Source of the DNA: Aureimonas sp. OT7
Lineage (GTDB): Bacteria > Pseudomonadota > Alphaproteobacteria > Rhizobiales > Rhizobiaceae
Direction of reading: 5' to 3'
Assembly: GCF_014844055.1 (NCBI RefSeq)
Contig: NZ_CP062167.1
Location: 1,751,501-1,815,500 of the forward strand
Length of the DNA: 64,000 nucleotides
The translations under genes were made by a program, and so were the position numbers. Numbering within the stretch: the first letter of the stretch is position 1; each line of letters starts with the position of its first letter. This document shows, piece by piece, positions 1 through 64,000 of the stretch. Under the pieces are notes generated by a model. It made no database searches and was not told the origin of the DNA. It worked only from the letters and a program-made list of their open reading frames with translations.

Positions 1-475
1 GCGCGCCGCGTATCCGCACCCCGGGCACCACCAGACGGGCTATGGCGCCGGCGGCCACGCGCGTCGCCGTCTCCCGCGCGGATGAGCGTCCACCGCCGCG
101 GAAGTCGCGGACCCCGTATTTCCGGTCGTAGGCAAAGTCGGCATGGCCGGGGCGATAGCGCTGGGCGATGTCCGAATAATCCTTCGAACGCTGGTCCACG
201 TTGCGGATTTCCATGGCGATGGGCGTGCCGGTGGTGACGAGCGTTCCGTCCGCCTGTTCGATGACGCCGGACAGGATCTCGACCGTGTCCGGCTCCTGGC
301 GCTGGGTGGTGTAGCGCGATTGTCCGGGACGCCGCCTGTCCAATTCGGCCTGGATATCTGCGCGCGTGAAGGTTAGCCCGGGCGGCGTGCCGTCGACGAT
401 GCAGCCGATGGCCACGCCATGGCTTTCACCGAAAGTGGTGACGCGGAAGAGGTGGCCAAAACTGTTATGCGACAT
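1..475 (-). CDS. aroC: Chorismate synthase (N-terminal part, runs off window)
   Basis: The minus-strand frame opens with [20 protein letters not shown] and holds the chorismate synthase signatures GESHG, RPGHADF and GGGRSSARE in the 158 residues present; the C-terminal half lies outside the window. The family uses reduced FMN to convert EPSP to chorismate, the last step of the shikimate pathway, in the cytosol. The start is the only ATG that gives the conserved N-terminus. It is transcribed away from the DUF1344 gene at 639; the 163 bases between them show no other gene. Confidence 0.97.
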
Positions 476-638
476 AACTCTCCCCGGCATCCGGAATTGC
501 TGCGGAAAGCTCTAGGCCACGCCCGGCAGCAGGGTCAAATTTTAATCTTTGCCGCATTAGGACGGGCGCGAAAAAAACACAAAGGCGGTTGAGTTTTCCT
601 GACGCCGACATTTCGTTCCCAGCGATCGTAGCAAGTTC

Positions 639-857
639 ATGGACCGCAGAGCCATCGCCCTATTCGCCAGCACCGTCCTGGTCATCTCCGCCACGATACC
701 GCCCCGCGCGCGGGAGGCGGAGGGCATCGTCGCCTCCATCGACCGCATGGGCGCGATGCTGACGCTGGACGACGGCACCCGCTACGTCCTGCCGGACACG
801 CACGACTATGCGCCGCTTCAGCCGGGCATGCAGGTGCATCTTCTCTATCTGGCCTGA
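639..857 (+). CDS. DUF1344 family small exported protein
   Basis: This is a 72-residue protein. It has a hydrophobic N-terminal segment (residues 5-20, ALFASTVLVISATIPP), then a compact domain reading EGIVASIDRMGAMLTLDDGTRYVLPD. That pattern (G-V-S-D-TLDDGT-Y-LP) matches DUF1344 proteins of rhizobia. The function of the family is not known; the N-terminus suggests export to the periplasm or membrane attachment. It is convergent with the histidine phosphatase, whose stop lies about 10 bases downstream. Confidence 0.75.
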   Translation: MDRRAIALFASTVLVISATIPPRAREAEGIVASIDRMGAMLTLDDGTRYVLPDTHDYAPLQPGMQVHLLYLA

Positions 858-867
858 GGGCCGGCGG

Positions 868-1467
868 TCATACCCAGTCGATCCGGCCGTTTTCGGCCTT
901 CAGCACCCTGTCCTGCAGGATCAGCGCGTAGGCCGCGTCCTGCGGTGGCACGCCGCCATACATTTCGAGGAAGACGCGCGTGATGCCGCCATGCGCGACG
1001 ACGATGCTGCGTCCGGCCAGGCCCTCGAAGAAGGGCCGAGCCCTTTCGGCCAGCATCTGGTAGGATTCCGCCGTCGGCCCATGCGGCCTGAAGGCCCACT
1101 TGTCGGCATCGCGGCGGGCGATTTCCTGCGGCTCGTCGCGGCCGATCTCCTCCAGCGTCCGGTTTTGCCAGTCGCCGAAATCAAGCTCCAGCAGCCGCTC
1201 GTCCGTCGCGAAATCGTCGGGCTCGAGCCCGCATTCGCGGCGGATGATGCGCATCGTTTCCCGCGTGCGGGAAAGGGGACTGGCCACGAAGTGGAAGTCG
1301 TTCACCGCGCTGCCCAGCGCCAGGCGCAGATACCGCCCGTTGCGCTTGGCCTGCACCCGGCCGAGCGCGTTCAACGGCGTATCGACCTGGCCCTGTATGC
1401 GGCCCTCCGCATTCCAGTCGGTCTGGCCGTGGCGGCATAGATAGATCAGCGGAAGCGCATGCGACAC
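868..1467 (-). CDS. Histidine phosphatase family protein
   Basis: The protein has 199 residues and the phosphoglycerate-mutase-type phosphatase signature RHGQTDWN at residues 12-19, where His13 is the expected phosphohistidine. EGRIQGQ follows, and the second catalytic His sits in VVAHGGITRVFLE near residue 155. The length is typical of cofactor-independent histidine phosphatases acting on small phosphoesters; the substrate cannot be read from sequence. It lies 9 bases downstream of fabI on the same strand, so the two are probably co-transcribed. An identical pairing with fabI is common in related bacteria. Confidence 0.9.
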   Translation of the reverse strand: MSHALPLIYLCRHGQTDWNAEGRIQGQVDTPLNALGRVQAKRNGRYLRLALGSAVNDFHFVASPLSRTRETMRIIRRECGLEPDDFATDERLLELDFGDWQNRTLEEIGRDEPQEIARRDADKWAFRPHGPTAESYQMLAERARPFFEGLAGRSIVVAHGGITRVFLEMYGGVPPQDAAYALILQDRVLKAENGRIDWV

Positions 1468-1476
1468 GGATTTCGC

Positions 1477-2295
1477 TCAGTCCTTGATGACGGAAATGTC
1501 CGGAGCGTCCACAGCCTTCATGCCGACCGTGTGATAGCCCGAATCGACGTGATGCACCTCGCCGGTGACGGCCGTCGACATGTCGGACAGGAGATACAGG
1601 GCGGACTGCCCGACCTCGTCGATGGAAACGGTCCGCTTCAAGGGCGAGTTGTACTCGTTCCACTTCAGGATGTAGCGGAAGTCGCCGATGCCGGACGCCG
1701 CCAGGGTCTTGATGGGACCGGCCGAAATGGCGTTGACACGGATGGCCTTGCTGCCGAGGTCAACGGCAAGGTAACGCACAGACGCCTCGAGGGCGGCCTT
1801 GGCGACACCCATGACGTTGTAATGCGGCATCACCTTTTCCGCGCCGTAATAGGTAAGCGTCAGGATCGAGCCGCCATCGCTCATCAGGGCCTCGGCACGC
1901 TTGGCGACGGCCGTGAGCGAATAAACCGAGATGAGCATGGTCTTGGTGAAGTTGCCTTCGCTCGTGTCGACATAGCGGCCCGTGAGCTCGTCCTTGTCCG
2001 AGAAGCCGATGGCATGCACCACGAAGTCGAGCTTGCCCCATTTGTCGGCCAGCGCTTCGAAGACGGCGTCGATGGTGGCGGCGTCGCCGACGTCGCAATG
2101 GCCGGCCAGGAATGCACCCAGCTCCGCGGCCAGCGGCTCGACGCGCTTCTTGAGCGCGTCGCCCTGCCAGGTCAGCGCGATCTCGGCACCCTGATCGGCC
2201 AGCGCCTTCGCGATGCCCCAGGCGATGGATCGGTTGTTGGCCACGCCCATGATAAGCCCGCGCTTGCCTGCCATCAGGCCGCCTTTTTCCGCCAT
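1477..2295 (-). CDS. fabI: Enoyl-[acyl-carrier-protein] reductase (NADH)
   Basis: FabI reduces trans-2-enoyl-ACP in the last step of each fatty-acid elongation cycle, in the cytosol, and is the triclosan target. The 272-residue protein has the FabI-type nucleotide motif GVANNRSIAWGIAKAL at its N-terminus and the catalytic Tyr-x6-Lys in YNVMGVAKAALEA. It ends with the usual GYHTVGM segment. The ATG at 2295 is preceded by a GGAG ribosome-binding site; an in-frame upstream extension to 2352 exists but lacks a comparable site. The DnaJ-like gene lies upstream on the same strand. Confidence 0.97.
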   Translation of the reverse strand: MAEKGGLMAGKRGLIMGVANNRSIAWGIAKALADQGAEIALTWQGDALKKRVEPLAAELGAFLAGHCDVGDAATIDAVFEALADKWGKLDFVVHAIGFSDKDELTGRYVDTSEGNFTKTMLISVYSLTAVAKRAEALMSDGGSILTLTYYGAEKVMPHYNVMGVAKAALEASVRYLAVDLGSKAIRVNAISAGPIKTLAASGIGDFRYILKWNEYNSPLKRTVSIDEVGQSALYLLSDMSTAVTGEVHHVDSGYHTVGMKAVDAPDISVIKD

Positions 2296-2421
2296 GGACG
2301 CGCTCCTTGACCTCTTAGGTCGAATTGTTTCCGGTGCGCGGCGGTATGGCACAGGCTTTCCCGCACGACAAGTTCACGCTTGAACGCGTCGTGACATGCT
2401 TCGCGAGCGGGACGGTCGGTC

Positions 2422-3363
2422 CTATTCGGCGGCTTTCGCCTTCTGGCGTTCCCGCAGGAAGGCGGCCAGCTCCTCGTCCGGGGTTTCCGGCAGGGCCACC
2501 TGCAGCGTCACCAGGAGGTCTCCGCGTCCGCCGCCCTTCTGGGTCAGGCCCTTGCCGCGCAGCCTGATGGTGCGGCCGGAATTGGTCCACGGCGCGATCT
2601 TGGCCGCGACGCGCCCATCCAGTGTATCGACGGTCAGCCGTCCGCCCAGGATGGCCGTTTCCAGGGGAAGATCCTCGCGCAGTTGCAGATCGCGTCCGCG
2701 CACCGTGAAGCGCGGGTGCTCTGCGAAGGCGATGGTTATCAGCGCGTCGCCATCCTTGCCGCCCGGCGTGGGCGACGGCTGCCCCTGGCCGCGCAGGCGA
2801 ATCGTCTGTCCGTCCTCGACACCGTCCGGCAACTTGATCGCCAGGCGTTTGCCGGTGGGGAAGATCGCCTCGACCTTGTCGCCGGAAACGACATCTTCCA
2901 AATGCACCCTCAGCGTGGCAAGCATATCCTCGCCCTTCAGGGGCGCCTGCGGACGGCGCGCACCGCCGAAGCCGCGTGCGCCACCGGCGGCGCGCCCACC
3001 GAAAGCCTGCTCGAAGAAGTCTGCGAACCCCCCGGCGTCGCCACTGCGGAACTCGAAATTCCCGCCGCCCCCGAAAGGATCGCCGCCATGGCCCTGGCCA
3101 CCCCCGAACGGGTTGCCGCCGCCGAAGCCCTGGAACTTCTGCTTGCCCTCGGCATCGATCTCGCCCCGGTCGTACTGGCTTCTCTTGTCCTTGTCGCCCA
3201 GGATCTCATAGGCCTGGTTGACCTCGTTGAAGAGGCCGCTGGCCTTCGGATCGTCCTGGTTGGCATCGGGGTGGTATTTCTTGGCAAGCTTGCGGAAGGC
3301 GGATTTGATCTCGCTTTCGCTCGCCGATTTGCCGACGCCGAGAACGGCGTATGGATCCCGCAT
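2422..3363 (-). CDS. DnaJ/CbpA-like co-chaperone (type II, no zinc finger)
   Basis: Residues 1-66 form a J domain with the essential HPD at residues 31-33 (KKYHPDANQ), which stimulates DnaK ATPase activity. A Gly/Phe-rich linker of about 70 residues follows (repeats of GGGNPFGGG type), then a DnaJ C-terminal substrate-binding region. No CxxCxGxG zinc repeats are present, so this is a CbpA-like protein rather than DnaJ itself. It has 313 residues, typical for the class. The gene is upstream of fabI on the same strand with a gap of about 125 bases that includes the fabI start region. Confidence 0.92.
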   Translation of the reverse strand: MRDPYAVLGVGKSASESEIKSAFRKLAKKYHPDANQDDPKASGLFNEVNQAYEILGDKDKRSQYDRGEIDAEGKQKFQGFGGGNPFGGGQGHGGDPFGGGGNFEFRSGDAGGFADFFEQAFGGRAAGGARGFGGARRPQAPLKGEDMLATLRVHLEDVVSGDKVEAIFPTGKRLAIKLPDGVEDGQTIRLRGQGQPSPTPGGKDGDALITIAFAEHPRFTVRGRDLQLREDLPLETAILGGRLTVDTLDGRVAAKIAPWTNSGRTIRLRGKGLTQKGGGRGDLLVTLQVALPETPDEELAAFLRERQKAKAAE

Positions 3364-3481
3364 GTGTCCTCAAGTTCCTTTTTGTCGCAGGGCGCGTTGG
3401 ATGAATGGCGTATCCTATATGGCAATGCCGTGGCACGGCATAAAGACCCCTCCGCGACGATGGAACCGAATTATCGGGCGT

Positions 3482-3955
3482 TCAACCCGCTTCGCCGAAG
3501 CGGGTCAGCACCCATTCGCCCGATCCTGCGCTGCACGCCTCGCCATCGTAGAGCGCGATCCCGTCGAAGCGCTGGCGCGACGTCGTGAAGCGGCGGCAGA
3601 TGGCCGAGCCCTCGCGCATCTCCTCGATGGCCGTGATCGTGCCCGATGCACCCGTTTCGGCGTTGGCCCATGCGACGGTAAGGGGGCCTTGCGATAGTTT
3701 GGCCGCCGATACGGCGTTGCGCACCGTGCGCCCATCGGACAATCGATCGGTATCGACGGACGGCGCGGTCCCAGCCGTGCCGGGCGCGATCGACCCGGTG
3801 GTGATCGACCTGTCGACCATGTCTTCCAGGCCGCCGCCCGACAGGGTGCACCCGCCGAGAAGAAGCGCCGCCAGAAGGCCCGCAGCGGACGTGCGGCTGC
3901 ACCGTCGCCGCAGAAGGGCCTGGCCGAAGTCTTTGCCTGGATCGAAGAACCCCAT
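3482..3955 (-). CDS. RT0821/Lpp0805-family surface lipoprotein
   Basis: A 157-residue protein with a cationic N-terminus, a hydrophobic stretch and a lipobox LLGGC at residues 32-36. That predicts cleavage before Cys36 and a lipid anchor. The C-terminal half carries the pattern CRRFTTS...ALYDGEAC...GEWVLTRF, which resembles the C-R-F / G-A-C / G-W core of RT0821/Lpp0805 surface proteins. The start at 3955 gives a proper signal peptide; an upstream extension overlapping the pdxH promoter is rejected. It is divergent from pdxH with 40 bases between them. Function unknown. Confidence 0.7.
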   Translation of the reverse strand: MGFFDPGKDFGQALLRRRCSRTSAAGLLAALLLGGCTLSGGGLEDMVDRSITTGSIAPGTAGTAPSVDTDRLSDGRTVRNAVSAAKLSQGPLTVAWANAETGASGTITAIEEMREGSAICRRFTTSRQRFDGIALYDGEACSAGSGEWVLTRFGEAG

Positions 3956-3995
3956 TAGGTAGACCCGGATTGGAAACTGGAGACTGGCGAAGACA

Positions 3996-4616
3996 ATGAG
4001 TCGTCCGACATTAACATTGGATGAAGTGGGCACGGACCCGTTCGCCGCCTTCTCGACATGGTTAAAGGCCGCGGCGGAAACGGAGCCGAACGACCCCAAC
4101 GCGATGGCGCTGGCAACCGTGGACGGCGCCGGCATGCCCGATGTGCGCATGGTGCTGCTGAAGGGGCTGGATGCAGCCGGGTTCGTCTTCTACACCAATT
4201 TCGAAAGCACCAAGGGGCAGGAGCTCCTGGGCCAGCCGCGCGCCGGCCTCTGCTTCCACTGGAAGTCGCAGCGACGGCAGGTGCGCGTGCGCGGACCGGT
4301 GGAGATCGTTTCGCAGGCCGAGGCGGATGCCTATTACGCCAGCCGACCGCGCGGCAGCCGCATCGGAGCATGGGCGTCGGATCAGTCGCGCCCGCTGAAG
4401 GACCGGTCCGTGCTCGAGGCGCGCATCGCCGAAATGGAGGACCGTTTCGGGCCGGATGGCGATATAGCCCGTCCGGAGCGCTGGTCCGGCTTCCGGGTGC
4501 GCCCGCTGGAGATCGAGTTCTGGCAGGACGGCGCCTACCGCCTGCACGATCGCTTCCGCTTTACGCGGGGGAACATCGACGCGGCCGCATGGGAGATCGC
4601 GCGCCTCTACCCGTGA
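3996..4616 (+). CDS. pdxH: Pyridoxamine 5'-phosphate oxidase
   Basis: PdxH oxidises pyridoxine or pyridoxamine 5'-phosphate to PLP using FMN. The 206-residue sequence has the family blocks [21 protein letters not shown] (FMN and substrate site), [41 protein letters not shown], and the C-terminal signature ending [21 protein letters not shown]. Length and order are standard. It is convergent with tldD, whose stop lies 6 bases away, so there is essentially no intergenic spacer. Confidence 0.96.
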
Positions 4617-4621
4617 TGCCG

Positions 4622-6040
4622 TCAGGCGGATTCGGTTCCCCCGACCGTCATCCTGTCCATGCGCAGGTGCGGCTGGCCGACGCCCACGGGTACGCCCTGG
4701 CCGGCCTTGCCGCACATGCCGATGCCGGTATCGAGCGCCAGATCGTTGCCGACCATCGACACCCGGTGCATGGCGTCCGGGCCGTTGCCGATCAGCATCG
4801 CGCCCTTGATGGGCTCGGCCACCTTGCCGCCCCGGATGCGATAAGCTTCCGTACAGGCGAAAACGAACTTGCCGGAGGTGATGTCCACCTGCCCGCCGCC
4901 GAACGACACCGCGTAGATTCCGTCCTTCACGGATTCGATGATCTCCGCCGGCTCATGCGGGCCGGCCAGCATCATCGTATTCGTCATGCGGGGCATCGGC
5001 GCATAGGCATAGGATTGGCGGCGTCCGTTGCCGGTGGCCTGCATGCCCATCAGGCGGGCATTCTGCCTGTCCTGCATGTAGCCGACCAGCCTTCCGTCCT
5101 CGATCAGGACGTTGCGGGCACTCGGGGTGCCCTCGTCGTCGATCGTCAGTGAACCGCGCTTGTCGGCGATCGTGCCGTCATCGACGACGGTCACGCCGCG
5201 CGCCGCCACCTGCTGCCCCATCAGGCCGGAAAAGGCGGATGTCTTCTTGCGGTTGAAGTCGCCCTCCAGGCCGTGGCCGACGGCCTCGTGCAGCATGACG
5301 CCGGGCCAGCCGGCCGCCAGCACGATGTCGAATGTGCCGGCGGGCGCCGGGGCCGCCTCCAGGTTCACCAGCGCCTGTGCCAGCGCCTTGTCGGCGACAT
5401 CGCGCCAGTTGTCGGGCGCCACCACCCCGTCCAGCCCGACGCGGCCGCCGCCGCCGAAGGTGCCGCTTTCCTGCCGGCCTTCGCGCTCTGCCACGACGCT
5501 GACATTGAGGCGGACCAGCGGGCGAATGTCCCGCACCAGCGAACCGTCGGTCCGGAGAATCTCCACATGCTGCCACTGCGCGCCAAGCGTCACCGACACC
5601 TGGCGCACCGTCGGGTCCTTGCTGCGCAGATAGGCGTCGATCTCCCCCAGGAGCCGCACTTTCTCCTCGAAGCTCGGCGCGGGGATCGGGTTTTGGTCGC
5701 CGTAGAGGCGCCGGTTGGTGCCGGCAGGCGCTTCGGCCATCTGCCCGGCATGCCCGTCCCTGGCGGCGGACACGGCCTCGGCGGCACGCCTGAGGGCGCC
5801 CCCGGTGAATTCGCCCGAATGGGCGAACCCGACGACCTCGCCCGACACGGCGCGCATGCCGAAGCCCTGATCGGTCGAGAAATTGCCCGCCTTCAGCCGG
5901 CCATTGTCGAACACGAGCGATTCCTGCTCGCGATACTCCAGGTACAGCTCGCCGTCGTCGGCACCGCGCAGCGCATCGCCGAGAAGAGTTTCGACCCGCT
6001 CGCGCGACATGTCGAAGCGGTCGATCAGGGATGTGGACAT
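4622..6040 (-). CDS. tldD: Metalloprotease TldD
   Basis: TldD pairs with TldE (PmbA) in a zinc-dependent protease complex that degrades modified peptides and CcdA-type antitoxins in other bacteria. The protein has 472 residues with the zinc motif HEAVGHGLEGD (HExxxH), a GGGGRVG loop before it, and the conserved C-terminal GMCGKAGQGVPVGVGQP segment. The start was set at MSTSLIDRF (6040); an in-frame ATG at 6064 adds eight residues. No tldE is in the window. It follows ialB on the same strand with about 78 bases between the genes. Confidence 0.95.
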   Translation of the reverse strand: MSTSLIDRFDMSRERVETLLGDALRGADDGELYLEYREQESLVFDNGRLKAGNFSTDQGFGMRAVSGEVVGFAHSGEFTGGALRRAAEAVSAARDGHAGQMAEAPAGTNRRLYGDQNPIPAPSFEEKVRLLGEIDAYLRSKDPTVRQVSVTLGAQWQHVEILRTDGSLVRDIRPLVRLNVSVVAEREGRQESGTFGGGGRVGLDGVVAPDNWRDVADKALAQALVNLEAAPAPAGTFDIVLAAGWPGVMLHEAVGHGLEGDFNRKKTSAFSGLMGQQVAARGVTVVDDGTIADKRGSLTIDDEGTPSARNVLIEDGRLVGYMQDRQNARLMGMQATGNGRRQSYAYAPMPRMTNTMMLAGPHEPAEIIESVKDGIYAVSFGGGQVDITSGKFVFACTEAYRIRGGKVAEPIKGAMLIGNGPDAMHRVSMVGNDLALDTGIGMCGKAGQGVPVGVGQPHLRMDRMTVGGTESA

Positions 6041-6118
6041 GGCCGGTTCCGGGCTTCTCATCAAAGGTCAGATAGGACGCGAAAACGATTCTGGAATCGG
6101 TCCACCATGAATCTCGGG

Positions 6119-6709
6119 TCAGGGGAGGGCGTCGAATCCTTCGCCGAAGCCCTCCAGCTCGACCGGAATGCCGATCCCCTGCTCGGGCGTCTGGAACACG
6201 ATGAAAGTTGCCGACGTGCCCTCGGACAACGTCTTGCGCAGGTTCGGGTCCAGGATCACCTCGGCGTAGCAGCCATCCTCGAAACAGCGCATGAACTGTG
6301 CCTTGCCGATATCCTGGCCGTCGACATACAGGCCGAGCCCATTCGGCAAAAGCACGCCCAGGGGCGCCAGAACACGCAGGATCTCGGTATTTCCATCGGC
6401 GGTTTTCAACGCGATGACCGTCAGGCCGACCTCGGGCCTGTCGTCGGCAACGACGTTCTGCAGCAGGGCACATTGTTCGCTGGGGGCGCCGGGAGCGCTC
6501 TCGCATACGATCGACCACGAACCATGGGTAGAGCGGACCGTGCCGCTGGCCGCCGACTGGCCGCCGACGGCGGGCGCCGCAGGTTCTGCCGGCGCGGCGG
6601 CGGGTGCGCTCTCCTCCGGCGCCGCGGCCGGCGCTTCCTGTGCCGAAGCCATGCCGGACAGCGCGGCCGAGACGAGGAGGGCGGTGAAGGAGCGGCGGAG
6701 AAAAGTCAT
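6119..6709 (-). CDS. Invasion associated locus B (IalB) family protein
   Basis: A 196-residue exported protein. Residues 1-23 form a Sec signal peptide (SALLVSAALSGMASAQ-like), followed by an Ala/Pro-rich linker to about residue 55 and an IalB domain. The domain has the pattern GSWSIVCES...QCALLQ and paired cysteines in MRCFEDGCYAEV. IalB was named in Bartonella for a role in erythrocyte invasion, but homologues are widespread in free-living Rhizobiales, so no virulence role is implied. The region before its start holds a cluster of GANTC sites. Confidence 0.85.
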   Translation of the reverse strand: MTFLRRSFTALLVSAALSGMASAQEAPAAAPEESAPAAAPAEPAAPAVGGQSAASGTVRSTHGSWSIVCESAPGAPSEQCALLQNVVADDRPEVGLTVIALKTADGNTEILRVLAPLGVLLPNGLGLYVDGQDIGKAQFMRCFEDGCYAEVILDPNLRKTLSEGTSATFIVFQTPEQGIGIPVELEGFGEGFDALP

Positions 6710-7029
6710 CTATCTCTTTCCGAATCAATCGAATCTGAACTGTCGGACGTCACGTCATTATCCGATTGCGAAGCGCCGCTGCAAACGGTGCGTCGAATCG
6801 AATCACTCGCCCTTGCCGCACCGCGCGTCTAGAATGACTCCGACAAAAAGCCGATACTGGCGGATGGCGGCGGCCTTGCGCCGGATCATGTTGCGAAGTG
6901 GGCGGTTTCGTGGTTTTAAGCGGGCCGGCCAATTGCACATTGGCGGCATTCGAAATTTGCGATCCGGTCACGGGTCCGCAAAGCCGTAGGGCGGGGCCAT
7001 TGGGTAAGATCCTCGCGGGGAGAGCATTC
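6710..7029. promoter_or_regulatory. Divergent control region ialB/coxB with five GANTC sites and two hairpins
   Basis: This 320-base gap holds no gene. GANTC, the CcrM methylation site, occurs at 6722, 6731, 6795, 6800 and 6836, i.e. five times in 119 bases. Nearer coxB there are two inverted repeats: GCCAAT-TGCAC-ATTGGC (6928-6944), and a longer hairpin TTTGCG ATCCG gtca CGGGT c CGCAAA (6956-6982). Either could be an operator or a 5' UTR structure for the oxidase operon. I see no convincing -35/-10 pair. Confidence 0.55.
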
Positions 7030-9605
<2,576 letters not shown>

Positions 9606-9621
9606 GGCGGGCGCCGGCCAG

Positions 9622-9680
9622 GGCGGGATACCCCGCCATCTTCGACAAACCATGGCCCGCCCATTCGTGAGCGGGCCATG
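9622..9680. other. Two hairpins between coxA and ctaB
   Basis: After coxA the sequence holds GGCGGG-atac-CCCGCC (9622-9637). A perfect 10-bp inverted repeat CATGGCCCGC/GCGGGCCATG with a 10-base loop follows (9651-9680). No T tract follows either, so they are not classical terminators. They may stabilise the coxBA part of the message or set the level of ctaB expression. Confidence 0.5.
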
Positions 9681-9702
9681 ACGACAGAACAAGGGTGATC
9701 AC

Positions 9703-10650
9703 TTGAGCGCAACCGAACTCAGCCCGGATATGGCGGCACGGCCCGGAATAAGCCTTGCCGAGCCCGGCGATTTCGTCAGCCTTCTGAAGCCGCGGGTGAT
9801 GTCGCTCGTCATGTTGACGGCCGTCACCGGCTTCGTGCTCGCCCCCGGCTCGATCCACCCTTTTCTCGGCCTGGTTTCCATTCTTGCGATCGCCGTGGGA
9901 GCGGGCGCGTCCGGCGCCCTCAACATGTGGTACGACGCCGATATCGACCGGCTGATGGCGCGCACCGCCAAGCGGCCGGTGCCGCGCGGCCGTATCCAGC
10001 CGGAAGGAGCGCTGGCCTTCGGCCTGTCTTTGTCCGTTCTGTCCGTGCTGACGCTCGGCCTCGTCGCCAACTGGTTCGCTGCGGCCTTCCTGGCTTTCAC
10101 CATCTTCTTCTATGCCGTCGTCTATACGATGTGGCTGAAACGCCGGACGGCGCAGAACATCGTCATCGGCGGCGCTGCCGGCGCATTCCCGCCGATGGTG
10201 GGCTGGGCGGTCGTGACGGGGGGCGTTTCGGTGGAGAGCTTCGTGCTCTTCCTCATCATCTTCCTCTGGACGCCTCCGCATTTCTGGGCGCTGGCGCTGT
10301 TCAAGGTCAAGGAATACGGCGCCGCCGGCATTCCGATGCTGCCCAATGTGGCGGGACGCGCGTCCACGCGCCGGCAGATATTCCTGTATAGTCTCGTGCT
10401 CGTGCCCTGCGGCGTCGCTCCGTGGCTTCTCGGGTTCTCCGGGCCCGTCTACGGGGTCGTATCCGTGCTTCTGGGCGCCAACTTCCTTCGGCATGCTTAT
10501 GCGGTTCTGCGCATGAGCGACGACGATACCGCGATGCTGCCCGCAAAGAAGCTGTTCCGCTTCTCGATCGTGTATCTCTTCGCTTTGTTCGCCCTGCTGC
10601 TGGCCGAGGGCGTCTACCAGTCGTTCCTGCCGGGCTCGGGGGGGCTTTGA
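9703..10650 (+). CDS. ctaB: Protoheme IX farnesyltransferase (heme O synthase)
   Basis: CtaB attaches farnesyl to heme b to make heme O, the precursor of the heme a used by CoxA. It is a 315-residue polytopic protein with the UbiA-family Asp-rich motif [21 protein letters not shown] and a second Asp-region [18 protein letters not shown] at 9703 follows AAGGGTGATCAC and gives the full N-terminus; an in-frame ATG at 9730 is the alternative. It is followed after 2 bases by the small coxF-like gene. Confidence 0.95.
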
Positions 10651-10652
10651 GC

Positions 10653-10793
10653 ATGGCGGACGAGCATATCAAGCTGACGGACCAGGAGCGCCGGGCCCAG
10701 CGCCGGCGGTCCATCGCCATCGGCGTGTTTCTGGCCGTTCTGGTGGTCATCTTCTACGTTGTGGCCCTCATCAAGATGGGGAGCCAGCTATGA
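10653..10793 (+). CDS. Small single-span CoxF-like protein
   Basis: This 46-residue frame begins MADEHIKLTDQERRAQRRRS and has one hydrophobic helix (IGVFLAVLVVIFYVVALI), so it is a bitopic membrane protein with a basic cytoplasmic N-terminus. Its stop overlaps the ctaG start (ATGA). Rhizobial cox operons carry a similar short frame, often called coxF, between ctaB and ctaG. Its exact role in oxidase assembly is not established. Identification rests on position, size and topology. Confidence 0.8.
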   Translation: MADEHIKLTDQERRAQRRRSIAIGVFLAVLVVIFYVVALIKMGSQL

Positions 10794-11398
10794 GCGATCC
10801 GAAGGCAGACCGGCTGGCGTTGGCGCGGCGGCGCGGCAAGCGCATCGCGATCGGATGTTTTGCCTTCTCGATGGGGATGCTTGGTGCGGCCTATGCATCG
10901 GTGCCGCTGTACGAGCTGTTCTGCCAGGTCACGGGCTATGGCGGTACGACGCAACGCGCCGAGGCCGGCCCCGCGGCCGTCTCCGACCGCTCCATCAACG
11001 TACGCTTCGACTCCAATGCATCACCTGGCGTGCCGTGGCGGTTCCAGCCGAACGAACGCCAGGTGACCGTCAAGCTGGGCGAGGTCCGGCAGACGTCGTA
11101 TCACGTGCGGAACGAGGCGGATTATCCGGTGACGGCGGTCGCGACGTTCAACGTGACGCCACTGTCGGCGGGCGTCTATTTCAACAAGCTCTACTGCTTC
11201 TGCTTCAACGAGCAGACGCTGCAGCCCGGAGAAGCCGTCGACATGCCCGTCGTCTTCTTCGTCGATCCGGCGATGCTGGAGAAGGAAGAGTTGAAGGACG
11301 CTCCGACCATCACGCTGTCCTATACGTTCTTCCCCGTCTCGAAAGGGGAGGCTCCGGTTGCCGCAGCGCGGCAGGGCGGGGCGGAGGACCAGTTGTAA
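10790..11398 (+). CDS. ctaG: Cytochrome c oxidase assembly protein CtaG/Cox11
   Basis: Cox11 delivers copper to the CuB site of subunit I. The 202-residue protein has a short cytoplasmic N-terminus, one membrane anchor (about residues 20-40), and a periplasmic immunoglobulin-like domain. The copper-binding CFCF motif sits in YCFCFNEQTLQPGE, and the family block SVPLYELFCQVTGYGG comes right after the helix. It is translationally coupled to the coxF-like frame. Confidence 0.95.
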   Translation: MSDPKADRLALARRRGKRIAIGCFAFSMGMLGAAYASVPLYELFCQVTGYGGTTQRAEAGPAAVSDRSINVRFDSNASPGVPWRFQPNERQVTVKLGEVRQTSYHVRNEADYPVTAVATFNVTPLSAGVYFNKLYCFCFNEQTLQPGEAVDMPVVFFVDPAMLEKEELKDAPTITLSYTFFPVSKGEAPVAAARQGGAEDQL

Positions 11399-11506
11399 TT
11401 TCGTCCGCGCCGGCCCTGTCGGCGTGGCGCAATGATATGTAGTTTGGGGGGCCGATTCCGTGTGGGGGGCGGCGCCTACGGCAATACCGGGAAAGCGGGA
11501 CGCGAA

Positions 11507-12385
11507 ATGGCAGATACGCACCAGAAGCATCACGATTATCATGTCATCGAACCCAGCCCGTGGCCCTTCGTGGCTTCGGTGGGAGCGTTCTTCCTGCTGT
11601 TCGGAGCCGTCGCATGGTTCCGGTCGCTGAACGGATTGCCCTTTGCCTTCGGCGGAGTGGACCTGGCGACGCCCTGGATCTTCTTCATCGGCCTCGTGAT
11701 CGTGCTCTACACCATGTACGCGTGGTGGTCGGACTGCATCCGCGAGGGCCAGGAAGGGTTCCACACGCCCGTCGTGTCGCTGCACCTGCGCTACGGCGTC
11801 ATCATGTTCATCGCCTCGGAGGTCATGTTCTTCGTGGCCTGGTTCTGGGCGTTCTTCGACGCCAGCCTGTTCCCCGGCGAGATCCATCAGGTTGCGCGCA
11901 CGCAGGCTCTGGGCGGCCAGTGGCCGCCGGCCGGCATCGAAGTGCTCGACCCGCTGCACCTGCCGCTGTTCAACACGATCACGCTGCTCCTCTCGGGCAC
12001 CACGGCAACCTGGGCGCACCACGCCATGCTCGAGGATGACCGCAAGGGCCTGATAACCGGCCTCGCGCTGACCGTGGCCCTCGGCGTCATCTTCTCGTTC
12101 GTGCAGTACATCGAGTATGCGCATGCCCCGTTCGAGTTTGCCGGGTCGATCTACGGTGCCACCTTCTTCATGGCCACCGGGTTCCATGGCTTCCACGTCA
12201 TCGTCGGTATCATCTTCCTGGCCGTCTGCCTGCTGCGCGCGATCCGCGGCCACTTCACGCCGCACAAGCACTTCGGCTTCGAGGCGGCGGCCTGGTACTG
12301 GCATTTCGTCGACGTGGTCTGGCTTTTCCTCTTCTTCGCCATCTATGTGTGGGGAAGCTGGGGTGCGCCGATCCACGGCGGCTGA
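11507..12385 (+). CDS. coxC: Cytochrome c oxidase subunit III
   Basis: A 292-residue, seven-helix subunit III. It carries the family blocks HDYHVIEPSPWPF at the N-terminus, EVMFFVAWFWAFFDASLFP in the middle and AWYWHFVDVVWLFLFF at the C-terminus. Subunit III supports the stability and proton uptake of the oxidase. The start at 11507 gives the conserved MADTHQKHHDYHV N-terminus; the longer upstream frame from 11432 lacks homology. It is separated from ctaG by about 108 bases and followed by a strong terminator. Confidence 0.96.
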   Translation: MADTHQKHHDYHVIEPSPWPFVASVGAFFLLFGAVAWFRSLNGLPFAFGGVDLATPWIFFIGLVIVLYTMYAWWSDCIREGQEGFHTPVVSLHLRYGVIMFIASEVMFFVAWFWAFFDASLFPGEIHQVARTQALGGQWPPAGIEVLDPLHLPLFNTITLLLSGTTATWAHHAMLEDDRKGLITGLALTVALGVIFSFVQYIEYAHAPFEFAGSIYGATFFMATGFHGFHVIVGIIFLAVCLLRAIRGHFTPHKHFGFEAAAWYWHFVDVVWLFLFFAIYVWGSWGAPIHGG

Positions 12386-12404
12386 GGTTTCGAGACCTGC
12401 CTTG

Positions 12405-12434
12405 AAGGGGTGGCCTCGCGGCCACCCCTTTTTT
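12405..12434 (+). terminator. Rho-independent terminator after coxC
   Basis: The arms AAGGGGTGGC and GCCACCCCTT form a perfect 10-bp stem around the 6-base loop CTCGCG, and the stem runs into TTTTTT. It ends the cox operon 20 bases after the coxC stop. It makes DUF983-surf1 a separate or attenuated unit. Confidence 0.9.
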
Positions 12435-12453
12435 AATTCCGGAAAGCGATCGC

Positions 12454-12843
12454 ATGGCACATATGGGGAAAGAGGGGCCGGTGGATCCGGTCAAGGCCGC
12501 GCTGGCGGGCAGATGTCCACGCTGCGGCACGGGCCGCCTCTACGCCGGCGCGCTTCGGCTGGACAAGAAATGCGAGGATTGCGGGCTCGACTTCACCCCG
12601 CTCGACCAGGCGGACGGCCCGGCCTTCTTCGTGATGCTCGTCATCGGCCTTCTCGTCACCGGCCTCGCCCTCTATGTCGAAGTCGCGTATGCGCCGCCGT
12701 TCTGGGTGCACTTCCTGCTTTGGATTCCGTTGATCGCCATCATCACGCTGCCGCTGTTGCGCCTGGCCAAGAGCCTGATGGTCGGCATGCAGTATCGCCA
12801 CAAGGCTGCCGAGGGCAGGATCGATCGCGCCGATGACGCATGA
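12454..12843 (+). CDS. DUF983 membrane protein
   Basis: A 129-residue protein with an N-terminal zinc-ribbon-like pair CPRCG...CEDCG (about residues 24-48), then two membrane helices (FFVMLVIGLLVTGLALYVEV and WVHFLLWIPLIAIITLPLLR). DUF983 proteins regularly sit between coxC and surf1 in alphaproteobacteria, suggesting a part in oxidase biogenesis, but no biochemical role is fixed. The end overlaps the surf1 start by 11 bases. Confidence 0.88.
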   Translation: MAHMGKEGPVDPVKAALAGRCPRCGTGRLYAGALRLDKKCEDCGLDFTPLDQADGPAFFVMLVIGLLVTGLALYVEVAYAPPFWVHFLLWIPLIAIITLPLLRLAKSLMVGMQYRHKAAEGRIDRADDA

Positions 12844-13633
12844 GCCTGCCACGCAGTTGCCGGCGGCCCCTCCCGGGCTGTCGCCCCGGCGCTTCTGGTC
12901 GGCGCTCCTGCTCGGCCTGATCGCCCTCGCCGTCCTGATCGGGCTGGGCACCTGGCAGGTCGAGCGCCTGTTCTGGAAAGAAGCTCTGATCGACACGATC
13001 GAGCGGCGTATCCATGGCCCGGCCGAAGACCTCGGCGTCATCGTCGCGGCGGAGCAATCGTCCGGCGACATCGATTATCGGCCCGTCCGGGTCACGGGCA
13101 TCTTCGATCATTCGGGCGAGCGATATTTCCTGTCGACGCACGAGGGGGAAGCCGGCTGGAACGTCTATACGCCGCTGCTCGTCGCGGGGCAGGACCTGGC
13201 CGTCTTCGTCAACCGGGGCTTCGTTCCCTATGCCCTGAAAGAGCCGTCGGCGCGGCCCGAAGGGCAGATCGCGGGGTTGGTGACGGTGGAAGGGCTGGCC
13301 AGGAACCGGGTGACCGACAATCCCGGGGGCGCCCTGATGCCCGACAACGACATCGCGCAGCACATCTTCTTCTGGCGGGACGTGCCGGCCATGACCGAGG
13401 GGCTGGACCTGCCCGACGGTGTGCGCATGCTGCCCTTCACCATCGATGCGGGCGAGGGCGCCGCGCCCGAGGGATATCCCATCGGCGGACAAACCGTGGT
13501 GACCATGCCCAACAACCACCTTGAATATGCGCTGACCTGGTACGGCATCGGGCTTGGCCTCGCCGTACTCCTGACCATCATGGTGGTTGCCCAGCTTCGT
13601 GCAAAGCGTTGGCGAGATCGTTCATCGCCTTGA
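12833..13633 (+). CDS. SURF1 family oxidase assembly protein
   Basis: A 266-residue protein with an N-terminal helix ([24 protein letters not shown], which includes the SURF1 hallmark LGTWQ.ER), a periplasmic domain with YRPVRVTG and VNRGFVP, and a C-terminal helix ([19 protein letters not shown]). SURF1 helps insert heme a into subunit I. It overlaps DUF983 by 11 bases and is probably coupled to it. Confidence 0.94.
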
Positions 13634-13668
13634 CAGGGGCGGTGGCTTTTCGTTGTACCCTGGGGTAC
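13630..13668 (+). promoter_or_regulatory. Promoter before ispH with a palindrome over the -10
   Basis: TTGACA (13630-13635) is followed after 17 bases by TTGTAC (13653-13658), a plausible housekeeping promoter lying across the end of surf1. The perfect inverted repeat GTACCC-TG-GGGTAC (13655-13668) overlaps the -10 and the start point, so it may be an operator. A transcript from here supports the GTG start at 13702 for ispH. Confidence 0.5.
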
Positions 13669-13701
13669 GACCTTCCGCGTGAGTGCGAGGACATATCAAG
13701 A

Positions 13702-14727
13702 GTGGAACCGGCCCTGAAGCCTGCCCTGACCATCCGCCTGTGCGAGCCGCGCGGCTTCTGCGCCGGGGTGGACCGTGCCATCCAGATCGTGGTGCTTGCG
13801 TTGAAGAAGTACGGCGCGCCGGTCTATGTGCGGCACGAGATCGTGCACAACAAGTACGTGGTCGAGGGGCTGCGCGGCATGGGAGCCGTCTTCGTCAAGG
13901 AACTGGACGCCATTCCCGATGACGGGCAGCCTGTCGTCTTCTCGGCCCATGGCGTGCCGAAATCCATTCCGGCCGAAGCCGAGCGCCGCGAGATGCTGTA
14001 CCTGGATGCCACATGCCCGCTGGTCTCCAAGGTTCACAAGCAGGCGATGCGGCACATGCGACTGGGCCGGCAGGTGCTGCTGATCGGCCATCGCGGCCAC
14101 CCCGAGGTGGTCGGTACGATGGGCCAGTTGCCCGAGGGCGCCGTGCGGCTGATCGAGACGGAAGAGGATGTCGAGGCTTTCCAGCCGGCAGACCCCGAGG
14201 CTCTGGGCTACGTCACGCAGACCACCCTTTCGGTGGACGACACGGCGGGGATCGTCGCGGCGCTGGAGCGCAAGTTCCCTTCCATGCAGGCACCGTCTTC
14301 GGAATCCATCTGCTATGCCACCACCAACCGGCAGGATGCGGTGAAGGCCGCGGCGCCCGGCACCGACCTGTTCCTGATCGTCGGCGCGCCGAACTCGTCC
14401 AATTCGCGGCGGCTGGTAGAGGTGGCGGAACGCGCGGGCTCTGCGCGCGGGCTGCTGGTACAGGGCATGCAGGACGTTCCGGTCGATGAGTTGCAAGGCG
14501 GCATGGTGCTGGGCATGTCGGCCGGCGCCTCCGCGCCGGAGGTTCTGACCGACGGCATACTCGACGCGCTGCGTGCGCAATTCGAGGTCAGGCTGGAACT
14601 CGTCCAGACGGCGATAGAGAACGAGAACTTCCCCGTCATGCGCAGCATCCGCGATGTGCCGCTGACTGCCGAGGACATGGCATTCGTCAATGGCGCGCCC
14701 CGGCGGGACGACGGGCGAGCGGCCTGA
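13702..14727 (+). CDS. ispH: 4-hydroxy-3-methylbut-2-enyl diphosphate reductase
   Basis: IspH is the last enzyme of the MEP isoprenoid pathway, an iron-sulfur protein giving IPP and DMAPP. The three cluster cysteines are visible in [28 protein letters not shown] and [11 protein letters not shown], and the substrate loop in [11 protein letters not shown]. The GTG at 13702 fits the family N-terminus and lies after the predicted promoter; an ATG at 13609 would lie inside surf1 before that promoter. It directly precedes thrB with no gap. Confidence 0.95.
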
Positions 14728-15708
14728 ATGGCGGTCTATACCGAAGTCGCGGAAACGGAGCTTGCCGCCTTCCTGCAGCGGTACGATCTTGGCCGTCTCC
14801 TGTCCTACAAGGGGATCGCCGAAGGCGTGGAGAACTCCAACTTCCTGCTGCGCGCCGAGGGCGGCACCTTCATCCTGACGCTGTACGAGAAGCGCGTCGA
14901 CCGCAACGACCTGCCGTTCTTCATCGGCCTTATGGAGCATCTGGCCGCCAATGGCCTGTCCTGCCCGCTGCCGGTCCTGCCGCGCGAAGGCGAGGCCCTG
15001 GGTGAACTGGCCGGCCGCCCGGCGGCCCTGTTCACCTTTCTGGAAGGCATGTGGACACGCCGGCCCACGGTCGGCCATGCCAGGCAGGTGGGGGCGGCCC
15101 TTGCGGGCATGCACAAGGCCGGCGAGGGGTTTTCGCTTGCGCGCCGCAACGCGCTGTCCGTCGATGCGTGGCGGCCTCTCTTCGATGGGTGCGGCGCGCG
15201 CGTGGAGGCGGTCCAGGCGGGCCTGTCCACCGAAATCGAAGCCGAACTGGCATTCCTGGAGGCCAACTGGCCGCGGGATCTCCCGTCCGGCATCATCCAT
15301 GCCGACCTGTTCAACGACAATGTCTTCTTTCTGGACGGGCAGCTTTCCGGGCTGATCGACTTCTACTTCGCCTGCAACGACCTGTTGGCCTACGACATCG
15401 CCATCTGCCTCGGCGCCTGGTGCTTCGAGGCCGATGGCGCCTACAACGTCACCAAGGGGCAGGCGCTCCTGGAAGGCTATGACGGCGTGCGCCGGCTGGC
15501 TGACGCCGAGATCGACGCGCTGCCGGTGCTGACGCGTGGAGCGGCGATGCGCTTCCTGCTGACGCGCCTCTACGACTGGATACACATTCCCGATACGTCC
15601 TTCGTGACAAAGAAGGATCCGAAGGAATATCTGCGCAAGAACAGGTTCTACCGGCAGGTGAAGCGCCCGGCCGAACTGGGCCTGACGAGGGATGCGACGC
15701 TGTCATGA
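14728..15708 (+). CDS. thrB: Homoserine kinase (APH-fold, ThrB type II)
   Basis: It phosphorylates homoserine on the way to threonine; thrC is also in the window at 23.2 kb. The 326-residue protein has an aminoglycoside-phosphotransferase fold with [20 protein letters not shown] (nucleotide lobe), the catalytic [11 protein letters not shown], and the metal-binding [15 protein letters not shown]. This is the usual alphaproteobacterial form and is unrelated to the GHMP-type enzyme of enterics. It overlaps rnhA by four bases (ATGA). Confidence 0.94.
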
Positions 15709-16169
15709 CCAAGCGGGTCGAGATTTATACCGACGGAGCCTGTTCCGGTAATCCGGGCCCCGGCGGCTGGGGTGCGATCCTGCTTTACGGCGACGCGCGC
15801 AAGGAGTTGAAAGGCGGCGAGACGCCGACGACCAACAACCGCATGGAGCTGATGGCCGCGATCAAGGCGCTGGAAGCGCTGACCCGTCCCTCAGTCGTCG
15901 ATCTGCATTCCGACTCGCAGTATCTGCGCGATGGAATTTCCAAATGGATCCATGGGTGGAAGCGCAACGGCTGGAAAACCGCCGACAAGAAGCCCGTCAA
16001 GAATGCCGAGCTCTGGCAGGAACTCGATGCCCAGCGCCTACGCCATGACGTGACCTTCCATTGGGTAAAGGGACATGCCGGCCATGAGCTGAACGAGCGC
16101 GCCGACGAGCTTGCGCGGGAAGGCATGGCCCCATTCAAGGGCCGCGCCGTCCCCGCACAGAGCGTCTAG
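15705..16169 (+). CDS. rnhA: Ribonuclease HI
   Basis: RNase HI cuts the RNA strand of RNA-DNA hybrids. The 154-residue protein has all four carboxylate motifs: [16 protein letters not shown] (Asp), [14 protein letters not shown] (Glu), SDSQYLRDG (Asp) and [12 protein letters not shown] (Asp). It also has the basic [15 protein letters not shown] handle. It ends 4 bases from the stop of the convergent peroxiredoxin gene. Confidence 0.97.
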
Positions 16170-16173
16170 GAGA

Positions 16174-16659
16174 CTACAGCTGGGCGAGAATCGCGCCGGC
16201 GGCGGAGGCTTCGGCCTGGCCCGGCGCTTCCTCGATATGCAGCGTCTTCACCACGCCATCCTCGACGATCATCGAGTAGCGCCTGGAGCGCAGGCCGAGG
16301 CCCGCCCCCGAAAGATCGACATCCAGTCCGGCGGCCCTGGCAAATTCGGCGCTGCCATCCGCCAGGAAGAGAATGCGATCGCCCGCATCCGTGGCCTTCT
16401 GCCACGCGCTCATCACGAAGGGGTCGTTGACGGCGACGACGGCGATCGTATCGACGCCCTTGGCCCTGATCTCGTCGTTCAGTTCGAGGTAGCCGGGCAG
16501 ATGATTCATGGAGCATGTCGGTGTGAACGCGCCCGGCACGCCAAACAGCACGACCTTTTTACCCTTGAAGACGTCGTCCACGGTGACGGGTTTCGGCCCG
16601 TCCTCGGTCTTTACGCGAAACGTCGCCTGCGGAAGATGGTCGCCGACCTTGATCGTCAT
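16174..16659 (-). CDS. Peroxiredoxin, Prx5 type (single Cys)
   Basis: A 161-residue thioredoxin-fold peroxidase with the peroxidatic site PGAFTPTCSMNHLPGY (Cys49). No other cysteine is present, so it must be resolved by an external thiol such as glutathione or glutaredoxin. It reduces H2O2 and alkyl peroxides in the cytosol. The start at 16659 gives MTIKVGDHLP, the family N-terminus; the longer frame upstream runs through the DsbD-like gene in the wrong frame. Confidence 0.92.
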   Translation of the reverse strand: MTIKVGDHLPQATFRVKTEDGPKPVTVDDVFKGKKVVLFGVPGAFTPTCSMNHLPGYLELNDEIRAKGVDTIAVVAVNDPFVMSAWQKATDAGDRILFLADGSAEFARAAGLDVDLSGAGLGLRSRRYSMIVEDGVVKTLHIEEAPGQAEASAAGAILAQL

Positions 16660-16739
16660 GATGTGTATTCCTGTTGGGCCGGACGATGCCGGCGGGTAGG
16701 CTAGGGAACTTATCCGTCTTTGCCGCGATGTCGATACGC

Positions 16740-17558
16740 TTAACGCAGCGCAGCATGCGGTGCGATGGCAACGGGGTTGGCGTGCCGAAACCGGGCATAC
16801 TCTCCGGCGGCCAGCAGCAGATCCACCGCGATCCCGCCTCTGGCATCCTTCGGGGCCCGCAGCACAGGCGCCACCACCGTGTAGACCCCATCCGCAGGGG
16901 AAGGCGCGCCGGCCGGGCCGAACTCCCAGCCGGGGGGACCGGCGGCAAACAGGGCAACCGGGCCCCGAGGGATTTCGGGCGGCAGGGTAACGACGAGCGA
17001 CGTGCCTTCTATCCGCGCCTCCAGACGGTCGTCGGCGATGTCCGGCAGCGCAGCTTCGGCTGCGTGAACCTGCGCCGTCTCTCCGAGGGTGGCCTTTTCC
17101 GCCAGATCGCGCTGGAGCCGAGCCTGAACGGGTACGCAGATGTCGTCGCAAAGGCCGATCGTCAACGCGAGATCGAGCCGAGGGGCATCGCCGCTCGCCC
17201 GCGCCGTGAAGGCGATGGCCATGGGCTCGGAATAAACGTTCGAGGAGGAGAAGCCGTCGTCGGTGACATGCGGCACCGGAAACAAAAGGGCAGGTGCGCC
17301 CTCGAGCCCCTCGCTGGCCGAAAAATCGACAACGGGGGCAAGGCCGGCCTGTCCGGGCGCGATCCAGTAGGTTTTCCAGCCAGGCTCCAGATCCACTGCC
17401 ACCGCACCGCGAACGACCCCGTTCCGGTCGGGGCCGATGGCCAGCAGGCGCAGCGTCGCGCCATCAGCCTGGATCGCGCTTCCTTCAGCCGCCGCAACCT
17501 CTGGGTGCGAAATCGCGATCAGCGTAAAAAGCAGCGCGGTGGGCAGGTGAAATTTCAT
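16740..17558 (-). CDS. Exported DsbD N-terminal-domain-like protein
   Basis: A 272-residue protein with a signal peptide (PTALLFTLIAISHPEVAAAEG) and a DsbD-N/DipZ-like beta domain. It has GWKTYWIAPGQAGLAPVVDFSASEG, VYSEPMAIAFTA, and the redox pair in GLCDDICVPVQA near residue 140. In full DsbD this domain passes reducing equivalents to periplasmic partners. Here the membrane and thioredoxin domains are absent, as in many alphaproteobacterial homologues. It is divergent from the YqgE gene (25 bases) and upstream of the peroxiredoxin on the same strand. Confidence 0.85.
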   Translation of the reverse strand: MKFHLPTALLFTLIAISHPEVAAAEGSAIQADGATLRLLAIGPDRNGVVRGAVAVDLEPGWKTYWIAPGQAGLAPVVDFSASEGLEGAPALLFPVPHVTDDGFSSSNVYSEPMAIAFTARASGDAPRLDLALTIGLCDDICVPVQARLQRDLAEKATLGETAQVHAAEAALPDIADDRLEARIEGTSLVVTLPPEIPRGPVALFAAGPPGWEFGPAGAPSPADGVYTVVAPVLRAPKDARGGIAVDLLLAAGEYARFRHANPVAIAPHAALR

Positions 17559-17582
17559 GCCATCTTCATTATCTTCCCTGGC

Positions 17583-18191
17583 ATGGAAAGCAAGCGAACC
17601 CCAGGCCCGACACCCGAGACCACTTCACTGGAAGGGTTCTTCCTGATCGCCATGCCCGGCATGCAGGACGAGCGCTTCGCGAAAAGCGTTGTCTATGTCT
17701 GTGCACATTCGGCCAATGGGGCCATGGGCTTCGTTATCAACAAGCCCCAACCCATGAGTTTCCCGGCCCTGATGGCGCAACTGGACATCGTATCCAGCCC
17801 GGATGAGATCCGCCTGCCCGAGCAGGGGCGCGACATCATGGTGGGGGTTGGCGGTCCGGTGGAAAGCGGCCGGGGTTTCGTGCTGCATTCCAACGATTAC
17901 GATTCCGAGTCCACCGTGCCGGTGGATGGCGGCATCTGCCTGACGCCGACCATGGATATACTGAAAGCCATCTCCAGCGGCATCGGCCCACGTTCGGCCA
18001 TGATGGTGCTGGGCTATGCGGGCTGGTCCGCCGGCCAGCTCGAAAGCGAAATCGCCGCCAATGGCTGGCTGACATGCCCGGCCGATTTCGAGATCGTCTT
18101 CGGCACCCGGCCCGAGAGCCGTTATGCGAAGGCACTTGGCAACATGGGCATAGACCCGGCATTCCTGGCCAGCGAAGCCGGCCACGCCTGA
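17583..18191 (+). CDS. YqgE/AlgH family protein
   Basis: A 202-residue protein with the UPF0301 pattern: GFFLIAMPGMQDERFAKSVVYVCAH, GAMGFVINKP, VGGPVESGRGFVLHS and MMVLGYAGWSAGQLESEIAANGWL. The family fold is known, but its molecular function is not agreed; the AlgH name comes from an alginate phenotype in Pseudomonas. The start at 17583 was chosen because the long upstream extension is antisense to the DsbD-like gene. Confidence 0.93.
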   Translation: MESKRTPGPTPETTSLEGFFLIAMPGMQDERFAKSVVYVCAHSANGAMGFVINKPQPMSFPALMAQLDIVSSPDEIRLPEQGRDIMVGVGGPVESGRGFVLHSNDYDSESTVPVDGGICLTPTMDILKAISSGIGPRSAMMVLGYAGWSAGQLESEIAANGWLTCPADFEIVFGTRPESRYAKALGNMGIDPAFLASEAGHA

Positions 18192-18222
18192 GCGGCGGCC
18201 GATATCGCCGCCTCCGGGGCCG

Positions 18223-21138
18223 TCAGGCGGTGCGCCGTATCTTCGCTATCACCTTCTTCTGCCCGTTCCGGTCCTGCAGGCGGCGGCGCGCCTCTTCCGC
18301 CGATACGGCGGGAGAGTGCATGCGGCTCTGGATGAAGTCGCACTTGAACTGGCGGATCTTCTCGGCGTCGGCGGTATTCTCGACGCCTTCGGCAATCACC
18401 GTCAGGCCGAGGTCGTGCGCCATGGCGATGATGGAATGGTAGATCATCAGGCGTTCCTCGCGCCGATCGCCGCGCAGGAAACTGCGATCGATCTTCACCG
18501 CGTCGAACTGGAAGCGCATGAGGTCGGACAAGGACGAACGGCCCGAGCCGAACTCGTCCAGCGTCAGCCCGACATCCATCTTGCGCAGGCGCTCCAGCAC
18601 ACGCGCCGTCCGCTCCGGATTGGCCATGACGCTGGCCTCCGTCATTTCCAGGCGCAACGTCTCCGGGGCGATCTTATAGCGCTTCAATACCAGGTTCACG
18701 TCGTTGACGAGGTCCTGGCGCAACAGATGGCCGCTGAGAATGTCGACGCAGACGAACAGGTTGGAATAGCCGGCGATGCGCTGCCAGTCGCTCAGGCGGC
18801 GCACCGCCTCGTCCAGGACGAGTTGGCATAGCGCATCCAACTGGCCGCTGGCCTCGGCCACGGGCACCAGCTCCCCGAGGGGCACGAGGCCCCTTTTGGG
18901 GTGCTCCCACCGCAACAAGGCCTCGAAACCGGCCGTCGTGCCGTCCTTCACGCGGATGACGGGCTGGAAGTACACATGCAGCTCATGCCGGGCGAAGGCG
19001 CGGCGCAGATCGGCCTCCAGTTCGAAGCGGCCCGAGCCGACCGTCTTGAAGGACGGCCTGAACGGCTCGATCCGGTCGCCGCCGAGACGCTTGGCCTCGT
19101 ACATGGCCAACTCGGCTTCCTTCAACAGTTCTTCGGCGCCGGCACCTTCGGTCCAGCCCGTCAGTCCGATCGATCCCGTCAGCCCGATCTCCGTATCGGT
19201 GAAACCGATCGGCGCGCGGATGACGCCGCGCAGGAACTCGGCGAAGGCCGCTACCTCGGCGATATCGGTGCGCGAGTTGAGGATGATGGCGAACCGGTCT
19301 GCGTCGAGCCGCGCAAGGGAGTCCTGCGGTTTCAGGACACGCCGCAGCCGCCGTGCGACCGTCAAAAGCACGGTGTCGCCGGTTACGACGCCATAGGCTT
19401 CGTTGATGCGGCCGAAATCGTCGAGGTCGATGACGAAGACGGTGGGGCGCATGTCGATCTGGCTGCCGATCAGCGCGGCCAGGGCATCCAGCCGGTCCAG
19501 CAGCAATTCGCGGTTGGGCAGCCCGGTCAACTGGTCGTGCAGCGCGTCATGCAGCAGCCGTTCCTCCGACTTGCGGCGGCCTGTGACGTCCTTCAGGGTA
19601 CCGACGCAACGCACGACCTCGCCGTCGCTGCCGAGCACCGGGCGCGAATGCAGGTTCATCCAGTGGTAATGGCCGTCATCGCCACGGACACGGAAATCCT
19701 GCGAGATGCGCCCGCGCCGATGCTCGATGACGGCGTCCAGCGTGGCCTTGAACCTGTCCCTGTCGTCGGGATGCAGAATGGGCAGCCAGTCGCGCGCGGG
19801 CCCGTTCATGGTGCGGATGGGAAGGCCCGCCGATTCTTCGGCCTCCGCGCCGACATAGATGCGGTCACGCGTGACGTCCCAATCCCAGATGGCGTCGCCG
19901 GTGCCCGACAGCGCCAGCGAACGTCGCTCCATGTCCGATATGGGCCCAGCGGAAACGGTCCCGCCGGCGAATGCGTGCTGCATGACGGTAAAGCCGAACA
20001 GCAGCACAATCAGCACCAGCCCGCCGCCGAGGGCCGACTGCACGATATCGTTGTCGATACGCCCCTGTACGGTCATGGCGGCGGCGACGAGCCACCCGCA
20101 GACGAGCGCCCAGGTTGGAATCAGCATCACGGCCCTGTCGTAACCCTTGATCGCCAGCGCTAGGATAAGAACCGCACCGATGGCGGCGATGGCCACCATG
20201 GACATGCGGGCGACGCCCGATGCGACGGCCGGCTCGAATGCCGCCAGCACGCCGAGGCCACCGAGGCCGCACAGCCATATCACCGTGAATGCGGAGAGCG
20301 CGCGATGCCATCGGTTGAGGTTCAGATAGGCGTAGAGGAAAACAACCAGCGTGAAGGCGATCGCCACCTCCGTACCGGCACGCCATAATCGCTCCTGTCC
20401 CGGCTGGATGGGCACCAGCTTCTGCCAGAAGTCGAAGTCGATGCAGATATAGGCCAACACCGCCCAGGCCAGGGCCGCCGTGGCCGGGAAGACGGCAGAG
20501 CCCTTCACCACGAAGAGGATGGTCAGGAAAACGGCGAGCAGGCCTGCGATGCCCAACACGATGCCGCGATAGAGGGTGAACGCGTTGACGGTATCCTTGT
20601 AGGCGTTCGGCTCCCACAGGCGGATTTCCGGCAACCTGTCGGACGACAGTTCGGCAACGAAGGTGATGACCGATCCGGGGTCCAGCGTCACCAGGAACAG
20701 GTCCGCCTCCGAGCTTTCCTGCCGATCGAGCGCGAAGCCCTCCGACGGCGTGATGGCGGCGATGCGGCGGGAGCCGAGATCGGGCCATACGACGCCCGAA
20801 CCGGCCAGCTTGAAATGCGGCGCCACCACCAGCCTGTCGATCTGCGTGTCGGCATTGTTGGCGAGCGAAAAGACGGCCCAGTTGCCGGACGGGTTCGCCG
20901 AAACGGATTCCACCTCGATGCGGCGGACGATGCCGTCGGCGCCCGGCACGGTGGAAACCTGGAAATTGTTGCCGCCGACGCGATGCAACTCCACCGCCGG
21001 CATCAGGTCCACGGCAACGGTGTCGCGGCCGATGCTGACCGGCTCGAGCGCCCGGGCGACGCCCATGACGGCCAGAAGCGCAAGCACGGTGGCAAAGAGC
21101 CGCAGAGCAACGGATTGAAAGAAGCGACCGGTGATCAC
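18223..21138 (-). CDS. Membrane PAS-GGDEF-EAL protein with degenerate catalytic motifs
   Basis: The GTG at 21138 gives 971 residues beginning with a signal-like helix (FFQSVALRLFATVLALLAVMG). A periplasmic sensor region follows, then about seven membrane helices, a PAS/PAC unit (DAIWDWDVTRDRIYVG ... GTLKDVTGRRKSEERL), a GGDEF domain and an EAL domain. The GGDEF signature is replaced by RLDADRF, so cyclase activity is unlikely. In the EAL domain EALLRW, EMTE, KIDRSF and VIAEGVE are kept. The DDFG motif reads DEFG, and the Asn of the VN-x-S motif is Asp (VDILSG). It may be a weak phosphodiesterase or a c-di-GMP receptor. Confidence 0.88.
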   Translation of the reverse strand: MITGRFFQSVALRLFATVLALLAVMGVARALEPVSIGRDTVAVDLMPAVELHRVGGNNFQVSTVPGADGIVRRIEVESVSANPSGNWAVFSLANNADTQIDRLVVAPHFKLAGSGVVWPDLGSRRIAAITPSEGFALDRQESSEADLFLVTLDPGSVITFVAELSSDRLPEIRLWEPNAYKDTVNAFTLYRGIVLGIAGLLAVFLTILFVVKGSAVFPATAALAWAVLAYICIDFDFWQKLVPIQPGQERLWRAGTEVAIAFTLVVFLYAYLNLNRWHRALSAFTVIWLCGLGGLGVLAAFEPAVASGVARMSMVAIAAIGAVLILALAIKGYDRAVMLIPTWALVCGWLVAAAMTVQGRIDNDIVQSALGGGLVLIVLLFGFTVMQHAFAGGTVSAGPISDMERRSLALSGTGDAIWDWDVTRDRIYVGAEAEESAGLPIRTMNGPARDWLPILHPDDRDRFKATLDAVIEHRRGRISQDFRVRGDDGHYHWMNLHSRPVLGSDGEVVRCVGTLKDVTGRRKSEERLLHDALHDQLTGLPNRELLLDRLDALAALIGSQIDMRPTVFVIDLDDFGRINEAYGVVTGDTVLLTVARRLRRVLKPQDSLARLDADRFAIILNSRTDIAEVAAFAEFLRGVIRAPIGFTDTEIGLTGSIGLTGWTEGAGAEELLKEAELAMYEAKRLGGDRIEPFRPSFKTVGSGRFELEADLRRAFARHELHVYFQPVIRVKDGTTAGFEALLRWEHPKRGLVPLGELVPVAEASGQLDALCQLVLDEAVRRLSDWQRIAGYSNLFVCVDILSGHLLRQDLVNDVNLVLKRYKIAPETLRLEMTEASVMANPERTARVLERLRKMDVGLTLDEFGSGRSSLSDLMRFQFDAVKIDRSFLRGDRREERLMIYHSIIAMAHDLGLTVIAEGVENTADAEKIRQFKCDFIQSRMHSPAVSAEEARRRLQDRNGQKKVIAKIRRTA

Positions 21139-21223
21139 AACGAAGGCTCTCGGTGGCTCACTTGCGTCATCTCCAATCCCTGTGCGGCGGCTTGCTGCCG
21201 CACGGCCGAACGGCACACGGCAC

Positions 21224-21841
21224 TCAACGGCGGTCGGCATCGCGACCCATGCGCCGCGAACGCGACCAATCTTCGGCAAGGAGGGAGTAAAGATTATGGT
21301 CTTCCCATTCGCCAGCAATCTTCAGGTATTTTCTCAAATAGCCCTCTTGCCGAAAACCTGCCCTTTCGAGCAGCCGGCTCGATCTTTCGTTCGATGGCAG
21401 GCACGCGGCTTCCAGCCGATGCAGGCCCTCGACATCGAATGCGTAAATGCTCACCAGACGCACGGCGGCGGACATATGGCCGCGCCCGGCGTAGCGCTCC
21501 CCCATCCAGTATCCGAGCGTGCCCGACTGGGCAACGCCTCGCCGGATGAGGCCGAGGGAAAGTCCACCGTAGAGCGTGGCGCCACCATCCCCGAAGACGA
21601 AGAAATTATAGGCCGTGCGCTCCCGCGCCTCGCCTCGATAGCGAGACAGCCGCTCGCGATAGGCATTGCGGCTCAGCTCATCGTCGCTCCAGGCCGGTTC
21701 CCAGGGCGCCAGAAAGCCCTGGCTTTCCTCTCTCAGCTCTGCCCAGGCCGCATAGTCGCGGATTTCGGGAAGGCGCAGCACGAGGCCGTCACCCTCCAGC
21801 CGAGGGGCCGTGACACGGGAAAGCCAGTCGAGAAACGCCAT
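21224..21841 (-). CDS. GNAT family N-acetyltransferase (RimJ/RimL type)
   Basis: A 205-residue acetyltransferase. It has RLEGDGLVLRLPEIRDYAAWAELRE at the N-terminus, the acetyl-CoA loop in GYWMGERYAGRGHMSAAVR (Q/R-x-x-G-x-G/A type), and LHRLEAACLPSNERSSRLLERAGFRQEGYLRKY at the C-terminus. The pattern fits protein-N-terminal acetylases such as RimJ. The true substrate is not readable. It lies downstream of the M16 peptidase on the same strand. Confidence 0.88.
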   Translation of the reverse strand: MAFLDWLSRVTAPRLEGDGLVLRLPEIRDYAAWAELREESQGFLAPWEPAWSDDELSRNAYRERLSRYRGEARERTAYNFFVFGDGGATLYGGLSLGLIRRGVAQSGTLGYWMGERYAGRGHMSAAVRLVSIYAFDVEGLHRLEAACLPSNERSSRLLERAGFRQEGYLRKYLKIAGEWEDHNLYSLLAEDWSRSRRMGRDADRR

Positions 21842-21908
21842 AACCGACCCGCTTCAGCTCCTTGCGCTCGATGCCCTGCCTGGTTCAGGTGCCGGTAGCG
21901 GCGCGCCG

Positions 21909-23222
21909 TCAGCGCGCCGAAACCCGCCGGGGCACTTCGCCCCCGGGGGTGCCCAGCCGCTCGCTCAGCGCCTCTATCGTCGGCAGGTGCCCGACCGGCC
22001 CGATTGCCGCCAGCGTGGGCCGGGATCCAAGGAAGGTGCGCCCCGCCAGGTCGGCCAGGCGCTCCGCGGAGATGGCCGCCAGCCTGTCGAGAAGCTCGGT
22101 ATTGTCGATTGGCGCGCCCTTGAACATGAGCTGCCGTGCGATCTGGGCCGCCCGCGAGGCAGGGCTTTCCTGGCTCATGAGAAGGCTGGACCGCATCTGC
22201 GCGCGAGCCCGGTTCACTTCCTTTTCGGTGATGCCGGAAGCGGCGCGCATCAGCTCGTCGATAATGACGGGCGCCAGCTCGGCCAGTTCCTCCTCGCCGG
22301 TCGCGGCGTGGACGCCGAAGATGCCGCTATCGGAAAAGCTCCAATGGAAGGCCGATACGGCATAGCACAGGCCGCGGCTTTCGCGGATCTCCTGGAACAG
22401 CCGCGAGGACATGCCGCCACCGAGGATGATCGACAGCACCTGCGAGGCATAGAAGTCGCGGGCGTAATAGGGGCGGCCCTCGAAGCCCAGCACGATCTGG
22501 GCGTCGGCAAGATCGCGCGCTTCGCGGAAATCGCCTCCGGTATAGGTTGCCGGGGCGCCGGCCGCGGTGTCCGGCGTTCCGGCGGGCAGCGCGCCGAAGG
22601 CGGCGGATATCCGGTCGACCATGTCCTGGTGCGAGACGGCTCCCGCGGCCGAGACGACGATCCGGTCGGGCGTGTAGTTGCGGCGCAGATAGGCGCGAAG
22701 GTCGTTCCGGGAGAAGCCGGTGACGCTGGCGCGCGTGCCGAGGATGGGGCGGCCCACGATCTGCCCGGCAAAGGCGGCGGACTGGAAGTGGTCGAAGACG
22801 ATGTCGTCCGGCGTGTCCTCCGCCGCTCCCAGCTCCTGGAGGATGACGTGTTTCTCACGAGAGAGTTCGTCTTCGTCGAAGCGGGAATCGAGCAGGATGT
22901 CGCACAGTATATCGACTGCCAGAGGCACGTCCTCGCGCATGACGCGCGCATAATAGGCGGTCGTCTCGACGCTGGTGGAAGCGTTGATTTCGCCGCCGAC
23001 GTCTTCGATCTCCTCAGCGATCTGGCGTGCGCTGCGCCGCCCCGTGCCTTTGAAGGCCATGTGCTCGAGCAGATGGGCGATGCCATGCTCGTTCTCGCGT
23101 TCGTCGCGCGCGCCGGCCTTGACCCAAATGCCCAGCGCCGCGCTTTCCAGCTTGGGCATGTGGTCTGTCGCGATGGTCAGCCCGTTCGACAGGCGGGTGA
23201 TTTCCACGGTCGGGCGGCTCAT
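21909..23222 (-). CDS. M16 family zinc peptidase (processing-peptidase-like)
   Basis: A 437-residue M16B peptidase. The inverted zinc motif HLLEH is at residues 50-54, and the third ligand Glu lies in the region after REKHVILQELG. The C-terminal half is the paired M16C domain. The family is related to mitochondrial processing peptidase; bacterial members clear short peptides in the cytosol or periplasm. The start overlaps the thrC stop by four bases, an arrangement common in Rhizobiales. Confidence 0.94.
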   Translation of the reverse strand: MSRPTVEITRLSNGLTIATDHMPKLESAALGIWVKAGARDERENEHGIAHLLEHMAFKGTGRRSARQIAEEIEDVGGEINASTSVETTAYYARVMREDVPLAVDILCDILLDSRFDEDELSREKHVILQELGAAEDTPDDIVFDHFQSAAFAGQIVGRPILGTRASVTGFSRNDLRAYLRRNYTPDRIVVSAAGAVSHQDMVDRISAAFGALPAGTPDTAAGAPATYTGGDFREARDLADAQIVLGFEGRPYYARDFYASQVLSIILGGGMSSRLFQEIRESRGLCYAVSAFHWSFSDSGIFGVHAATGEEELAELAPVIIDELMRAASGITEKEVNRARAQMRSSLLMSQESPASRAAQIARQLMFKGAPIDNTELLDRLAAISAERLADLAGRTFLGSRPTLAAIGPVGHLPTIEALSERLGTPGGEVPRRVSAR

Positions 23223-24628
23223 GCTGCGGCCCCGGTCATGGCGGCGCGGCTGTGCCCGGCGATGAATGCCTTGATGGCGGCTGCGTCGTTGCCGAGAACC
23301 GTGAACACTTCGGACCTCTCCATCAGGTCTGCATGGGTTGGCGGCAGGGCCGGGCGGATGCCGCAGGCGGCTTCCACCGCATCGGGGAATTTGGCGGGAT
23401 GTGCGGTGCCCAGGACAATCATGACGCCGTCATGCGGGGCGGACGCGGCGACGCAGACGGCAACCGCCGTATGCGGGTCGAGAAGATAGGCGCGCGTGTC
23501 GTTGATGGTGCGGATCGTTTCCGCCGTCGCCGCCTCGTCGGCGCGTCCGGCGTCGAATTCGGCGCGGATCGCCGCAAGAACGTCGTCCGGCAGGGTGAAG
23601 CGCCCGGATTGCGACAGGCTCTGCATCAGCCGTGTGACGAGGGCCGCGTCGCGGCCGCTGGCCTCGAACAGCAGCCTTTCGAAGTTGGAGGACACCTGGA
23701 TGTCCATCGACGGCGACGTCGTCGGGTGGACGCCCTGCGTCTCGTAGACGCCATCGGCCAGCGTGCGTGCGAGGATGTCGTTGGCATTGGTGGCGATGAC
23801 CAGCCGGTCGATGGGCAGGCCCATGCGCTTTGCGGCGTATCCGGCGAAGATGTCGCCGAAATTGCCCGTCGGCACGGTGAAGGAGATCTTGCGGCCGGGG
23901 GCGCCGAGGCTGGCCGCTGCCGTGAAGTAGTAGACGATCTGGGCCATGATGCGTGCCCAGTTGATGGAATTGACGCCCGACAAGGCCGTATCGCGGCGGA
24001 ATGCGGCATCGTTGAACATCGCCTTCACCAGGGCCTGACAGTCGTCGAAGGTGCCCTCGATGGCCAGGGCATGCACATTGGCCGCGCCATGCCCCGTCAT
24101 CTGCCGCTGCTGCACGGGGGAAACGCGCCCCTTGGGAAACAGGATGAAGATGTCGGTCCGGGCCGACTGTGCGAAGGCGGCGATGGCCGCCCCGCCGGTA
24201 TCGCCTGAGGTGGCGCCCACGATGGTTGCGCGCTGGCCGCGCTCGGCCAGGACATGGTCCATCAGGCGGGCCAGGAGCTGCATCGCCACGTCCTTGAACG
24301 CGAGCGTCGGCCCGTGGAACAGCTCCAGCACGTAGGTGTCGGCGTCGGTCTGGACGAGAGGCGCAACCGCCGGATGGCGGAACGTGGCATAGGCCTCGTC
24401 GACCATGCGGCGCAGATCCGCATCGGCGATCTCGCCGCCGACATAGGGCTTCAGCACCGCGAAGGCGACGTCGGCATAGGGTTTTCCGGCGAAGCCCTCG
24501 ACGGTGGCGGCGGAAACGGTGGGCCAGGTTTCAGGCACGTACAGGCCGCCGTCGCTGGCCAACCCGGCCAGGAGGACATCTGCGAAACCGAGGCGAGGGG
24601 CCTGCCCCCGCGAACTGACGTATCTCAC
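23219..24628 (-). CDS. thrC: Threonine synthase
   Basis: ThrC makes threonine from O-phosphohomoserine using PLP. The PLP lysine lies in HGPTLAFKDVAMQ and the phosphate loop in GATSGDTGGAA; SGVNSINWARIMAQ and TVPTGNFGD are further family blocks. The GTG at 24628 has GGGAG five bases upstream and gives the family N-terminus (V/M)RYVSSRGQAP. The ATG at 24640 is the alternative. With thrB at 14.7 kb the window holds two of the last threonine steps. Confidence 0.95.
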   Translation of the reverse strand: MRYVSSRGQAPRLGFADVLLAGLASDGGLYVPETWPTVSAATVEGFAGKPYADVAFAVLKPYVGGEIADADLRRMVDEAYATFRHPAVAPLVQTDADTYVLELFHGPTLAFKDVAMQLLARLMDHVLAERGQRATIVGATSGDTGGAAIAAFAQSARTDIFILFPKGRVSPVQQRQMTGHGAANVHALAIEGTFDDCQALVKAMFNDAAFRRDTALSGVNSINWARIMAQIVYYFTAAASLGAPGRKISFTVPTGNFGDIFAGYAAKRMGLPIDRLVIATNANDILARTLADGVYETQGVHPTTSPSMDIQVSSNFERLLFEASGRDAALVTRLMQSLSQSGRFTLPDDVLAAIRAEFDAGRADEAATAETIRTINDTRAYLLDPHTAVAVCVAASAPHDGVMIVLGTAHPAKFPDAVEAACGIRPALPPTHADLMERSEVFTVLGNDAAAIKAFIAGHSRAAMTGAAA

Positions 24629-24827
24629 GATAACTCCCATCCTGCATTCCGGCGCCGGCGGGCCGACGCCGCACGCATTCGCGCGAAGAGAACTCCTCTA
24701 ACACGAATGAGAGGGCCTGTTCCAACCCCGCTCACTTGAATTGCGGGCCGGTGACGTGGAATCGATGCTGTCTATGACGGCGCGGAAGCGAATCGCGACG
24801 CGGCGCGGAAAAGCGTGGAGAAACGGC

Positions 24828-25316
24828 ATGTCGGCATTTACCGGAAAAATCGCGCTGGCGGCTGTCGGCCTTGCGGCCGTGCTGGCCGGCTGCACGACGC
24901 AGGGGCAGGGCAGCGGACCGCAGAGCGCGCCGATGGCCGCCGCCGATCCGCGCGACTGTCCGCGCATCGAGGTGCCGGAAGCGCGGGCGGTCATGCGAAA
25001 GGGCACCGCGCCGGCCTACGAGTATGTCGTCTCGGTATCGGAGGTGACGCGCTCCTGCCGCATCGAGGGCGGGCAGGTTTATATGGATGTCGGGGTGGCC
25101 GGGCGCATCGTGCCGGGGGCCGCGGCCCGTGCCGGCCAGATCACGGTGCCGATGCGGGTCACGGTCGGCAACGCCAGCGGCGAGATCTATTCCAAGACCG
25201 GCCGTGTCGCCGCCAGCGTGGTGCCCGGCGGCCCGACGCAATTCACCTATGTCGACCGCGGCATCGTCGTGCCCGAAGGCGGCCGGCTGCTGGTGCAGGC
25301 CGGCCTGGACCAGTAG
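24828..25316 (+). CDS. Predicted lipoprotein
   Basis: A 162-residue protein with a signal peptide and lipobox VLAGC near residue 22 (ALAAVGLAAVLAGCTTQG), a short polar linker, and a beta-rich domain. That domain reads CPRIEVPEARAVMRKGTAP...EVTRSCRIEGGQVYMDVGVAGRIVPG, with two cysteines likely disulfide-bonded. It is found as a conserved hypothetical in Rhizobiales; I do not know its function. GGAG precedes the start. The stop is 19 bases from the convergent HAD gene, and the arms GGGAGCG/CGCTCCC (25328-25349) may act as a shared terminator. Confidence 0.8.
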   Translation: MSAFTGKIALAAVGLAAVLAGCTTQGQGSGPQSAPMAAADPRDCPRIEVPEARAVMRKGTAPAYEYVVSVSEVTRSCRIEGGQVYMDVGVAGRIVPGAAARAGQITVPMRVTVGNASGEIYSKTGRVAASVVPGGPTQFTYVDRGIVVPEGGRLLVQAGLDQ

Positions 25317-25334
25317 TCACCCACGCGGGAGCGC

Positions 25335-26015
25335 TCAGACGCGCTCCCAGTCGGCGAAGGCCTCGACGATGGCGGGGAAGTCGGACAGGCGGCTGATGAC
25401 CGTCTCCGCCCCCGCCTCGGTGAGGGAGTCCGCATGGCCGCGATGCGAATGCTTGCCGCCGGTGAAACCGACGACGCGGCATCCGGCCGCGACGGCGGCC
25501 GCCACCCCGTGGACCGAGTCCTCCAGCACGATGGCCTCTTCCGGGGCGACGCCGAACTCTTTGCAGGCATACAGGAAGACGTCCGGTGCGGGCTTGCCCC
25601 GCTTGGTTCCGACCTCGCGCGAGGGGAAGACATAGGGGCGGAAGCGGTCCCACAGGCCGGCCGGCTTCAGCATGAGTTGCAGCCGGTTCATCATCGAGTT
25701 GGAACAGATGCAGCGGGGCAGGTCGAGCTTGTCGAGCATGTCGTGGACGCCCTGTATCGTGGCGACCTTCGCAAGCCGGACGTCGCTTTCACGTTCGACA
25801 TCCGCCACGAAGCGATCCGGGAAGTGTACCCCCGTCTCTTCCGTCAGGATCTCGGTGATACGCGTCAGGGTCAGGCCGGCAAATCGCTCGGAAATCTCCT
25901 CCGGTGAAAACTCCAGGCCAAGCTCGGCCAGCTTCTCGGATTCGATCTGTGCGGCGACGATCTCTGAATCGACGAGGACGCCGTCGCAGTCGAAGATGAT
26001 GAGCGAAAGTGCCAT
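25335..26015 (-). CDS. HAD-superfamily hydrolase (beta-phosphoglucomutase/phosphatase type)
   Basis: A 226-residue HAD protein with motif I FDCDGVLVDSE, the helical cap (residues 20-85), motif II in CICSNSMMNRL, motif III Lys in KRGKPAPDVFLYA, and motif IV LEDSVHGVAAA. These fit sugar-phosphate phosphatases such as 6-phosphogluconate phosphatase. The start at 26015 has AGGAG about 11 bases upstream. It is divergent from ccrM. Confidence 0.9.
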   Translation of the reverse strand: MALSLIIFDCDGVLVDSEIVAAQIESEKLAELGLEFSPEEISERFAGLTLTRITEILTEETGVHFPDRFVADVERESDVRLAKVATIQGVHDMLDKLDLPRCICSNSMMNRLQLMLKPAGLWDRFRPYVFPSREVGTKRGKPAPDVFLYACKEFGVAPEEAIVLEDSVHGVAAAVAAGCRVVGFTGGKHSHRGHADSLTEAGAETVISRLSDFPAIVEAFADWERV

Positions 26016-26039
26016 CCCGTTGAAAACTCCTGTCAATGA

Positions 26040-27290
<1,251 letters not shown>

Positions 27291-27350
27291 GGCGCACGGC
27301 AACCATCCTCGGTTTCTTGCGTCCCGGTTCTCCCGTGGCAGAACTCCGCC

Positions 27351-27370
27351 CCATCGAGGCTTCTCGATGG
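27351..27370. other. Perfect 8-bp hairpin between ccrM and the 99-residue gene
   Basis: CCATCGAG-GCTT-CTCGATGG forms a perfect stem-loop a few bases before the GGGAGGA ribosome-binding site of the next gene. No T tract follows. It could stop ccrM transcripts weakly or control translation downstream. Confidence 0.45.
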
Positions 27371-27389
27371 CGTGGGAGGACGCAACAAC

Positions 27390-27689
27390 ATGGACAGCAT
27401 CGCTTGCCACTGGGACGAAGCGCGGGCCGAAAGGCTGATGGGCGCAACCGTTCTCGTCGGGATCACGCATGACGAGGCGGCGAAGCGCCGGGTGGAGCAT
27501 TTCGTCGGCACGGTCGTCGGCGTCAGCCGCACGGATGGGATCATCCTGGCGCTTCACGGCAGCCGCGAGGGCGAAACCTGCCGCCTTCCGGCGGATCTGG
27601 ATGCGTTTCGCGCCGTAGCGAAAGGCGATACGCCGGACGCCGACTACGTGACCGACTGGATCCGAACCACCCGGCGTACCGGCGCCTGA
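27390..27689 (+). CDS. Conserved hypothetical protein, 99 residues
   Basis: The ATG at 27390 follows a strong GGGAGGA site. The product (MDSIACHWDEARAERLMG ...) is soluble and slightly acidic. A mid-section reads HFVGTVVGVSRTDGIILALHG and looks like a small beta-barrel. No catalytic motif or membrane segment is seen and I do not recognise the family. It lies between ccrM and the convergent mutY. A real gene is likely from its RBS and codon use. Confidence 0.65.
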   Translation: MDSIACHWDEARAERLMGATVLVGITHDEAAKRRVEHFVGTVVGVSRTDGIILALHGSREGETCRLPADLDAFRAVAKGDTPDADYVTDWIRTTRRTGA

Positions 27690-27716
27690 AGCGCAGGTGG
27701 GGCCGGGCTCATCGCT

Positions 27717-28796
27717 TCATGGCCGTCGCTCCGGGTCGAGCGCACATGCGATGCATTTGCGCATGAGGGTCGGCAGTGCACGATCCTCCAGGCCGACGAC
27801 CGGCTGCCACCACATTCCTTCCGGCGCCGCGGCGCCTGTTTCCGCGTGCCAGACGGAAAGCTTCAGCCGGAAATGGGTGAAGGTATGTTCGACCGTTCCG
27901 GCCAGGGTCCAGGCGGCGGCCAACGGCGCGGCCGAGATATCGGTGACGCCGTCGAGGCGCGCCGTCCAACCCGTCATCGGCGGCTCTTCCATGCCGGCGA
28001 GAAGGCCGGTCGAAGGGCGTGTCCGCAGAAGCACGGCTCCGAGGCGGGGGTGTTCCGCCACGAAGGCGGCGCCCGCCCGCAGGGGCTTCTCGGCCTTCGG
28101 TGCCTTGACGGGCAGGGTCTCCTGGATGCCGTCTGCACGTGCGGCGCACGGCTCGACCACCGGGCAGATGGTGCAGGCGGGCCGGCGCGGGGTGCAGATC
28201 GTGGCGCCCAGATCCATCATGGCCTGCGCGAAGTCGCCCGGCCGGTCCGGTGGCGTCATGGCCTGCATCGCCGTCCGGATAGCCGGCTTGGCCGCCGGAA
28301 GCGGTGTCCGGATGCGCTCCAGCCGGCTGACGACGCGCTCCACATTGCCATCCACGACAGCCACCTGTTCGTCATAGGCGATGGCGGCGATGGCGGCGGC
28401 GGTATAATCGCCGATGCCCGGCAGGTCCCGCAGGCCGGCGGCGCTACCCGGAAATGCCCCGCCGCGCGCCGAGACGGCCCGCGCGCATGCAAGCAGGTTT
28501 CTGGCCCGGGCGTAATAGCCGAGGCCGGCCCACGCCGCCATCACCTCTTCGTCCCGCGCCGCGGCCAGCGCATCGACGGTGGGCCAGCGCGACAGGAAGT
28601 CCGCATAGTAGGATTTGACGGCGGCGACCGTGGTCTGCTGCAGCATGATCTCGGACAGCCAGACGCGATACGGATCGGGACGGATGCCAGCGCGCCTGTC
28701 GCCGGGGCCGATCCGCCACGGCAGCCGCCGCGCATGCGCGTCGTACCAATCCAGAAGGCGGGGGATGACCGTGCCCGCCATGTCGTGTCGCTGCAT
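27717..28796 (-). CDS. mutY: A/G-specific adenine glycosylase
   Basis: MutY removes adenine mispaired with 8-oxoguanine. The 359-residue protein has the catalytic Glu in WLSEIMLQQTTV, the helix-hairpin-helix LPGIGDYTAAAIAAIA with the following Asp (VVDGNVERV), and the 4Fe-4S ligands C-x6-C-x2-C-x5-C in CTPRRPACTICPVVEPC. The C-terminal NUDIX-like domain has the FTHF motif. An in-frame ATG five codons in (28781) is an equally possible start. Confidence 0.96.
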   Translation of the reverse strand: MQRHDMAGTVIPRLLDWYDAHARRLPWRIGPGDRRAGIRPDPYRVWLSEIMLQQTTVAAVKSYYADFLSRWPTVDALAAARDEEVMAAWAGLGYYARARNLLACARAVSARGGAFPGSAAGLRDLPGIGDYTAAAIAAIAYDEQVAVVDGNVERVVSRLERIRTPLPAAKPAIRTAMQAMTPPDRPGDFAQAMMDLGATICTPRRPACTICPVVEPCAARADGIQETLPVKAPKAEKPLRAGAAFVAEHPRLGAVLLRTRPSTGLLAGMEEPPMTGWTARLDGVTDISAAPLAAAWTLAGTVEHTFTHFRLKLSVWHAETGAAAPEGMWWQPVVGLEDRALPTLMRKCIACALDPERRP

Positions 28797-28948
28797 CCGA
28801 CCGCCTCTCGTTCAAGCGAGGGCCTAGGGCAAAACAACCGGCCCCGCAATCACCCGGCACGATGCCTGCGAAAGGGCCGTCGTCTTGACAGGGCACACTC
28901 AAGCGTTCATCCGAACGGCTGACTCATCAGCCAAAGTTGCCCGGTTTC

Positions 28949-29695
28949 GTGCGGATCATTCATTACGTCATCAATCTCGACCGGTCGCAGGACAGGCTTT
29001 CTGCGGTTATGGCGGATGCCGCCTCCGCCGGCATCGAACTGGTCCGCGTGCCGGCGGTGGATGGCCGCGCCGCGTCGCAGGAGGAGCGGCTCCGCCTGCT
29101 CGACGTGCCGGGTTTCCTGCGGAACCACGGTAAGCGACCGCAACCTGGGGAGTACGGCTGCTACGCCAGCCATCTGCGCGCCTTCGAAGCCTTCCTGGCC
29201 AGCGATGCGGATATCGCCGTGATTTTCGAGGACGACGCGGCCCCCGATGCCGGGTTCCAAAAGGTGGTGCAGGATATCGCCTCGGTCGACGACTGGGATC
29301 TCGTCAAGCTCGTCAACTACCGCATGCCCCGCCTGAAGGTGGATCGCACCCTGTCCGGCGGTATCCGCATGGGACGGGCGATGTTCGGGCCGACCGGCGG
29401 GTCGGCGGCCTACATGCTCAACCGCAGGGCCGCCGAACGCTTGCTGCAAGGCCTGCGCCCCATGACGCTGCCCTACGACGTGGCGATGGAGCGCGGCTGG
29501 GCGCACGATATCCGCGTCCGGCATGTCGAGCCGAATGCCGTGGGCCTCAACCCACTGACCAACGAGGGGACCACGATGGAAGGGCAAAGCTACTCGGCCT
29601 TTCGGCTGAAGCCATGGCAGAGGCTTCCCACGCTTCGGTTCCGGGCGGGTGATTTCGTGTCGCGTATCCGCGCGGCATTGGCGGGCGGACGGTGA
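28949..29695 (+). CDS. Glycosyltransferase family 25 (LPS biosynthesis)
   Basis: A protein of about 248 residues starting RIIHYVINLDRSQDRL, the GT25 opening. It continues with GEYGCYASHLRAFEAFL, the metal-binding FEDDAAPDAGF, and FGPTGGSAAYMLNRRAAERLL. GT25 enzymes add sugars to lipooligosaccharide cores at the cytoplasmic face of the inner membrane. The start could be this GTG or a TTG at 28937; neither has a clear ribosome-binding site. It overlaps the O-antigen ligase start (GTGA). Confidence 0.85.
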   Translation: MRIIHYVINLDRSQDRLSAVMADAASAGIELVRVPAVDGRAASQEERLRLLDVPGFLRNHGKRPQPGEYGCYASHLRAFEAFLASDADIAVIFEDDAAPDAGFQKVVQDIASVDDWDLVKLVNYRMPRLKVDRTLSGGIRMGRAMFGPTGGSAAYMLNRRAAERLLQGLRPMTLPYDVAMERGWAHDIRVRHVEPNAVGLNPLTNEGTTMEGQSYSAFRLKPWQRLPTLRFRAGDFVSRIRAALAGGR

Positions 29696-30927
29696 GGGTG
29701 CAGAGGTTCCTGCTGCTGCGGCGGCGCACCGACCCGTTGCTTCTGACCGCCGCCATGGCGCTGATCGGCGTCCTGGTTTCCATCGGCAAGGGGCTCTTCG
29801 CCCTGCTGGCCGTGGTGGGCGTCGTGCATGCCATCATCCGACCCTCCAGCTGGCGTCTTGCACCGCCGGCATTCACGATCGTCCTGGCGGCCTACGTCGT
29901 CTGGTCCATCGGGCTCAGTTTGCTGCGCGGCGAGGGTGTCGACGGCAACAGGCTGCTGTCCTATGCGGCCATCGAGCTGGCCTGCGTGTTCCTGCCGCTT
30001 GGCCTGTTTTTCGTGAGGCGTCCTCTGGACGCCATGATCCTCGGCGCCCGTATCGGCGTGGTCGCGCTGCTCATCGCGACGCCGGCCGAGTTCTGGGTGA
30101 CCGGCACTCGTGTCGGCCTTGGCCGGAACGAGGCGATACTCGGCTTCATCGCCGCGGCTTTCGGCCTGATCGCGCGCCTGCCGATGGAACGCCCGCCGCG
30201 AATCCTGCCCAACGGCCGCTGGTGGCTGTACCTGTCCTTCGTGCCGGCGCTGCTGTCGCAGACGCGCGCCACCTGGGGCATCTACCCGATTTTCGGGATC
30301 ATCGACCTTATCCATGTGTGGCGGCGCGTCGTCGGCGTCGGCGATAAGCGCTCCATGGTGGCGCTGGCGGTGGGGGCCTGCGTTGCCGTGGCGGCGCTGT
30401 TGCCGATGTCCGATATCGTGATGCAGCGGGCGGACCAGGCGCTCGTCGAGATCGACCGTTACGAGCAGACCGGCGTCGCGTCGGGCTCGGTCGATGTCCG
30501 CATGGCCATGTGGTCCTCCGCGTTCGAGATATGGCGCGAGCATCCGCTGATCGGCATCGGCCATGTCGGCAAGATGGAAACGGTGGCGGATCGAGCCGGG
30601 GTGAACGAGGCGCAGGTGGGCCAGTATACGCACCTGCACAACCTCGTGGTGGACGAGGCGCTGAACAGCGGGCTCATCGGCACGATATTGCTTGTCGGCG
30701 TCTTCGTCGTATTCATCGCCACGGTGTTCCTGCGATCCCGCAGTACGATGCTGCGCGAAACATCGGTCGTTTTCGTGCTGCTCGTCTTCAGTTATGGTTC
30801 CTTCCACGGCGTGCTTCTGAACGAATGGATGGTGACCGTGATCTTCGGCTACATGAGCGTCACCCTGACCGATCTTCGCCGCAAGCAACTCGGCGCCCGT
30901 CTTCGGCTGAAGACCGGGCAGGCGTGA
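29692..30927 (+). CDS. O-antigen ligase/polymerase family membrane protein
   Basis: A 411-residue protein with about ten membrane helices and a Wzy_C-type loop: SGSVDVRMAMWSSAFEIW, EHPLIGIGH, and the conserved HLHNLVVDEALNSGLIG. Such proteins ligate or polymerise polysaccharide on the periplasmic face. The GTG start overlaps the GT25 stop, so the pair is translationally coupled and probably works on the same cell-surface glycan. Sequence alone cannot separate ligase (WaaL) from polymerase (Wzy). Confidence 0.85.
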   Translation: MRVQRFLLLRRRTDPLLLTAAMALIGVLVSIGKGLFALLAVVGVVHAIIRPSSWRLAPPAFTIVLAAYVVWSIGLSLLRGEGVDGNRLLSYAAIELACVFLPLGLFFVRRPLDAMILGARIGVVALLIATPAEFWVTGTRVGLGRNEAILGFIAAAFGLIARLPMERPPRILPNGRWWLYLSFVPALLSQTRATWGIYPIFGIIDLIHVWRRVVGVGDKRSMVALAVGACVAVAALLPMSDIVMQRADQALVEIDRYEQTGVASGSVDVRMAMWSSAFEIWREHPLIGIGHVGKMETVADRAGVNEAQVGQYTHLHNLVVDEALNSGLIGTILLVGVFVVFIATVFLRSRSTMLRETSVVFVLLVFSYGSFHGVLLNEWMVTVIFGYMSVTLTDLRRKQLGARLRLKTGQA

Positions 30928-30928
30928 C

Positions 30929-31444
30929 ATGGCCGCCGGGCCGACGCGTCGGACATGGGCCAGGCAGGTGGGCGAACTGACCGCCGCACTGGTGGAGCCC
31001 GTTCTGGCGCGCAAGGCCGGCATGAGCCTCGGGCTGCTGTCGGCATGGCCCGAGATCGTCGGACCGCGGCTGGCCGGGGTGACGCGGCCGGAGCGCCTGC
31101 AATGGCCGCCGCAGCGATACGAGGACGAACCCTTTCGGCCGGCCACCCTGATCGTCGCGTGCGAAGGGGCAGACGTACTGCGCCTCCAGCACGAGAGCGG
31201 CGAACTCGTGCAGCGGCTGAACGCCTTCTTCGGATATCATGCGGTCGGATCGCTGCGCATCGTCCAGCGCGCGGTCGCGGTGACGCCTCCCGACAGGAAG
31301 CCCGCCTGGCGTGCGCCAGACAGCGTCCAGCAGAAGCGGATCGAGGAGGCGGTGTCGCGGATCGAAAGCGACCGTCTTCGCAAGGCGCTGGAGCGCTACG
31401 GCGCATGCGTCATGGGCCGCAACAATGGCCGCCAGGACCCCTGA
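30929..31444 (+). CDS. DUF721 (DciA-like) protein
   Basis: A 171-residue protein with the DUF721 core: LSAWPEIVGPRLAGVTRPERLQWP, then ATLIVACEGADVLRLQHESGELVQRLNAFFGYHAVGSLRIVQ. This is the DciA-type domain found in proteins that help load the DnaB helicase in bacteria lacking DnaC. The C-terminus holds a charged helix (QKRIEEAVSRIESDRLRKAL). It starts 2 bases after the O-antigen ligase stop. Confidence 0.82.
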   Translation: MAAGPTRRTWARQVGELTAALVEPVLARKAGMSLGLLSAWPEIVGPRLAGVTRPERLQWPPQRYEDEPFRPATLIVACEGADVLRLQHESGELVQRLNAFFGYHAVGSLRIVQRAVAVTPPDRKPAWRAPDSVQQKRIEEAVSRIESDRLRKALERYGACVMGRNNGRQDP

Positions 31445-31543
31445 CCCGGGTCCATCGCCGCTAATGCGCCGCAACGCCCTATTCGTGGCGCAGTTTATCG
31501 GATAGCTGGAATGCGAAGGGTGACGACGTCAAAGGAAGAGATC

Positions 31544-32221
31544 ATGTCGTTTTCGAACAAGTCCAGGCAGAGGCTTTCCGCCATGCTTCTGGCCGGCGCG
31601 GTGTTGATGGCGGGCGCACCCGCCTATACCGGCGCTGCGATCGCGCAGGAAACGGCGGCGCCGCAGCCCCAGGGCACGGTGGATGCGGAAGCCCTGATGC
31701 GGCCGGGCGAGCTGCCGGACATCGTGATCGGCAATCCGGACGCGCCCGTCACCATCGTCGAATACGCCTCCCTGACCTGCAGCCATTGCGCCGACTTCCA
31801 CGCCAACGCCTATCCGACCATCAAGACGGAGTATCTCGATACGGGCGTCGCCAAACTGATCGTGCGGGAATTTCCGTTCGATCCGCGCGCCCTGGCCGGC
31901 TTCATGCTGGCGCGCTGCGTGCCGGAAGATCGGCGCACCGCGATGATCGACGTGCTCTTCGACCAGCAGCGGCAATGGGCAGGCGCCGAGAACGCATCGG
32001 TCGAGCTTCTGGCCATCGCACGCCAGGCCGGCATGTCGCAGGAGCAGTTCACCGCCTGCCTGCAGGATTCCGACCTTCAAAAGAAGGTCATGGCCGTGCA
32101 GCAGCGTGGACAAAGCGAGTTCGGGGTCAACGCCACGCCCACCTTCTTCATCAATGGCAACCGTTATGCCGGCGCGATGAGCGCGGAAGAAATGGGCGCC
32201 GTCATCGAGCAGAACCGCTAG
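31544..32221 (+). CDS. DsbA-family periplasmic thioredoxin-like protein
   Basis: A 225-residue exported protein with a Sec signal (LSAMLLAGAVLMAGAPAYTGAAIAQ), the redox motif C-S-H-C in EYASLTCSHCADFH, a helical insert, and the cis-Pro loop NATPTFFINGNRYAG. It fits DsbA/ScsC-type oxidoreductases. GGAAGAG precedes the start at 31544. It follows the DciA-like gene, as in many Rhizobiales. Confidence 0.92.
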   Translation: MSFSNKSRQRLSAMLLAGAVLMAGAPAYTGAAIAQETAAPQPQGTVDAEALMRPGELPDIVIGNPDAPVTIVEYASLTCSHCADFHANAYPTIKTEYLDTGVAKLIVREFPFDPRALAGFMLARCVPEDRRTAMIDVLFDQQRQWAGAENASVELLAIARQAGMSQEQFTACLQDSDLQKKVMAVQQRGQSEFGVNATPTFFINGNRYAGAMSAEEMGAVIEQNR

Positions 32222-32251
32222 GAGGCTGGAAGGAGCCGGCAGCCGCGCGCC

Positions 32252-34939
<2,688 letters not shown>

Positions 34940-34945
34940 GCCGAG

Positions 34946-35779
34946 GTGACGGGGCATTACATCCGCAAACGGGTCTGGACCGCAGACTGGGCGTTCGGCC
35001 TTGCCGGATTTGCCGGCGCCCTTCTGTTCATGGGTTTCCTGCTGTTTCGCATGGGCCTCACGCGGCTGGACGATTTCGGCAGCGTCATCGCGCTGGCTGC
35101 GGGCCTTCTAACGCTTGCCCTCGTTCTGGCGGTCCACGCCATCTCGATGGTCTGGATTGCCGGCCGCCCGGGTGGAGGGCGCGCGCTCGCCGCCTTGTTT
35201 CTCGGTCTCTTCGTCAGCATTCCGTTCGCCATCGGTGCGATGCTGGCGCTCGACAATCCGGATGGAAATTCAGCCTACACGGCAGGCATGATGGCCGACG
35301 GGGCAACCGCACCCGCCGGCAGCACCCTGATGCTCGGGCGGGAGTTTCCGGCAACCGGGCGGGAAGTGTATCGTACCGCCCGGCAGGTTGCCGACGATCT
35401 GGGATGGCAGGTCGATACCGTGGAATCATCGGCCTTGCCGCAGCCGGCGGCGGGCGATCTCGGCGTCGAGGGCACGGTGCGCATTGCCCGCCCGACATTG
35501 CGCTCGACCGTCGATTCCGCTGCCACGTACGACCGTTTCGCGGAAGTCGATGCCCAGGACTATACGATCAACGCCGTCGCATCCGCGCCGCTGGTCGGTC
35601 TGCCGAGCGACGTCACCATCCGCATCCAGGAGGACGGCGGTTCGACCTTCGTGGATGCGCGGTCCGTGTCGCGTGACGTGCCACGCGATCTTGGGCAGAA
35701 CCGTCGCTTTATCGCGGCTTTCCTGGACCGGCTGGAGAGTGCGATGACGCTGGCGCAGAGCGGGGCGGTGGAGGAGTAG
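34946..35779 (+). CDS. DUF1499 family membrane-anchored protein
   Basis: A 277-residue protein with three N-terminal helices (about residues 15-35, 45-70, 80-105). A soluble DUF1499-type domain follows: REVYRTARQVADDLGWQVDTVESS, GTVRIARPTLR, GLPSDVTIRIQ, GSTFVDARSVSRDVPRDLGQNRRFIAAFLDRLE. The function is unknown. GTG start 6 bases after ppdK. Its last 71 bases overlap the convergent MBL-fold gene. Confidence 0.8.
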   Translation: MTGHYIRKRVWTADWAFGLAGFAGALLFMGFLLFRMGLTRLDDFGSVIALAAGLLTLALVLAVHAISMVWIAGRPGGGRALAALFLGLFVSIPFAIGAMLALDNPDGNSAYTAGMMADGATAPAGSTLMLGREFPATGREVYRTARQVADDLGWQVDTVESSALPQPAAGDLGVEGTVRIARPTLRSTVDSAATYDRFAEVDAQDYTINAVASAPLVGLPSDVTIRIQEDGGSTFVDARSVSRDVPRDLGQNRRFIAAFLDRLESAMTLAQSGAVEE

Positions 35780-36686
35780 CCGCCCTCCAGAGAGCGTCCG
35801 GCCCGACCTCTCCGCTGGAACGGGCAAGCCCCTTCTGCTGAAGAAATTCCAGATGCGACAGGACATTCAGCGTGGCCGCGCCGATCAGCCGCGGATCGAT
35901 GGTGCGGTAGATGGAGCGGACGATCGACGCGATGCTGGTATCCCCGTCCGCCAACCTCTCGAGGATGGCGCGCTCGCGCATGAGGCGGTGCGCGCGCAAG
36001 CCACGCAGGAAAGGCTGCGGATCCAGTATCCGGTCGCCATGGCCGGGCAGATAGAGCGCCTCGTCGCGGCGCATCAGTTTTTCCAGCGAGGCGAGATAGG
36101 GGCCCATGGCGCCATCTGGAGGCGCCACCAGCGACGTCGCCCACCCCATCACATGATCGCCTGACAGAAGCGCGCCCAGGTCGGGCAGGGCGAAGGCCAG
36201 GTGGTTGGCCGCATGGCCGGGCGTTGCCACCGCCTCGATGCGCATCGCGTCGACCGGCAGCGTTTCGCCGTCGGCTATCGTGCGGGCAATGGGAAGTGTC
36301 CTGTCGGAAGCTGCATCCAGGCGGTTCTCTTCGCCCGCGGCCAGCGTCCGCTCGTGTCGATGGGGCCCTTCCGCCCAGATGGGCGCGCCCGTCCTTTCGG
36401 CCAGCCGGGGCGCAAGGGCCGTGTGGTCGAGGTGGGTATGGGTGATCAAAATCGCCTCGACGGGGCGTTGGCCGATGGCGCGCAGCAGCGCATCGAGATG
36501 CGCGCCATCGTCCGGCCCGGGATCCACCACGACGACGCTGACGCGTCCCAGCACGTAGCTGTTGGTGCCGCGAAAGGTCATCGCGCCGGCATTGGGCGCC
36601 ACGATGCGGAGAATGTCGGGGGCCACTTCTTCGGCCGCGCCGACGACGGGCCTGAAGTCCGTCCGGAAATCGAGTTCGTCTGCCAT
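35709..36686 (-). CDS. MBL-fold metallo-hydrolase (LACTB2/ribonuclease-Z-like)
   Basis: A 325-residue metallo-beta-lactamase-fold hydrolase with the zinc motif THTHLDHTALAPRL, later ligands in ATPGHAANHLAFAL and SGDHVMGW, and the C-terminal winged-helix tail (RLIGAATLNVLSHLEFLQQKGLA) seen in LACTB2-like proteins. The substrate is unknown. The C-terminal Pro/Ser-rich tail is encoded opposite the end of the DUF1499 gene (71-base overlap). It is divergent from trhO. Confidence 0.88.
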   Translation of the reverse strand: MADELDFRTDFRPVVGAAEEVAPDILRIVAPNAGAMTFRGTNSYVLGRVSVVVVDPGPDDGAHLDALLRAIGQRPVEAILITHTHLDHTALAPRLAERTGAPIWAEGPHRHERTLAAGEENRLDAASDRTLPIARTIADGETLPVDAMRIEAVATPGHAANHLAFALPDLGALLSGDHVMGWATSLVAPPDGAMGPYLASLEKLMRRDEALYLPGHGDRILDPQPFLRGLRAHRLMRERAILERLADGDTSIASIVRSIYRTIDPRLIGAATLNVLSHLEFLQQKGLARSSGEVGPDALWRAATPPPPRSAPASSHSPAGPGKPR

Positions 36687-36752
36687 TGCGAAAAGGGGTC
36701 GCGCTTTTTGGAAATGCTTGTCAAGCCGCCGCGATTTTGCCAGTTGGCGGGA

Positions 36753-37634
36753 ATGAGCTATCGCATCGCAGCCCTCTATCGTTTCGTGACGATCGACGAC
36801 CTTCCGGCATTGCGCCGGGAACTCCTGGACATGTGCCTCGGCGAGGCTGTGTGCGGTACGCTGCTGATCGCCTCCGAAGGCATCAACGGCACCATCGCCG
36901 CCGCTCCGGATGCGATCGTGCGCGTGGTGGACCTTCTGGATGCACGGCTTGGCGTGCGCCAGGGCGAGGTGAAGTTTTCCGACAGCGCGGAAAAGCCGTT
37001 CCGCCGGATGAAGGTTCGTATCCGTCCCGAAATCATCACCATGCGGGCTCCCCAGGCAAACCCGGCCGTGCGGGCCGGCACCTATGTCGCCCCGAGCGAC
37101 TGGAACGCCGTCATTTCGGATCCGGACGTCGTCGTCGTGGATACGCGCAACACCTACGAAACGCGCATCGGAACGTTTCGCGGCGCCATCGACCCGAAGA
37201 TCGAATGCTTTACGCAGTTCAAACGCTTCGTCGCCGAGGAACTCGATCCGGCCCGGCATCGCAAGGTGGCCATGTTCTGCACCGGCGGCATCCGCTGCGA
37301 AAAGGCGTCGGCCTACATGCTGGCCGAGGGTTTCCAGGAGGTTTTCCATCTCAAGGGCGGGATCCTGCAGTACCTGGAGGATGTAGCGTCCGAAGACAGC
37401 CTGTGGGACGGCGACTGCTATGTCTTCGACGGACGGGTCGCCGTCGGCCAGGGTCTGGCCGAGGCGCAGTACACGCAGTGTTTCGGATGCGGGGCGGCGC
37501 TGACGCCCGAGGAAACACGAGCGCCGAGCTTCGAGGCGGGGGTCTCGTGCCCGCATTGCCGCGACCGCCTGACACCGGAGCGCGCCGAGGGGCTGCGCCT
37601 TCGCCACGCCGAGAGAATCCGCTTGCCCGGGTAA
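36753..37634 (+). CDS. trhO: tRNA uridine(34) hydroxylase TrhO (rhodanese domain)
   Basis: TrhO (formerly YceA) makes 5-hydroxyuridine at tRNA position 34 in an oxygen-dependent reaction. The 293-residue protein has the N-terminal acylphosphatase-like domain (LLIASEGINGTIAAAP), a rhodanese domain with the active Cys in MFCTGGIRCEKAS, and C-terminal zinc-type cysteines CFGCGAAL...CPHCRDR. The start at 36753 gives MSYRIAALYRF. Confidence 0.93.
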   Translation: MSYRIAALYRFVTIDDLPALRRELLDMCLGEAVCGTLLIASEGINGTIAAAPDAIVRVVDLLDARLGVRQGEVKFSDSAEKPFRRMKVRIRPEIITMRAPQANPAVRAGTYVAPSDWNAVISDPDVVVVDTRNTYETRIGTFRGAIDPKIECFTQFKRFVAEELDPARHRKVAMFCTGGIRCEKASAYMLAEGFQEVFHLKGGILQYLEDVASEDSLWDGDCYVFDGRVAVGQGLAEAQYTQCFGCGAALTPEETRAPSFEAGVSCPHCRDRLTPERAEGLRLRHAERIRLPG

Positions 37635-37696
37635 TCCATCTTTTCAGCGCACGGTGTCGGCGTCATAAGTATGGGCGGCGAGAGCGGGGGCGAATC

Positions 37697-39025
37697 ATGG
37701 CAGTGACGGTGGCCGGGCATGGCTATGCAGTCGAGGAGGTCCTGGAGCGCGCCGGAACGGGCCGCTTCCAACGGCGCCTCCTCGGGATTTTCGGCCTCGT
37801 CTGGGCGGCCGACGCCATGCAGGTCATCGCCGTCGGGTTTACCGCGCCGTCGATCGCCGCAAGCTTCGGCCTGTCCCTGCCACAGGCCCTGCAGACCGGG
37901 ACCGCCTTCTTCTTCGGCATGCTGATCGGCGCCTACGTCTTCGGCCGATTGGCCGACAGATACGGCCGCCGGCGGATCCTCCTGTTCACCGTGGCCATCG
38001 ACGCGGTCTTCAGCCTGGCGTCCGTGTTCGCGCCGGACTTTGCCGTGCTGCTGGTCCTGCGCTTCATCGTCGGGCTGGCCGTCGGCGGCACGCTGCCGGT
38101 GGATTATGCGATGATGGCCGAGTTTCTGCCGGCGCGCAGCCGTGGCCGGTGGCTGGTGATGCTGGAAGGTTTCTGGGCCGTCGGCACCGTCGCCGTGGCC
38201 GTCGTCGCCTGGGCCGCCCACGCATACGGCGTGGCGGAGGCATGGCGCGTCATATTCCTGGCGACAGCCATCCCCGCCATCCTCGGTATCGGGCTCCGCC
38301 TCTGGATACCGGAATCTCCCCGCTACCTCCTGTCCAATGGCCGCGCGGAGGAGGCGCGGGACGTCTTCGACAAGGTGCTCGAGGTCAATCGCCGCCCGAG
38401 GCTGGACAGACCGGTGCTGCCCGATCCGCAACCCGCCGGCCACGTCGGTATCTTCGCGGCTCCCTACCTGCGCCGTACCGCCTGCATCCTCGCCATCTGG
38501 CTGCTGGTATCGACGGCCTATTACGGCGTGTTCACCTGGCTGCCGGGCCGGCTCGCGGGCGAGGGGCTCGGCTTCCTGCGCGGCTATGGCTTCCTGATCG
38601 TCGTCGCCTTGGCCCAGATACCGGGCTATGCGCTGGCAGCCTACGGCGTGGAGCGATGGGGCCGGCGTGAGACCCTGATCGGATTTCTGCTTCTGTCATG
38701 CATCGGCTGCTTCGTCTTCGCGATCAGCCTGGAGCCGGCCATCGTGACGGGTGCGATCCTCTTGATGAGCTTCTCGCTGCTGGGCACCTGGGGGGCGCTC
38801 TATGCCTGGACGCCCGAGCTTTATCCAACCAGCATCCGTGCCACGGGCATGGGCACCGCGGGTGCGATGGCGCGGCTCGGCGGCCTTTTGGCGCCGACGG
38901 CCATTGCGCCGCTGGTGGCCATCGGCTTTCCGGTCGCCGTCGGTTTCTTTGCTGCGCTGCTGTTCATCGCCCTTCTGGCCGCTGCCGCCGTCGATCTCGA
39001 AACGCGGCAGAAGCCTATCGGCTGA
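37697..39025 (+). CDS. MFS transporter (sugar-porter/NiaP-like)
   Basis: A 442-residue, 12-helix major-facilitator protein. Motif A between helices 2 and 3 reads GRLADRYGRRRILL, and the half-repeat ends WIPESPRYLLSNGRAEEAR, the PESPR motif of the sugar-porter/SV2-like branch. YTPELYPTSIRATGMG-like sequence (WTPELYPTSIRATGMG) lies near helix 11. NiaP and aromatic-acid carriers share this pattern; the substrate cannot be read. It is convergent with ribB (16 bases). Confidence 0.88.
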   Translation: MAVTVAGHGYAVEEVLERAGTGRFQRRLLGIFGLVWAADAMQVIAVGFTAPSIAASFGLSLPQALQTGTAFFFGMLIGAYVFGRLADRYGRRRILLFTVAIDAVFSLASVFAPDFAVLLVLRFIVGLAVGGTLPVDYAMMAEFLPARSRGRWLVMLEGFWAVGTVAVAVVAWAAHAYGVAEAWRVIFLATAIPAILGIGLRLWIPESPRYLLSNGRAEEARDVFDKVLEVNRRPRLDRPVLPDPQPAGHVGIFAAPYLRRTACILAIWLLVSTAYYGVFTWLPGRLAGEGLGFLRGYGFLIVVALAQIPGYALAAYGVERWGRRETLIGFLLLSCIGCFVFAISLEPAIVTGAILLMSFSLLGTWGALYAWTPELYPTSIRATGMGTAGAMARLGGLLAPTAIAPLVAIGFPVAVGFFAALLFIALLAAAAVDLETRQKPIG

Positions 39026-39041
39026 CGATCGGTCCGGAGCC

Positions 39042-40163
39042 TCAGTCGTCCAGCAGGATCGTGCCGCCGACGTCGATGCCGAAGCCGGTTAGGCCGACAT
39101 AGGACCGCTCATGCGTTGCCAGGATGCGGATCGAGCGCACGCCGAGATCGCGCAGGATCTGCGCGCCGATGCCGATTTCGCGCCAGCGCGCCATCCGGGC
39201 ACGCGCGCTGCCATGCTTCTCACCGTCCTCGAGGGCAGGGCTGGCGTGCTCCTCAGGCGTGTAATCATCGGCTTCCGAGGTGCGCAGCAGCATCAGGATG
39301 CCGTTCTGATGCTTCTGCAGGGCATCGACGGCCGACTCCACCCAGGTGCGGCTGCCACGGACCCGCCCGAACAGGTCCTTGACCGGCTGTTCGCGGTGGA
39401 TGCGCGTCGGCACATTGGCCGCGTATCTGACCTCGCCGAACAGGGCGACGACATGCTGCATGTCGTCGAACGGCGTTTCGTAGATGCGCACGCGCCCCTT
39501 CATGCCGCCGATCATCATCTCCTGTTCCTTGACGCAGGTGACGAAGCTTTCGCGGCGTATGCGATAGGCGATCAGGTCTTCGATGGAAACGATCTTCAGC
39601 CCGTGTTCCCGCGCGAAGGGAATGAGCTCGGGCAGCCGCTTGACGGTGCCGTCGTCGTTGACGATTTCCGCCAGGACGCCGGCCGGCTCCAGGCCGGCCA
39701 GCTTGGCCAGATCCGTTCCCGCTTCCGTGTGGCCAGAACGAGTCAGCACGCCGCCCTCGCGGGAGATCAGCGGAAACATATGGCCGGGGCGCAGGAAGTC
39801 GTTTGCCGAGACATTGTCGTTGGCAAGGGCCCGGGCCGTGTTGGCGCGTTCCTCCGATGAGATGCCCGTCGTCATGCCGACTTTATAGTCGACGGAAACG
39901 GTGAAGGCGGTGCGCATCGGGTCGAGATTGTTGGCCACCATCGGCGGGAGGTTGAGGCGCTGGGCCCGGTCCGCTGTCATGGGAACGCAAAGGATGCCGC
40001 TGGTGTGGCGGATCATGAAGGCGATCTTCTCGGGCGTCGCTTTCGACGCCGCCATGATCAGATCACCTTCGTTCTCGCGGTCGGTATCGTCGACCACCAC
40101 CACAAGCTCGCCCGCGGCGATCGCGGCCACCGCATCTTCGACGCAATCCAGTTCGCTCGTCAT
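39042..40163 (-). CDS. ribB: 3,4-dihydroxy-2-butanone-4-phosphate synthase with inactive GCHII-like domain
   Basis: Residues 1-205 are a complete RibB domain (DRENEGDLIMAA; SGILCVPM; RPGHMFPLISREGGVLTRSGHTEAGTDLA) that makes DHBP from ribulose 5-phosphate for riboflavin. Residues 206-373 resemble RibA (GTP cyclohydrolase II). The zinc cysteines of the RibA HSECLTGD...RCDCG block are missing; here it reads IHREQPVKDLFGRVRGSR. Such RibBX-type fusions occur in alphaproteobacteria. The start is MTSELDC at 40163; it follows the TerC gene closely. Confidence 0.92.
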   Translation of the reverse strand: MTSELDCVEDAVAAIAAGELVVVVDDTDRENEGDLIMAASKATPEKIAFMIRHTSGILCVPMTADRAQRLNLPPMVANNLDPMRTAFTVSVDYKVGMTTGISSEERANTARALANDNVSANDFLRPGHMFPLISREGGVLTRSGHTEAGTDLAKLAGLEPAGVLAEIVNDDGTVKRLPELIPFAREHGLKIVSIEDLIAYRIRRESFVTCVKEQEMMIGGMKGRVRIYETPFDDMQHVVALFGEVRYAANVPTRIHREQPVKDLFGRVRGSRTWVESAVDALQKHQNGILMLLRTSEADDYTPEEHASPALEDGEKHGSARARMARWREIGIGAQILRDLGVRSIRILATHERSYVGLTGFGIDVGGTILLDD

Positions 40164-40195
40164 ACCTGTCCTCGCCAGTTCCGGATGCCGGACGG

Positions 40196-40831
40196 TCAAT
40201 GCTCCAGGCACAGGGCCGGGAGGATGCCCGCGCAGGCAACCTGCTCGGTGCCCTCGTAGATCATCTTGAGCGCCACGAACAGGATGATCAGCAGGCCGAT
40301 CCAGGCGATGAAACGATATTTGTTGAGAAGGCGGGCGATCAGCGTGGCCATGGCGCCCATCAGCACGACGGATACCAGCAGGCCGACGACGAGGACCTCG
40401 ATATGGTCCCGCGCGGCGCCGGCGACCGCCAGAACATTGTCGAGCGACATGGAGATATCCGCGACGATAATCTGCAGCAACGCCTGGCCGAAGCTCTTCT
40501 TCGGCATGCTGGCGGCGGTCTCGTCGTCGATTTCCGCGTGCCCGCCTTCCCGGATCTCGCGATACATCTTCCAGCAGACCCAGAGCAGCAGGATGCCGCC
40601 GGCAAGCGTCAGGCCCACGATCGCCAGAAGTTCGACGGCGATGATCGCCAGCAGGATGCGCATGACGACGGCGCCGGCGATGCCCCAGAAGATCACCCTG
40701 CTGCGGATCGATTTGTCGACGCCCGCCGCCGCCATACCCACGACGACGGCGTTGTCGCCCGCCAGCACGATATCGATGAAGAGAACTTGAAGAAGAGCGG
40801 CAAACTCTGCCGCGAGGAAGGATTCGCTCAA
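40196..40831 (-). CDS. TerC family integral membrane protein
   Basis: A protein of about 211 residues with seven helices and the TerC Asp motifs IDIVLAGDNAVVVGMA and ADISMSLDNVLAVAGAA, linked by a short cytoplasmic loop. Members have been implicated in metal (Mn2+) efflux and tellurite resistance. The start is uncertain. A TTG at 40831 is preceded by AGGTGAGG and gives a membrane-proximal N-terminus, whereas an ATG at 40915 would add 28 charged residues. It is upstream of ribB, so the two may be co-transcribed. Confidence 0.87.
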   Translation of the reverse strand: MSESFLAAEFAALLQVLFIDIVLAGDNAVVVGMAAAGVDKSIRSRVIFWGIAGAVVMRILLAIIAVELLAIVGLTLAGGILLLWVCWKMYREIREGGHAEIDDETAASMPKKSFGQALLQIIVADISMSLDNVLAVAGAARDHIEVLVVGLLVSVVLMGAMATLIARLLNKYRFIAWIGLLIILFVALKMIYEGTEQVACAGILPALCLEH

Positions 40832-40964
40832 CGCCTCACCTGTCGCTATGTAAACGAAGACTCGCGCGATGGTTGCGCACTTATGGTCATAGTGCGCTTC
40901 GGCGCGTTTGAACACGCCCGCGTGATAACTTTGTGATTAAAGCGGGCTGAAGCGAGGTGCCGCA

Positions 40965-41765
40965 ATGAGTGTGGACGTCAAGGCGGCGACCCTGGCCTGG
41001 CGCGACGGACGCTTTGCCGCCAGCGAAAGGCCGGTGCCGGAAGAGGCGGCTGTTGCCGTGTCGATCAACGGCACGACCCACGCCGTGATGATGGCGTCTC
41101 CCTCCGACCTGGAGGATATGGCGCTCGGCCTTGCGCTGAACGAGCGTATCGTCCGCACGGTCGATGAAGTCGAGCGCCTGGAGATGGAGCCGGTCGATGG
41201 CGGTTACGACTGCCGTCTCTGGCTCGTGCCGCAGCGGGCGGCCACCTATGTGGCGCGCCGCCGGCAGATGACGGGCCCGGTCGGCTGCGGCCTGTGCGGC
41301 GTGGAATCGCTGGAATACGCCACCATCTCCCTGCCGACGGCCGGGGACGCGCTGACGGTCGAGCCGGCGCAGATCGTCCGGGCGATGGAGGAGATGGCGG
41401 AGGGCCAGGTTCTGGGACGCCGCACCCGCGCGGTGCATGCGGCGGCGTTCCACCGGCCGGAAACGGGCTGCATCGTTATCCGCGAGGATGTCGGCCGGCA
41501 CAATGCTCTGGACAAGGTCACGGGCCATCTGGCGGCCACGGGCACGGAACCATCACTCGGCTTTCTGACGATCACCAGCCGACTTTCCGTCGAGCTGGTT
41601 CAGAAGGCCGCCATGATGGGTTGCGGCCTGGTTGCCGCCATATCCGTGCCGAGCGCGCTTGCGCTACGGGAGGCGGAGACGGCCGGCATCACCGTAATTG
41701 CCGTGGCGCGGGGAGATGCCTTCGAAATCTTCACCCATCGGCAACGGATCGTCGGGGCGGCCTAA
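40965..41765 (+). CDS. fdhD: Formate dehydrogenase accessory sulfurtransferase FdhD
   Basis: FdhD passes sulfur from IscS to the molybdenum cofactor of formate dehydrogenase. The 266-residue protein has the persulfide-carrying cysteines in TGPVGCGLCGVESL. The family blocks REDVGRHNALDKVTGHL and TSRLSVELVQKAAMMGCG follow. No fdh structural genes are in the window. The stop lies 3 bases before the duplicated element described next. Confidence 0.94.
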   Translation: MSVDVKAATLAWRDGRFAASERPVPEEAAVAVSINGTTHAVMMASPSDLEDMALGLALNERIVRTVDEVERLEMEPVDGGYDCRLWLVPQRAATYVARRRQMTGPVGCGLCGVESLEYATISLPTAGDALTVEPAQIVRAMEEMAEGQVLGRRTRAVHAAAFHRPETGCIVIREDVGRHNALDKVTGHLAATGTEPSLGFLTITSRLSVELVQKAAMMGCGLVAAISVPSALALREAETAGITVIAVARGDAFEIFTHRQRIVGAA

Positions 41766-41772
41766 CGACGTT

Positions 41773-41801
41773 CTTGAACGTCGATGCCGATGTGATAATA
41801 T
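41773..41801 (+). promoter_or_regulatory. Plus-strand promoter, element copy 1
   Basis: CTTGAA (41773-41778), 17 bases, TAATAT (41796-41801) fits the rhizobial sigma-70 consensus CTTGAC-N17-CTATAT. The -35 sits inside the inverted repeat GACGTTC-TT-GAACGTC (41767-41782). The start point would fall near 41808, at the edge of the 14-bp arm. Confidence 0.55.
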
Positions 41802-41807
41802 TCGTGC

Positions 41808-41864
41808 CAAGGGGGTGATGTTGCCCGGCTTCGGTTGGGACCGGCATTCACGCCGGCCCCTTTT
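41808..41864 (+). ncRNA. Predicted short RNA, element copy 1 (candidate antisense RNA)
   Basis: From the predicted start near 41808 the transcript reads through AAGGGGGTGATGTT. It ends at a GGGACCGGC/GCCGGCCCC hairpin (41837-41860, one mismatch) followed by TTTT, giving about 57 nt. It would be fully complementary to the 3' region of the minus-strand small-ORF transcript. The same stretch also contains an SD and ATG for a plus-strand mini-ORF (MLPGFGWDRHSRRPL...), but its frame is not conserved in copy 2. Confidence 0.4.
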
Positions 41865-41868
41865 CGGG

Positions 41869-41943
41869 TTACTTCCAGACCAGAATTAGGCTGCAACCAA
41901 ACAACCTGATCCGAAGTACCACTTTCCGAAGTTTCACAAACAT
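41869..41943 (-). CDS. 24-residue basic/hydrophobic peptide, copy 1 (type I toxin-like)
   Basis: The minus strand has AAAGGGGGTG directly before ATG, then 24 codons and TAA. The peptide begins MFVKLRKVVLRIR and ends LILVWK: a cationic N-half and a hydrophobic C-half, as in small membrane-acting peptides. A GTG at codon 3 is better spaced (8 bases) from the GGGGG and would give 22 residues. The SD and start lie in one arm of the 14-bp inverted repeat whose partner would lie in the 3' end of the same transcript. A weak -10-like TAGTAT lies upstream near 41995. It is too short for any family assignment. Confidence 0.45.
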   Translation of the reverse strand: MFVKLRKVVLRIRLFGCSLILVWK

Positions 41944-42069
41944 CACCCCCTTTCGGCTGCGCACGACAGCGCGTCGCGCGCGAGAGTCCTCTATACTATC
42001 GGGTTTGTATGTGTCGGCAGTGGATTGCGGTCAGGGCGGTCGTTGGCGTCGACGCAGCCTGAAAGCGTT

Positions 42070-42098
42070 CTTGAACGTCGACGCCGATGTGATAATAT
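42070..42098 (+). promoter_or_regulatory. Plus-strand promoter, element copy 2
   Basis: CTTGAA (42070-42075), 17 bases, TAATAT (42093-42098): the same promoter as in copy 1 with both hexamers and the spacing unchanged. One base differs in the spacer. Confidence 0.55.
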
Positions 42099-42104
42099 TC
42101 GTGC

Positions 42105-42161
42105 CAAGGGGGTGATGTTGCCCGGCTTCGGTCGGGACCGGCATTCGCGCCGGCCCCTGTT
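42105..42161 (+). ncRNA. Predicted short RNA, element copy 2
   Basis: The same design as copy 1, with the hairpin at 42134-42157. The loop differs (attcgc for attcac) while the stem is intact. The U tract is weakened to TGTT, so termination may be leaky here. Confidence 0.35.
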
Positions 42162-42163
42162 GG

Positions 42164-42238
42164 TTACTTCCAGATCAGTGTCAGGCTCCACCCAAACACC
42201 CTGATCCGAAGTACCACTTTCCGAAGTTTCACAAACAT
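42164..42238 (-). CDS. 24-residue basic/hydrophobic peptide, copy 2 (type I toxin-like)
   Basis: It has the same length, SD and stop position as copy 1. The first 13 residues are identical (MFVKLRKVVLRIR). The second half changes conservatively (Leu14 to Val, Cys17 to Trp, Ile20 to Thr, Val22 to Ile) and keeps the ending WK. No insertion or deletion occurs within the frame, whereas a 2-base indel lies right after the stop. Upstream, GATAGGATAGAGG matches the copy 1 GATAGTATAGAGG and may be a -10 region. Confidence 0.45.
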   Translation of the reverse strand: MFVKLRKVVLRIRVFGWSLTLIWK

Positions 42239-42339
42239 CACCCCCTTTCGGCTGCGCACGACAGCGCGTCGCGCGCATGAATCCTCTATCCTATCCAGTT
42301 TTAATTCGTCACCAGCCGCTGGCTACCAGCCGCCTGTTG

Positions 42340-43506
42340 TCAGTCGCGGTCTTCGCTGCCCGGGTCGGAATCTTCCGCCAGTTCCTGTGCGGCTTCTGCT
42401 GCCGGCTGACGGGTGAACCCTTCAAGCCCCGCATGCAGGTTGCGATCCCGCTCGATCTCCACCGGCGAGGTGGCATAGGCGGTGATGAGCTCCGTCAGCG
42501 AGCGCAGGGCGTGGATGTGAATGCGCTCCCACCCATGCGAGGCGTCCACGCCGAATGTGACGAGCGCGGTCCGAACGTCGTGCCCGGCCTCAACAGCCGA
42601 AGCCGAATCCGAACGATAGTAGCGGAACACGTCCTTCTGGTAACGAATGTCCTCGTCCTGGCAGAGCCGCACGAGCTTCTTGGTGAGATGATAGTCGAAG
42701 GGCCCGGTCTGGTCGGCCATGGCGATGGTGACGCCGAACTCCGAAGAGTTCTGCCCCGGCGCGGTCGTGCCGTTGTCCACCGCGACCATCGAGGCGACGT
42801 CCGGAGTGAGGATGGACGATGCGCCGACCCCGACCTCCTCGGCGATGGTGAACAGCCAGTGGATGTCCACCGGCGTCACGGTTTTCTCCCGCTCCAGCGC
42901 CTCGATGGCGGCCAGCATGATGGCAACGCCCGCTTTGTTGTCGAGATGACGCGAGACGATGAAGCCATTGTCGAGAAATTCTGGCTGCGGATCGATGGCG
43001 ACGATGTCTCCCACCTCGATGCCCAGCCGCGCCAGCTCGCGGCCGTCGCGTGACAGCGCGTCGACCCGAAGCTCCACATGCGGCCAGCCGACGGGATGGC
43101 TGTCCACGGCGTCGTTGAACGTGTGCCCGGACGCTTTCAACGGCAGGATCGTGCCGCGATAGGAGCCCGTGTCGGCGAAGATCGTGGCTCTTGCGCCCTC
43201 GGCGAAGCGGGCAGACCAATGCCCGATCGGCACCACTTCCAGGCGGCCGTTGGACTTCAGCGCCTTGACCTGCGCACCCAGAGTGTCGACATGGCTGACG
43301 ATTGCGCGGGCCGAAGCGCGGCGGCTTCCCTGCCGCAATGCTCGGATGGCCCCGCGCCGTGTCAGCTCGACCCGCAGGCCGAGGCGCTGCAGTTCATGCG
43401 TCACGTGCCGCACGATCGTATCCGTATAGCCGGTCGGGCTGGGTATACGGAGAAGGGCCTTGAGCTGGTCGGTCAGGTAATGGCTGTCGATCGAAAGCCG
43501 GGGCAC
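42340..43506 (-). CDS. NAGGN-system M42 family peptidase
   Basis: A 388-residue M42-type metallopeptidase: SHVDTLGAQVKALKSNGRLEVVPIGHW (first metal His/Asp), SRHLDNKAGVAIMLAAIEAL (bridging Asp), FTIAEEVGVGASS (catalytic Glu-Glu), and DASHGWERIHIHAL (last His). It is the third gene after asnO and ngg in the same orientation. This matches the osmoprotectant NAGGN operon, in which an M42 peptidase accompanies N-acetylglutaminylglutamine amide synthesis. Its exact task there is unknown. Confidence 0.9.
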   Translation of the reverse strand: MPRLSIDSHYLTDQLKALLRIPSPTGYTDTIVRHVTHELQRLGLRVELTRRGAIRALRQGSRRASARAIVSHVDTLGAQVKALKSNGRLEVVPIGHWSARFAEGARATIFADTGSYRGTILPLKASGHTFNDAVDSHPVGWPHVELRVDALSRDGRELARLGIEVGDIVAIDPQPEFLDNGFIVSRHLDNKAGVAIMLAAIEALEREKTVTPVDIHWLFTIAEEVGVGASSILTPDVASMVAVDNGTTAPGQNSSEFGVTIAMADQTGPFDYHLTKKLVRLCQDEDIRYQKDVFRYYRSDSASAVEAGHDVRTALVTFGVDASHGWERIHIHALRSLTELITAYATSPVEIERDRNLHAGLEGFTRQPAAEAAQELAEDSDPGSEDRD

Positions 43507-43575
43507 GATGAACTCCTGCGCCGCTACGTTGTATGCGGCCTATAGCTGATTTTACGAGGTGCTTGCGAGGCTGAT

Positions 43576-45366
43576 CTAGACTCTTTTGCGTTTGCGCTGC
43601 TGCGCCTTGCGGACGGAAGCGGGGATGGACAGCGGGAAAAGCAGGTCCACGAAACGCTCTGCCGTGGGTTGCGGCTCGTGATTGGCAAGGCCGGGGCGCT
43701 CGTTGGCCTCGATGAACACATAGTCGGGCAGGCGCGGATCCCTGACCATCAGGTCGACGCCGCAGACGGGTATGTCGATCGCGCGGGTGGCAGCAACCGC
43801 AGCCTCCACCAGTTGCGGATGCACCATGCCGGTCACGTCGTGGATCGTGCCGCCCGTGTGCAGGTTCGCGGTGCCGCGAACCTTGACTTCCTGTCCCTCG
43901 GGCAGGACGTCGTCGAGGCCGAAGCCCGCCTTGCGTACCGAACGCTCGGTCTCGTCGTCCTGCGGTATCCGGCTTTCACCCCCGGTTGCGGCGCCTCTGC
44001 GGCGCGACAGGCGTTCGATGAGGTCCCGGATGGTATGACGCCCATCGCCGACAACGACAGGCGGGCGCCGGATCGCCGCCGCCACGACACGGAAATCGAT
44101 GACGACGAGCCGCAGATCGTCGCCCTGGAAACAGGATTCCAGCAGAACCCGCTCGCATTGCTCCCGCGCATCGCGGATGGCGGCCCTGGCGTGGTCCAGC
44201 GTTTCCACGCCGACCGCGATCCCGCGCCCCTGTTCGCCCCGGGCAGGCTTCACGACGATGGAGCCGTGCGCCTCGATGAACGATGCCAGTTCCTCATCGC
44301 TGTCCGGCGCGGTTATCTGCGCCGGCACGGTGACACCGGCTCCTTCGACCAGGCGGCGGGTGGTGCTCTTGTCGTCGCAGATGGACATGGCGACGGCGGA
44401 TGTCAGCTCCGACAGGCTCTCGCGGCAGCGAACGCTTCTGCCCCCATAGGTAAGACGGAAAAAACCGCCGGATGCGTCGATCACATCCACCGATATGCCG
44501 CGCCGGCGCGCTTCGTCGACGATGATGCGAGCGTAGGGATTGAGGTCGTCGAAGGCGTCTCCCGCCCCCGTGAAGAGCTGTTCGTTGATCTGGTTGCGGC
44601 GCTTCACCGCAAAGAAGGGGACCCGATAGAACCCCAGCCGCTCATACAGTCCGATCGCGGGCTGGTTGTCGTGCATGACCGACAGGTCCATGTAGGCGCA
44701 GCCGCGCGCCTGGAAGTGCTCGGCGAGCTGGCGCACCAGCGCCTCGCCGATGGCCGGATGCTGGGCCTGCGGATCGACGGCCAGGCACCAGAGGGACGAG
44801 CCGTTCTCCGGATCGTCGAAGGTGCGCGCGTGGTCGACACCCGTTACCGTACCGACGATCTGGCGTGTTGCCTCGTCTTCGGCCACCAGCCACGTCAGCG
44901 CGCGGCTGTCCCGGTTCTGCCAGAAGAAATCCGGATCCACCGTCACCATGCGGCGGCTTTGGTAGATACGGTTGATCTCGGCCGCATCGGCCACCGACGC
45001 CAACCGGCGGATGCGGAAGCCTGCCGGGCGGCGGCGGCTGGGCCGATAGGTGCTGAGGTCCAGCCGGTAGGTATGCGACGGATCGAGAAACAGTTCCTGC
45101 GGCGCATAGGAGATCAGCACATGCGGATCGCGCACATAGAAGGCAATGTCGCGCCGGTCAGGGCCTTCGTCGTTGAGCCGTTTCACCAGAGCCGACGGAT
45201 CGTCGAAGGTTTGCCCGAAGAAGAGACGGCCCCAGCCGCAATCGATGGAGGCATCGGGCTGCGCGGTGCCGTCCGACGCCGCATGCGGCTCCCTTGCGAA
45301 TGTGCGCATGCGCTTGAGACGCCTTTCGTAACCGGCTGCGGCCTTGCCATGGTCGTCGCCTGTCAT
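43576..45366 (-). CDS. ngg: N-acetylglutaminylglutamine synthetase (GNAT + ATP-grasp)
   Basis: A 596-residue two-domain protein. Residues about 110-260 are a GNAT acetyltransferase (RTFDDPENGSSLWCLAVDPQAQHPAIGEALVRQL, NQPAIGLYERLGFYRVP). Residues about 300-580 are a CphA-like ATP-grasp ligase (SIVVKPARGEQGRGIAVG, FRVVAAAIRRPPVVVGDG, FIEANERPGLANHEP). Together they acetylate glutamine and join two glutamines to make NAGGN precursor, a compatible solute first studied in Sinorhizobium and Pseudomonas. The start is MTGDDHGKA at 45366, five bases after the asnO stop. Confidence 0.93.
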   Translation of the reverse strand: MTGDDHGKAAAGYERRLKRMRTFAREPHAASDGTAQPDASIDCGWGRLFFGQTFDDPSALVKRLNDEGPDRRDIAFYVRDPHVLISYAPQELFLDPSHTYRLDLSTYRPSRRRPAGFRIRRLASVADAAEINRIYQSRRMVTVDPDFFWQNRDSRALTWLVAEDEATRQIVGTVTGVDHARTFDDPENGSSLWCLAVDPQAQHPAIGEALVRQLAEHFQARGCAYMDLSVMHDNQPAIGLYERLGFYRVPFFAVKRRNQINEQLFTGAGDAFDDLNPYARIIVDEARRRGISVDVIDASGGFFRLTYGGRSVRCRESLSELTSAVAMSICDDKSTTRRLVEGAGVTVPAQITAPDSDEELASFIEAHGSIVVKPARGEQGRGIAVGVETLDHARAAIRDAREQCERVLLESCFQGDDLRLVVIDFRVVAAAIRRPPVVVGDGRHTIRDLIERLSRRRGAATGGESRIPQDDETERSVRKAGFGLDDVLPEGQEVKVRGTANLHTGGTIHDVTGMVHPQLVEAAVAATRAIDIPVCGVDLMVRDPRLPDYVFIEANERPGLANHEPQPTAERFVDLLFPLSIPASVRKAQQRKRKRV

Positions 45367-45371
45367 CGGTC

Positions 45372-47147
45372 TCAAATCTCCTGGCTCTGGAGCCACAGCT
45401 CGAGCAGCGCGACCTGCCAGAGCTCCGATCCACGCAGGGGCGTGATCCGGTCGGTGGGGTTGGCGAACAGATCGTCCAGATAATCCTTGCGGAACAGCTG
45501 GCGTTGCCGCGCCTTGTCGCTGGTCAGCGTATCGCGGACCATATCGAGATACGGGCCCTGGATGTATTTCAGCTGCGGGACGGGGAAGTAGCCCTTCTTG
45601 CGGTCGATCACCTCGGAGGGGATCACCTGTCGGGCGGCCTCCTTGAGCACGCCCTTGCCGCCCTGCCGCAGGTTTTCCGCCGATGGGATGCGCGCGGCGA
45701 GCTCCGCCAGCTCGTGGTCGAGGAACGGCACGCGCGCCTCCAGCCCCCAGGCCATCGTCATGTTGTCGACGCGCTTGACGGGATCGTCCACCAGCATGAT
45801 GCGGCTATCGAGGCGCAGTGCCTTGTCGACCGGATCGTCGGCACCGGGCTGCCCGAAATGGGCGCGAACGAAATCCAGGCTCACATCGCTGCCGGCATGC
45901 CATTCGGGCGACAGATGGCGACGAAGCGTTTCGTCGTTGCGGTCGAAGAAGGCCGTCGAGTAGGAGGCGAGCGGATCGTTGGCGCCGGCCAGGGGTGGAT
46001 ACCAGTGGTAGCCACCGAAGACTTCGTCGGCGCCCTGACCCGACTGCACGACCTTGATGTGCTTCGAGACCTCCCGCGAGAGAAGGTAGAAGCCGATATT
46101 GTCGTAGGAGACCATGGGTTCCGACATAGCGGCGATGGCGCCCGGCAGGTTCTCCATCAGTTCCGAACCCGGCACGAAGATCTTGTGATGCCTGGTATCG
46201 TAGTGCCGGGCGATCAGGTCGGAATACTCGAACTCGTTGCCGACCTCTCCGTTCGCATCCTCGAAGCCGATGGAGAATGTACTGAGGCCCGTCTGCCCGG
46301 CTTCGGCCAGAAGGCCGACGATCAGCGAGGAATCCACCCCGCCGGACAGAAGCACACCAACCGGCACGTCGGCGACCATGCGCCGCTCGACCGCGGTGCG
46401 AAGCGATTCCAGCACGGCGTCCCGCCAGTCGTCTGCGGTCATGGCTTCATCGCCCGGCTGCGGCCCGTAGGAGGGGTTCCAGTAGACCGTGTCCTCGAAG
46501 GTGCCGTCCGGCTCGATCAGGCGCACGGTGGCCGGCGGAAGCTTGCGCACGCCCTCGATGATGGTCAGCGGTGCCGGCACGACCGCATGGAACGTCATGT
46601 AATGGTGCAGGGCCTCGCGGTCGATGGACGTATCGACGTCGCCCGTCTTCAGGATCGACTGCAGGGACGAAGCGAAGTACAGCCGCTCCGGCGTCTGCGA
46701 CAGGTAAAGCGGCTTGATGCCGAAGCGGTCGCGCGCCAGCATGACACGGCCGGTATCCCGCTCGTGGATGGCGAATGCGAACATTCCCTTGAACCGCTCC
46801 ACGCAGGATGGCCCCCAGGCATGATAGGCCTTGGCGATCACCTCCGTATCGCCGTGCGAGAAGAACCGGTACCCCATGTCCAGGAGTTCTGCCCGCAGCG
46901 CTGGATAGTTGTAGATGCAGCCATTGAAAGCGAGGGTCAGGCCGAGATCGGCATCGACCATCGGCTGCTGCGCCTTTTCCGACAGGTCGATGATCTTCAG
47001 GCGACGGTGGCCGAAGCCGACATTGCCACGCACCACCTGGCCCGAACCATCGGGACCGCGCCGCGCAAGGCAGTTGCCCATGCGTTCGATCCGCTCCGGG
47101 GAGGCCATCCTTCCATCGAAGCGAACTTCACCGCAAATTCCGCACAT
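45372..47147 (-). CDS. asnO: N-acetylglutaminylglutamine amidotransferase
   Basis: A 591-residue class II glutamine amidotransferase like asparagine synthase B. Cys2 is the N-terminal nucleophile (MCGICGEVRFDG), with RRGPDGSG and LAFNGCIYNY in the glutaminase domain. The ATP pyrophosphatase loop LLSGGVDSSLIVG and QGADEVFGGYHWY lie in the synthase domain. It amidates N-acetylglutaminylglutamine to NAGGN. The start at 47147 is fixed by the Cys2 rule. It heads the operon asnO-ngg-M42 and is divergent from the MaoC gene. Confidence 0.94.
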   Translation of the reverse strand: MCGICGEVRFDGRMASPERIERMGNCLARRGPDGSGQVVRGNVGFGHRRLKIIDLSEKAQQPMVDADLGLTLAFNGCIYNYPALRAELLDMGYRFFSHGDTEVIAKAYHAWGPSCVERFKGMFAFAIHERDTGRVMLARDRFGIKPLYLSQTPERLYFASSLQSILKTGDVDTSIDREALHHYMTFHAVVPAPLTIIEGVRKLPPATVRLIEPDGTFEDTVYWNPSYGPQPGDEAMTADDWRDAVLESLRTAVERRMVADVPVGVLLSGGVDSSLIVGLLAEAGQTGLSTFSIGFEDANGEVGNEFEYSDLIARHYDTRHHKIFVPGSELMENLPGAIAAMSEPMVSYDNIGFYLLSREVSKHIKVVQSGQGADEVFGGYHWYPPLAGANDPLASYSTAFFDRNDETLRRHLSPEWHAGSDVSLDFVRAHFGQPGADDPVDKALRLDSRIMLVDDPVKRVDNMTMAWGLEARVPFLDHELAELAARIPSAENLRQGGKGVLKEAARQVIPSEVIDRKKGYFPVPQLKYIQGPYLDMVRDTLTSDKARQRQLFRKDYLDDLFANPTDRITPLRGSELWQVALLELWLQSQEI

Positions 47148-47294
47148 GAATCGTCCCTGCCTTTCCGTGGATTTCCGTCTTGTGCCTGCACATATGGGCC
47201 ACGATGCTGCGCTGCCCACCCCCGATGCTTTGCAACGGCGGCCCGGAAAGGGCATAGGAAGACGCGAACGGAACGACAGGCGGAAGGTTGCCGA

Positions 47295-47789
47295 ATGAGC
47301 GAAGTGTCGGAGGCCGAACTCAGGCAGAGGCTTGTGCCGCTGGAAACCTATCGCGGCTACATCGATGGCGAGCCGTTCGTGTCCGACTGGTTGACGGTAG
47401 ACCAGGCAATGATCGACCAGTTCGCGGATGCGACGCACGATCATCAGTTCATCCATGTCGATCCTCAACGCGCGAAGGCCGAGGGGCCTTTCGGCGGAAC
47501 GGTGGCGCACGGCTTCCTGTCGCTGTCGCTGCTGTCGACGCTGGCCTATCGCGCCATGCCCTTTGTCGAAGGGGCCACCATCGGCGTCAATTACGGGTTC
47601 GAGCGCGTCCGCTTCGTCTCGCCGGTGCGCAGCGGCGCGCGGGTTCGGGGTCGTTTCCGCCTGAAGGGCCTGAACGAGAGGGCGGTGACAATCCAGTCAA
47701 CCTGGGAAACGGCCGTCGAAGTCGAGGGGGCGGCAAAGCCGGCATTGACCGCAGAGTGGATCACCGTCTCAATGATCCAGCCTGCATAA
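47295..47789 (+). CDS. MaoC family dehydratase (enoyl-CoA hydratase 2 type)
   Basis: A 164-residue hotdog-fold protein with the hydratase-2 signature: TVDQAMIDQFADATHDHQFIHVDPQRA (Asp/His dyad) and GGTVAHGFLSLSLLSTLAY. It probably hydrates trans-2-enoyl-CoA to (R)-3-hydroxyacyl-CoA. No PHA genes lie nearby. It is 10 bases upstream of gph. Confidence 0.92.
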   Translation: MSEVSEAELRQRLVPLETYRGYIDGEPFVSDWLTVDQAMIDQFADATHDHQFIHVDPQRAKAEGPFGGTVAHGFLSLSLLSTLAYRAMPFVEGATIGVNYGFERVRFVSPVRSGARVRGRFRLKGLNERAVTIQSTWETAVEVEGAAKPALTAEWITVSMIQPA

Positions 47790-47799
47790 GGGGGAGTGC

Positions 47800-48486
47800 A
47801 TGAGCGATAGCCCGACCTGGCCGAAGGCCATCCTGTTCGATCTCGACGGAACGCTGGTGGATTCCGTCCCCGATATCCATGCGGCGCTGAACGATACGCT
47901 GGCCAGCTACGGCGAGCCGCCCTTTACCCTGGAGGCCGTGACCGGCTTTGTCGGGCAGGGCGTGCCGAAGCTGATCGAGCGTGCCTACGCGGCGCTCGAC
48001 AAGCCCATCGACCCGGCCAGCCGCGACAAGGTGGTAGAGCGGTTCCTGTCCATCTACGGGCCGCGCGCCACAGAACTGACGACCCTCAATGCCGGCGCAA
48101 GCTCCATCGTCCGGCAACTCGGCGATGCGGGCTACGGCCTTGGCGTCGTCACCAACAAGCCCGGCTCCGAAACGGCAACGATCCTTTCGCATTTCGGCCT
48201 GTCCGATGCGATGGATATCGTGATCGGCGGCGACGCCGGACCGGCGAAGAAGCCCGCACCGGATCTTCTGCTGCTGGCATGCGAACGGCTTGGTGTGGTG
48301 CCTGCCGATACGATGTTCGTCGGCGACAGCGAAAACGACGTCGCCGCGGCGCAGGCGGCCGGCATGGCGGTCGCGGTCCTGCGTGGTGGCTACACATCCA
48401 TACCGGCCGAGGCGCTGGGGGCCGATTATGTGCTGGAGCGACTTGACCAATTGCCGCAGGCCATCATGTCGATAAAGGCGGCGTGA
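47800..48486 (+). CDS. gph: Phosphoglycolate phosphatase
   Basis: A 228-residue HAD phosphatase with LFDLDGTLVDSVPDI (motif I), FVGQGVPKLIERAY in the cap, VVTNKPGSETA (motif II), Lys in AKKPAPDLLLLA and VGDSENDVAAAQAAGM (motif IV). This pattern is that of Gph, which removes 2-phosphoglycolate formed by DNA repair or Rubisco. Related HAD enzymes cannot be fully excluded. Confidence 0.88.
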   Translation: MSDSPTWPKAILFDLDGTLVDSVPDIHAALNDTLASYGEPPFTLEAVTGFVGQGVPKLIERAYAALDKPIDPASRDKVVERFLSIYGPRATELTTLNAGASSIVRQLGDAGYGLGVVTNKPGSETATILSHFGLSDAMDIVIGGDAGPAKKPAPDLLLLACERLGVVPADTMFVGDSENDVAAAQAAGMAVAVLRGGYTSIPAEALGADYVLERLDQLPQAIMSIKAA

Positions 48487-48539
48487 GCAAGATTTGAAGG
48501 CTTCCGCCGCGTGTCCATGGCACAGGGGAGGGAAGCCGT

Positions 48540-49907
48540 ATGGCGGTTCAGGAAGCGCAAGGCGAGCCGAAGCTCAAACGCGCAGCAGGTCTGACGCAGA
48601 TCACTCTTTTCGGCCTCGGCAGCATGCTCGGGGCGGGCATTTACGGACTGATCGGCAAGGCGGCGGCCGAACTCGGCAGCGCCGTCTGGGTCGCCTTTCT
48701 GGTTTCAATGGTGGCGGCGCTTCTGACGGGGCTGTCCTACGCCTCCATCGCCTCCCGCTATCCACGCGCGGGCGGTGCGGCCTACGTGACGCAGATGGCC
48801 TATCGCCGCCCCATGGTCAGCTATGTCGTCGGACTTGCCGTTGTCTGCTCCGGCCTGACCTCTATCGCCACGCAATCCAACGTCGTCGCGGCCAATATCG
48901 CCGAGACCTTCGGCATCGGCGCGCCGCACTGGCTATTGGCCATCGGCTTCCTGGTGCTGCTATCCGGCGTCCTGTTTCGCGGCATTTCGGAATCGCTGTG
49001 GCTCAACGCCGTCTGCACGCTGGTCGAGGCCTTCGGTCTGATCCTCGTCATCTCCGTGGGCGTCAGCTATTGGGGCAACGCCAATCTGCTGGAGTTTCCG
49101 GCATCCGAAGGTGGCGGGGGGATGGAAGGCCCGGTCGCGCTGCTGGTCATGCAGGGCGCCGTCCTGACCTTCTTTTCCTTCATCGGCTTCGAGGACATGC
49201 TGAACGTGTCGGAAGAGGTGAAGAACCCGGAGCGCACCATGCCGCTCGCCTTCATCCTGGCGATCCTTGCCGCCACGGTGATCTATATCGCGGTCTCGAT
49301 CACGGCGGTATCGGTGGTGCCCTGGCAGGAACTGGCCGAAGCTGCCGGGCCCCTGACGCTGGTTGTCGAGCGGGCCGCGCCGTGGTTTCCCGTGGGGGTT
49401 TTCGCCGCCATCACCATCTTCGCCGTCGCCAATACGGCACTGGTGAACTACGTGATGGCTTCCCGGCTGCTGTACGGCATGTCACGGCAGGGCCTTTTGC
49501 CGGCCCCGCTCGGCCGCGTCCACAAGGCGCGTCACACACCTTATGTCGCGATCTTCGTGCTTCTGGCCATCGTGCTCCTCCTCTCGTTGCTGGGGGATAT
49601 CGCGGCTCTGGCTTCCTCGACCGTCCTACTGTTGCTGATGGTCTTCACCATCGTCAACGTCGCGTTGATCGTCCTGAAGCGGCGGCCGGACGACAAGCCG
49701 GGCAAGTTCGAGGTCCCGGTCATCGTCCCGGCGCTCGGCGCGCTATCCTGTGCCGCCCTGCTGATCGTGCGGATTGCGGAGGGAGATTGGACCGCACCGC
49801 TGATCGCCGGTGGCCTCGTGGTCGCGATCGTCATTCTCTATTTCGTAACGGGCGCAGGTGACGAAGGGCGCATCGAGAAATTTCTGGCGAGCGAGCGCGA
49901 TTCCTGA
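48540..49907 (+). CDS. APC family amino acid permease
   Basis: A 455-residue, 12-helix permease of the amino acid-polyamine-organocation family. It has TQITLFGLGSMLGAGIYGLIGKAAAELG (helix 1, with the unwound G-A-G-I-Y site), FFSFIGFEDMLNVSEEVKNPERTMP (the helix 6 and loop motif) and SRLLYGMSRQGLLP. The substrate cannot be read. It lies downstream of gph in the same direction. Confidence 0.9.
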   Translation: MAVQEAQGEPKLKRAAGLTQITLFGLGSMLGAGIYGLIGKAAAELGSAVWVAFLVSMVAALLTGLSYASIASRYPRAGGAAYVTQMAYRRPMVSYVVGLAVVCSGLTSIATQSNVVAANIAETFGIGAPHWLLAIGFLVLLSGVLFRGISESLWLNAVCTLVEAFGLILVISVGVSYWGNANLLEFPASEGGGGMEGPVALLVMQGAVLTFFSFIGFEDMLNVSEEVKNPERTMPLAFILAILAATVIYIAVSITAVSVVPWQELAEAAGPLTLVVERAAPWFPVGVFAAITIFAVANTALVNYVMASRLLYGMSRQGLLPAPLGRVHKARHTPYVAIFVLLAIVLLLSLLGDIAALASSTVLLLLMVFTIVNVALIVLKRRPDDKPGKFEVPVIVPALGALSCAALLIVRIAEGDWTAPLIAGGLVVAIVILYFVTGAGDEGRIEKFLASERDS

Positions 49908-49952
49908 TCCGAAAAATTTGAGCCCGGTTTTCACAGGGCCCGATCCTTCGCA

Positions 49953-50552
49953 TCAGATGTCGTCGAAACCGTCGAAGCCGCCGCCATCGTCGAAGCCGTC
50001 CATCCCGACATCCTCGGCCAGCCCGTCGGCCGCGTCGCCGACTTCACCGGCGATGGCGTCTCCCGCCCCACCGAACATCGAACCCAGCATGGAGCCAAGC
50101 ATCATGCCGCCGGCGACACCGACGGCCGTTTGCGCGGCGCCGGCCAGGAAGCCGCCACCCTGCCGTGCGGCCGGCTGAGCCTGTGCGCCGGATGCGCCGC
50201 CGCCCCATGGCGTGCCCGCCGGCATCGCGCCGCCGACGCGCCCCTGCTGCGGCGCGGGCTCGGCTGCCCGCTGGCCGCGCTGGCCACCGCCAAATAGACC
50301 GCCGAGCAGCCCGCCGCCGGTCTGTTGCGGTTGGGATTCGAGTTGGCGGATACGCTCCTGCGCCGCTTCCAGCGCTTGCTCCTGCACGATGATGGTTTGC
50401 GCCATGTAATAAGGCGCCGCCGGCTGGTCGGAGAGCCTCTTCTGGATGAAGGCCTCCGCTTCGCCGTCACGCGGGGCAGCCTCTCGCTCGACCGTTCCAA
50501 GCCGGGTAAACAGCCCCTCGATCAGGCGCTTCTCTTCAGCGTTCATGCTCAT
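49953..50552 (-). CDS. DUF2076 domain-containing protein
   Basis: A 199-residue protein. It has an N-terminal helical region (MNAEEKRLIEGLFTRL, EAFIQKRLSDQPAAPYYMAQTIIVQEQALEAAQERIRQLE), a Gly/Gln/Ala-rich linker, a Gly-zipper-like stretch (GVAGGMMLGSMLGSMFGG) and an acidic Gly/Asp-rich tail ending GFDDI. This is the DUF2076 layout; the function is unknown. The ATG at 50552 has GGGAG eight bases upstream. Confidence 0.88.
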   Translation of the reverse strand: MSMNAEEKRLIEGLFTRLGTVEREAAPRDGEAEAFIQKRLSDQPAAPYYMAQTIIVQEQALEAAQERIRQLESQPQQTGGGLLGGLFGGGQRGQRAAEPAPQQGRVGGAMPAGTPWGGGASGAQAQPAARQGGGFLAGAAQTAVGVAGGMMLGSMLGSMFGGAGDAIAGEVGDAADGLAEDVGMDGFDDGGGFDGFDDI

Positions 50553-50646
50553 TCCAGAAACTCCCGAAGTTGCAGTGCCAGTCCAGATAGGAAGTCGCGG
50601 CGGCAGCATGAAGGCCATGGAGTTTTCGTGATTGCGCCGTGATGCC

Positions 50647-52089
50647 TCAGGCCGCGGGCCGGAAGCGCGCCGTCCGTGGGTCCGCCACGTAGCGGCTGGC
50701 AAGCCGGGCAGCCGTGCCGGCCAACTCGGCGACGGCATCGAGGATGCGCTCGGCCTCGGCATCGGAATGAAGGTAGCTGAAATTCAGGCGCACCCAGCCG
50801 GGCTTCTCGAGTTCGTGCCCGGCGCCGAGCCGCAGGAACAGCGCCTGCGAGGCCGCGTCGTCCAACCCCAGAAGGCGATGGGCATAAGGCCCGGCACAGG
50901 CACAGCCGCCGCGCACCTGTATGCCCCACATGTCGCTCAGCATCCGCGTGAACATCTGGTGATGAACGAGGGCGCCCTGCGGATCGACGACCTGGAAGGA
51001 AAAGATGGGCAATGCCGTCATGCCGGGCTTCTGGCCCAGGAGACGGATGCCGGGCACCTGCGTCCAGCGCTCGACGGCGCGCTGCCGCAGCGTCTCCTCC
51101 CGCGCCAGGATGACAGGCGCGCCGACGGCATCCTTGACCAGCATGACGAGTGCGGCACGGATATCGCCGACGACGTTCGGCGTACCCGCTTCTTCCCGGG
51201 CCTCGACGCGGGCGCTGTAGGTATGGCCCCAGGGGGAGACGAAGGAGACCGATCCGCCGCCGGGCAATGTCGGCGTGGTGCGCCGCACGATGCTGTTGCG
51301 CACCACCATGACGCCCGATGCGCCGGGACCGCCGGGAAACTTGTGCGGCGACAGGACGATTGCATCCTTTGCTTCGGCGCCGTCGCCCATGACCATCGGG
51401 AGGTAGGGCGCGCCGGCCGCATAGTCCCAGATCGCGACGGCCCCGGCCGCCTTGAGCTTGCGCGTCACCGCGTCGGTATCGGTAACGATGCCCGTGACGT
51501 TGGACGCGGCAGAGAAACTGCCGATGATCAGGTCCGCGCCGGATGCTTGCGCGATCGCTTCATCCAGGCTGGTGAGATCGACACCGCCACAGTCCGCCTC
51601 GGCGATCTCGACGACATGTGCGCCGCTTTCGCGCCATGGCAGGATATTGGAGTGATGCTCGTAAGGGCCCGACAGAACCACGACACGGTCGCCCTTTGCG
51701 ACGCGCGTTTCCACTTCCAGAAGCCGAACGATCCGATTGATGCCGCTCGTCGCCCCGGAACCGGTGAAAACGACATGGCAATCGGGCCCGGCGCCTACGA
51801 GTTCGGCGATCGCACCCCGCGCTTCTTCGCGTAGCCGTGTCATGGCGCCGCCGCAGTAGGACGCTTCGGTATGGCTGTTGGCATACCAGGGCAGGACGTT
51901 TTCGGTGACGAAGTCCTCCACCTGCCGAAGGGCGCGGCCCGACGCGACGTAATCCGCGTACAGCAGCGTTTGCGGGCCGCAGCCGGCGTCGAAGCGCGCG
52001 CCGTTGCCGATCAGGCCGTCGCGCAGGCGCGCTATGGTGTCACCGGATGCAAGATCGTTCCTGAAGTCTGCAAGAATGCCCATCGCCAT
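50647..52089 (-). CDS. Class V aminotransferase (cysteine desulfurase-like)
   Basis: A 480-residue PLP enzyme with the class V features HVVFTGSGATSGINRIVRL, SGPYEHHSNILPWRESG, the PLP Asp/Gln region WDYAAGAPYLP, the Schiff-base Lys in LSPHKFPGGPGASG, and a Cys-rich loop RGGCACAGPYAH where SufS/CsdA-type enzymes keep their active Cys. It is longer than SufS (about 410). It may be a cysteine or selenocysteine lyase-type enzyme. An Lrp regulator lies 137 bases upstream and a persulfide-dioxygenase-like gene beyond it. Confidence 0.85.
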   Translation of the reverse strand: MAMGILADFRNDLASGDTIARLRDGLIGNGARFDAGCGPQTLLYADYVASGRALRQVEDFVTENVLPWYANSHTEASYCGGAMTRLREEARGAIAELVGAGPDCHVVFTGSGATSGINRIVRLLEVETRVAKGDRVVVLSGPYEHHSNILPWRESGAHVVEIAEADCGGVDLTSLDEAIAQASGADLIIGSFSAASNVTGIVTDTDAVTRKLKAAGAVAIWDYAAGAPYLPMVMGDGAEAKDAIVLSPHKFPGGPGASGVMVVRNSIVRRTTPTLPGGGSVSFVSPWGHTYSARVEAREEAGTPNVVGDIRAALVMLVKDAVGAPVILAREETLRQRAVERWTQVPGIRLLGQKPGMTALPIFSFQVVDPQGALVHHQMFTRMLSDMWGIQVRGGCACAGPYAHRLLGLDDAASQALFLRLGAGHELEKPGWVRLNFSYLHSDAEAERILDAVAELAGTAARLASRYVADPRTARFRPAA

Positions 52090-52226
52090 ACCCGCCCAGA
52101 TGAGGATGGAGGAATGGTAATGGACTTAACCGGTAATTTTTCCCCAATTTGACCCGGTCGTTTTGGAATGTTTGCGATGTATGATCGATTATAGCGGCAA
52201 AATGCGGTGTTAATGACAACATAATG

Positions 52227-52691
52227 TCAACGGATCGGAATTGGACGATTCTCCAGGATCGCCTCCATCGTGAAGTAGGAGGTGACGTTTTCCAGATCGA
52301 GCTTCTCTATGAGACGCTGGTAAACCTCGTCATAGCTTTTCATGTCCCGCGTGACGATCTTCAACATGTAGTCGTAGTCGCCGCCGATCCGGTAGAAATC
52401 GGTGATATCGGCAATTGATGTCACATGAGAGCGAAACTTCTTAAGCCATTCGGCGGAATGGTTTCGCGTGCGGATCATGGCGAAGACGACGAGCCCGCGC
52501 CCGAGCAGCTCGCGGTCGATCCGCGCTGTCTGACCCTTCAGGACGCCATCTTCCTGCAACTGCTTGATCCGCCGCCAGCAGGCATTCTGCGACAGGCCGA
52601 TCTTGTCGGCGAGGTCGCGCTGCGACTGGCCGGCGTCCTCCTGCAATTCCATGATGATCCGGGCATCGATATGATCGATCTTTAGGGCCAT
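52227..52691 (-). CDS. Lrp/AsnC family transcriptional regulator
   Basis: A 154-residue regulator: an N-terminal AsnC-type HTH (DHIDARIIMELQEDAGQSQRDLADKIGLSQNACWRRIKQLQEDG), then a RAM ligand-binding domain (ITDFYRIGGDYDYMLKIVTRDMKSYDEV). It sits between the class V aminotransferase (same strand, downstream) and the divergent MBL-fold gene, so it may control both in response to an amino acid such as cysteine. The 137-base gap downstream and the 126-base divergent region are AT-rich, as Lrp sites often are. Confidence 0.93.
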   Translation of the reverse strand: MALKIDHIDARIIMELQEDAGQSQRDLADKIGLSQNACWRRIKQLQEDGVLKGQTARIDRELLGRGLVVFAMIRTRNHSAEWLKKFRSHVTSIADITDFYRIGGDYDYMLKIVTRDMKSYDEVYQRLIEKLDLENVTSYFTMEAILENRPIPIR

Positions 52692-52817
52692 TTTTCGTTC
52701 ATCTCCTGATTGATCGTCCGATTTTGGGCAGAAAGTTGTGACGGATTCTCAGTTTTCGCATGATATCACCATTCCTGGAATTCGAGCGAGCCGGGGATCG
52801 GTTCAGGAGGGCGCGCC

Positions 52818-53693
52818 ATGTGTGACTTGAACGGTCGGCCGGATGTCACCGGCTTTTTCGACCCGCAGACGCATACGATCGCCTATGTCGTGGCAGATCC
52901 GGAGATGGGCGTCTGCGCCATCGTCGATGCAGTCATGGACATCGACTATGCAGCCGGGCGCATCGCATTCGACCATGCCGACCGCATGATCGACCATGTG
53001 CGTACGCATGGCTTGACCGTCGAATGGGTCATCGAGACCCATGTGCATGCCGACCACCTGTCGGGCGCGCCGTACATCCAGGAAAAGCTTGGCGGGCGAT
53101 TGGCCATCGGCGCGGATATCGTGGTGGTGCAGGAAACATTCGGCAAGATTTTCAACGAGGGGACCGAGTTCCAGCGCGACGGCAGCCAGTTCGATGTCCT
53201 GTTCTCCGATGGCGATCGCTACGCCATAGGCCGGATCGAGGCCGTGGCCATGCATACGCCTGGGCATACACCGGCCTGCATGACGCATCGTGTCGGCGAC
53301 GCAGCCTTTGTCGGCGATACGCTCTTCATGCCGGATGGCGGTTCCGCACGCGCCGACTTTCCCGGCGGCGACGCCGGGCAGCTTTACGATTCCATCCAGC
53401 GCATTCTTGCCCTGCCGGACGAGACGCGGCTGTTCATGTGCCATGATTACGGTCCGAACGGGCGGGACATACGGTGGGAAACAACCGTGGGCGAGGAGCG
53501 GGCCACCAACATCCATGTCGGTGGCGGTCGCTCGCGCGAGGAATTCATCGCCTTCCGCACGGGGCGGGACGCAACGCTGCCGATGCCGAAGCTCATCCTG
53601 CCATCATTGCAGGTCAACATGCGGGCAGGCCGTCTGCCCGAGCCCGACTCCGCCGGCCGGCGCCATCTCAAGGTGCCGCTGAACGGACTTTGA
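52818..53693 (+). CDS. MBL-fold persulfide dioxygenase-like hydrolase (Blh/ETHE1-like)
   Basis: A 291-residue MBL protein with VIETHVHADHLSGAPYIQEKLGG (the H-x-H-x-D-H motif), HTPGHTPACMTHRVGD, FVGDTLFMPDGGSARADFPGG and MCHDYGPNGRDIRWETTV. These are the marks of ETHE1/Blh-type persulfide dioxygenases, which oxidise glutathione persulfide. No rhodanese domain is fused. A CAGGAGG site precedes the start. Confidence 0.85.
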   Translation: MCDLNGRPDVTGFFDPQTHTIAYVVADPEMGVCAIVDAVMDIDYAAGRIAFDHADRMIDHVRTHGLTVEWVIETHVHADHLSGAPYIQEKLGGRLAIGADIVVVQETFGKIFNEGTEFQRDGSQFDVLFSDGDRYAIGRIEAVAMHTPGHTPACMTHRVGDAAFVGDTLFMPDGGSARADFPGGDAGQLYDSIQRILALPDETRLFMCHDYGPNGRDIRWETTVGEERATNIHVGGGRSREEFIAFRTGRDATLPMPKLILPSLQVNMRAGRLPEPDSAGRRHLKVPLNGL

Positions 53694-53707
53694 GCGCTTG
53701 AGTGCTT

Positions 53708-54289
53708 CTACCTGAACCTCTCGCCGGGATAGACGCCCCAAAGGGCAGACTGGCGGACATGCCCGTCCAGCCCACTCGGCGGAATCGATACACGGCACCA
53801 GCCTCCGCCGCAGTCCATCACTTCCAGCAGCACGCGCGGCTCCAGGGTCGCGATCGCCGAGGCACCGATGGCAGCCCGGCGGCGCAGGGCGACGCCATCA
53901 TTGTTCCATGGCGCGACGATGGCGGTGCGACGACCCGAAAGCAGCGGCGCATACATCCATCCGGTTGCCGCATCCGCATCCCTGATCCTGCGCCAGTTGC
54001 CCCATTCCTCGATGATCTCGACCGGCGTCCCGCGATGCTGGTAGACCCAGCGGATCGGATAGTCGGTGCCGGGGCCGACACGCATCCGTGCCGGCGCCCC
54101 GCCGATTGACGCATATCGCGGCAATGGCAAGCCGGTGATGCGCCCCGATGCGCCTGCCCGGATGTCGTCGCCGGCTCCGTCCCTCGTCGTGGCCCATGCG
54201 CCGGGCTGAACGATGGCCAGACTGCAGATCGCCAGTGCCACGATGCGGCGCGACCCCGGACGCCTCAACCATTCCAACCCCATCCGCAT
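53708..54289 (-). CDS. Exported bacterial SH3-domain protein
   Basis: About 193 residues: an N-terminal hydrophobic signal (RRIVALAICSLAIVQPGAWA), then two SH3-like repeats (ARMRVGPGTDYPIRWVYQHRGTPVEIIEEWGNWRRIRD; VALRRRAAIGASAIATLEPRVLLEVMDCGGGWCRVSIP). Such proteins often bind peptidoglycan. The start at MRMGLEWL is chosen to give a normal signal; an upstream ATG at 54355 exists. It is divergent from bioY. Confidence 0.83.
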   Translation of the reverse strand: MRMGLEWLRRPGSRRIVALAICSLAIVQPGAWATTRDGAGDDIRAGASGRITGLPLPRYASIGGAPARMRVGPGTDYPIRWVYQHRGTPVEIIEEWGNWRRIRDADAATGWMYAPLLSGRRTAIVAPWNNDGVALRRRAAIGASAIATLEPRVLLEVMDCGGGWCRVSIPPSGLDGHVRQSALWGVYPGERFR

Positions 54290-54433
54290 CCGGCCCGCCC
54301 TGTGGCGTATACAATCAGTGCGGAAAGTCGCGCCGAATGGTTGCCAAATCGTCATCCAGATAATCTACAAAATTATGCGTATGTTGCGTAAGCAGCCGCC
54401 AAACAGTAAAAATTGGACGATAAGAATCAAAAC

Positions 54434-54443
54434 TTATCTACAA
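54434..54443. promoter_or_regulatory. BioR-like operator before bioY
   Basis: TTATCTACAA matches the alphaproteobacterial BioR box TTATMKATAA at nine of ten positions. It lies 14 bases before the bioY start, next to the GGGAG ribosome-binding site. A TTGGAC -35-like hexamer lies about 16 bases upstream, so bound BioR would cover the -10. No bioR gene is in the window. Confidence 0.6.
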
Positions 54444-54457
54444 AAAGGGAGATCGAC

Positions 54458-55030
54458 ATGAGCATGCTTTCAGCGCCGGCATCTTCAACCACTCGTGCGC
54501 GCCAGCTTTCGTGGCAAGTCGGCGCAGTCGTCGCCGGCAGCATCGTCCTGGCGCTGTCGTCCTATATCGAGGTGCCGATGGTACCCGTTCCCATAACGAT
54601 GCAGACCCTGGCCGTTACGCTGGCCGGGGGGATTCTGGGGCGGCGCCTGGGAGCATTGACAGTCATGGCGTGGCTTGCCCAGGGGATGGCCGGACTGCCC
54701 GTGCTGGCCGGCGGTGCCGGAGGCATCCACCACTTTGCCGGACCGACAGCGGGCTATCTCGCGGCGTTTCCGATCATGGCCTGGATGACGGGATGGCTTG
54801 CGGAAAATGGATGGAATGGCCTCAGGCCGTGGCGGGCCTTCGCCGGCATGCTGGGCGCGCACCTTCTGTGTCTTGCCCTCGGCGGCGCATGGCTGGCAGG
54901 TATCGTAGGGCCGACGCAGGCGGTTGCCCTCGGGGTTACGCCGTTTCTCGTCGGAGCGGTGCTGAAGTCGGCCCTGGGCGCCGCGCTGCTTGCGCTCCTC
55001 GCCCGTCGCCGCCCGCGCAAGGTGGCATGA
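54458..55030 (+). CDS. bioY: Biotin transporter BioY
   Basis: A 190-residue, six-helix S component of the energy-coupling-factor biotin transporter. It has the family signatures EVPMVPVPITMQTLAVTLAG, GLPVLAGGAGG..FAGPTAGYLAAFPIMAW and GVTPFLVGAVLKSALGAAL. No bioMN is adjacent, which is common for solitary BioY or unlinked ECF genes. The start at 54458 has GGGAG upstream. It overlaps the DUF1284 gene (ATGA). Confidence 0.95.
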   Translation: MSMLSAPASSTTRARQLSWQVGAVVAGSIVLALSSYIEVPMVPVPITMQTLAVTLAGGILGRRLGALTVMAWLAQGMAGLPVLAGGAGGIHHFAGPTAGYLAAFPIMAWMTGWLAENGWNGLRPWRAFAGMLGAHLLCLALGGAWLAGIVGPTQAVALGVTPFLVGAVLKSALGAALLALLARRRPRKVA

Positions 55031-55479
55031 CGATCCGCCTTCGGCCCCATCATCTCCTGTGCCTCCTCACCTATGTAGGGAAGGGGTACGGGGAGGGCTT
55101 TACCCGTAACTACGACGGGATCGCGCAGCGCCTGTCCGCAGGCGAGCCGATCCTGGTCGTCGAAGGGCCCGACGAGATCTGCGCGCCACTCCTGGCCGAC
55201 CCGGACACGCACTGCCGCCGGCCCGGCGTAACCGGGCGCGATGCGGATGCCTTGCGCGACCTGGCCGGCCTTCTCGGAATCGAGGTCGGAGACACGCTTT
55301 CGCTCGACCGGGCGATGCTGCTGGCCATGCGTAGCGCCTTCGTTGCCGGGCGCACTCGGCACGCCTGCCGCGGATGCGAATGGGAGGCCCTCTGCAGCGC
55401 AGTTGCGCGAGATGGCTTTGCCGATGCGCATGTGCAACCTGCGGCAGGCGGCGCCGCGACCATGTGTTACGGTTCCTGA
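55027..55479 (+). CDS. DUF1284 family protein
   Basis: A 150-residue protein opening TIRLRPHHLLCLLTYVGKGYGEGFTRNYD, the DUF1284 signature, with conserved His pairs and cysteines (CAPLLADPDTHCRRPGV, CRGCEWEALC) that may bind a metal or a cluster. The function is unknown. The family often sits next to bioY, as here, with four bases of overlap, suggesting a link to biotin or cobalamin uptake. Confidence 0.87.
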   Translation: MTIRLRPHHLLCLLTYVGKGYGEGFTRNYDGIAQRLSAGEPILVVEGPDEICAPLLADPDTHCRRPGVTGRDADALRDLAGLLGIEVGDTLSLDRAMLLAMRSAFVAGRTRHACRGCEWEALCSAVARDGFADAHVQPAAGGAATMCYGS

Positions 55480-55554
55480 TCCCTTGCCGGGCGCGGCGCT
55501 TTGCCGGTCCGGCGACGATCGCACGGCCCTTGCAATCCACGAACGTCTTGAAGA

Positions 55555-55629
55555 ATTATCAATATTATAGAAAATTTTTGCTCGATAATTGGGAATATTA
55601 CTAGGTTTTCAGCATATATTATTGATAAT
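55555..55629. promoter_or_regulatory. Paired operator-like sites in an AT-rich region before the dehydratase
   Basis: The region 55548-55640 is much more AT-rich than its surroundings. ATTATCAATATTATA lies at 55555-55569 on the plus strand, and ATTATCAATAATATA at 55615-55629 on the minus strand (14 of 15 bases alike, inverted). The same motif occurs at 61290. It is probably the binding site of the cluster regulator (LysR at 60363 or the decayed GntR at 61605). Confidence 0.5.
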
Positions 55630-55682
55630 ACGTCGAGCGTTGGCCAGTTTGGGTGCTCGATGGTCAAAGGAGTGCGCCGGGG

Positions 55683-57386
55683 ATGACGCGGGGATTACGA
55701 AAAGGTCTGACCTCCTACGGCGACGACGGGTTTGCCCTGTTCCTGAGGAAGGCCTTCATCAAGGCGGCAGGGTACTCCGACGATGCACTCGACCGTCCCA
55801 TCGTCGGCATCACCAATACGTATAGCGACTACAACCCCTGCCACGGCAATGCGAAAACGTTGCTCGAGGCGGTCAAGCGCGGCGTGATGCTGGCGGGCGC
55901 GCTGCCGATGGAGTTTCCGACCATCTCCATCCATGAAAGTTTCGCCCATCCGACATCGATGTTCCTGCGCAACCTGATGGCGATGGATACCGAGGAGATG
56001 ATGCGCGCCCAGCCGATGGACGCGGTGGTCGTCATCGGCGGGTGCGACAAGACCTTGCCGGCCCAGATCATGGCGGCAGCCAGCGTCGACCTGCCGACCG
56101 TGGTCGTGCCGGTGGGTCCGATGGTGGTGGGGCATCACCGGGGCGAGGTGCTCGGTGCATGCACGGATTGCCGGCGCCTGTGGGGTGCCCATCGCGCCGG
56201 CGAGATCGACGAGACGGAGATCGACACCGTCAACGGTCGCCTTGCCCCGTCGGTCGGTACCTGCATGGTCATGGGAACCGCCAGTACGATGGCCTGCATA
56301 ACCGAAACGCTGGGTCTTTCGCTGCCGATGGGCGCCACGATACCGGCTCCCCATGCAGAGCGCGTGCGACTTGCCGAGGACAGCGGCAAAGTCGCCGCGC
56401 GGATGGCCGTCGAAGGCGGCCCCCTTCCGAGCCGGCTTCTGACGCCGCAATCCTTCCGGAACGCCGTGATCGTCATGCAGGCGATCGGCGGTTCGACCAA
56501 CGGCATCATCCACCTGGCTGCCATCGCTGGCCGGACCGAGCATACCTTGTCCCTCGACGAACTGGACGAGATCGGTCGCACCGTGCCCGTTCTCGTGGAT
56601 CTCAAGCCCTCCGGTCAGCATTACATGGAGCACTTCCATCACGCCGGCGGCGTGCCGAAACTGCTGAAACAGCTTGGCGACCTGGTCGAGCTCGACACGC
56701 CGACGATATCGGGAGCAACGCTTCGCGACGTCGTGGCGGCCGCCGAGGATGACCCCGGCCAGACGGTGATCCGCTCGACGTCCGATCCCATCAAGGCGCA
56801 GGGCTCGATGATCGTGCTCCGCGGCAATCTCGCACCGGGCGGGGCCATCCTGAAGCAGGCGGCGGCGAGTTCGCATCTTCTGCACCATACCGGTCGGGCG
56901 GTGGTGTTCGACTCGGTCGCCGACATGGCCGAGCGGATCGACGATCCGCAACTCGATGTAAATGCCGATGACGTGCTGGTGCTCCGAAACGCGGGTCCGA
57001 AGGGCGCTCCCGGCATGCCGGAGGCCGGCTATCTTCCCATCCCGAAGAAGCTCGCGCGGCAGGGCATCAAGGACATGGTGCGCATTTCGGACGCAAGGAT
57101 GAGCGGAACGGCGTTCGGTACGATCGTGCTGCACATCACCCCGGAGGCGGCTATCGGCGGCCCGCTGGCCCTCGTGCGGACGGGGGACCTCATCCGGCTG
57201 GATGCCGAAGGGCGTCGTCTCGAACTGCTCGTCGAGGAGGACCAGCTCGAACGCCGCCGGTCGGAGCATGTCCGCGCCCCCGATGCCAAGGGTTCCGAAC
57301 GCGGCTACGCCCGCCTGTTCGTGGAGAATGTCCTGCAGGCCGATGAGGGTTGCGATTTCGGCTTCCTGCGCCGCAGGCCGGATTGA
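55683..57386 (+). CDS. IlvD/Edd family dehydratase (sugar-acid dehydratase)
   Basis: A 567-residue member of the IlvD/Edd family. Iron-sulfur and metal motifs are present: NPCHGNAKTL, VVIGGCDKTLPAQIMAAASV (Cys), GACTDCRRLW (Cys), MGTASTMACITE, and RISDARMSGTAFGTIVLH near the end. Branched-chain IlvD and aldonic-acid dehydratases share these. The neighbours (DapA-family aldolase, SDR, enolase and amidohydrolase remnants) point to an aldonate such as arabinonate, xylonate or fuconate. AAGGAG precedes the start. Its last 116 bases form the first unit of a tandem array. Confidence 0.88.
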   Translation: MTRGLRKGLTSYGDDGFALFLRKAFIKAAGYSDDALDRPIVGITNTYSDYNPCHGNAKTLLEAVKRGVMLAGALPMEFPTISIHESFAHPTSMFLRNLMAMDTEEMMRAQPMDAVVVIGGCDKTLPAQIMAAASVDLPTVVVPVGPMVVGHHRGEVLGACTDCRRLWGAHRAGEIDETEIDTVNGRLAPSVGTCMVMGTASTMACITETLGLSLPMGATIPAPHAERVRLAEDSGKVAARMAVEGGPLPSRLLTPQSFRNAVIVMQAIGGSTNGIIHLAAIAGRTEHTLSLDELDEIGRTVPVLVDLKPSGQHYMEHFHHAGGVPKLLKQLGDLVELDTPTISGATLRDVVAAAEDDPGQTVIRSTSDPIKAQGSMIVLRGNLAPGGAILKQAAASSHLLHHTGRAVVFDSVADMAERIDDPQLDVNADDVLVLRNAGPKGAPGMPEAGYLPIPKKLARQGIKDMVRISDARMSGTAFGTIVLHITPEAAIGGPLALVRTGDLIRLDAEGRRLELLVEEDQLERRRSEHVRAPDAKGSERGYARLFVENVLQADEGCDFGFLRRRPD

Positions 57387-58588
57387 GGGCTATCGAGATC
57401 TTCGCCTCGATAGCCCCTATTACGTCGTGCGGCGGCGGCGTCCGCGGCCGGGCAGCCTAAAGGGCGGCGCGCGCATCCTTGCGAGCCAGCCGCGTCAGCA
57501 GGTAGGCGATTTCCTCCTGGGCCGCCGCGCTGATCCGCGCCCCCGACGCCAAGGGTTCCGAACGCGGCTACGCCCGCCTGTTCGTGGAGAATGTCCTGCA
57601 GGCCGATGAGGGCTGCGATTTCGGCTTCCTGCGCCGCAGGCCGGATTGAGGGCTATCGAGATCTTCGCTTCGATAGCCCCTATTACGTTGTGCGGCGGCG
57701 GCGTCCGCGGCCGGGCAGCCTAAAGGGCGGCGCGCGCATCTTGCGAGCCAGCCGCGTCACCAGGTAGGCGAGTTCCTCCTCGGCCGCCGCACTGATCCGC
57801 GCCCCCAATGCCAAGGGTTCCGAACGCGGCTACGCCCGCCTGTTCGTGGAGAATGTCCTGCAGGTCGATGAGGGTTGCGATTTCGGCTTCCTGCGCCGCA
57901 GGCCGGATCGAGGGCTATCGAGATCTTCGCCTCGATAGCCCTTATTACGTCGTGCGGCGGCGGCGTCGTTCGCGGCCGGGCAGCCTAAAGGGCGGCGCGC
58001 GCATCTTGCGAGCCAACCGCGTCAGCAGGTAGGCGATCTCCTCCTGGGCCGCCGCACTGATCCGCGCTCCCGATGCCAAGGGTTCCGAACGCGGCTACGC
58101 CCGCCTGTTCGTGGAGAATGTCCTGCAGGCCGATAAGGGTTGCGATTTCGGCTTCCTGCGCCGCAGGCCGGATCGAGGGCTATCGAGATCTTCGCCTCGA
58201 TAGCCCTTATTACGTCGTGCGGCGGCGGCGTCGTTCGCGGCCGGGCAGCCTAAAGGGCGGCGCGCGCATCTTGCGAGCCAACCGCGTCAGCAGGTAGGCG
58301 ATCTCCTCCTGGGCCGCCGCACTGATCCGCGCTCCCGATGCCAAGGGTTCCGAACGCGGCTACGCCCGCCTGTTCGTGGAGAATGTCCTGCAGGCCGATA
58401 AGGGCTGCGATTTCGGCTTCCTGCGCCGCAGGCCGGATTGAGGGCTATCGAGATCTTCGCCTCGATAGCCCTTATTACGTCGTGCGGCGGCGGCGTTCGC
58501 GGCCGGGCAGCCTAAAGGGCGGCGCGCGCATCCTTGCGAGCCAGCCGCGTCAGCAGGTAGGCGATTTCCTCCTGGGCCGCCGCACTGA
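57271..58588. repeat. Five tandem units (262-265 bp) made from the convergent gene ends
   Basis: Units start at 57271, 57534, 57796, 58061 and 58326 and end at 58588. Each holds the last ~116 bases of the dehydratase, a hairpin GGGCTATCGAG-N8-CTCGATAGCCC, and the last ~77 bases of the aldolase gene (minus strand). Unit 1 carries the real dehydratase end and unit 5 the real aldolase end. Inner units have drifted: the dehydratase stop is changed to CGA in units 3 and 4, and one base is lost in the aldolase tail of units 2-4. Short frames within (MPRVPNAATPAC...) are out of frame with either gene and are not called. It fills the 1.1 kb between the two genes. Confidence 0.93.
57387..57416. terminator. 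Bidirectional terminator hairpin (unit 1 of the array)
   Basis: A perfect 11-bp stem GGGCTATCGAG/CTCGATAGCCC with an 8-base loop begins right after the dehydratase stop and is followed by CTATTACG. It recurs in all five units; the last copy is at 58442-58471, next to the aldolase end. The T tract is poor, so termination strength is uncertain. Confidence 0.6.
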
Positions 58589-59438
58589 CCTTCGGGCCCG
58601 GCCGGCGCAGCCCGTCATGCGCGATGAGGCCGCGCCGCCTGAGGACGTGTTTGCGGACCGCAAGACCCACTCCCGGCTGCTGCTCGTAGCGGATCAAAGG
58701 CAGGTGTGCGTCGAACAGGTCGTGTGCGGCATCCTTTTCTCCGTTTTCATGCAGTCGATGCAGTTCCACGAGCATGTCGGGAAACGCGTAGCCTGTCATC
58801 GCCCCGTCGCTGCCGCGCCCCGCTTCGAAATCGAGGAACAGCCCTCCATTCGCCGTCAGGATGGAAAAGCGACGCAATTTTTCGTCGTCGATCATCTTCC
58901 GCAATGCGCTGATCTTTTCGAGGCCGGGCCAATCCTCTTCCTTCAGCATGACGCAGGACGGATGCCGACGCATGATCTCGGCGATCACCGGGACGGACAT
59001 CTGCACGGTCAGTGTCAGCGGGTAGTCCTGGAGTGCCCACGGCGTGTCGGCGCCGATGCTGTCGACGGCCTGCTCGAAATAGGCAAGGATCTGCTCGTCG
59101 GTACGCAGATGGGGGGCGGGGGCCACCATGACCCCGGCTGCACCGAACTCCATCGCATCCCTGGCCAGCGTTCGCATGGCGGCGAAGCCGGGCGCCGAAA
59201 CGCCGACAACCACCGGGATCCCGGCCCGGTCGATGACGCGGCGCGCAATCGTGCGCGCCTCCTCCGCCTCCAGTTTGGCGGCCTCGCCCATGATCCCGAG
59301 GATCGTTACGCCGGTGGAGCCGCATTCGCGGTAGAAATCGATCAGCCTGTCGAGCGAATCGTAGTCGACGCTCCCGTCGGGAAGAAACGGCGTCGGCGCG
59401 ATCGGGTAGACGCCCGTCGTCTGGGTATTGAAAGACAT
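58512..59438 (-). CDS. DapA/NanA-family aldolase or dehydratase
   Basis: A 308-residue class I aldolase-fold protein. It has GVYPIAPTPFLPDGSVDYDSLDRLIDFYRECGSTGVTILGIMGEAAKL (G-x3-E loop), the catalytic Tyr in LQDYPLTLT, and the Schiff-base Lys in CVMLKEEDWPGLEKI. In this setting it could cleave a 2-keto-3-deoxy sugar acid or dehydrate 5-keto-4-deoxyglucarate. The start is MSFNTQTTG at 59438. Its 3' end lies in unit 5 of the tandem array. Confidence 0.88.
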   Translation of the reverse strand: MSFNTQTTGVYPIAPTPFLPDGSVDYDSLDRLIDFYRECGSTGVTILGIMGEAAKLEAEEARTIARRVIDRAGIPVVVGVSAPGFAAMRTLARDAMEFGAAGVMVAPAPHLRTDEQILAYFEQAVDSIGADTPWALQDYPLTLTVQMSVPVIAEIMRRHPSCVMLKEEDWPGLEKISALRKMIDDEKLRRFSILTANGGLFLDFEAGRGSDGAMTGYAFPDMLVELHRLHENGEKDAAHDLFDAHLPLIRYEQQPGVGLAVRKHVLRRRGLIAHDGLRRPGPKVSAAAQEEIAYLLTRLARKDARAAL

Positions 59439-59492
59439 GTCTGTTCTCCGGAAACGATGCACGGTCTGCGACGTGCGGGGCGGGGCGGGGCG

Positions 59493-60278
59493 CTATATGC
59501 TGGCGATCAGGCCGCCATCCACGCGCATGACGGTGCCGGTGATGTACGAGGCCTGCTGCGACGCCAGGAAAGCGACGGCGTCCGCGTATTCTTCCGGCCT
59601 GCCGTAGCGGCCGACCGGTATCGCGTCGGCGCTTTCCTTGCTGACGCTCTCGACGCTGCGGCCTTCGCGCCTGGCCTTCTGCTCGTCCAGATACGTGATC
59701 CGGGCCGTGGCTATGCGGCCGGGCAGGATGATGTTGGTGGTGATGCCGTCATGGCCGACTTCCCGCGCCATCGTCTTCGACCAGCCGACGAGTGCCAGCC
59801 TCAGCGCGTTCGAGATCCCGAGGTTCGGGATGGGCGAGACGACGCCGGACGAGGTGGAGGTGATTATCCGTCCCCAGCCCTGCCGGCGCATGCCGGGCAG
59901 CACCGCATCCGTGACCGCGATCACCGAGCGGACCATGCTGTCGAAATGCTTCGTCCAGAGTTCAGGCGCCTGGCCGGCCGCCGGCGTTGGGGGAGGGCCG
60001 CCGGTGATATTCACGAGTATCGAGACGGAGCCGAATTTCGCCTCGATCTCTGAAATCCTGGACGCAATGACGCTGAGGTCCGCGATGTCCCACTCGAGGG
60101 CCATGGCCTCGGCATCCTCGCCGGACAGCCGCGATGTCGCCCGGCGGGCGGCGTCCCCGTCGATGTCCGCCAATACGACGCGCGCGCCTTCACTGGACAG
60201 GCTGTGAGCGATCGCTCCGCCCAACCCTCCACCGGCGCCAAACACCAGCGCAACCTTGCCCCGCAGTCCCAAATCCAT
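59493..60278 (-). CDS. SDR family oxidoreductase with altered catalytic residues
   Basis: A 261-residue short-chain dehydrogenase with the nucleotide loop VFGAGGGLGGAIAHSL and the structural NITGG (NNAGG equivalent). The tail GRYGRPEEYADAVAFLASQQASYITGTVMRVDGG is typical. The usual Tyr-x3-Lys is replaced: after the Ser region STSSGVVSPIPNLGI it reads SNALR, i.e. Tyr to Ser and Lys to Arg. A subgroup of SDRs shows this change; activity is uncertain. It lies 54 bases upstream of the aldolase on the same strand and divergent from the LysR gene. Confidence 0.87.
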   Translation of the reverse strand: MDLGLRGKVALVFGAGGGLGGAIAHSLSSEGARVVLADIDGDAARRATSRLSGEDAEAMALEWDIADLSVIASRISEIEAKFGSVSILVNITGGPPPTPAAGQAPELWTKHFDSMVRSVIAVTDAVLPGMRRQGWGRIITSTSSGVVSPIPNLGISNALRLALVGWSKTMAREVGHDGITTNIILPGRIATARITYLDEQKARREGRSVESVSKESADAIPVGRYGRPEEYADAVAFLASQQASYITGTVMRVDGGLIASI

Positions 60279-60362
60279 CTGGGTTCTCCCTTCCGGATCG
60301 TTGATACCGAACTGCGAAAGTTAATAATACTGTTGGATTGGTTGGTTCAGAAGATAGAGAAA

Positions 60363-61250
60363 ATGATGGATTCTCGATTGCCGCAAACCTTCCTCGCCGT
60401 CCTGGAGCACGGCTCGCTCGCCGCTGCGGCGCGGCATCTGGACCTCACGCCGGCGGCCGTCGCCCAACGCATGGATGTTCTTGAACGGGAGATCGGCGTT
60501 CCCCTGCTGACGCGGGCCGGACGCCGCGTGGTGCCGACCCAGGCCGGGCTTGCCATCGTCGAGAGCAGCGAGAGGATGATCGTCGAGGTCAGGCGGATGC
60601 GCAGCCTGGCGCGCAGCGACGAACTGGTGGGCGAACTCCGGTTGGGAGCGATCGCGACGGCGATGACCGGCGTGCTCCCCGATGCGTTGGCGCGGATCCG
60701 AAGCGAAGTGCCCAAGCTCGAGGTGTTCCTCATGCCTGGCAGTTCCCGCGATCTCTACAAAAGCGTCGTCGAGGGAAAGCTCGACGCTGCTATCGTCGTC
60801 AGGCCGCCGTTCGAGATTGGAAAAGCCCTCGAATGGCGACGCCTGCGATCGGAGCCGCTTCATCTCTTCTGCCCATGCGATACCGCGGAGGACGACGTAT
60901 TGGCGATCCTCCGGAGCCGGCCCTTCATACGCTACGACCGGAGCAACTGGGGCGGAAAGCAGGTCGACGACTGGCTCCACGAAAACGAACTGGCGCCGCA
61001 GGACTGGCTGGAACTGGACTCGCTGGATGCAATCGCCATCATGGTGGGCAGGGGCCTCGGCGTCTCGATCCTACCGAACTGGGCGCGCCCCTGGCCCGAA
61101 AAGCTCAATGTACGGCTGCTACCCCTGCCGGGCTCCCGCCCGCGCGAGGTCGGGGCCCTTTGGCACCGTGGCTCGCCGGTGACGCGCCTCGTCGAGGCGC
61201 TGCTCCAGGCGATCGACAGCGGGGACGAAAATCCAGGCGGGCGGTCCTGA
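60363..61250 (+). CDS. LysR family transcriptional regulator
   Basis: A 295-residue LTTR. The N-terminal HTH reads LPQTFLAVLEHGSLAAAARHLDLTPAAVAQRMDVLEREIGVPLLTRAGRRVVPTQAG, and a type 2 periplasmic-binding-like effector domain follows (ELRLGAIATAMTGVLPDALAR ... SLDAIAIMVGRGLGVSILPNWA). Its divergence from the SDR gene suggests it controls SDR-aldolase and itself from the 84-base gap. The start is one of two adjacent ATG codons (60363, 60366). Confidence 0.92.
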   Translation: MMDSRLPQTFLAVLEHGSLAAAARHLDLTPAAVAQRMDVLEREIGVPLLTRAGRRVVPTQAGLAIVESSERMIVEVRRMRSLARSDELVGELRLGAIATAMTGVLPDALARIRSEVPKLEVFLMPGSSRDLYKSVVEGKLDAAIVVRPPFEIGKALEWRRLRSEPLHLFCPCDTAEDDVLAILRSRPFIRYDRSNWGGKQVDDWLHENELAPQDWLELDSLDAIAIMVGRGLGVSILPNWARPWPEKLNVRLLPLPGSRPREVGALWHRGSPVTRLVEALLQAIDSGDENPGGRS

Positions 61251-61289
61251 CGCTCCCGCCCCAAAACTCCAGGACACTCGTCGTCCATA

Positions 61290-61304
61290 ATTATCAATAA
61301 TACC
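61290..61304 (+). promoter_or_regulatory. Third copy of the operator-like motif
   Basis: ATTATCAATAATACC matches the two sites before the dehydratase (13 of 15 bases with the second). It lies upstream of the Gfo/Idh remnant and the GntR pseudogene. A weaker relative, TTAATAATAC, occurs at 60321-60330 in the SDR/LysR divergent region. Confidence 0.45.
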
Positions 61305-61338
61305 GCGAATAAGTGGCGTAATTGGCCTAGTAAGCAAG

Positions 61339-61608
61339 ATTTTACTGCTGCTGCTCGGCGAGCGCGGCACCATCCGGCTGGACGGTTCTGTATTGACCCT
61401 GTCCGGGGCCGAGGAGGATACCGTCACCTTCGATCCGCAGGCCACCTATTCCGATTCCTGCGCGGCGGCGATCGGGCATTTCGTCGACTGCCTCAGATCC
61501 CGCGCGCCCTTCGAGACATCCTCGAACGACAATCTGGAAACGTTGCAACTGGTGGAGGACTGCTATCGTAGGTCGGGGTTCCAACAGCAAAGGCAAAGCG
61601 CGGCATGA
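61339..61608 (+). pseudogene. C-terminal remnant of a Gfo/Idh/MocA-type oxidoreductase
   Basis: The frame reads GERGTIRLDGSVLTLSGAEE, then AAAIGHFVDCLRSRAPFETS and NDNLETLQLVEDCYRRS, the characteristic C-terminus of Gfo/Idh/MocA dehydrogenases. The N-terminal Rossmann domain and about three quarters of the gene are missing. An internal ATG (61393) exists but a 71-residue product would be non-functional. It is the first of four damaged genes in a row. Confidence 0.7.
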
Positions 61609-62323
61609 ACGAAGCCACCGTCTCCTCCTCGCGCGAGGTCGAATTGCTGGAACTCGAGCGACGCATGGAGGAGGATATCATCTTCGGCCGGCTGGCTCCC
61701 GGCACCCGCCTTGTCAAAGACACGTTGATGGCGCGCTACGGCGCGTCACGGCACTATGTGCGTCAGGCGCTGGCGCAACTGGAGCGGGCGGGTATCGTGC
61801 TGCGCGAGCGAAATGTCGGCGCGACCGTGCGTTCGTACTCGCCCGAAGAGGTCGCGCAGATCTACGAGGTGCGCGAGATGCTGACGCGGCAGGCGGCGCT
61901 GAAGATCGTGCTGCCGGCTCCCCCGGATTCGTGGAACGCCTGCGGGCCATCCAGGCCGAGTATCGCCGGTATGCGAGCGAACTCGACCTGCACGGCATGC
62001 ATGAGACGAACGATGCCTTCCATCTCGCCCTGTTCTCGGCCTGCGGCAACCCGTATCTGGTCCAGACACTACAGGACTACATGGGGCTGACGCTGCCCAT
62101 GCGGGCCAAGAATCTTGCCGATCACGAAGGCCTGAGCCTCTCCCTGCGCCAGCACGACACCATGATCGAGTTGCTGCAGGGAACCGATAGCTGGGCGCTG
62201 GCGCAACTTTGCGTCGACCACATGCACTTCAGCAAGGCCGACTACCTCAAGCGGGCGGCCGGAGATGCCCGCGTCCTGACGCCGCTTGGGCAGGCGGGTG
62301 GCGGCAAGAGGCAATCGGCGTGA
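61605..62323 (+). pseudogene. FadR/GntR family regulator with a frameshift
   Basis: Residues 1-105 read in one frame: a GntR winged helix (LVKDTLMARYGASRHYVRQALAQLERAGIVLRERNVGATVRSYSPEEVAQIYEVREMLTRQAAL). The FCD ligand domain continues in the next frame (VERLRAIQAEYRRY, HETNDAFHLALFSACGNPYLVQTLQDY, LRQHDTMIELLQG). The shift falls at the run of five C near 61919-61926 and needs one base. As it stands the FCD domain is not translated with the HTH. The ATG overlaps the Gfo/Idh stop (ATGA). Confidence 0.8.
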
Positions 62324-62387
62324 CGCCGGCAGCACAGGTTCCCACCGTCCGACGCGACCGGTGGCGCGGAGGGAGCCCGCCTGACGC

Positions 62388-63284
62388 ATGACGATCGTAC
62401 CGGGCCGCGCCTCTGCCTTGCGCCCCGAACATACTCCAGGGGGCCGGCCTTTTGGTTACCGGAGGGCACCTGCGACACGCATGCGCACGTCTTCGGCTCG
62501 AAATACCCTCTTGCCGATGGACATGGCTACAAGCCGCACGATCTCGGAGCGGGGGATTATCTTCGCCTTCTCTCCAACATGGGCATCGCGCGCGGCGTGC
62601 TCGTTCAGCCCAGCGTCTACGGCACGGACAACAGCGCGCTGCTCGACGCGCTGCACCAGGCGCCCGACATCCTCCGCGGCGTTGCCGTGCTTCATCCCGA
62701 CATCGACGCCGGAGCGGTGCGGGAGCTTCATGAGGCGGGGGTGCGCGGCATTCGCGTCAACCGGCGCGATCCGGGCGGTCTCTCCCTCGACGCCATTCCG
62801 ACTCTCGGTCGCATCGTTGCGCCCTTCGGCTGGCACATCCAGCTACAGGTACAACTGGCCCACGCCCGATCTTGCCTGGATCGTCGGCGGCTGTCCGGTG
62901 CCCGTCGTGATCGACCATTTCGGCTTTCCGGAAATGTCACCGACGTGGCCAGGGTGCGATTTCACCAGTCTTCTGACACTCGTCGAACAGGGCAGGGTGT
63001 GGGTCAAGATGTCGGCGCCGTACCGGGTGAGCCGAGCGGGCTTCCCGTACGCCGACACCGCGCCGATGGTGGAGGCGCTTGCTGCCTGCCGTCCGGCCCC
63101 CCTGCTCTGGGGAATCGATTGGCCGCATACGGAACTGTGGGCCGATATGCCCGACGACGCGGACCTGATCGACGCCACGCCGATCCGGTCGCTGACGCCG
63201 GATGTGCAGTGGGCGATCTTTGTGGAGAACCCGGCCGCCCTCTATGGATTCCATACCGGTGTGTCGGGCGACGCCCCTGGCTAA
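62388..63284 (+). pseudogene. Amidohydrolase-2 family (lactonase-like) gene with two frameshifts
   Basis: Pieces in three frames join into one TIM-barrel amidohydrolase (LigI-like lactonase family). The start is at 62388. Then, after a one-base loss near the TTTT at 62450, come CDTHAHVFGSKYPLADG and NMGIARGVLVQPSVYGTDN...GVRGIRVN. After a second shift near 62855-62865 come LAWIVGGCPVPVVIDHFGFPE, RVWVKMSAPYR, LLWGIDWPHTE and ENPAALYGF. All core motifs survive, so decay is recent or partly sequencing error. Confidence 0.78.
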
Positions 63285-63851
63285 CCGGCGGATTGACGCG
63301 CGCGAGGCCGTCGGCCCCGACGTGCGCCTCATGGTCGATGCGAACGACGCCTACCAGCATTACCAGGCGACCGAATTCGCCCGCGAGGCCGAACGGTACG
63401 ACCTCTTCTGGTTCGAGGAGCCGGTCGAGCCGGACGACTACGAGGGGCAACGCGAGGTCACGCGCTCGACGACGATCCCGGTGGCGGCGGGCGAGAACGA
63501 ATATACGAGATACGGCTTTCGCGACCTGATCGACCGGCGATGCATCGATATCCTGCAGCCGGACGCGCTCGTGATGGGCGGCATCACCGATTCATGAAAG
63601 TGGCGGCGTTGGCGCAGGCGAACGACCTGCATATCGCGCCGCACGGCAACCAGCGCGTCCATGTGCATCTCGTCTGCGCCATTCCGAACGGGTTGATCCT
63701 CGAATATTACAAGGACAATGTGGATCCCATCCTCGGCGATGCCTTCGCCCATCGGCTCGAGGCGTGGGACGGCCGGATCATTGCGCCCGACCGGCCCGGG
63801 CTTGGGCTCGAGCGCAACCGCGACCTTCTAGACCGATATCGCGTACCATAG
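63280..63851 (+). pseudogene. Mandelate racemase/enolase-superfamily gene, 5'-truncated and frameshifted
   Basis: Only the C-terminal barrel half remains: EAVGPDVRLMVDANDAYQHY (metal Asp), FWFEEPVEPDDYEG (metal Glu), PVAAGENEYTRYG (metal Glu) and DILQPDALVMGGIT. A one-base loss near 63590 then shifts the frame to KVAALAQANDLHIAPHGNQ (catalytic His) and the tail. About 190 N-terminal residues are absent because the sequence joins directly to the amidohydrolase end. This confirms true gene loss. Confidence 0.8.
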
Positions 63852-63879
63852 GGCCATGGCCGCAGGCCGGCTCAAGGAA

Positions 63880-63899
63880 GGGTTGCACGCGCGCAACCC
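63880..63899. other. Hairpin between the pseudogene cluster and the tRNA
   Basis: GGGTTGC-acgcgc-GCAACCC is a perfect 7-bp stem without a T tract. The 113 bases between the last pseudogene and the tRNA hold no gene. Confidence 0.35.
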
Positions 63900-63964
63900 G
63901 CCTCCGGCGGCATCGTGCATGCCGCGGGGATGTTCGCTACGGAGCGATCGGCCATGGGGATAGC

Positions 63965-64000
63965 TGGTGCCGCTTGCGTGACTCGAACACGCGACCCCAT
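63965..64000 (-). tRNA. 3' part of a tRNA (runs off window), possibly tRNA-Thr
   Basis: On the minus strand the end of the window reads a T arm GCGTG-TTCGAGT-CACGC, then the acceptor 3' strand AAGCGGC, discriminator A and an encoded CCA. The acceptor implies a 5' GCCGCTT, which I associate with a threonine tRNA of Rhizobiales. The anticodon lies outside the window, so the identity is not proven. The 3' end faces the decayed catabolic cluster. Confidence 0.75.

Follow-up and report, generated by a model that had tools for sequence, protein, structure and literature searches.

In the TxpA/RatA and BsrG/SR4 pairs of Bacillus, which are located in prophages, a convergent antisense RNA lies over the 3′ part of the toxin mRNA, and the hok product has about 50 residues, with mok as an overlapping frame. 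Translational attenuators of the ermC type place a leader peptide, encoded by a short ORF with a strong Shine-Dalgarno sequence (SD), upstream of a gene whose own SD takes part in alternative pairing. In aapA/IsoA, the full-length mRNA is kept inactive by a 5′-3′ long-distance interaction and becomes active once its 3′ end is truncated, as described in the accessible part of PMC6733600. Membrane type I toxins are alpha-helical according to the accessible text of a review (PMC8309996), and type I systems were previously known from Proteobacteria, Firmicutes, and Tenericutes, to which a 2025 paper, in its openly readable portion, adds a cyanobacterial case (PMC12390103). Such systems are known from few lineages, and genes of 22 codons evade gene callers.

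Here, we analyzed a stretch of 64,000 nucleotides of Aureimonas sp. OT7 (contig NZ_CP062167.1, positions 1,751,501 to 1,815,500), referred to as the window, and found that two adjacent units on its minus strand belong to a real RNA and peptide family that is linked to phages and has no match in the libraries and literature searched. We give a probability of about 0.5 to the reading that each unit carries a phage-derived peptide gene that would be silenced by long-distance 5′-3′ pairing, with a type I toxin-like function and a predicted antisense RNA. Rfam 15 at the gathering score gave no match in the window, and in seven relative loci it identified three tRNAs only. No match was obtained for 11 peptides tested against NCBIfam, Pfam, and PHROGs, for two peptides tested with PADLOC, or for nine Aureimonas-type peptides in a PDB profile search. 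The listed titles and abstract starts of the open literature on alphaproteobacterial type I systems, leader peptides, and phage repressors, with subscription papers mostly outside this scope, contained no description of such a unit, and neither did the accessible part of PMC5521070, from the literature on type I toxins and Sinorhizobium meliloti antisense RNA.

Two tandem units between fdhD and an M42 peptidase gene

Copies a and b lie between two convergent genes. One is fdhD (40965–41765, plus strand), whose product matches FdhD-NarQ at E 5.4e-68; the other (42340–43506, minus strand) encodes an M42 peptidase (TIGR03106, 588 bits versus a cut-off of 398). By NCBIfam (TIGR03106), the peptidase beside the array is a member of the NAGGN osmoprotectant system. 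The tandem duplication described in the initial annotation is confirmed, with a spacing of 295–297 and with 88% and 90% identity in two reported blocks, and tandem copies are also present in another genome (G582). The annotation had also claimed perfectly complementary 14-base arms holding the SD and the start; the arms AAGGGGGTGATGTT / AACATCACCCCCTT (41809–41822 / 41939–41952 in copy a and 42106–42119 / 42234–42247 in copy b) are indeed 100% complementary over 14 nt in both copies, with a spacer of 116 nt in copy a and 114 nt in copy b. Each unit corresponds to a predicted RNA of about 150 nt with the features listed below, where bit scores come from R1, a structure model built from 11 copies, all with the ORF.

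41805–41954, minus strand: copy a folded unit, comprising the closing stem P1, P2, the ORF hairpin P3, and the post-stop hairpin P4 (R1 162.4 bits, the copy being among the R1 building sequences; fold z −6.25)
41939–41952, minus strand: copy a 5′ arm of P1, containing the SD AAGGGGG (complementarity; P1 covariation)
41869–41937, minus strand: copy a putative 22-codon ORF, GTG to TAA, MKLRKVVLRIRLFGCSLILVWK (alignment, frame conservation)
41837–41860, minus strand: copy a post-stop hairpin P4, which on the plus strand reads as a GC hairpin and then TTTT (fold, covariation)
41829–41834, minus strand: copy a 3′ strand of P2, CCGAAG, which pairs with CTTCGG at 41926–41931 within the ORF (fold, covariation)
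41809–41822, minus strand: copy a 3′ arm of P1 (anti-SD), which we take to be similar to the 16S rRNA tail (complementarity)
41959–41981, minus strand: copy a upstream hairpin P0 (z −2.1)
42102–42249, minus strand: copy b folded unit (R1 165.1 bits, likewise a building sequence)
42234–42247, minus strand: copy b 5′ arm of P1 with the SD (complementarity)
42164–42232, minus strand: copy b putative 22-codon ORF with GTG start, MKLRKVVLRIRVFGWSLTLIWK (alignment)
42134–42157, minus strand: copy b post-stop hairpin P4 (sequence, fold)
42106–42119, minus strand: copy b 3′ arm of P1 (complementarity)

The minus-strand frame that had been annotated as a 24-codon ORF is intact and conserved, but its start is not. 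Although the ATG-started 24-codon frame is present in both copies, the window ATG is replaced by AGA or AGG in the relatives G004, G005, and G296, whose own ATG, 4 nt further on, leads directly into TGA. An in-frame GTG 6 nt past the window ATG is kept in 10 of the 10 aligned Aureimonas-type copies. Since the ATG is lost in relatives and the GTG is common to all, we read the gene as 22 codons from the GTG, and the conserved ORFs would run from GTG 41937 to stop 41869 and from GTG 42232 to stop 42164.

Four relatives of the same genus (G004, G005, G007, and G009) have an fdhD-M42 gap of only 7–29 nt by aligned ends, so the array in the window looks like a gain; in 11 other M42 loci (L111–L121), an fdhD match was not found within the compared stretch. 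The number of free-standing copies at fdhD is two in the window genome, four in G001, and one in G002, the closest carriers in the genus being Aureimonas altamirensis, and one free-standing copy is found in A. psammosilenae (G296), from another genus of the same family. Identity in the core is 89–95% versus 66–90% in the 80-nt flanks over eight comparisons. R1 located the unit in 5 of 21 genomes of the genus. When 297 family genomes were searched with a DNA query, eight had a match at E ≤ 0.001. Only the window genome (G000), G001, and G296 contain true copies; in the remaining five, the matches span 22–50 nt and were rejected.

RNA structure and covariation

The minus strand of 41805–41960 folds with a z of −6.25 against 200 dinucleotide shuffles, none of which was as stable, and the plus strand with a z of −5.07. 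In an alignment of 11 copies (A4), 12 pairs have two-sided changes, a number reached in 0 of 500 shuffles. When 33 members were aligned by fitting them to the structure, which makes pair counts lean towards it, 90.6% of cells pair and two-sided changes are found in 40 of 51 pairs (281 cells); the covariation score of these members is 0.478, versus 0.177 in shuffles (0 of 500 as high) and at most 0.127 in slid controls. Covarying pairs make up 10 of 14 in P1, 9 of 10 in P4, and 8 of 10 in the main block of the ORF hairpin, and the compensatory changes in P1 support the earlier proposal that pairing sequesters the SD.

Among 19 representatives, all except G356 fold more stably on the sense strand than on the complement (18 of 19), with a mean difference of −11.4 versus −3.3 kcal/mol in shuffles, so selection seems to act on the ORF-carrying RNA. 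The P0 hairpin, 5′ of the SD, has a mean z of −2.7 over 22 copies, V064 being positive. Of the 17 copies followed by a downstream gene, 16 have a predicted unpaired probability of 0.00 for the SD of the mini-ORF, and V064 has 0.40. The predicted self-silencing fold of this RNA and peptide family is strongly supported.

Paralogue differences cluster near the tip of the ORF hairpin, which is the middle turn of the peptide, in both tandem sets (window 41805–42249 with L003; L091 4470–5274 and 14046–14587). At the tip, 10 of 21 positions differ per set versus 7 of 33 and 5 of 33 in the preceding codons, the borders of the first set being 2 nt off.

A short frame under coding constraint

We compiled 35 members of the family from Aureimonas, other alphaproteobacterial genomes, and phages. 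The candidate gene of the initial annotation thereby gained homologues with an intact frame, as 33 of the 35 members keep an ORF of 21–25 codons that starts 11–15 nt past the SD. Its length is exactly 22 codons in 26 of the 33 and 21, 23, or 25 in the others, and its start lies at nearly the same place whether the codon is TTG (11 ORFs), GTG (10), ATG (7), or CTG (5), the last of which is a rare start codon. Shuffled interiors yield a comparable ORF in about 2% of trials, a per-copy chance of about 0.02.

Codon position, which had been put forward as a check on the frame, is suggestive in the ten closest copies, where 13 of 32 changes are synonymous (P 0.12), whereas the frame signal is clear across 19 divergent copies. 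In these representatives, all below 80% identity, the mean pairwise BLOSUM62 score is 1.30 per residue in the coding frame versus 0.43–0.81 in the five other frames. As the close-copy test is weak, the coding case rests on the 19 divergent copies, and the small ORF (<60 residues) appears to be under real coding constraint.

A structured non-coding RNA or a miniature mobile element with an incidental ORF would also agree with the strong, covarying fold, with a unit that occupies an intergenic gap so short in four relatives, with its tandem multiplication, and with the weak codon bias among close copies. We consider this explanation improbable, as the similarity is frame-specific, start and stop are kept in 33 of 35 members, such an ORF is rarely produced by shuffling, and the start codon itself varies while its place is nearly constant.

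All peptides are basic, from +1 to +7, and many alternate hydrophobic with other residues and have G-W or G-P near the middle. In 15 of 19 representatives, the hydrophobic moment calculated from sequence is larger for the beta angle than for the helix angle, which sets them apart from known membrane type I toxins. The phage copies L067 and L073 encode plainly hydrophobic peptides that resemble the classic hydrophobic type.

Phage copies precede a regulator gene

The initial annotation needs a further correction, as the unit is also a phage element and usually lies 5′ of a regulator gene. In phages and prophages, it is found immediately 5′ of a small regulator gene, mostly of the helix-turn-helix (HTH) type, and a downstream gene follows a short way past the 3′ arm in 21 of the 35 members; chromosomal copies are also free-standing, in arrays of two to four. 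Unlike the fdhD setting, G004 and G005 have the unit directly 5′ of a small HTH gene. A terminase small-subunit gene adjoins the unit in G004 (Terminase_2, E 1.8e-33), and the viral contig L016 contains the sequence found in G004. Upstream of the viral HTH relative L023, we found the same anatomy in a very different sequence.

Viral contigs were also scanned for the arms only (AGGAGGTGAG, 105–135 nt, CTCACCTCCT), the ORF being no criterion, and nine contigs were obtained, including the already known L023 (as L054). All nine contain a 21–23-codon ORF starting 14–15 nt past the arm start, and all nine match R1 and have a downstream gene; seven of these genes start like M[TS]P..FK.WR HTH proteins, and those of L061 and L062 are HTH-like by eye. 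A relaxed arm pattern matched 22 contigs, of which 8 were known, 3 were accepted (L064, L067, and L073), and 11 were dropped (L063, L065, L066, L068–L072, and L074–L076). Among the dropped contigs, L072 (E 1.3e-4) and L063 (E 0.0058; 39-codon ORF) had weak scores with R2, a structure model built from 33 copies, and lack an ORF of about 22 codons. The repeat AGGTGGAGAG...CTCTCCACCT was intended as a null, but two of its three matches (L077 and L079) are true members by R1 and one is unrelated, so the repeat is not a clean control. Because every copy used to build R1 had the ORF, the members that this model found are biased towards such copies; the members found by arm pattern with no ORF requirement are L054–L062, L064, L067, L073, L077, and L079.

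The family is sparse in the sampled genomes and is found mainly in this order and in phages. R1 detected the unit in 6 of 397 order genomes, in the named phage record MW202613, and, among 385 class genomes, in that of the window and in G827. With R2, the window genome was the single one of 249 phylum genomes to match, and 5 of 297 order genomes matched, including one weak partial match (G415, E 0.0016). BLAST of the unit against phages and plasmids gave no match. Five copies are present in G582, from another family of the order, at two unrelated chromosomal loci with arrays of three and two, and no HTH gene lies directly downstream of any of the five. Relatives of the HTH gene are present in 90 of 297 order genomes; the upstream DNA of 30 order and 2 viral HTH loci (L022–L053) contains the unit only in L022, L023, and L024, and no unit was found upstream of an Azospirillum plasmid HTH relative.

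Several further observations were made at these loci. The window genome encodes, outside the window (G000:C1:1843765-1843968), a second relative of the phage HTH protein with 56% identity over 68 residues, upstream of which no inverted repeat was found. In A. frigidaquae (L005 2014–2430), an ORF near the unit matches HicB-like and HTH models weakly, with scores that do not reach the curated cut-offs. Three copies look decayed: in G356 (L024 1589–1743), the SD arm is broken and the ORF starts with CTG, G395 (L092 4970–5120) has lost the stop, and G658 (L085 1501–1647) has lost the SD. By eye, palindromes such as GTACTCAGTAC recur 5′ of the unit in L054, L056, and L059, where the HTH operon has its promoter region, and they are perhaps autoregulation operators. 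Three consecutive tRNA genes lie beside the unit in phage contig L067 (3816–4049).

The position before a regulator gene raises the possibility, which we regard as somewhat unlikely, of a leader-peptide switch, in which the mini-ORF and its fold would be part of the 5′ leader of a small regulator gene in phages. Once P1 is opened, by a ribosome translating the mini-ORF or by an antisense RNA, the anti-SD arm could pair with the regulator SD, with alternate use of the two starts. Chromosomal copies that stand alone would then be remnants or have been put to a new use. The downstream gene shortly past the arm in 21 of 35 members argues for such a switch. So does a unit in L064 (530–675) that lies 5′ of a different small gene, without a Pfam match and possibly ribbon-helix-helix by eye; the module is therefore not bound to a single regulator family, as expected of a modular leader. 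The regulator SD is predicted to be less accessible without the 5′ arm and ORF in 15 of 17 scored copies, but the effect is opposite in V055 and unchanged in G681, and the result is partly trivial, since any anti-SD arm pairs with a nearby SD. Against a leader, free-standing copies retain the ORF, SD, and fold with no regulator gene directly 3′, and the frame of the ORF is conserved for peptide similarity.

Candidate antisense promoters

On the plus strand beside the anti-SD arm, all seven fdhD-locus copies have the promoter-like site TTGAAC-16-TAATAT, which in the window is located as follows.

41774–41801, plus strand: copy a promoter-like site TTGAAC-16-TAATAT, its second box preceded by TGA (P 0.013, mononucleotide shuffles)
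42071–42098, plus strand: copy b promoter-like site TTGAAC-16-TAATAT, its second box preceded by TGA (P 0.010, mononucleotide shuffles)

The corresponding sites are TTGATA-16-TATGTT in G296 and TTGACG-16-TAGAAT in G582c, with TG before the second box throughout; four of the five G582 copies have weaker promoter-like sites. By a simple score against mononucleotide shuffles, 24 of 33 members have a site with P ≤ 0.05 and nine are above. In HTH-linked copies, the antisense −35 and −10 boxes overlap HTH codons and the start region, which confounds the score, and the sites of free-standing copies could be relics of an HTH-linked ancestor; G582c still resembles the start of an HTH gene by eye. A stricter independent scan of 41700–42400 listed neither the copy a nor the copy b site and found no promoter or terminator, including none at 41809–41822. 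In phage relatives, the RNA would need to continue past the 3′ arm to serve the downstream gene. By binding the anti-SD arm, the predicted antisense RNA might also free the SD instead of blocking it.

Proposed mechanism and comparison with known systems

We propose a phage-derived module in which a basic hydrophobic peptide of about 22 residues would be encoded on a self-silencing mRNA. The 5′ arm, with its near-perfect SD, would pair with the anti-SD arm beyond the stop codon and enclose the ORF and 3′ UTR hairpins in a loop, and no ribosome is predicted to load on the complete RNA. By analogy with AapA/IsoA, translation would require the 3′ arm to be lost or displaced, and trimming by an RNase is one possible way. 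The 3′ UTR would be covered by a short antisense RNA, for which we predict a start close to the anti-SD arm and perhaps an end at P4; it may restrict translation or provoke decay by RNase III. The peptide gene lies 5′ of a small regulator gene in phages, and on chromosomes it would have become free-standing and tandemly multiplied.

Most probably, the peptide would act in addiction, exclusion, or growth arrest, in the manner of a type I toxin. We infer toxicity from the likeness of the design and from the character of the peptide, while the beta-leaning moment, the CTG starts in 5 of 33 ORFs, and the downstream gene in 21 of 35 members would count against a toxin. At somewhat below even odds, we hold the tentative view of an undescribed phage family in which a 66-nt stretch both encodes a cationic, beta-hairpin-like peptide and forms an RNA stem. 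Its expression would be locked through 5′-3′ pairing and tied to a small regulator gene, and bacteria would have adopted it in free-standing tandem arrays. It would represent a new class of RNA-silenced peptide modules, distinct both from the classic helical type I toxins and from simple leader peptides. The unit appears to be a silenced toxin or control peptide of a new kind. As a case of protein and RNA structure constraining the same bases, the family offers testable peptides and RNAs, along with two structure models able to find more members.

The unit shares with ermC-type attenuators a short ORF with a strong SD, followed by a gene whose own SD has an alternative pairing partner, but its free-standing chromosomal copies have no downstream regulator gene. 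TxpA/RatA and BsrG/SR4 share with it the prophage location and a convergent antisense RNA overlapping the 3′ part, which is predicted here; they differ in that most copies of the present unit have no evident helical membrane segment and that it can form an operon with a regulator gene. The peptide of about 22 residues differs from that of hok/Sok, which has about 50, and the unit has no evident mok-like overlapping frame. What the two designs have in common is a downstream anti-SD that holds the SD in an inert mRNA, as given for hok/Sok in the accessible part of PMC6733600.

The closest likeness is to AapA/IsoA of Helicobacter pylori, which, in the same accessible text (PMC6733600), combines a small cationic hydrophobic peptide, several copies, an SD paired with a 3′ anti-SD in an inert mRNA, and an antisense RNA from the opposite strand, the last of which is only predicted here. 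True membership of this epsilonproteobacterial family would agree with the similar long-distance occlusion of the SD and with the alignment of the copy a peptide with AapA1 over 19 residues (P 0.005; AapA1 sequence from the accessible part of PMC10537873). We nevertheless consider membership very improbable. The peptide has no family-wide similarity to AapA1, as P is below 0.05 against shuffles in just 5 of 22 peptides and above it in 17, so we propose a likeness of design and do not infer membership. In addition, the antisense RNA is predicted to start opposite the 3′ UTR and not opposite the ORF. Unlike in AapA/IsoA, the ORF itself is a covarying stem, the anti-SD of phage copies precedes a regulator gene, and the unit is found in alphaproteobacteria and in phages.
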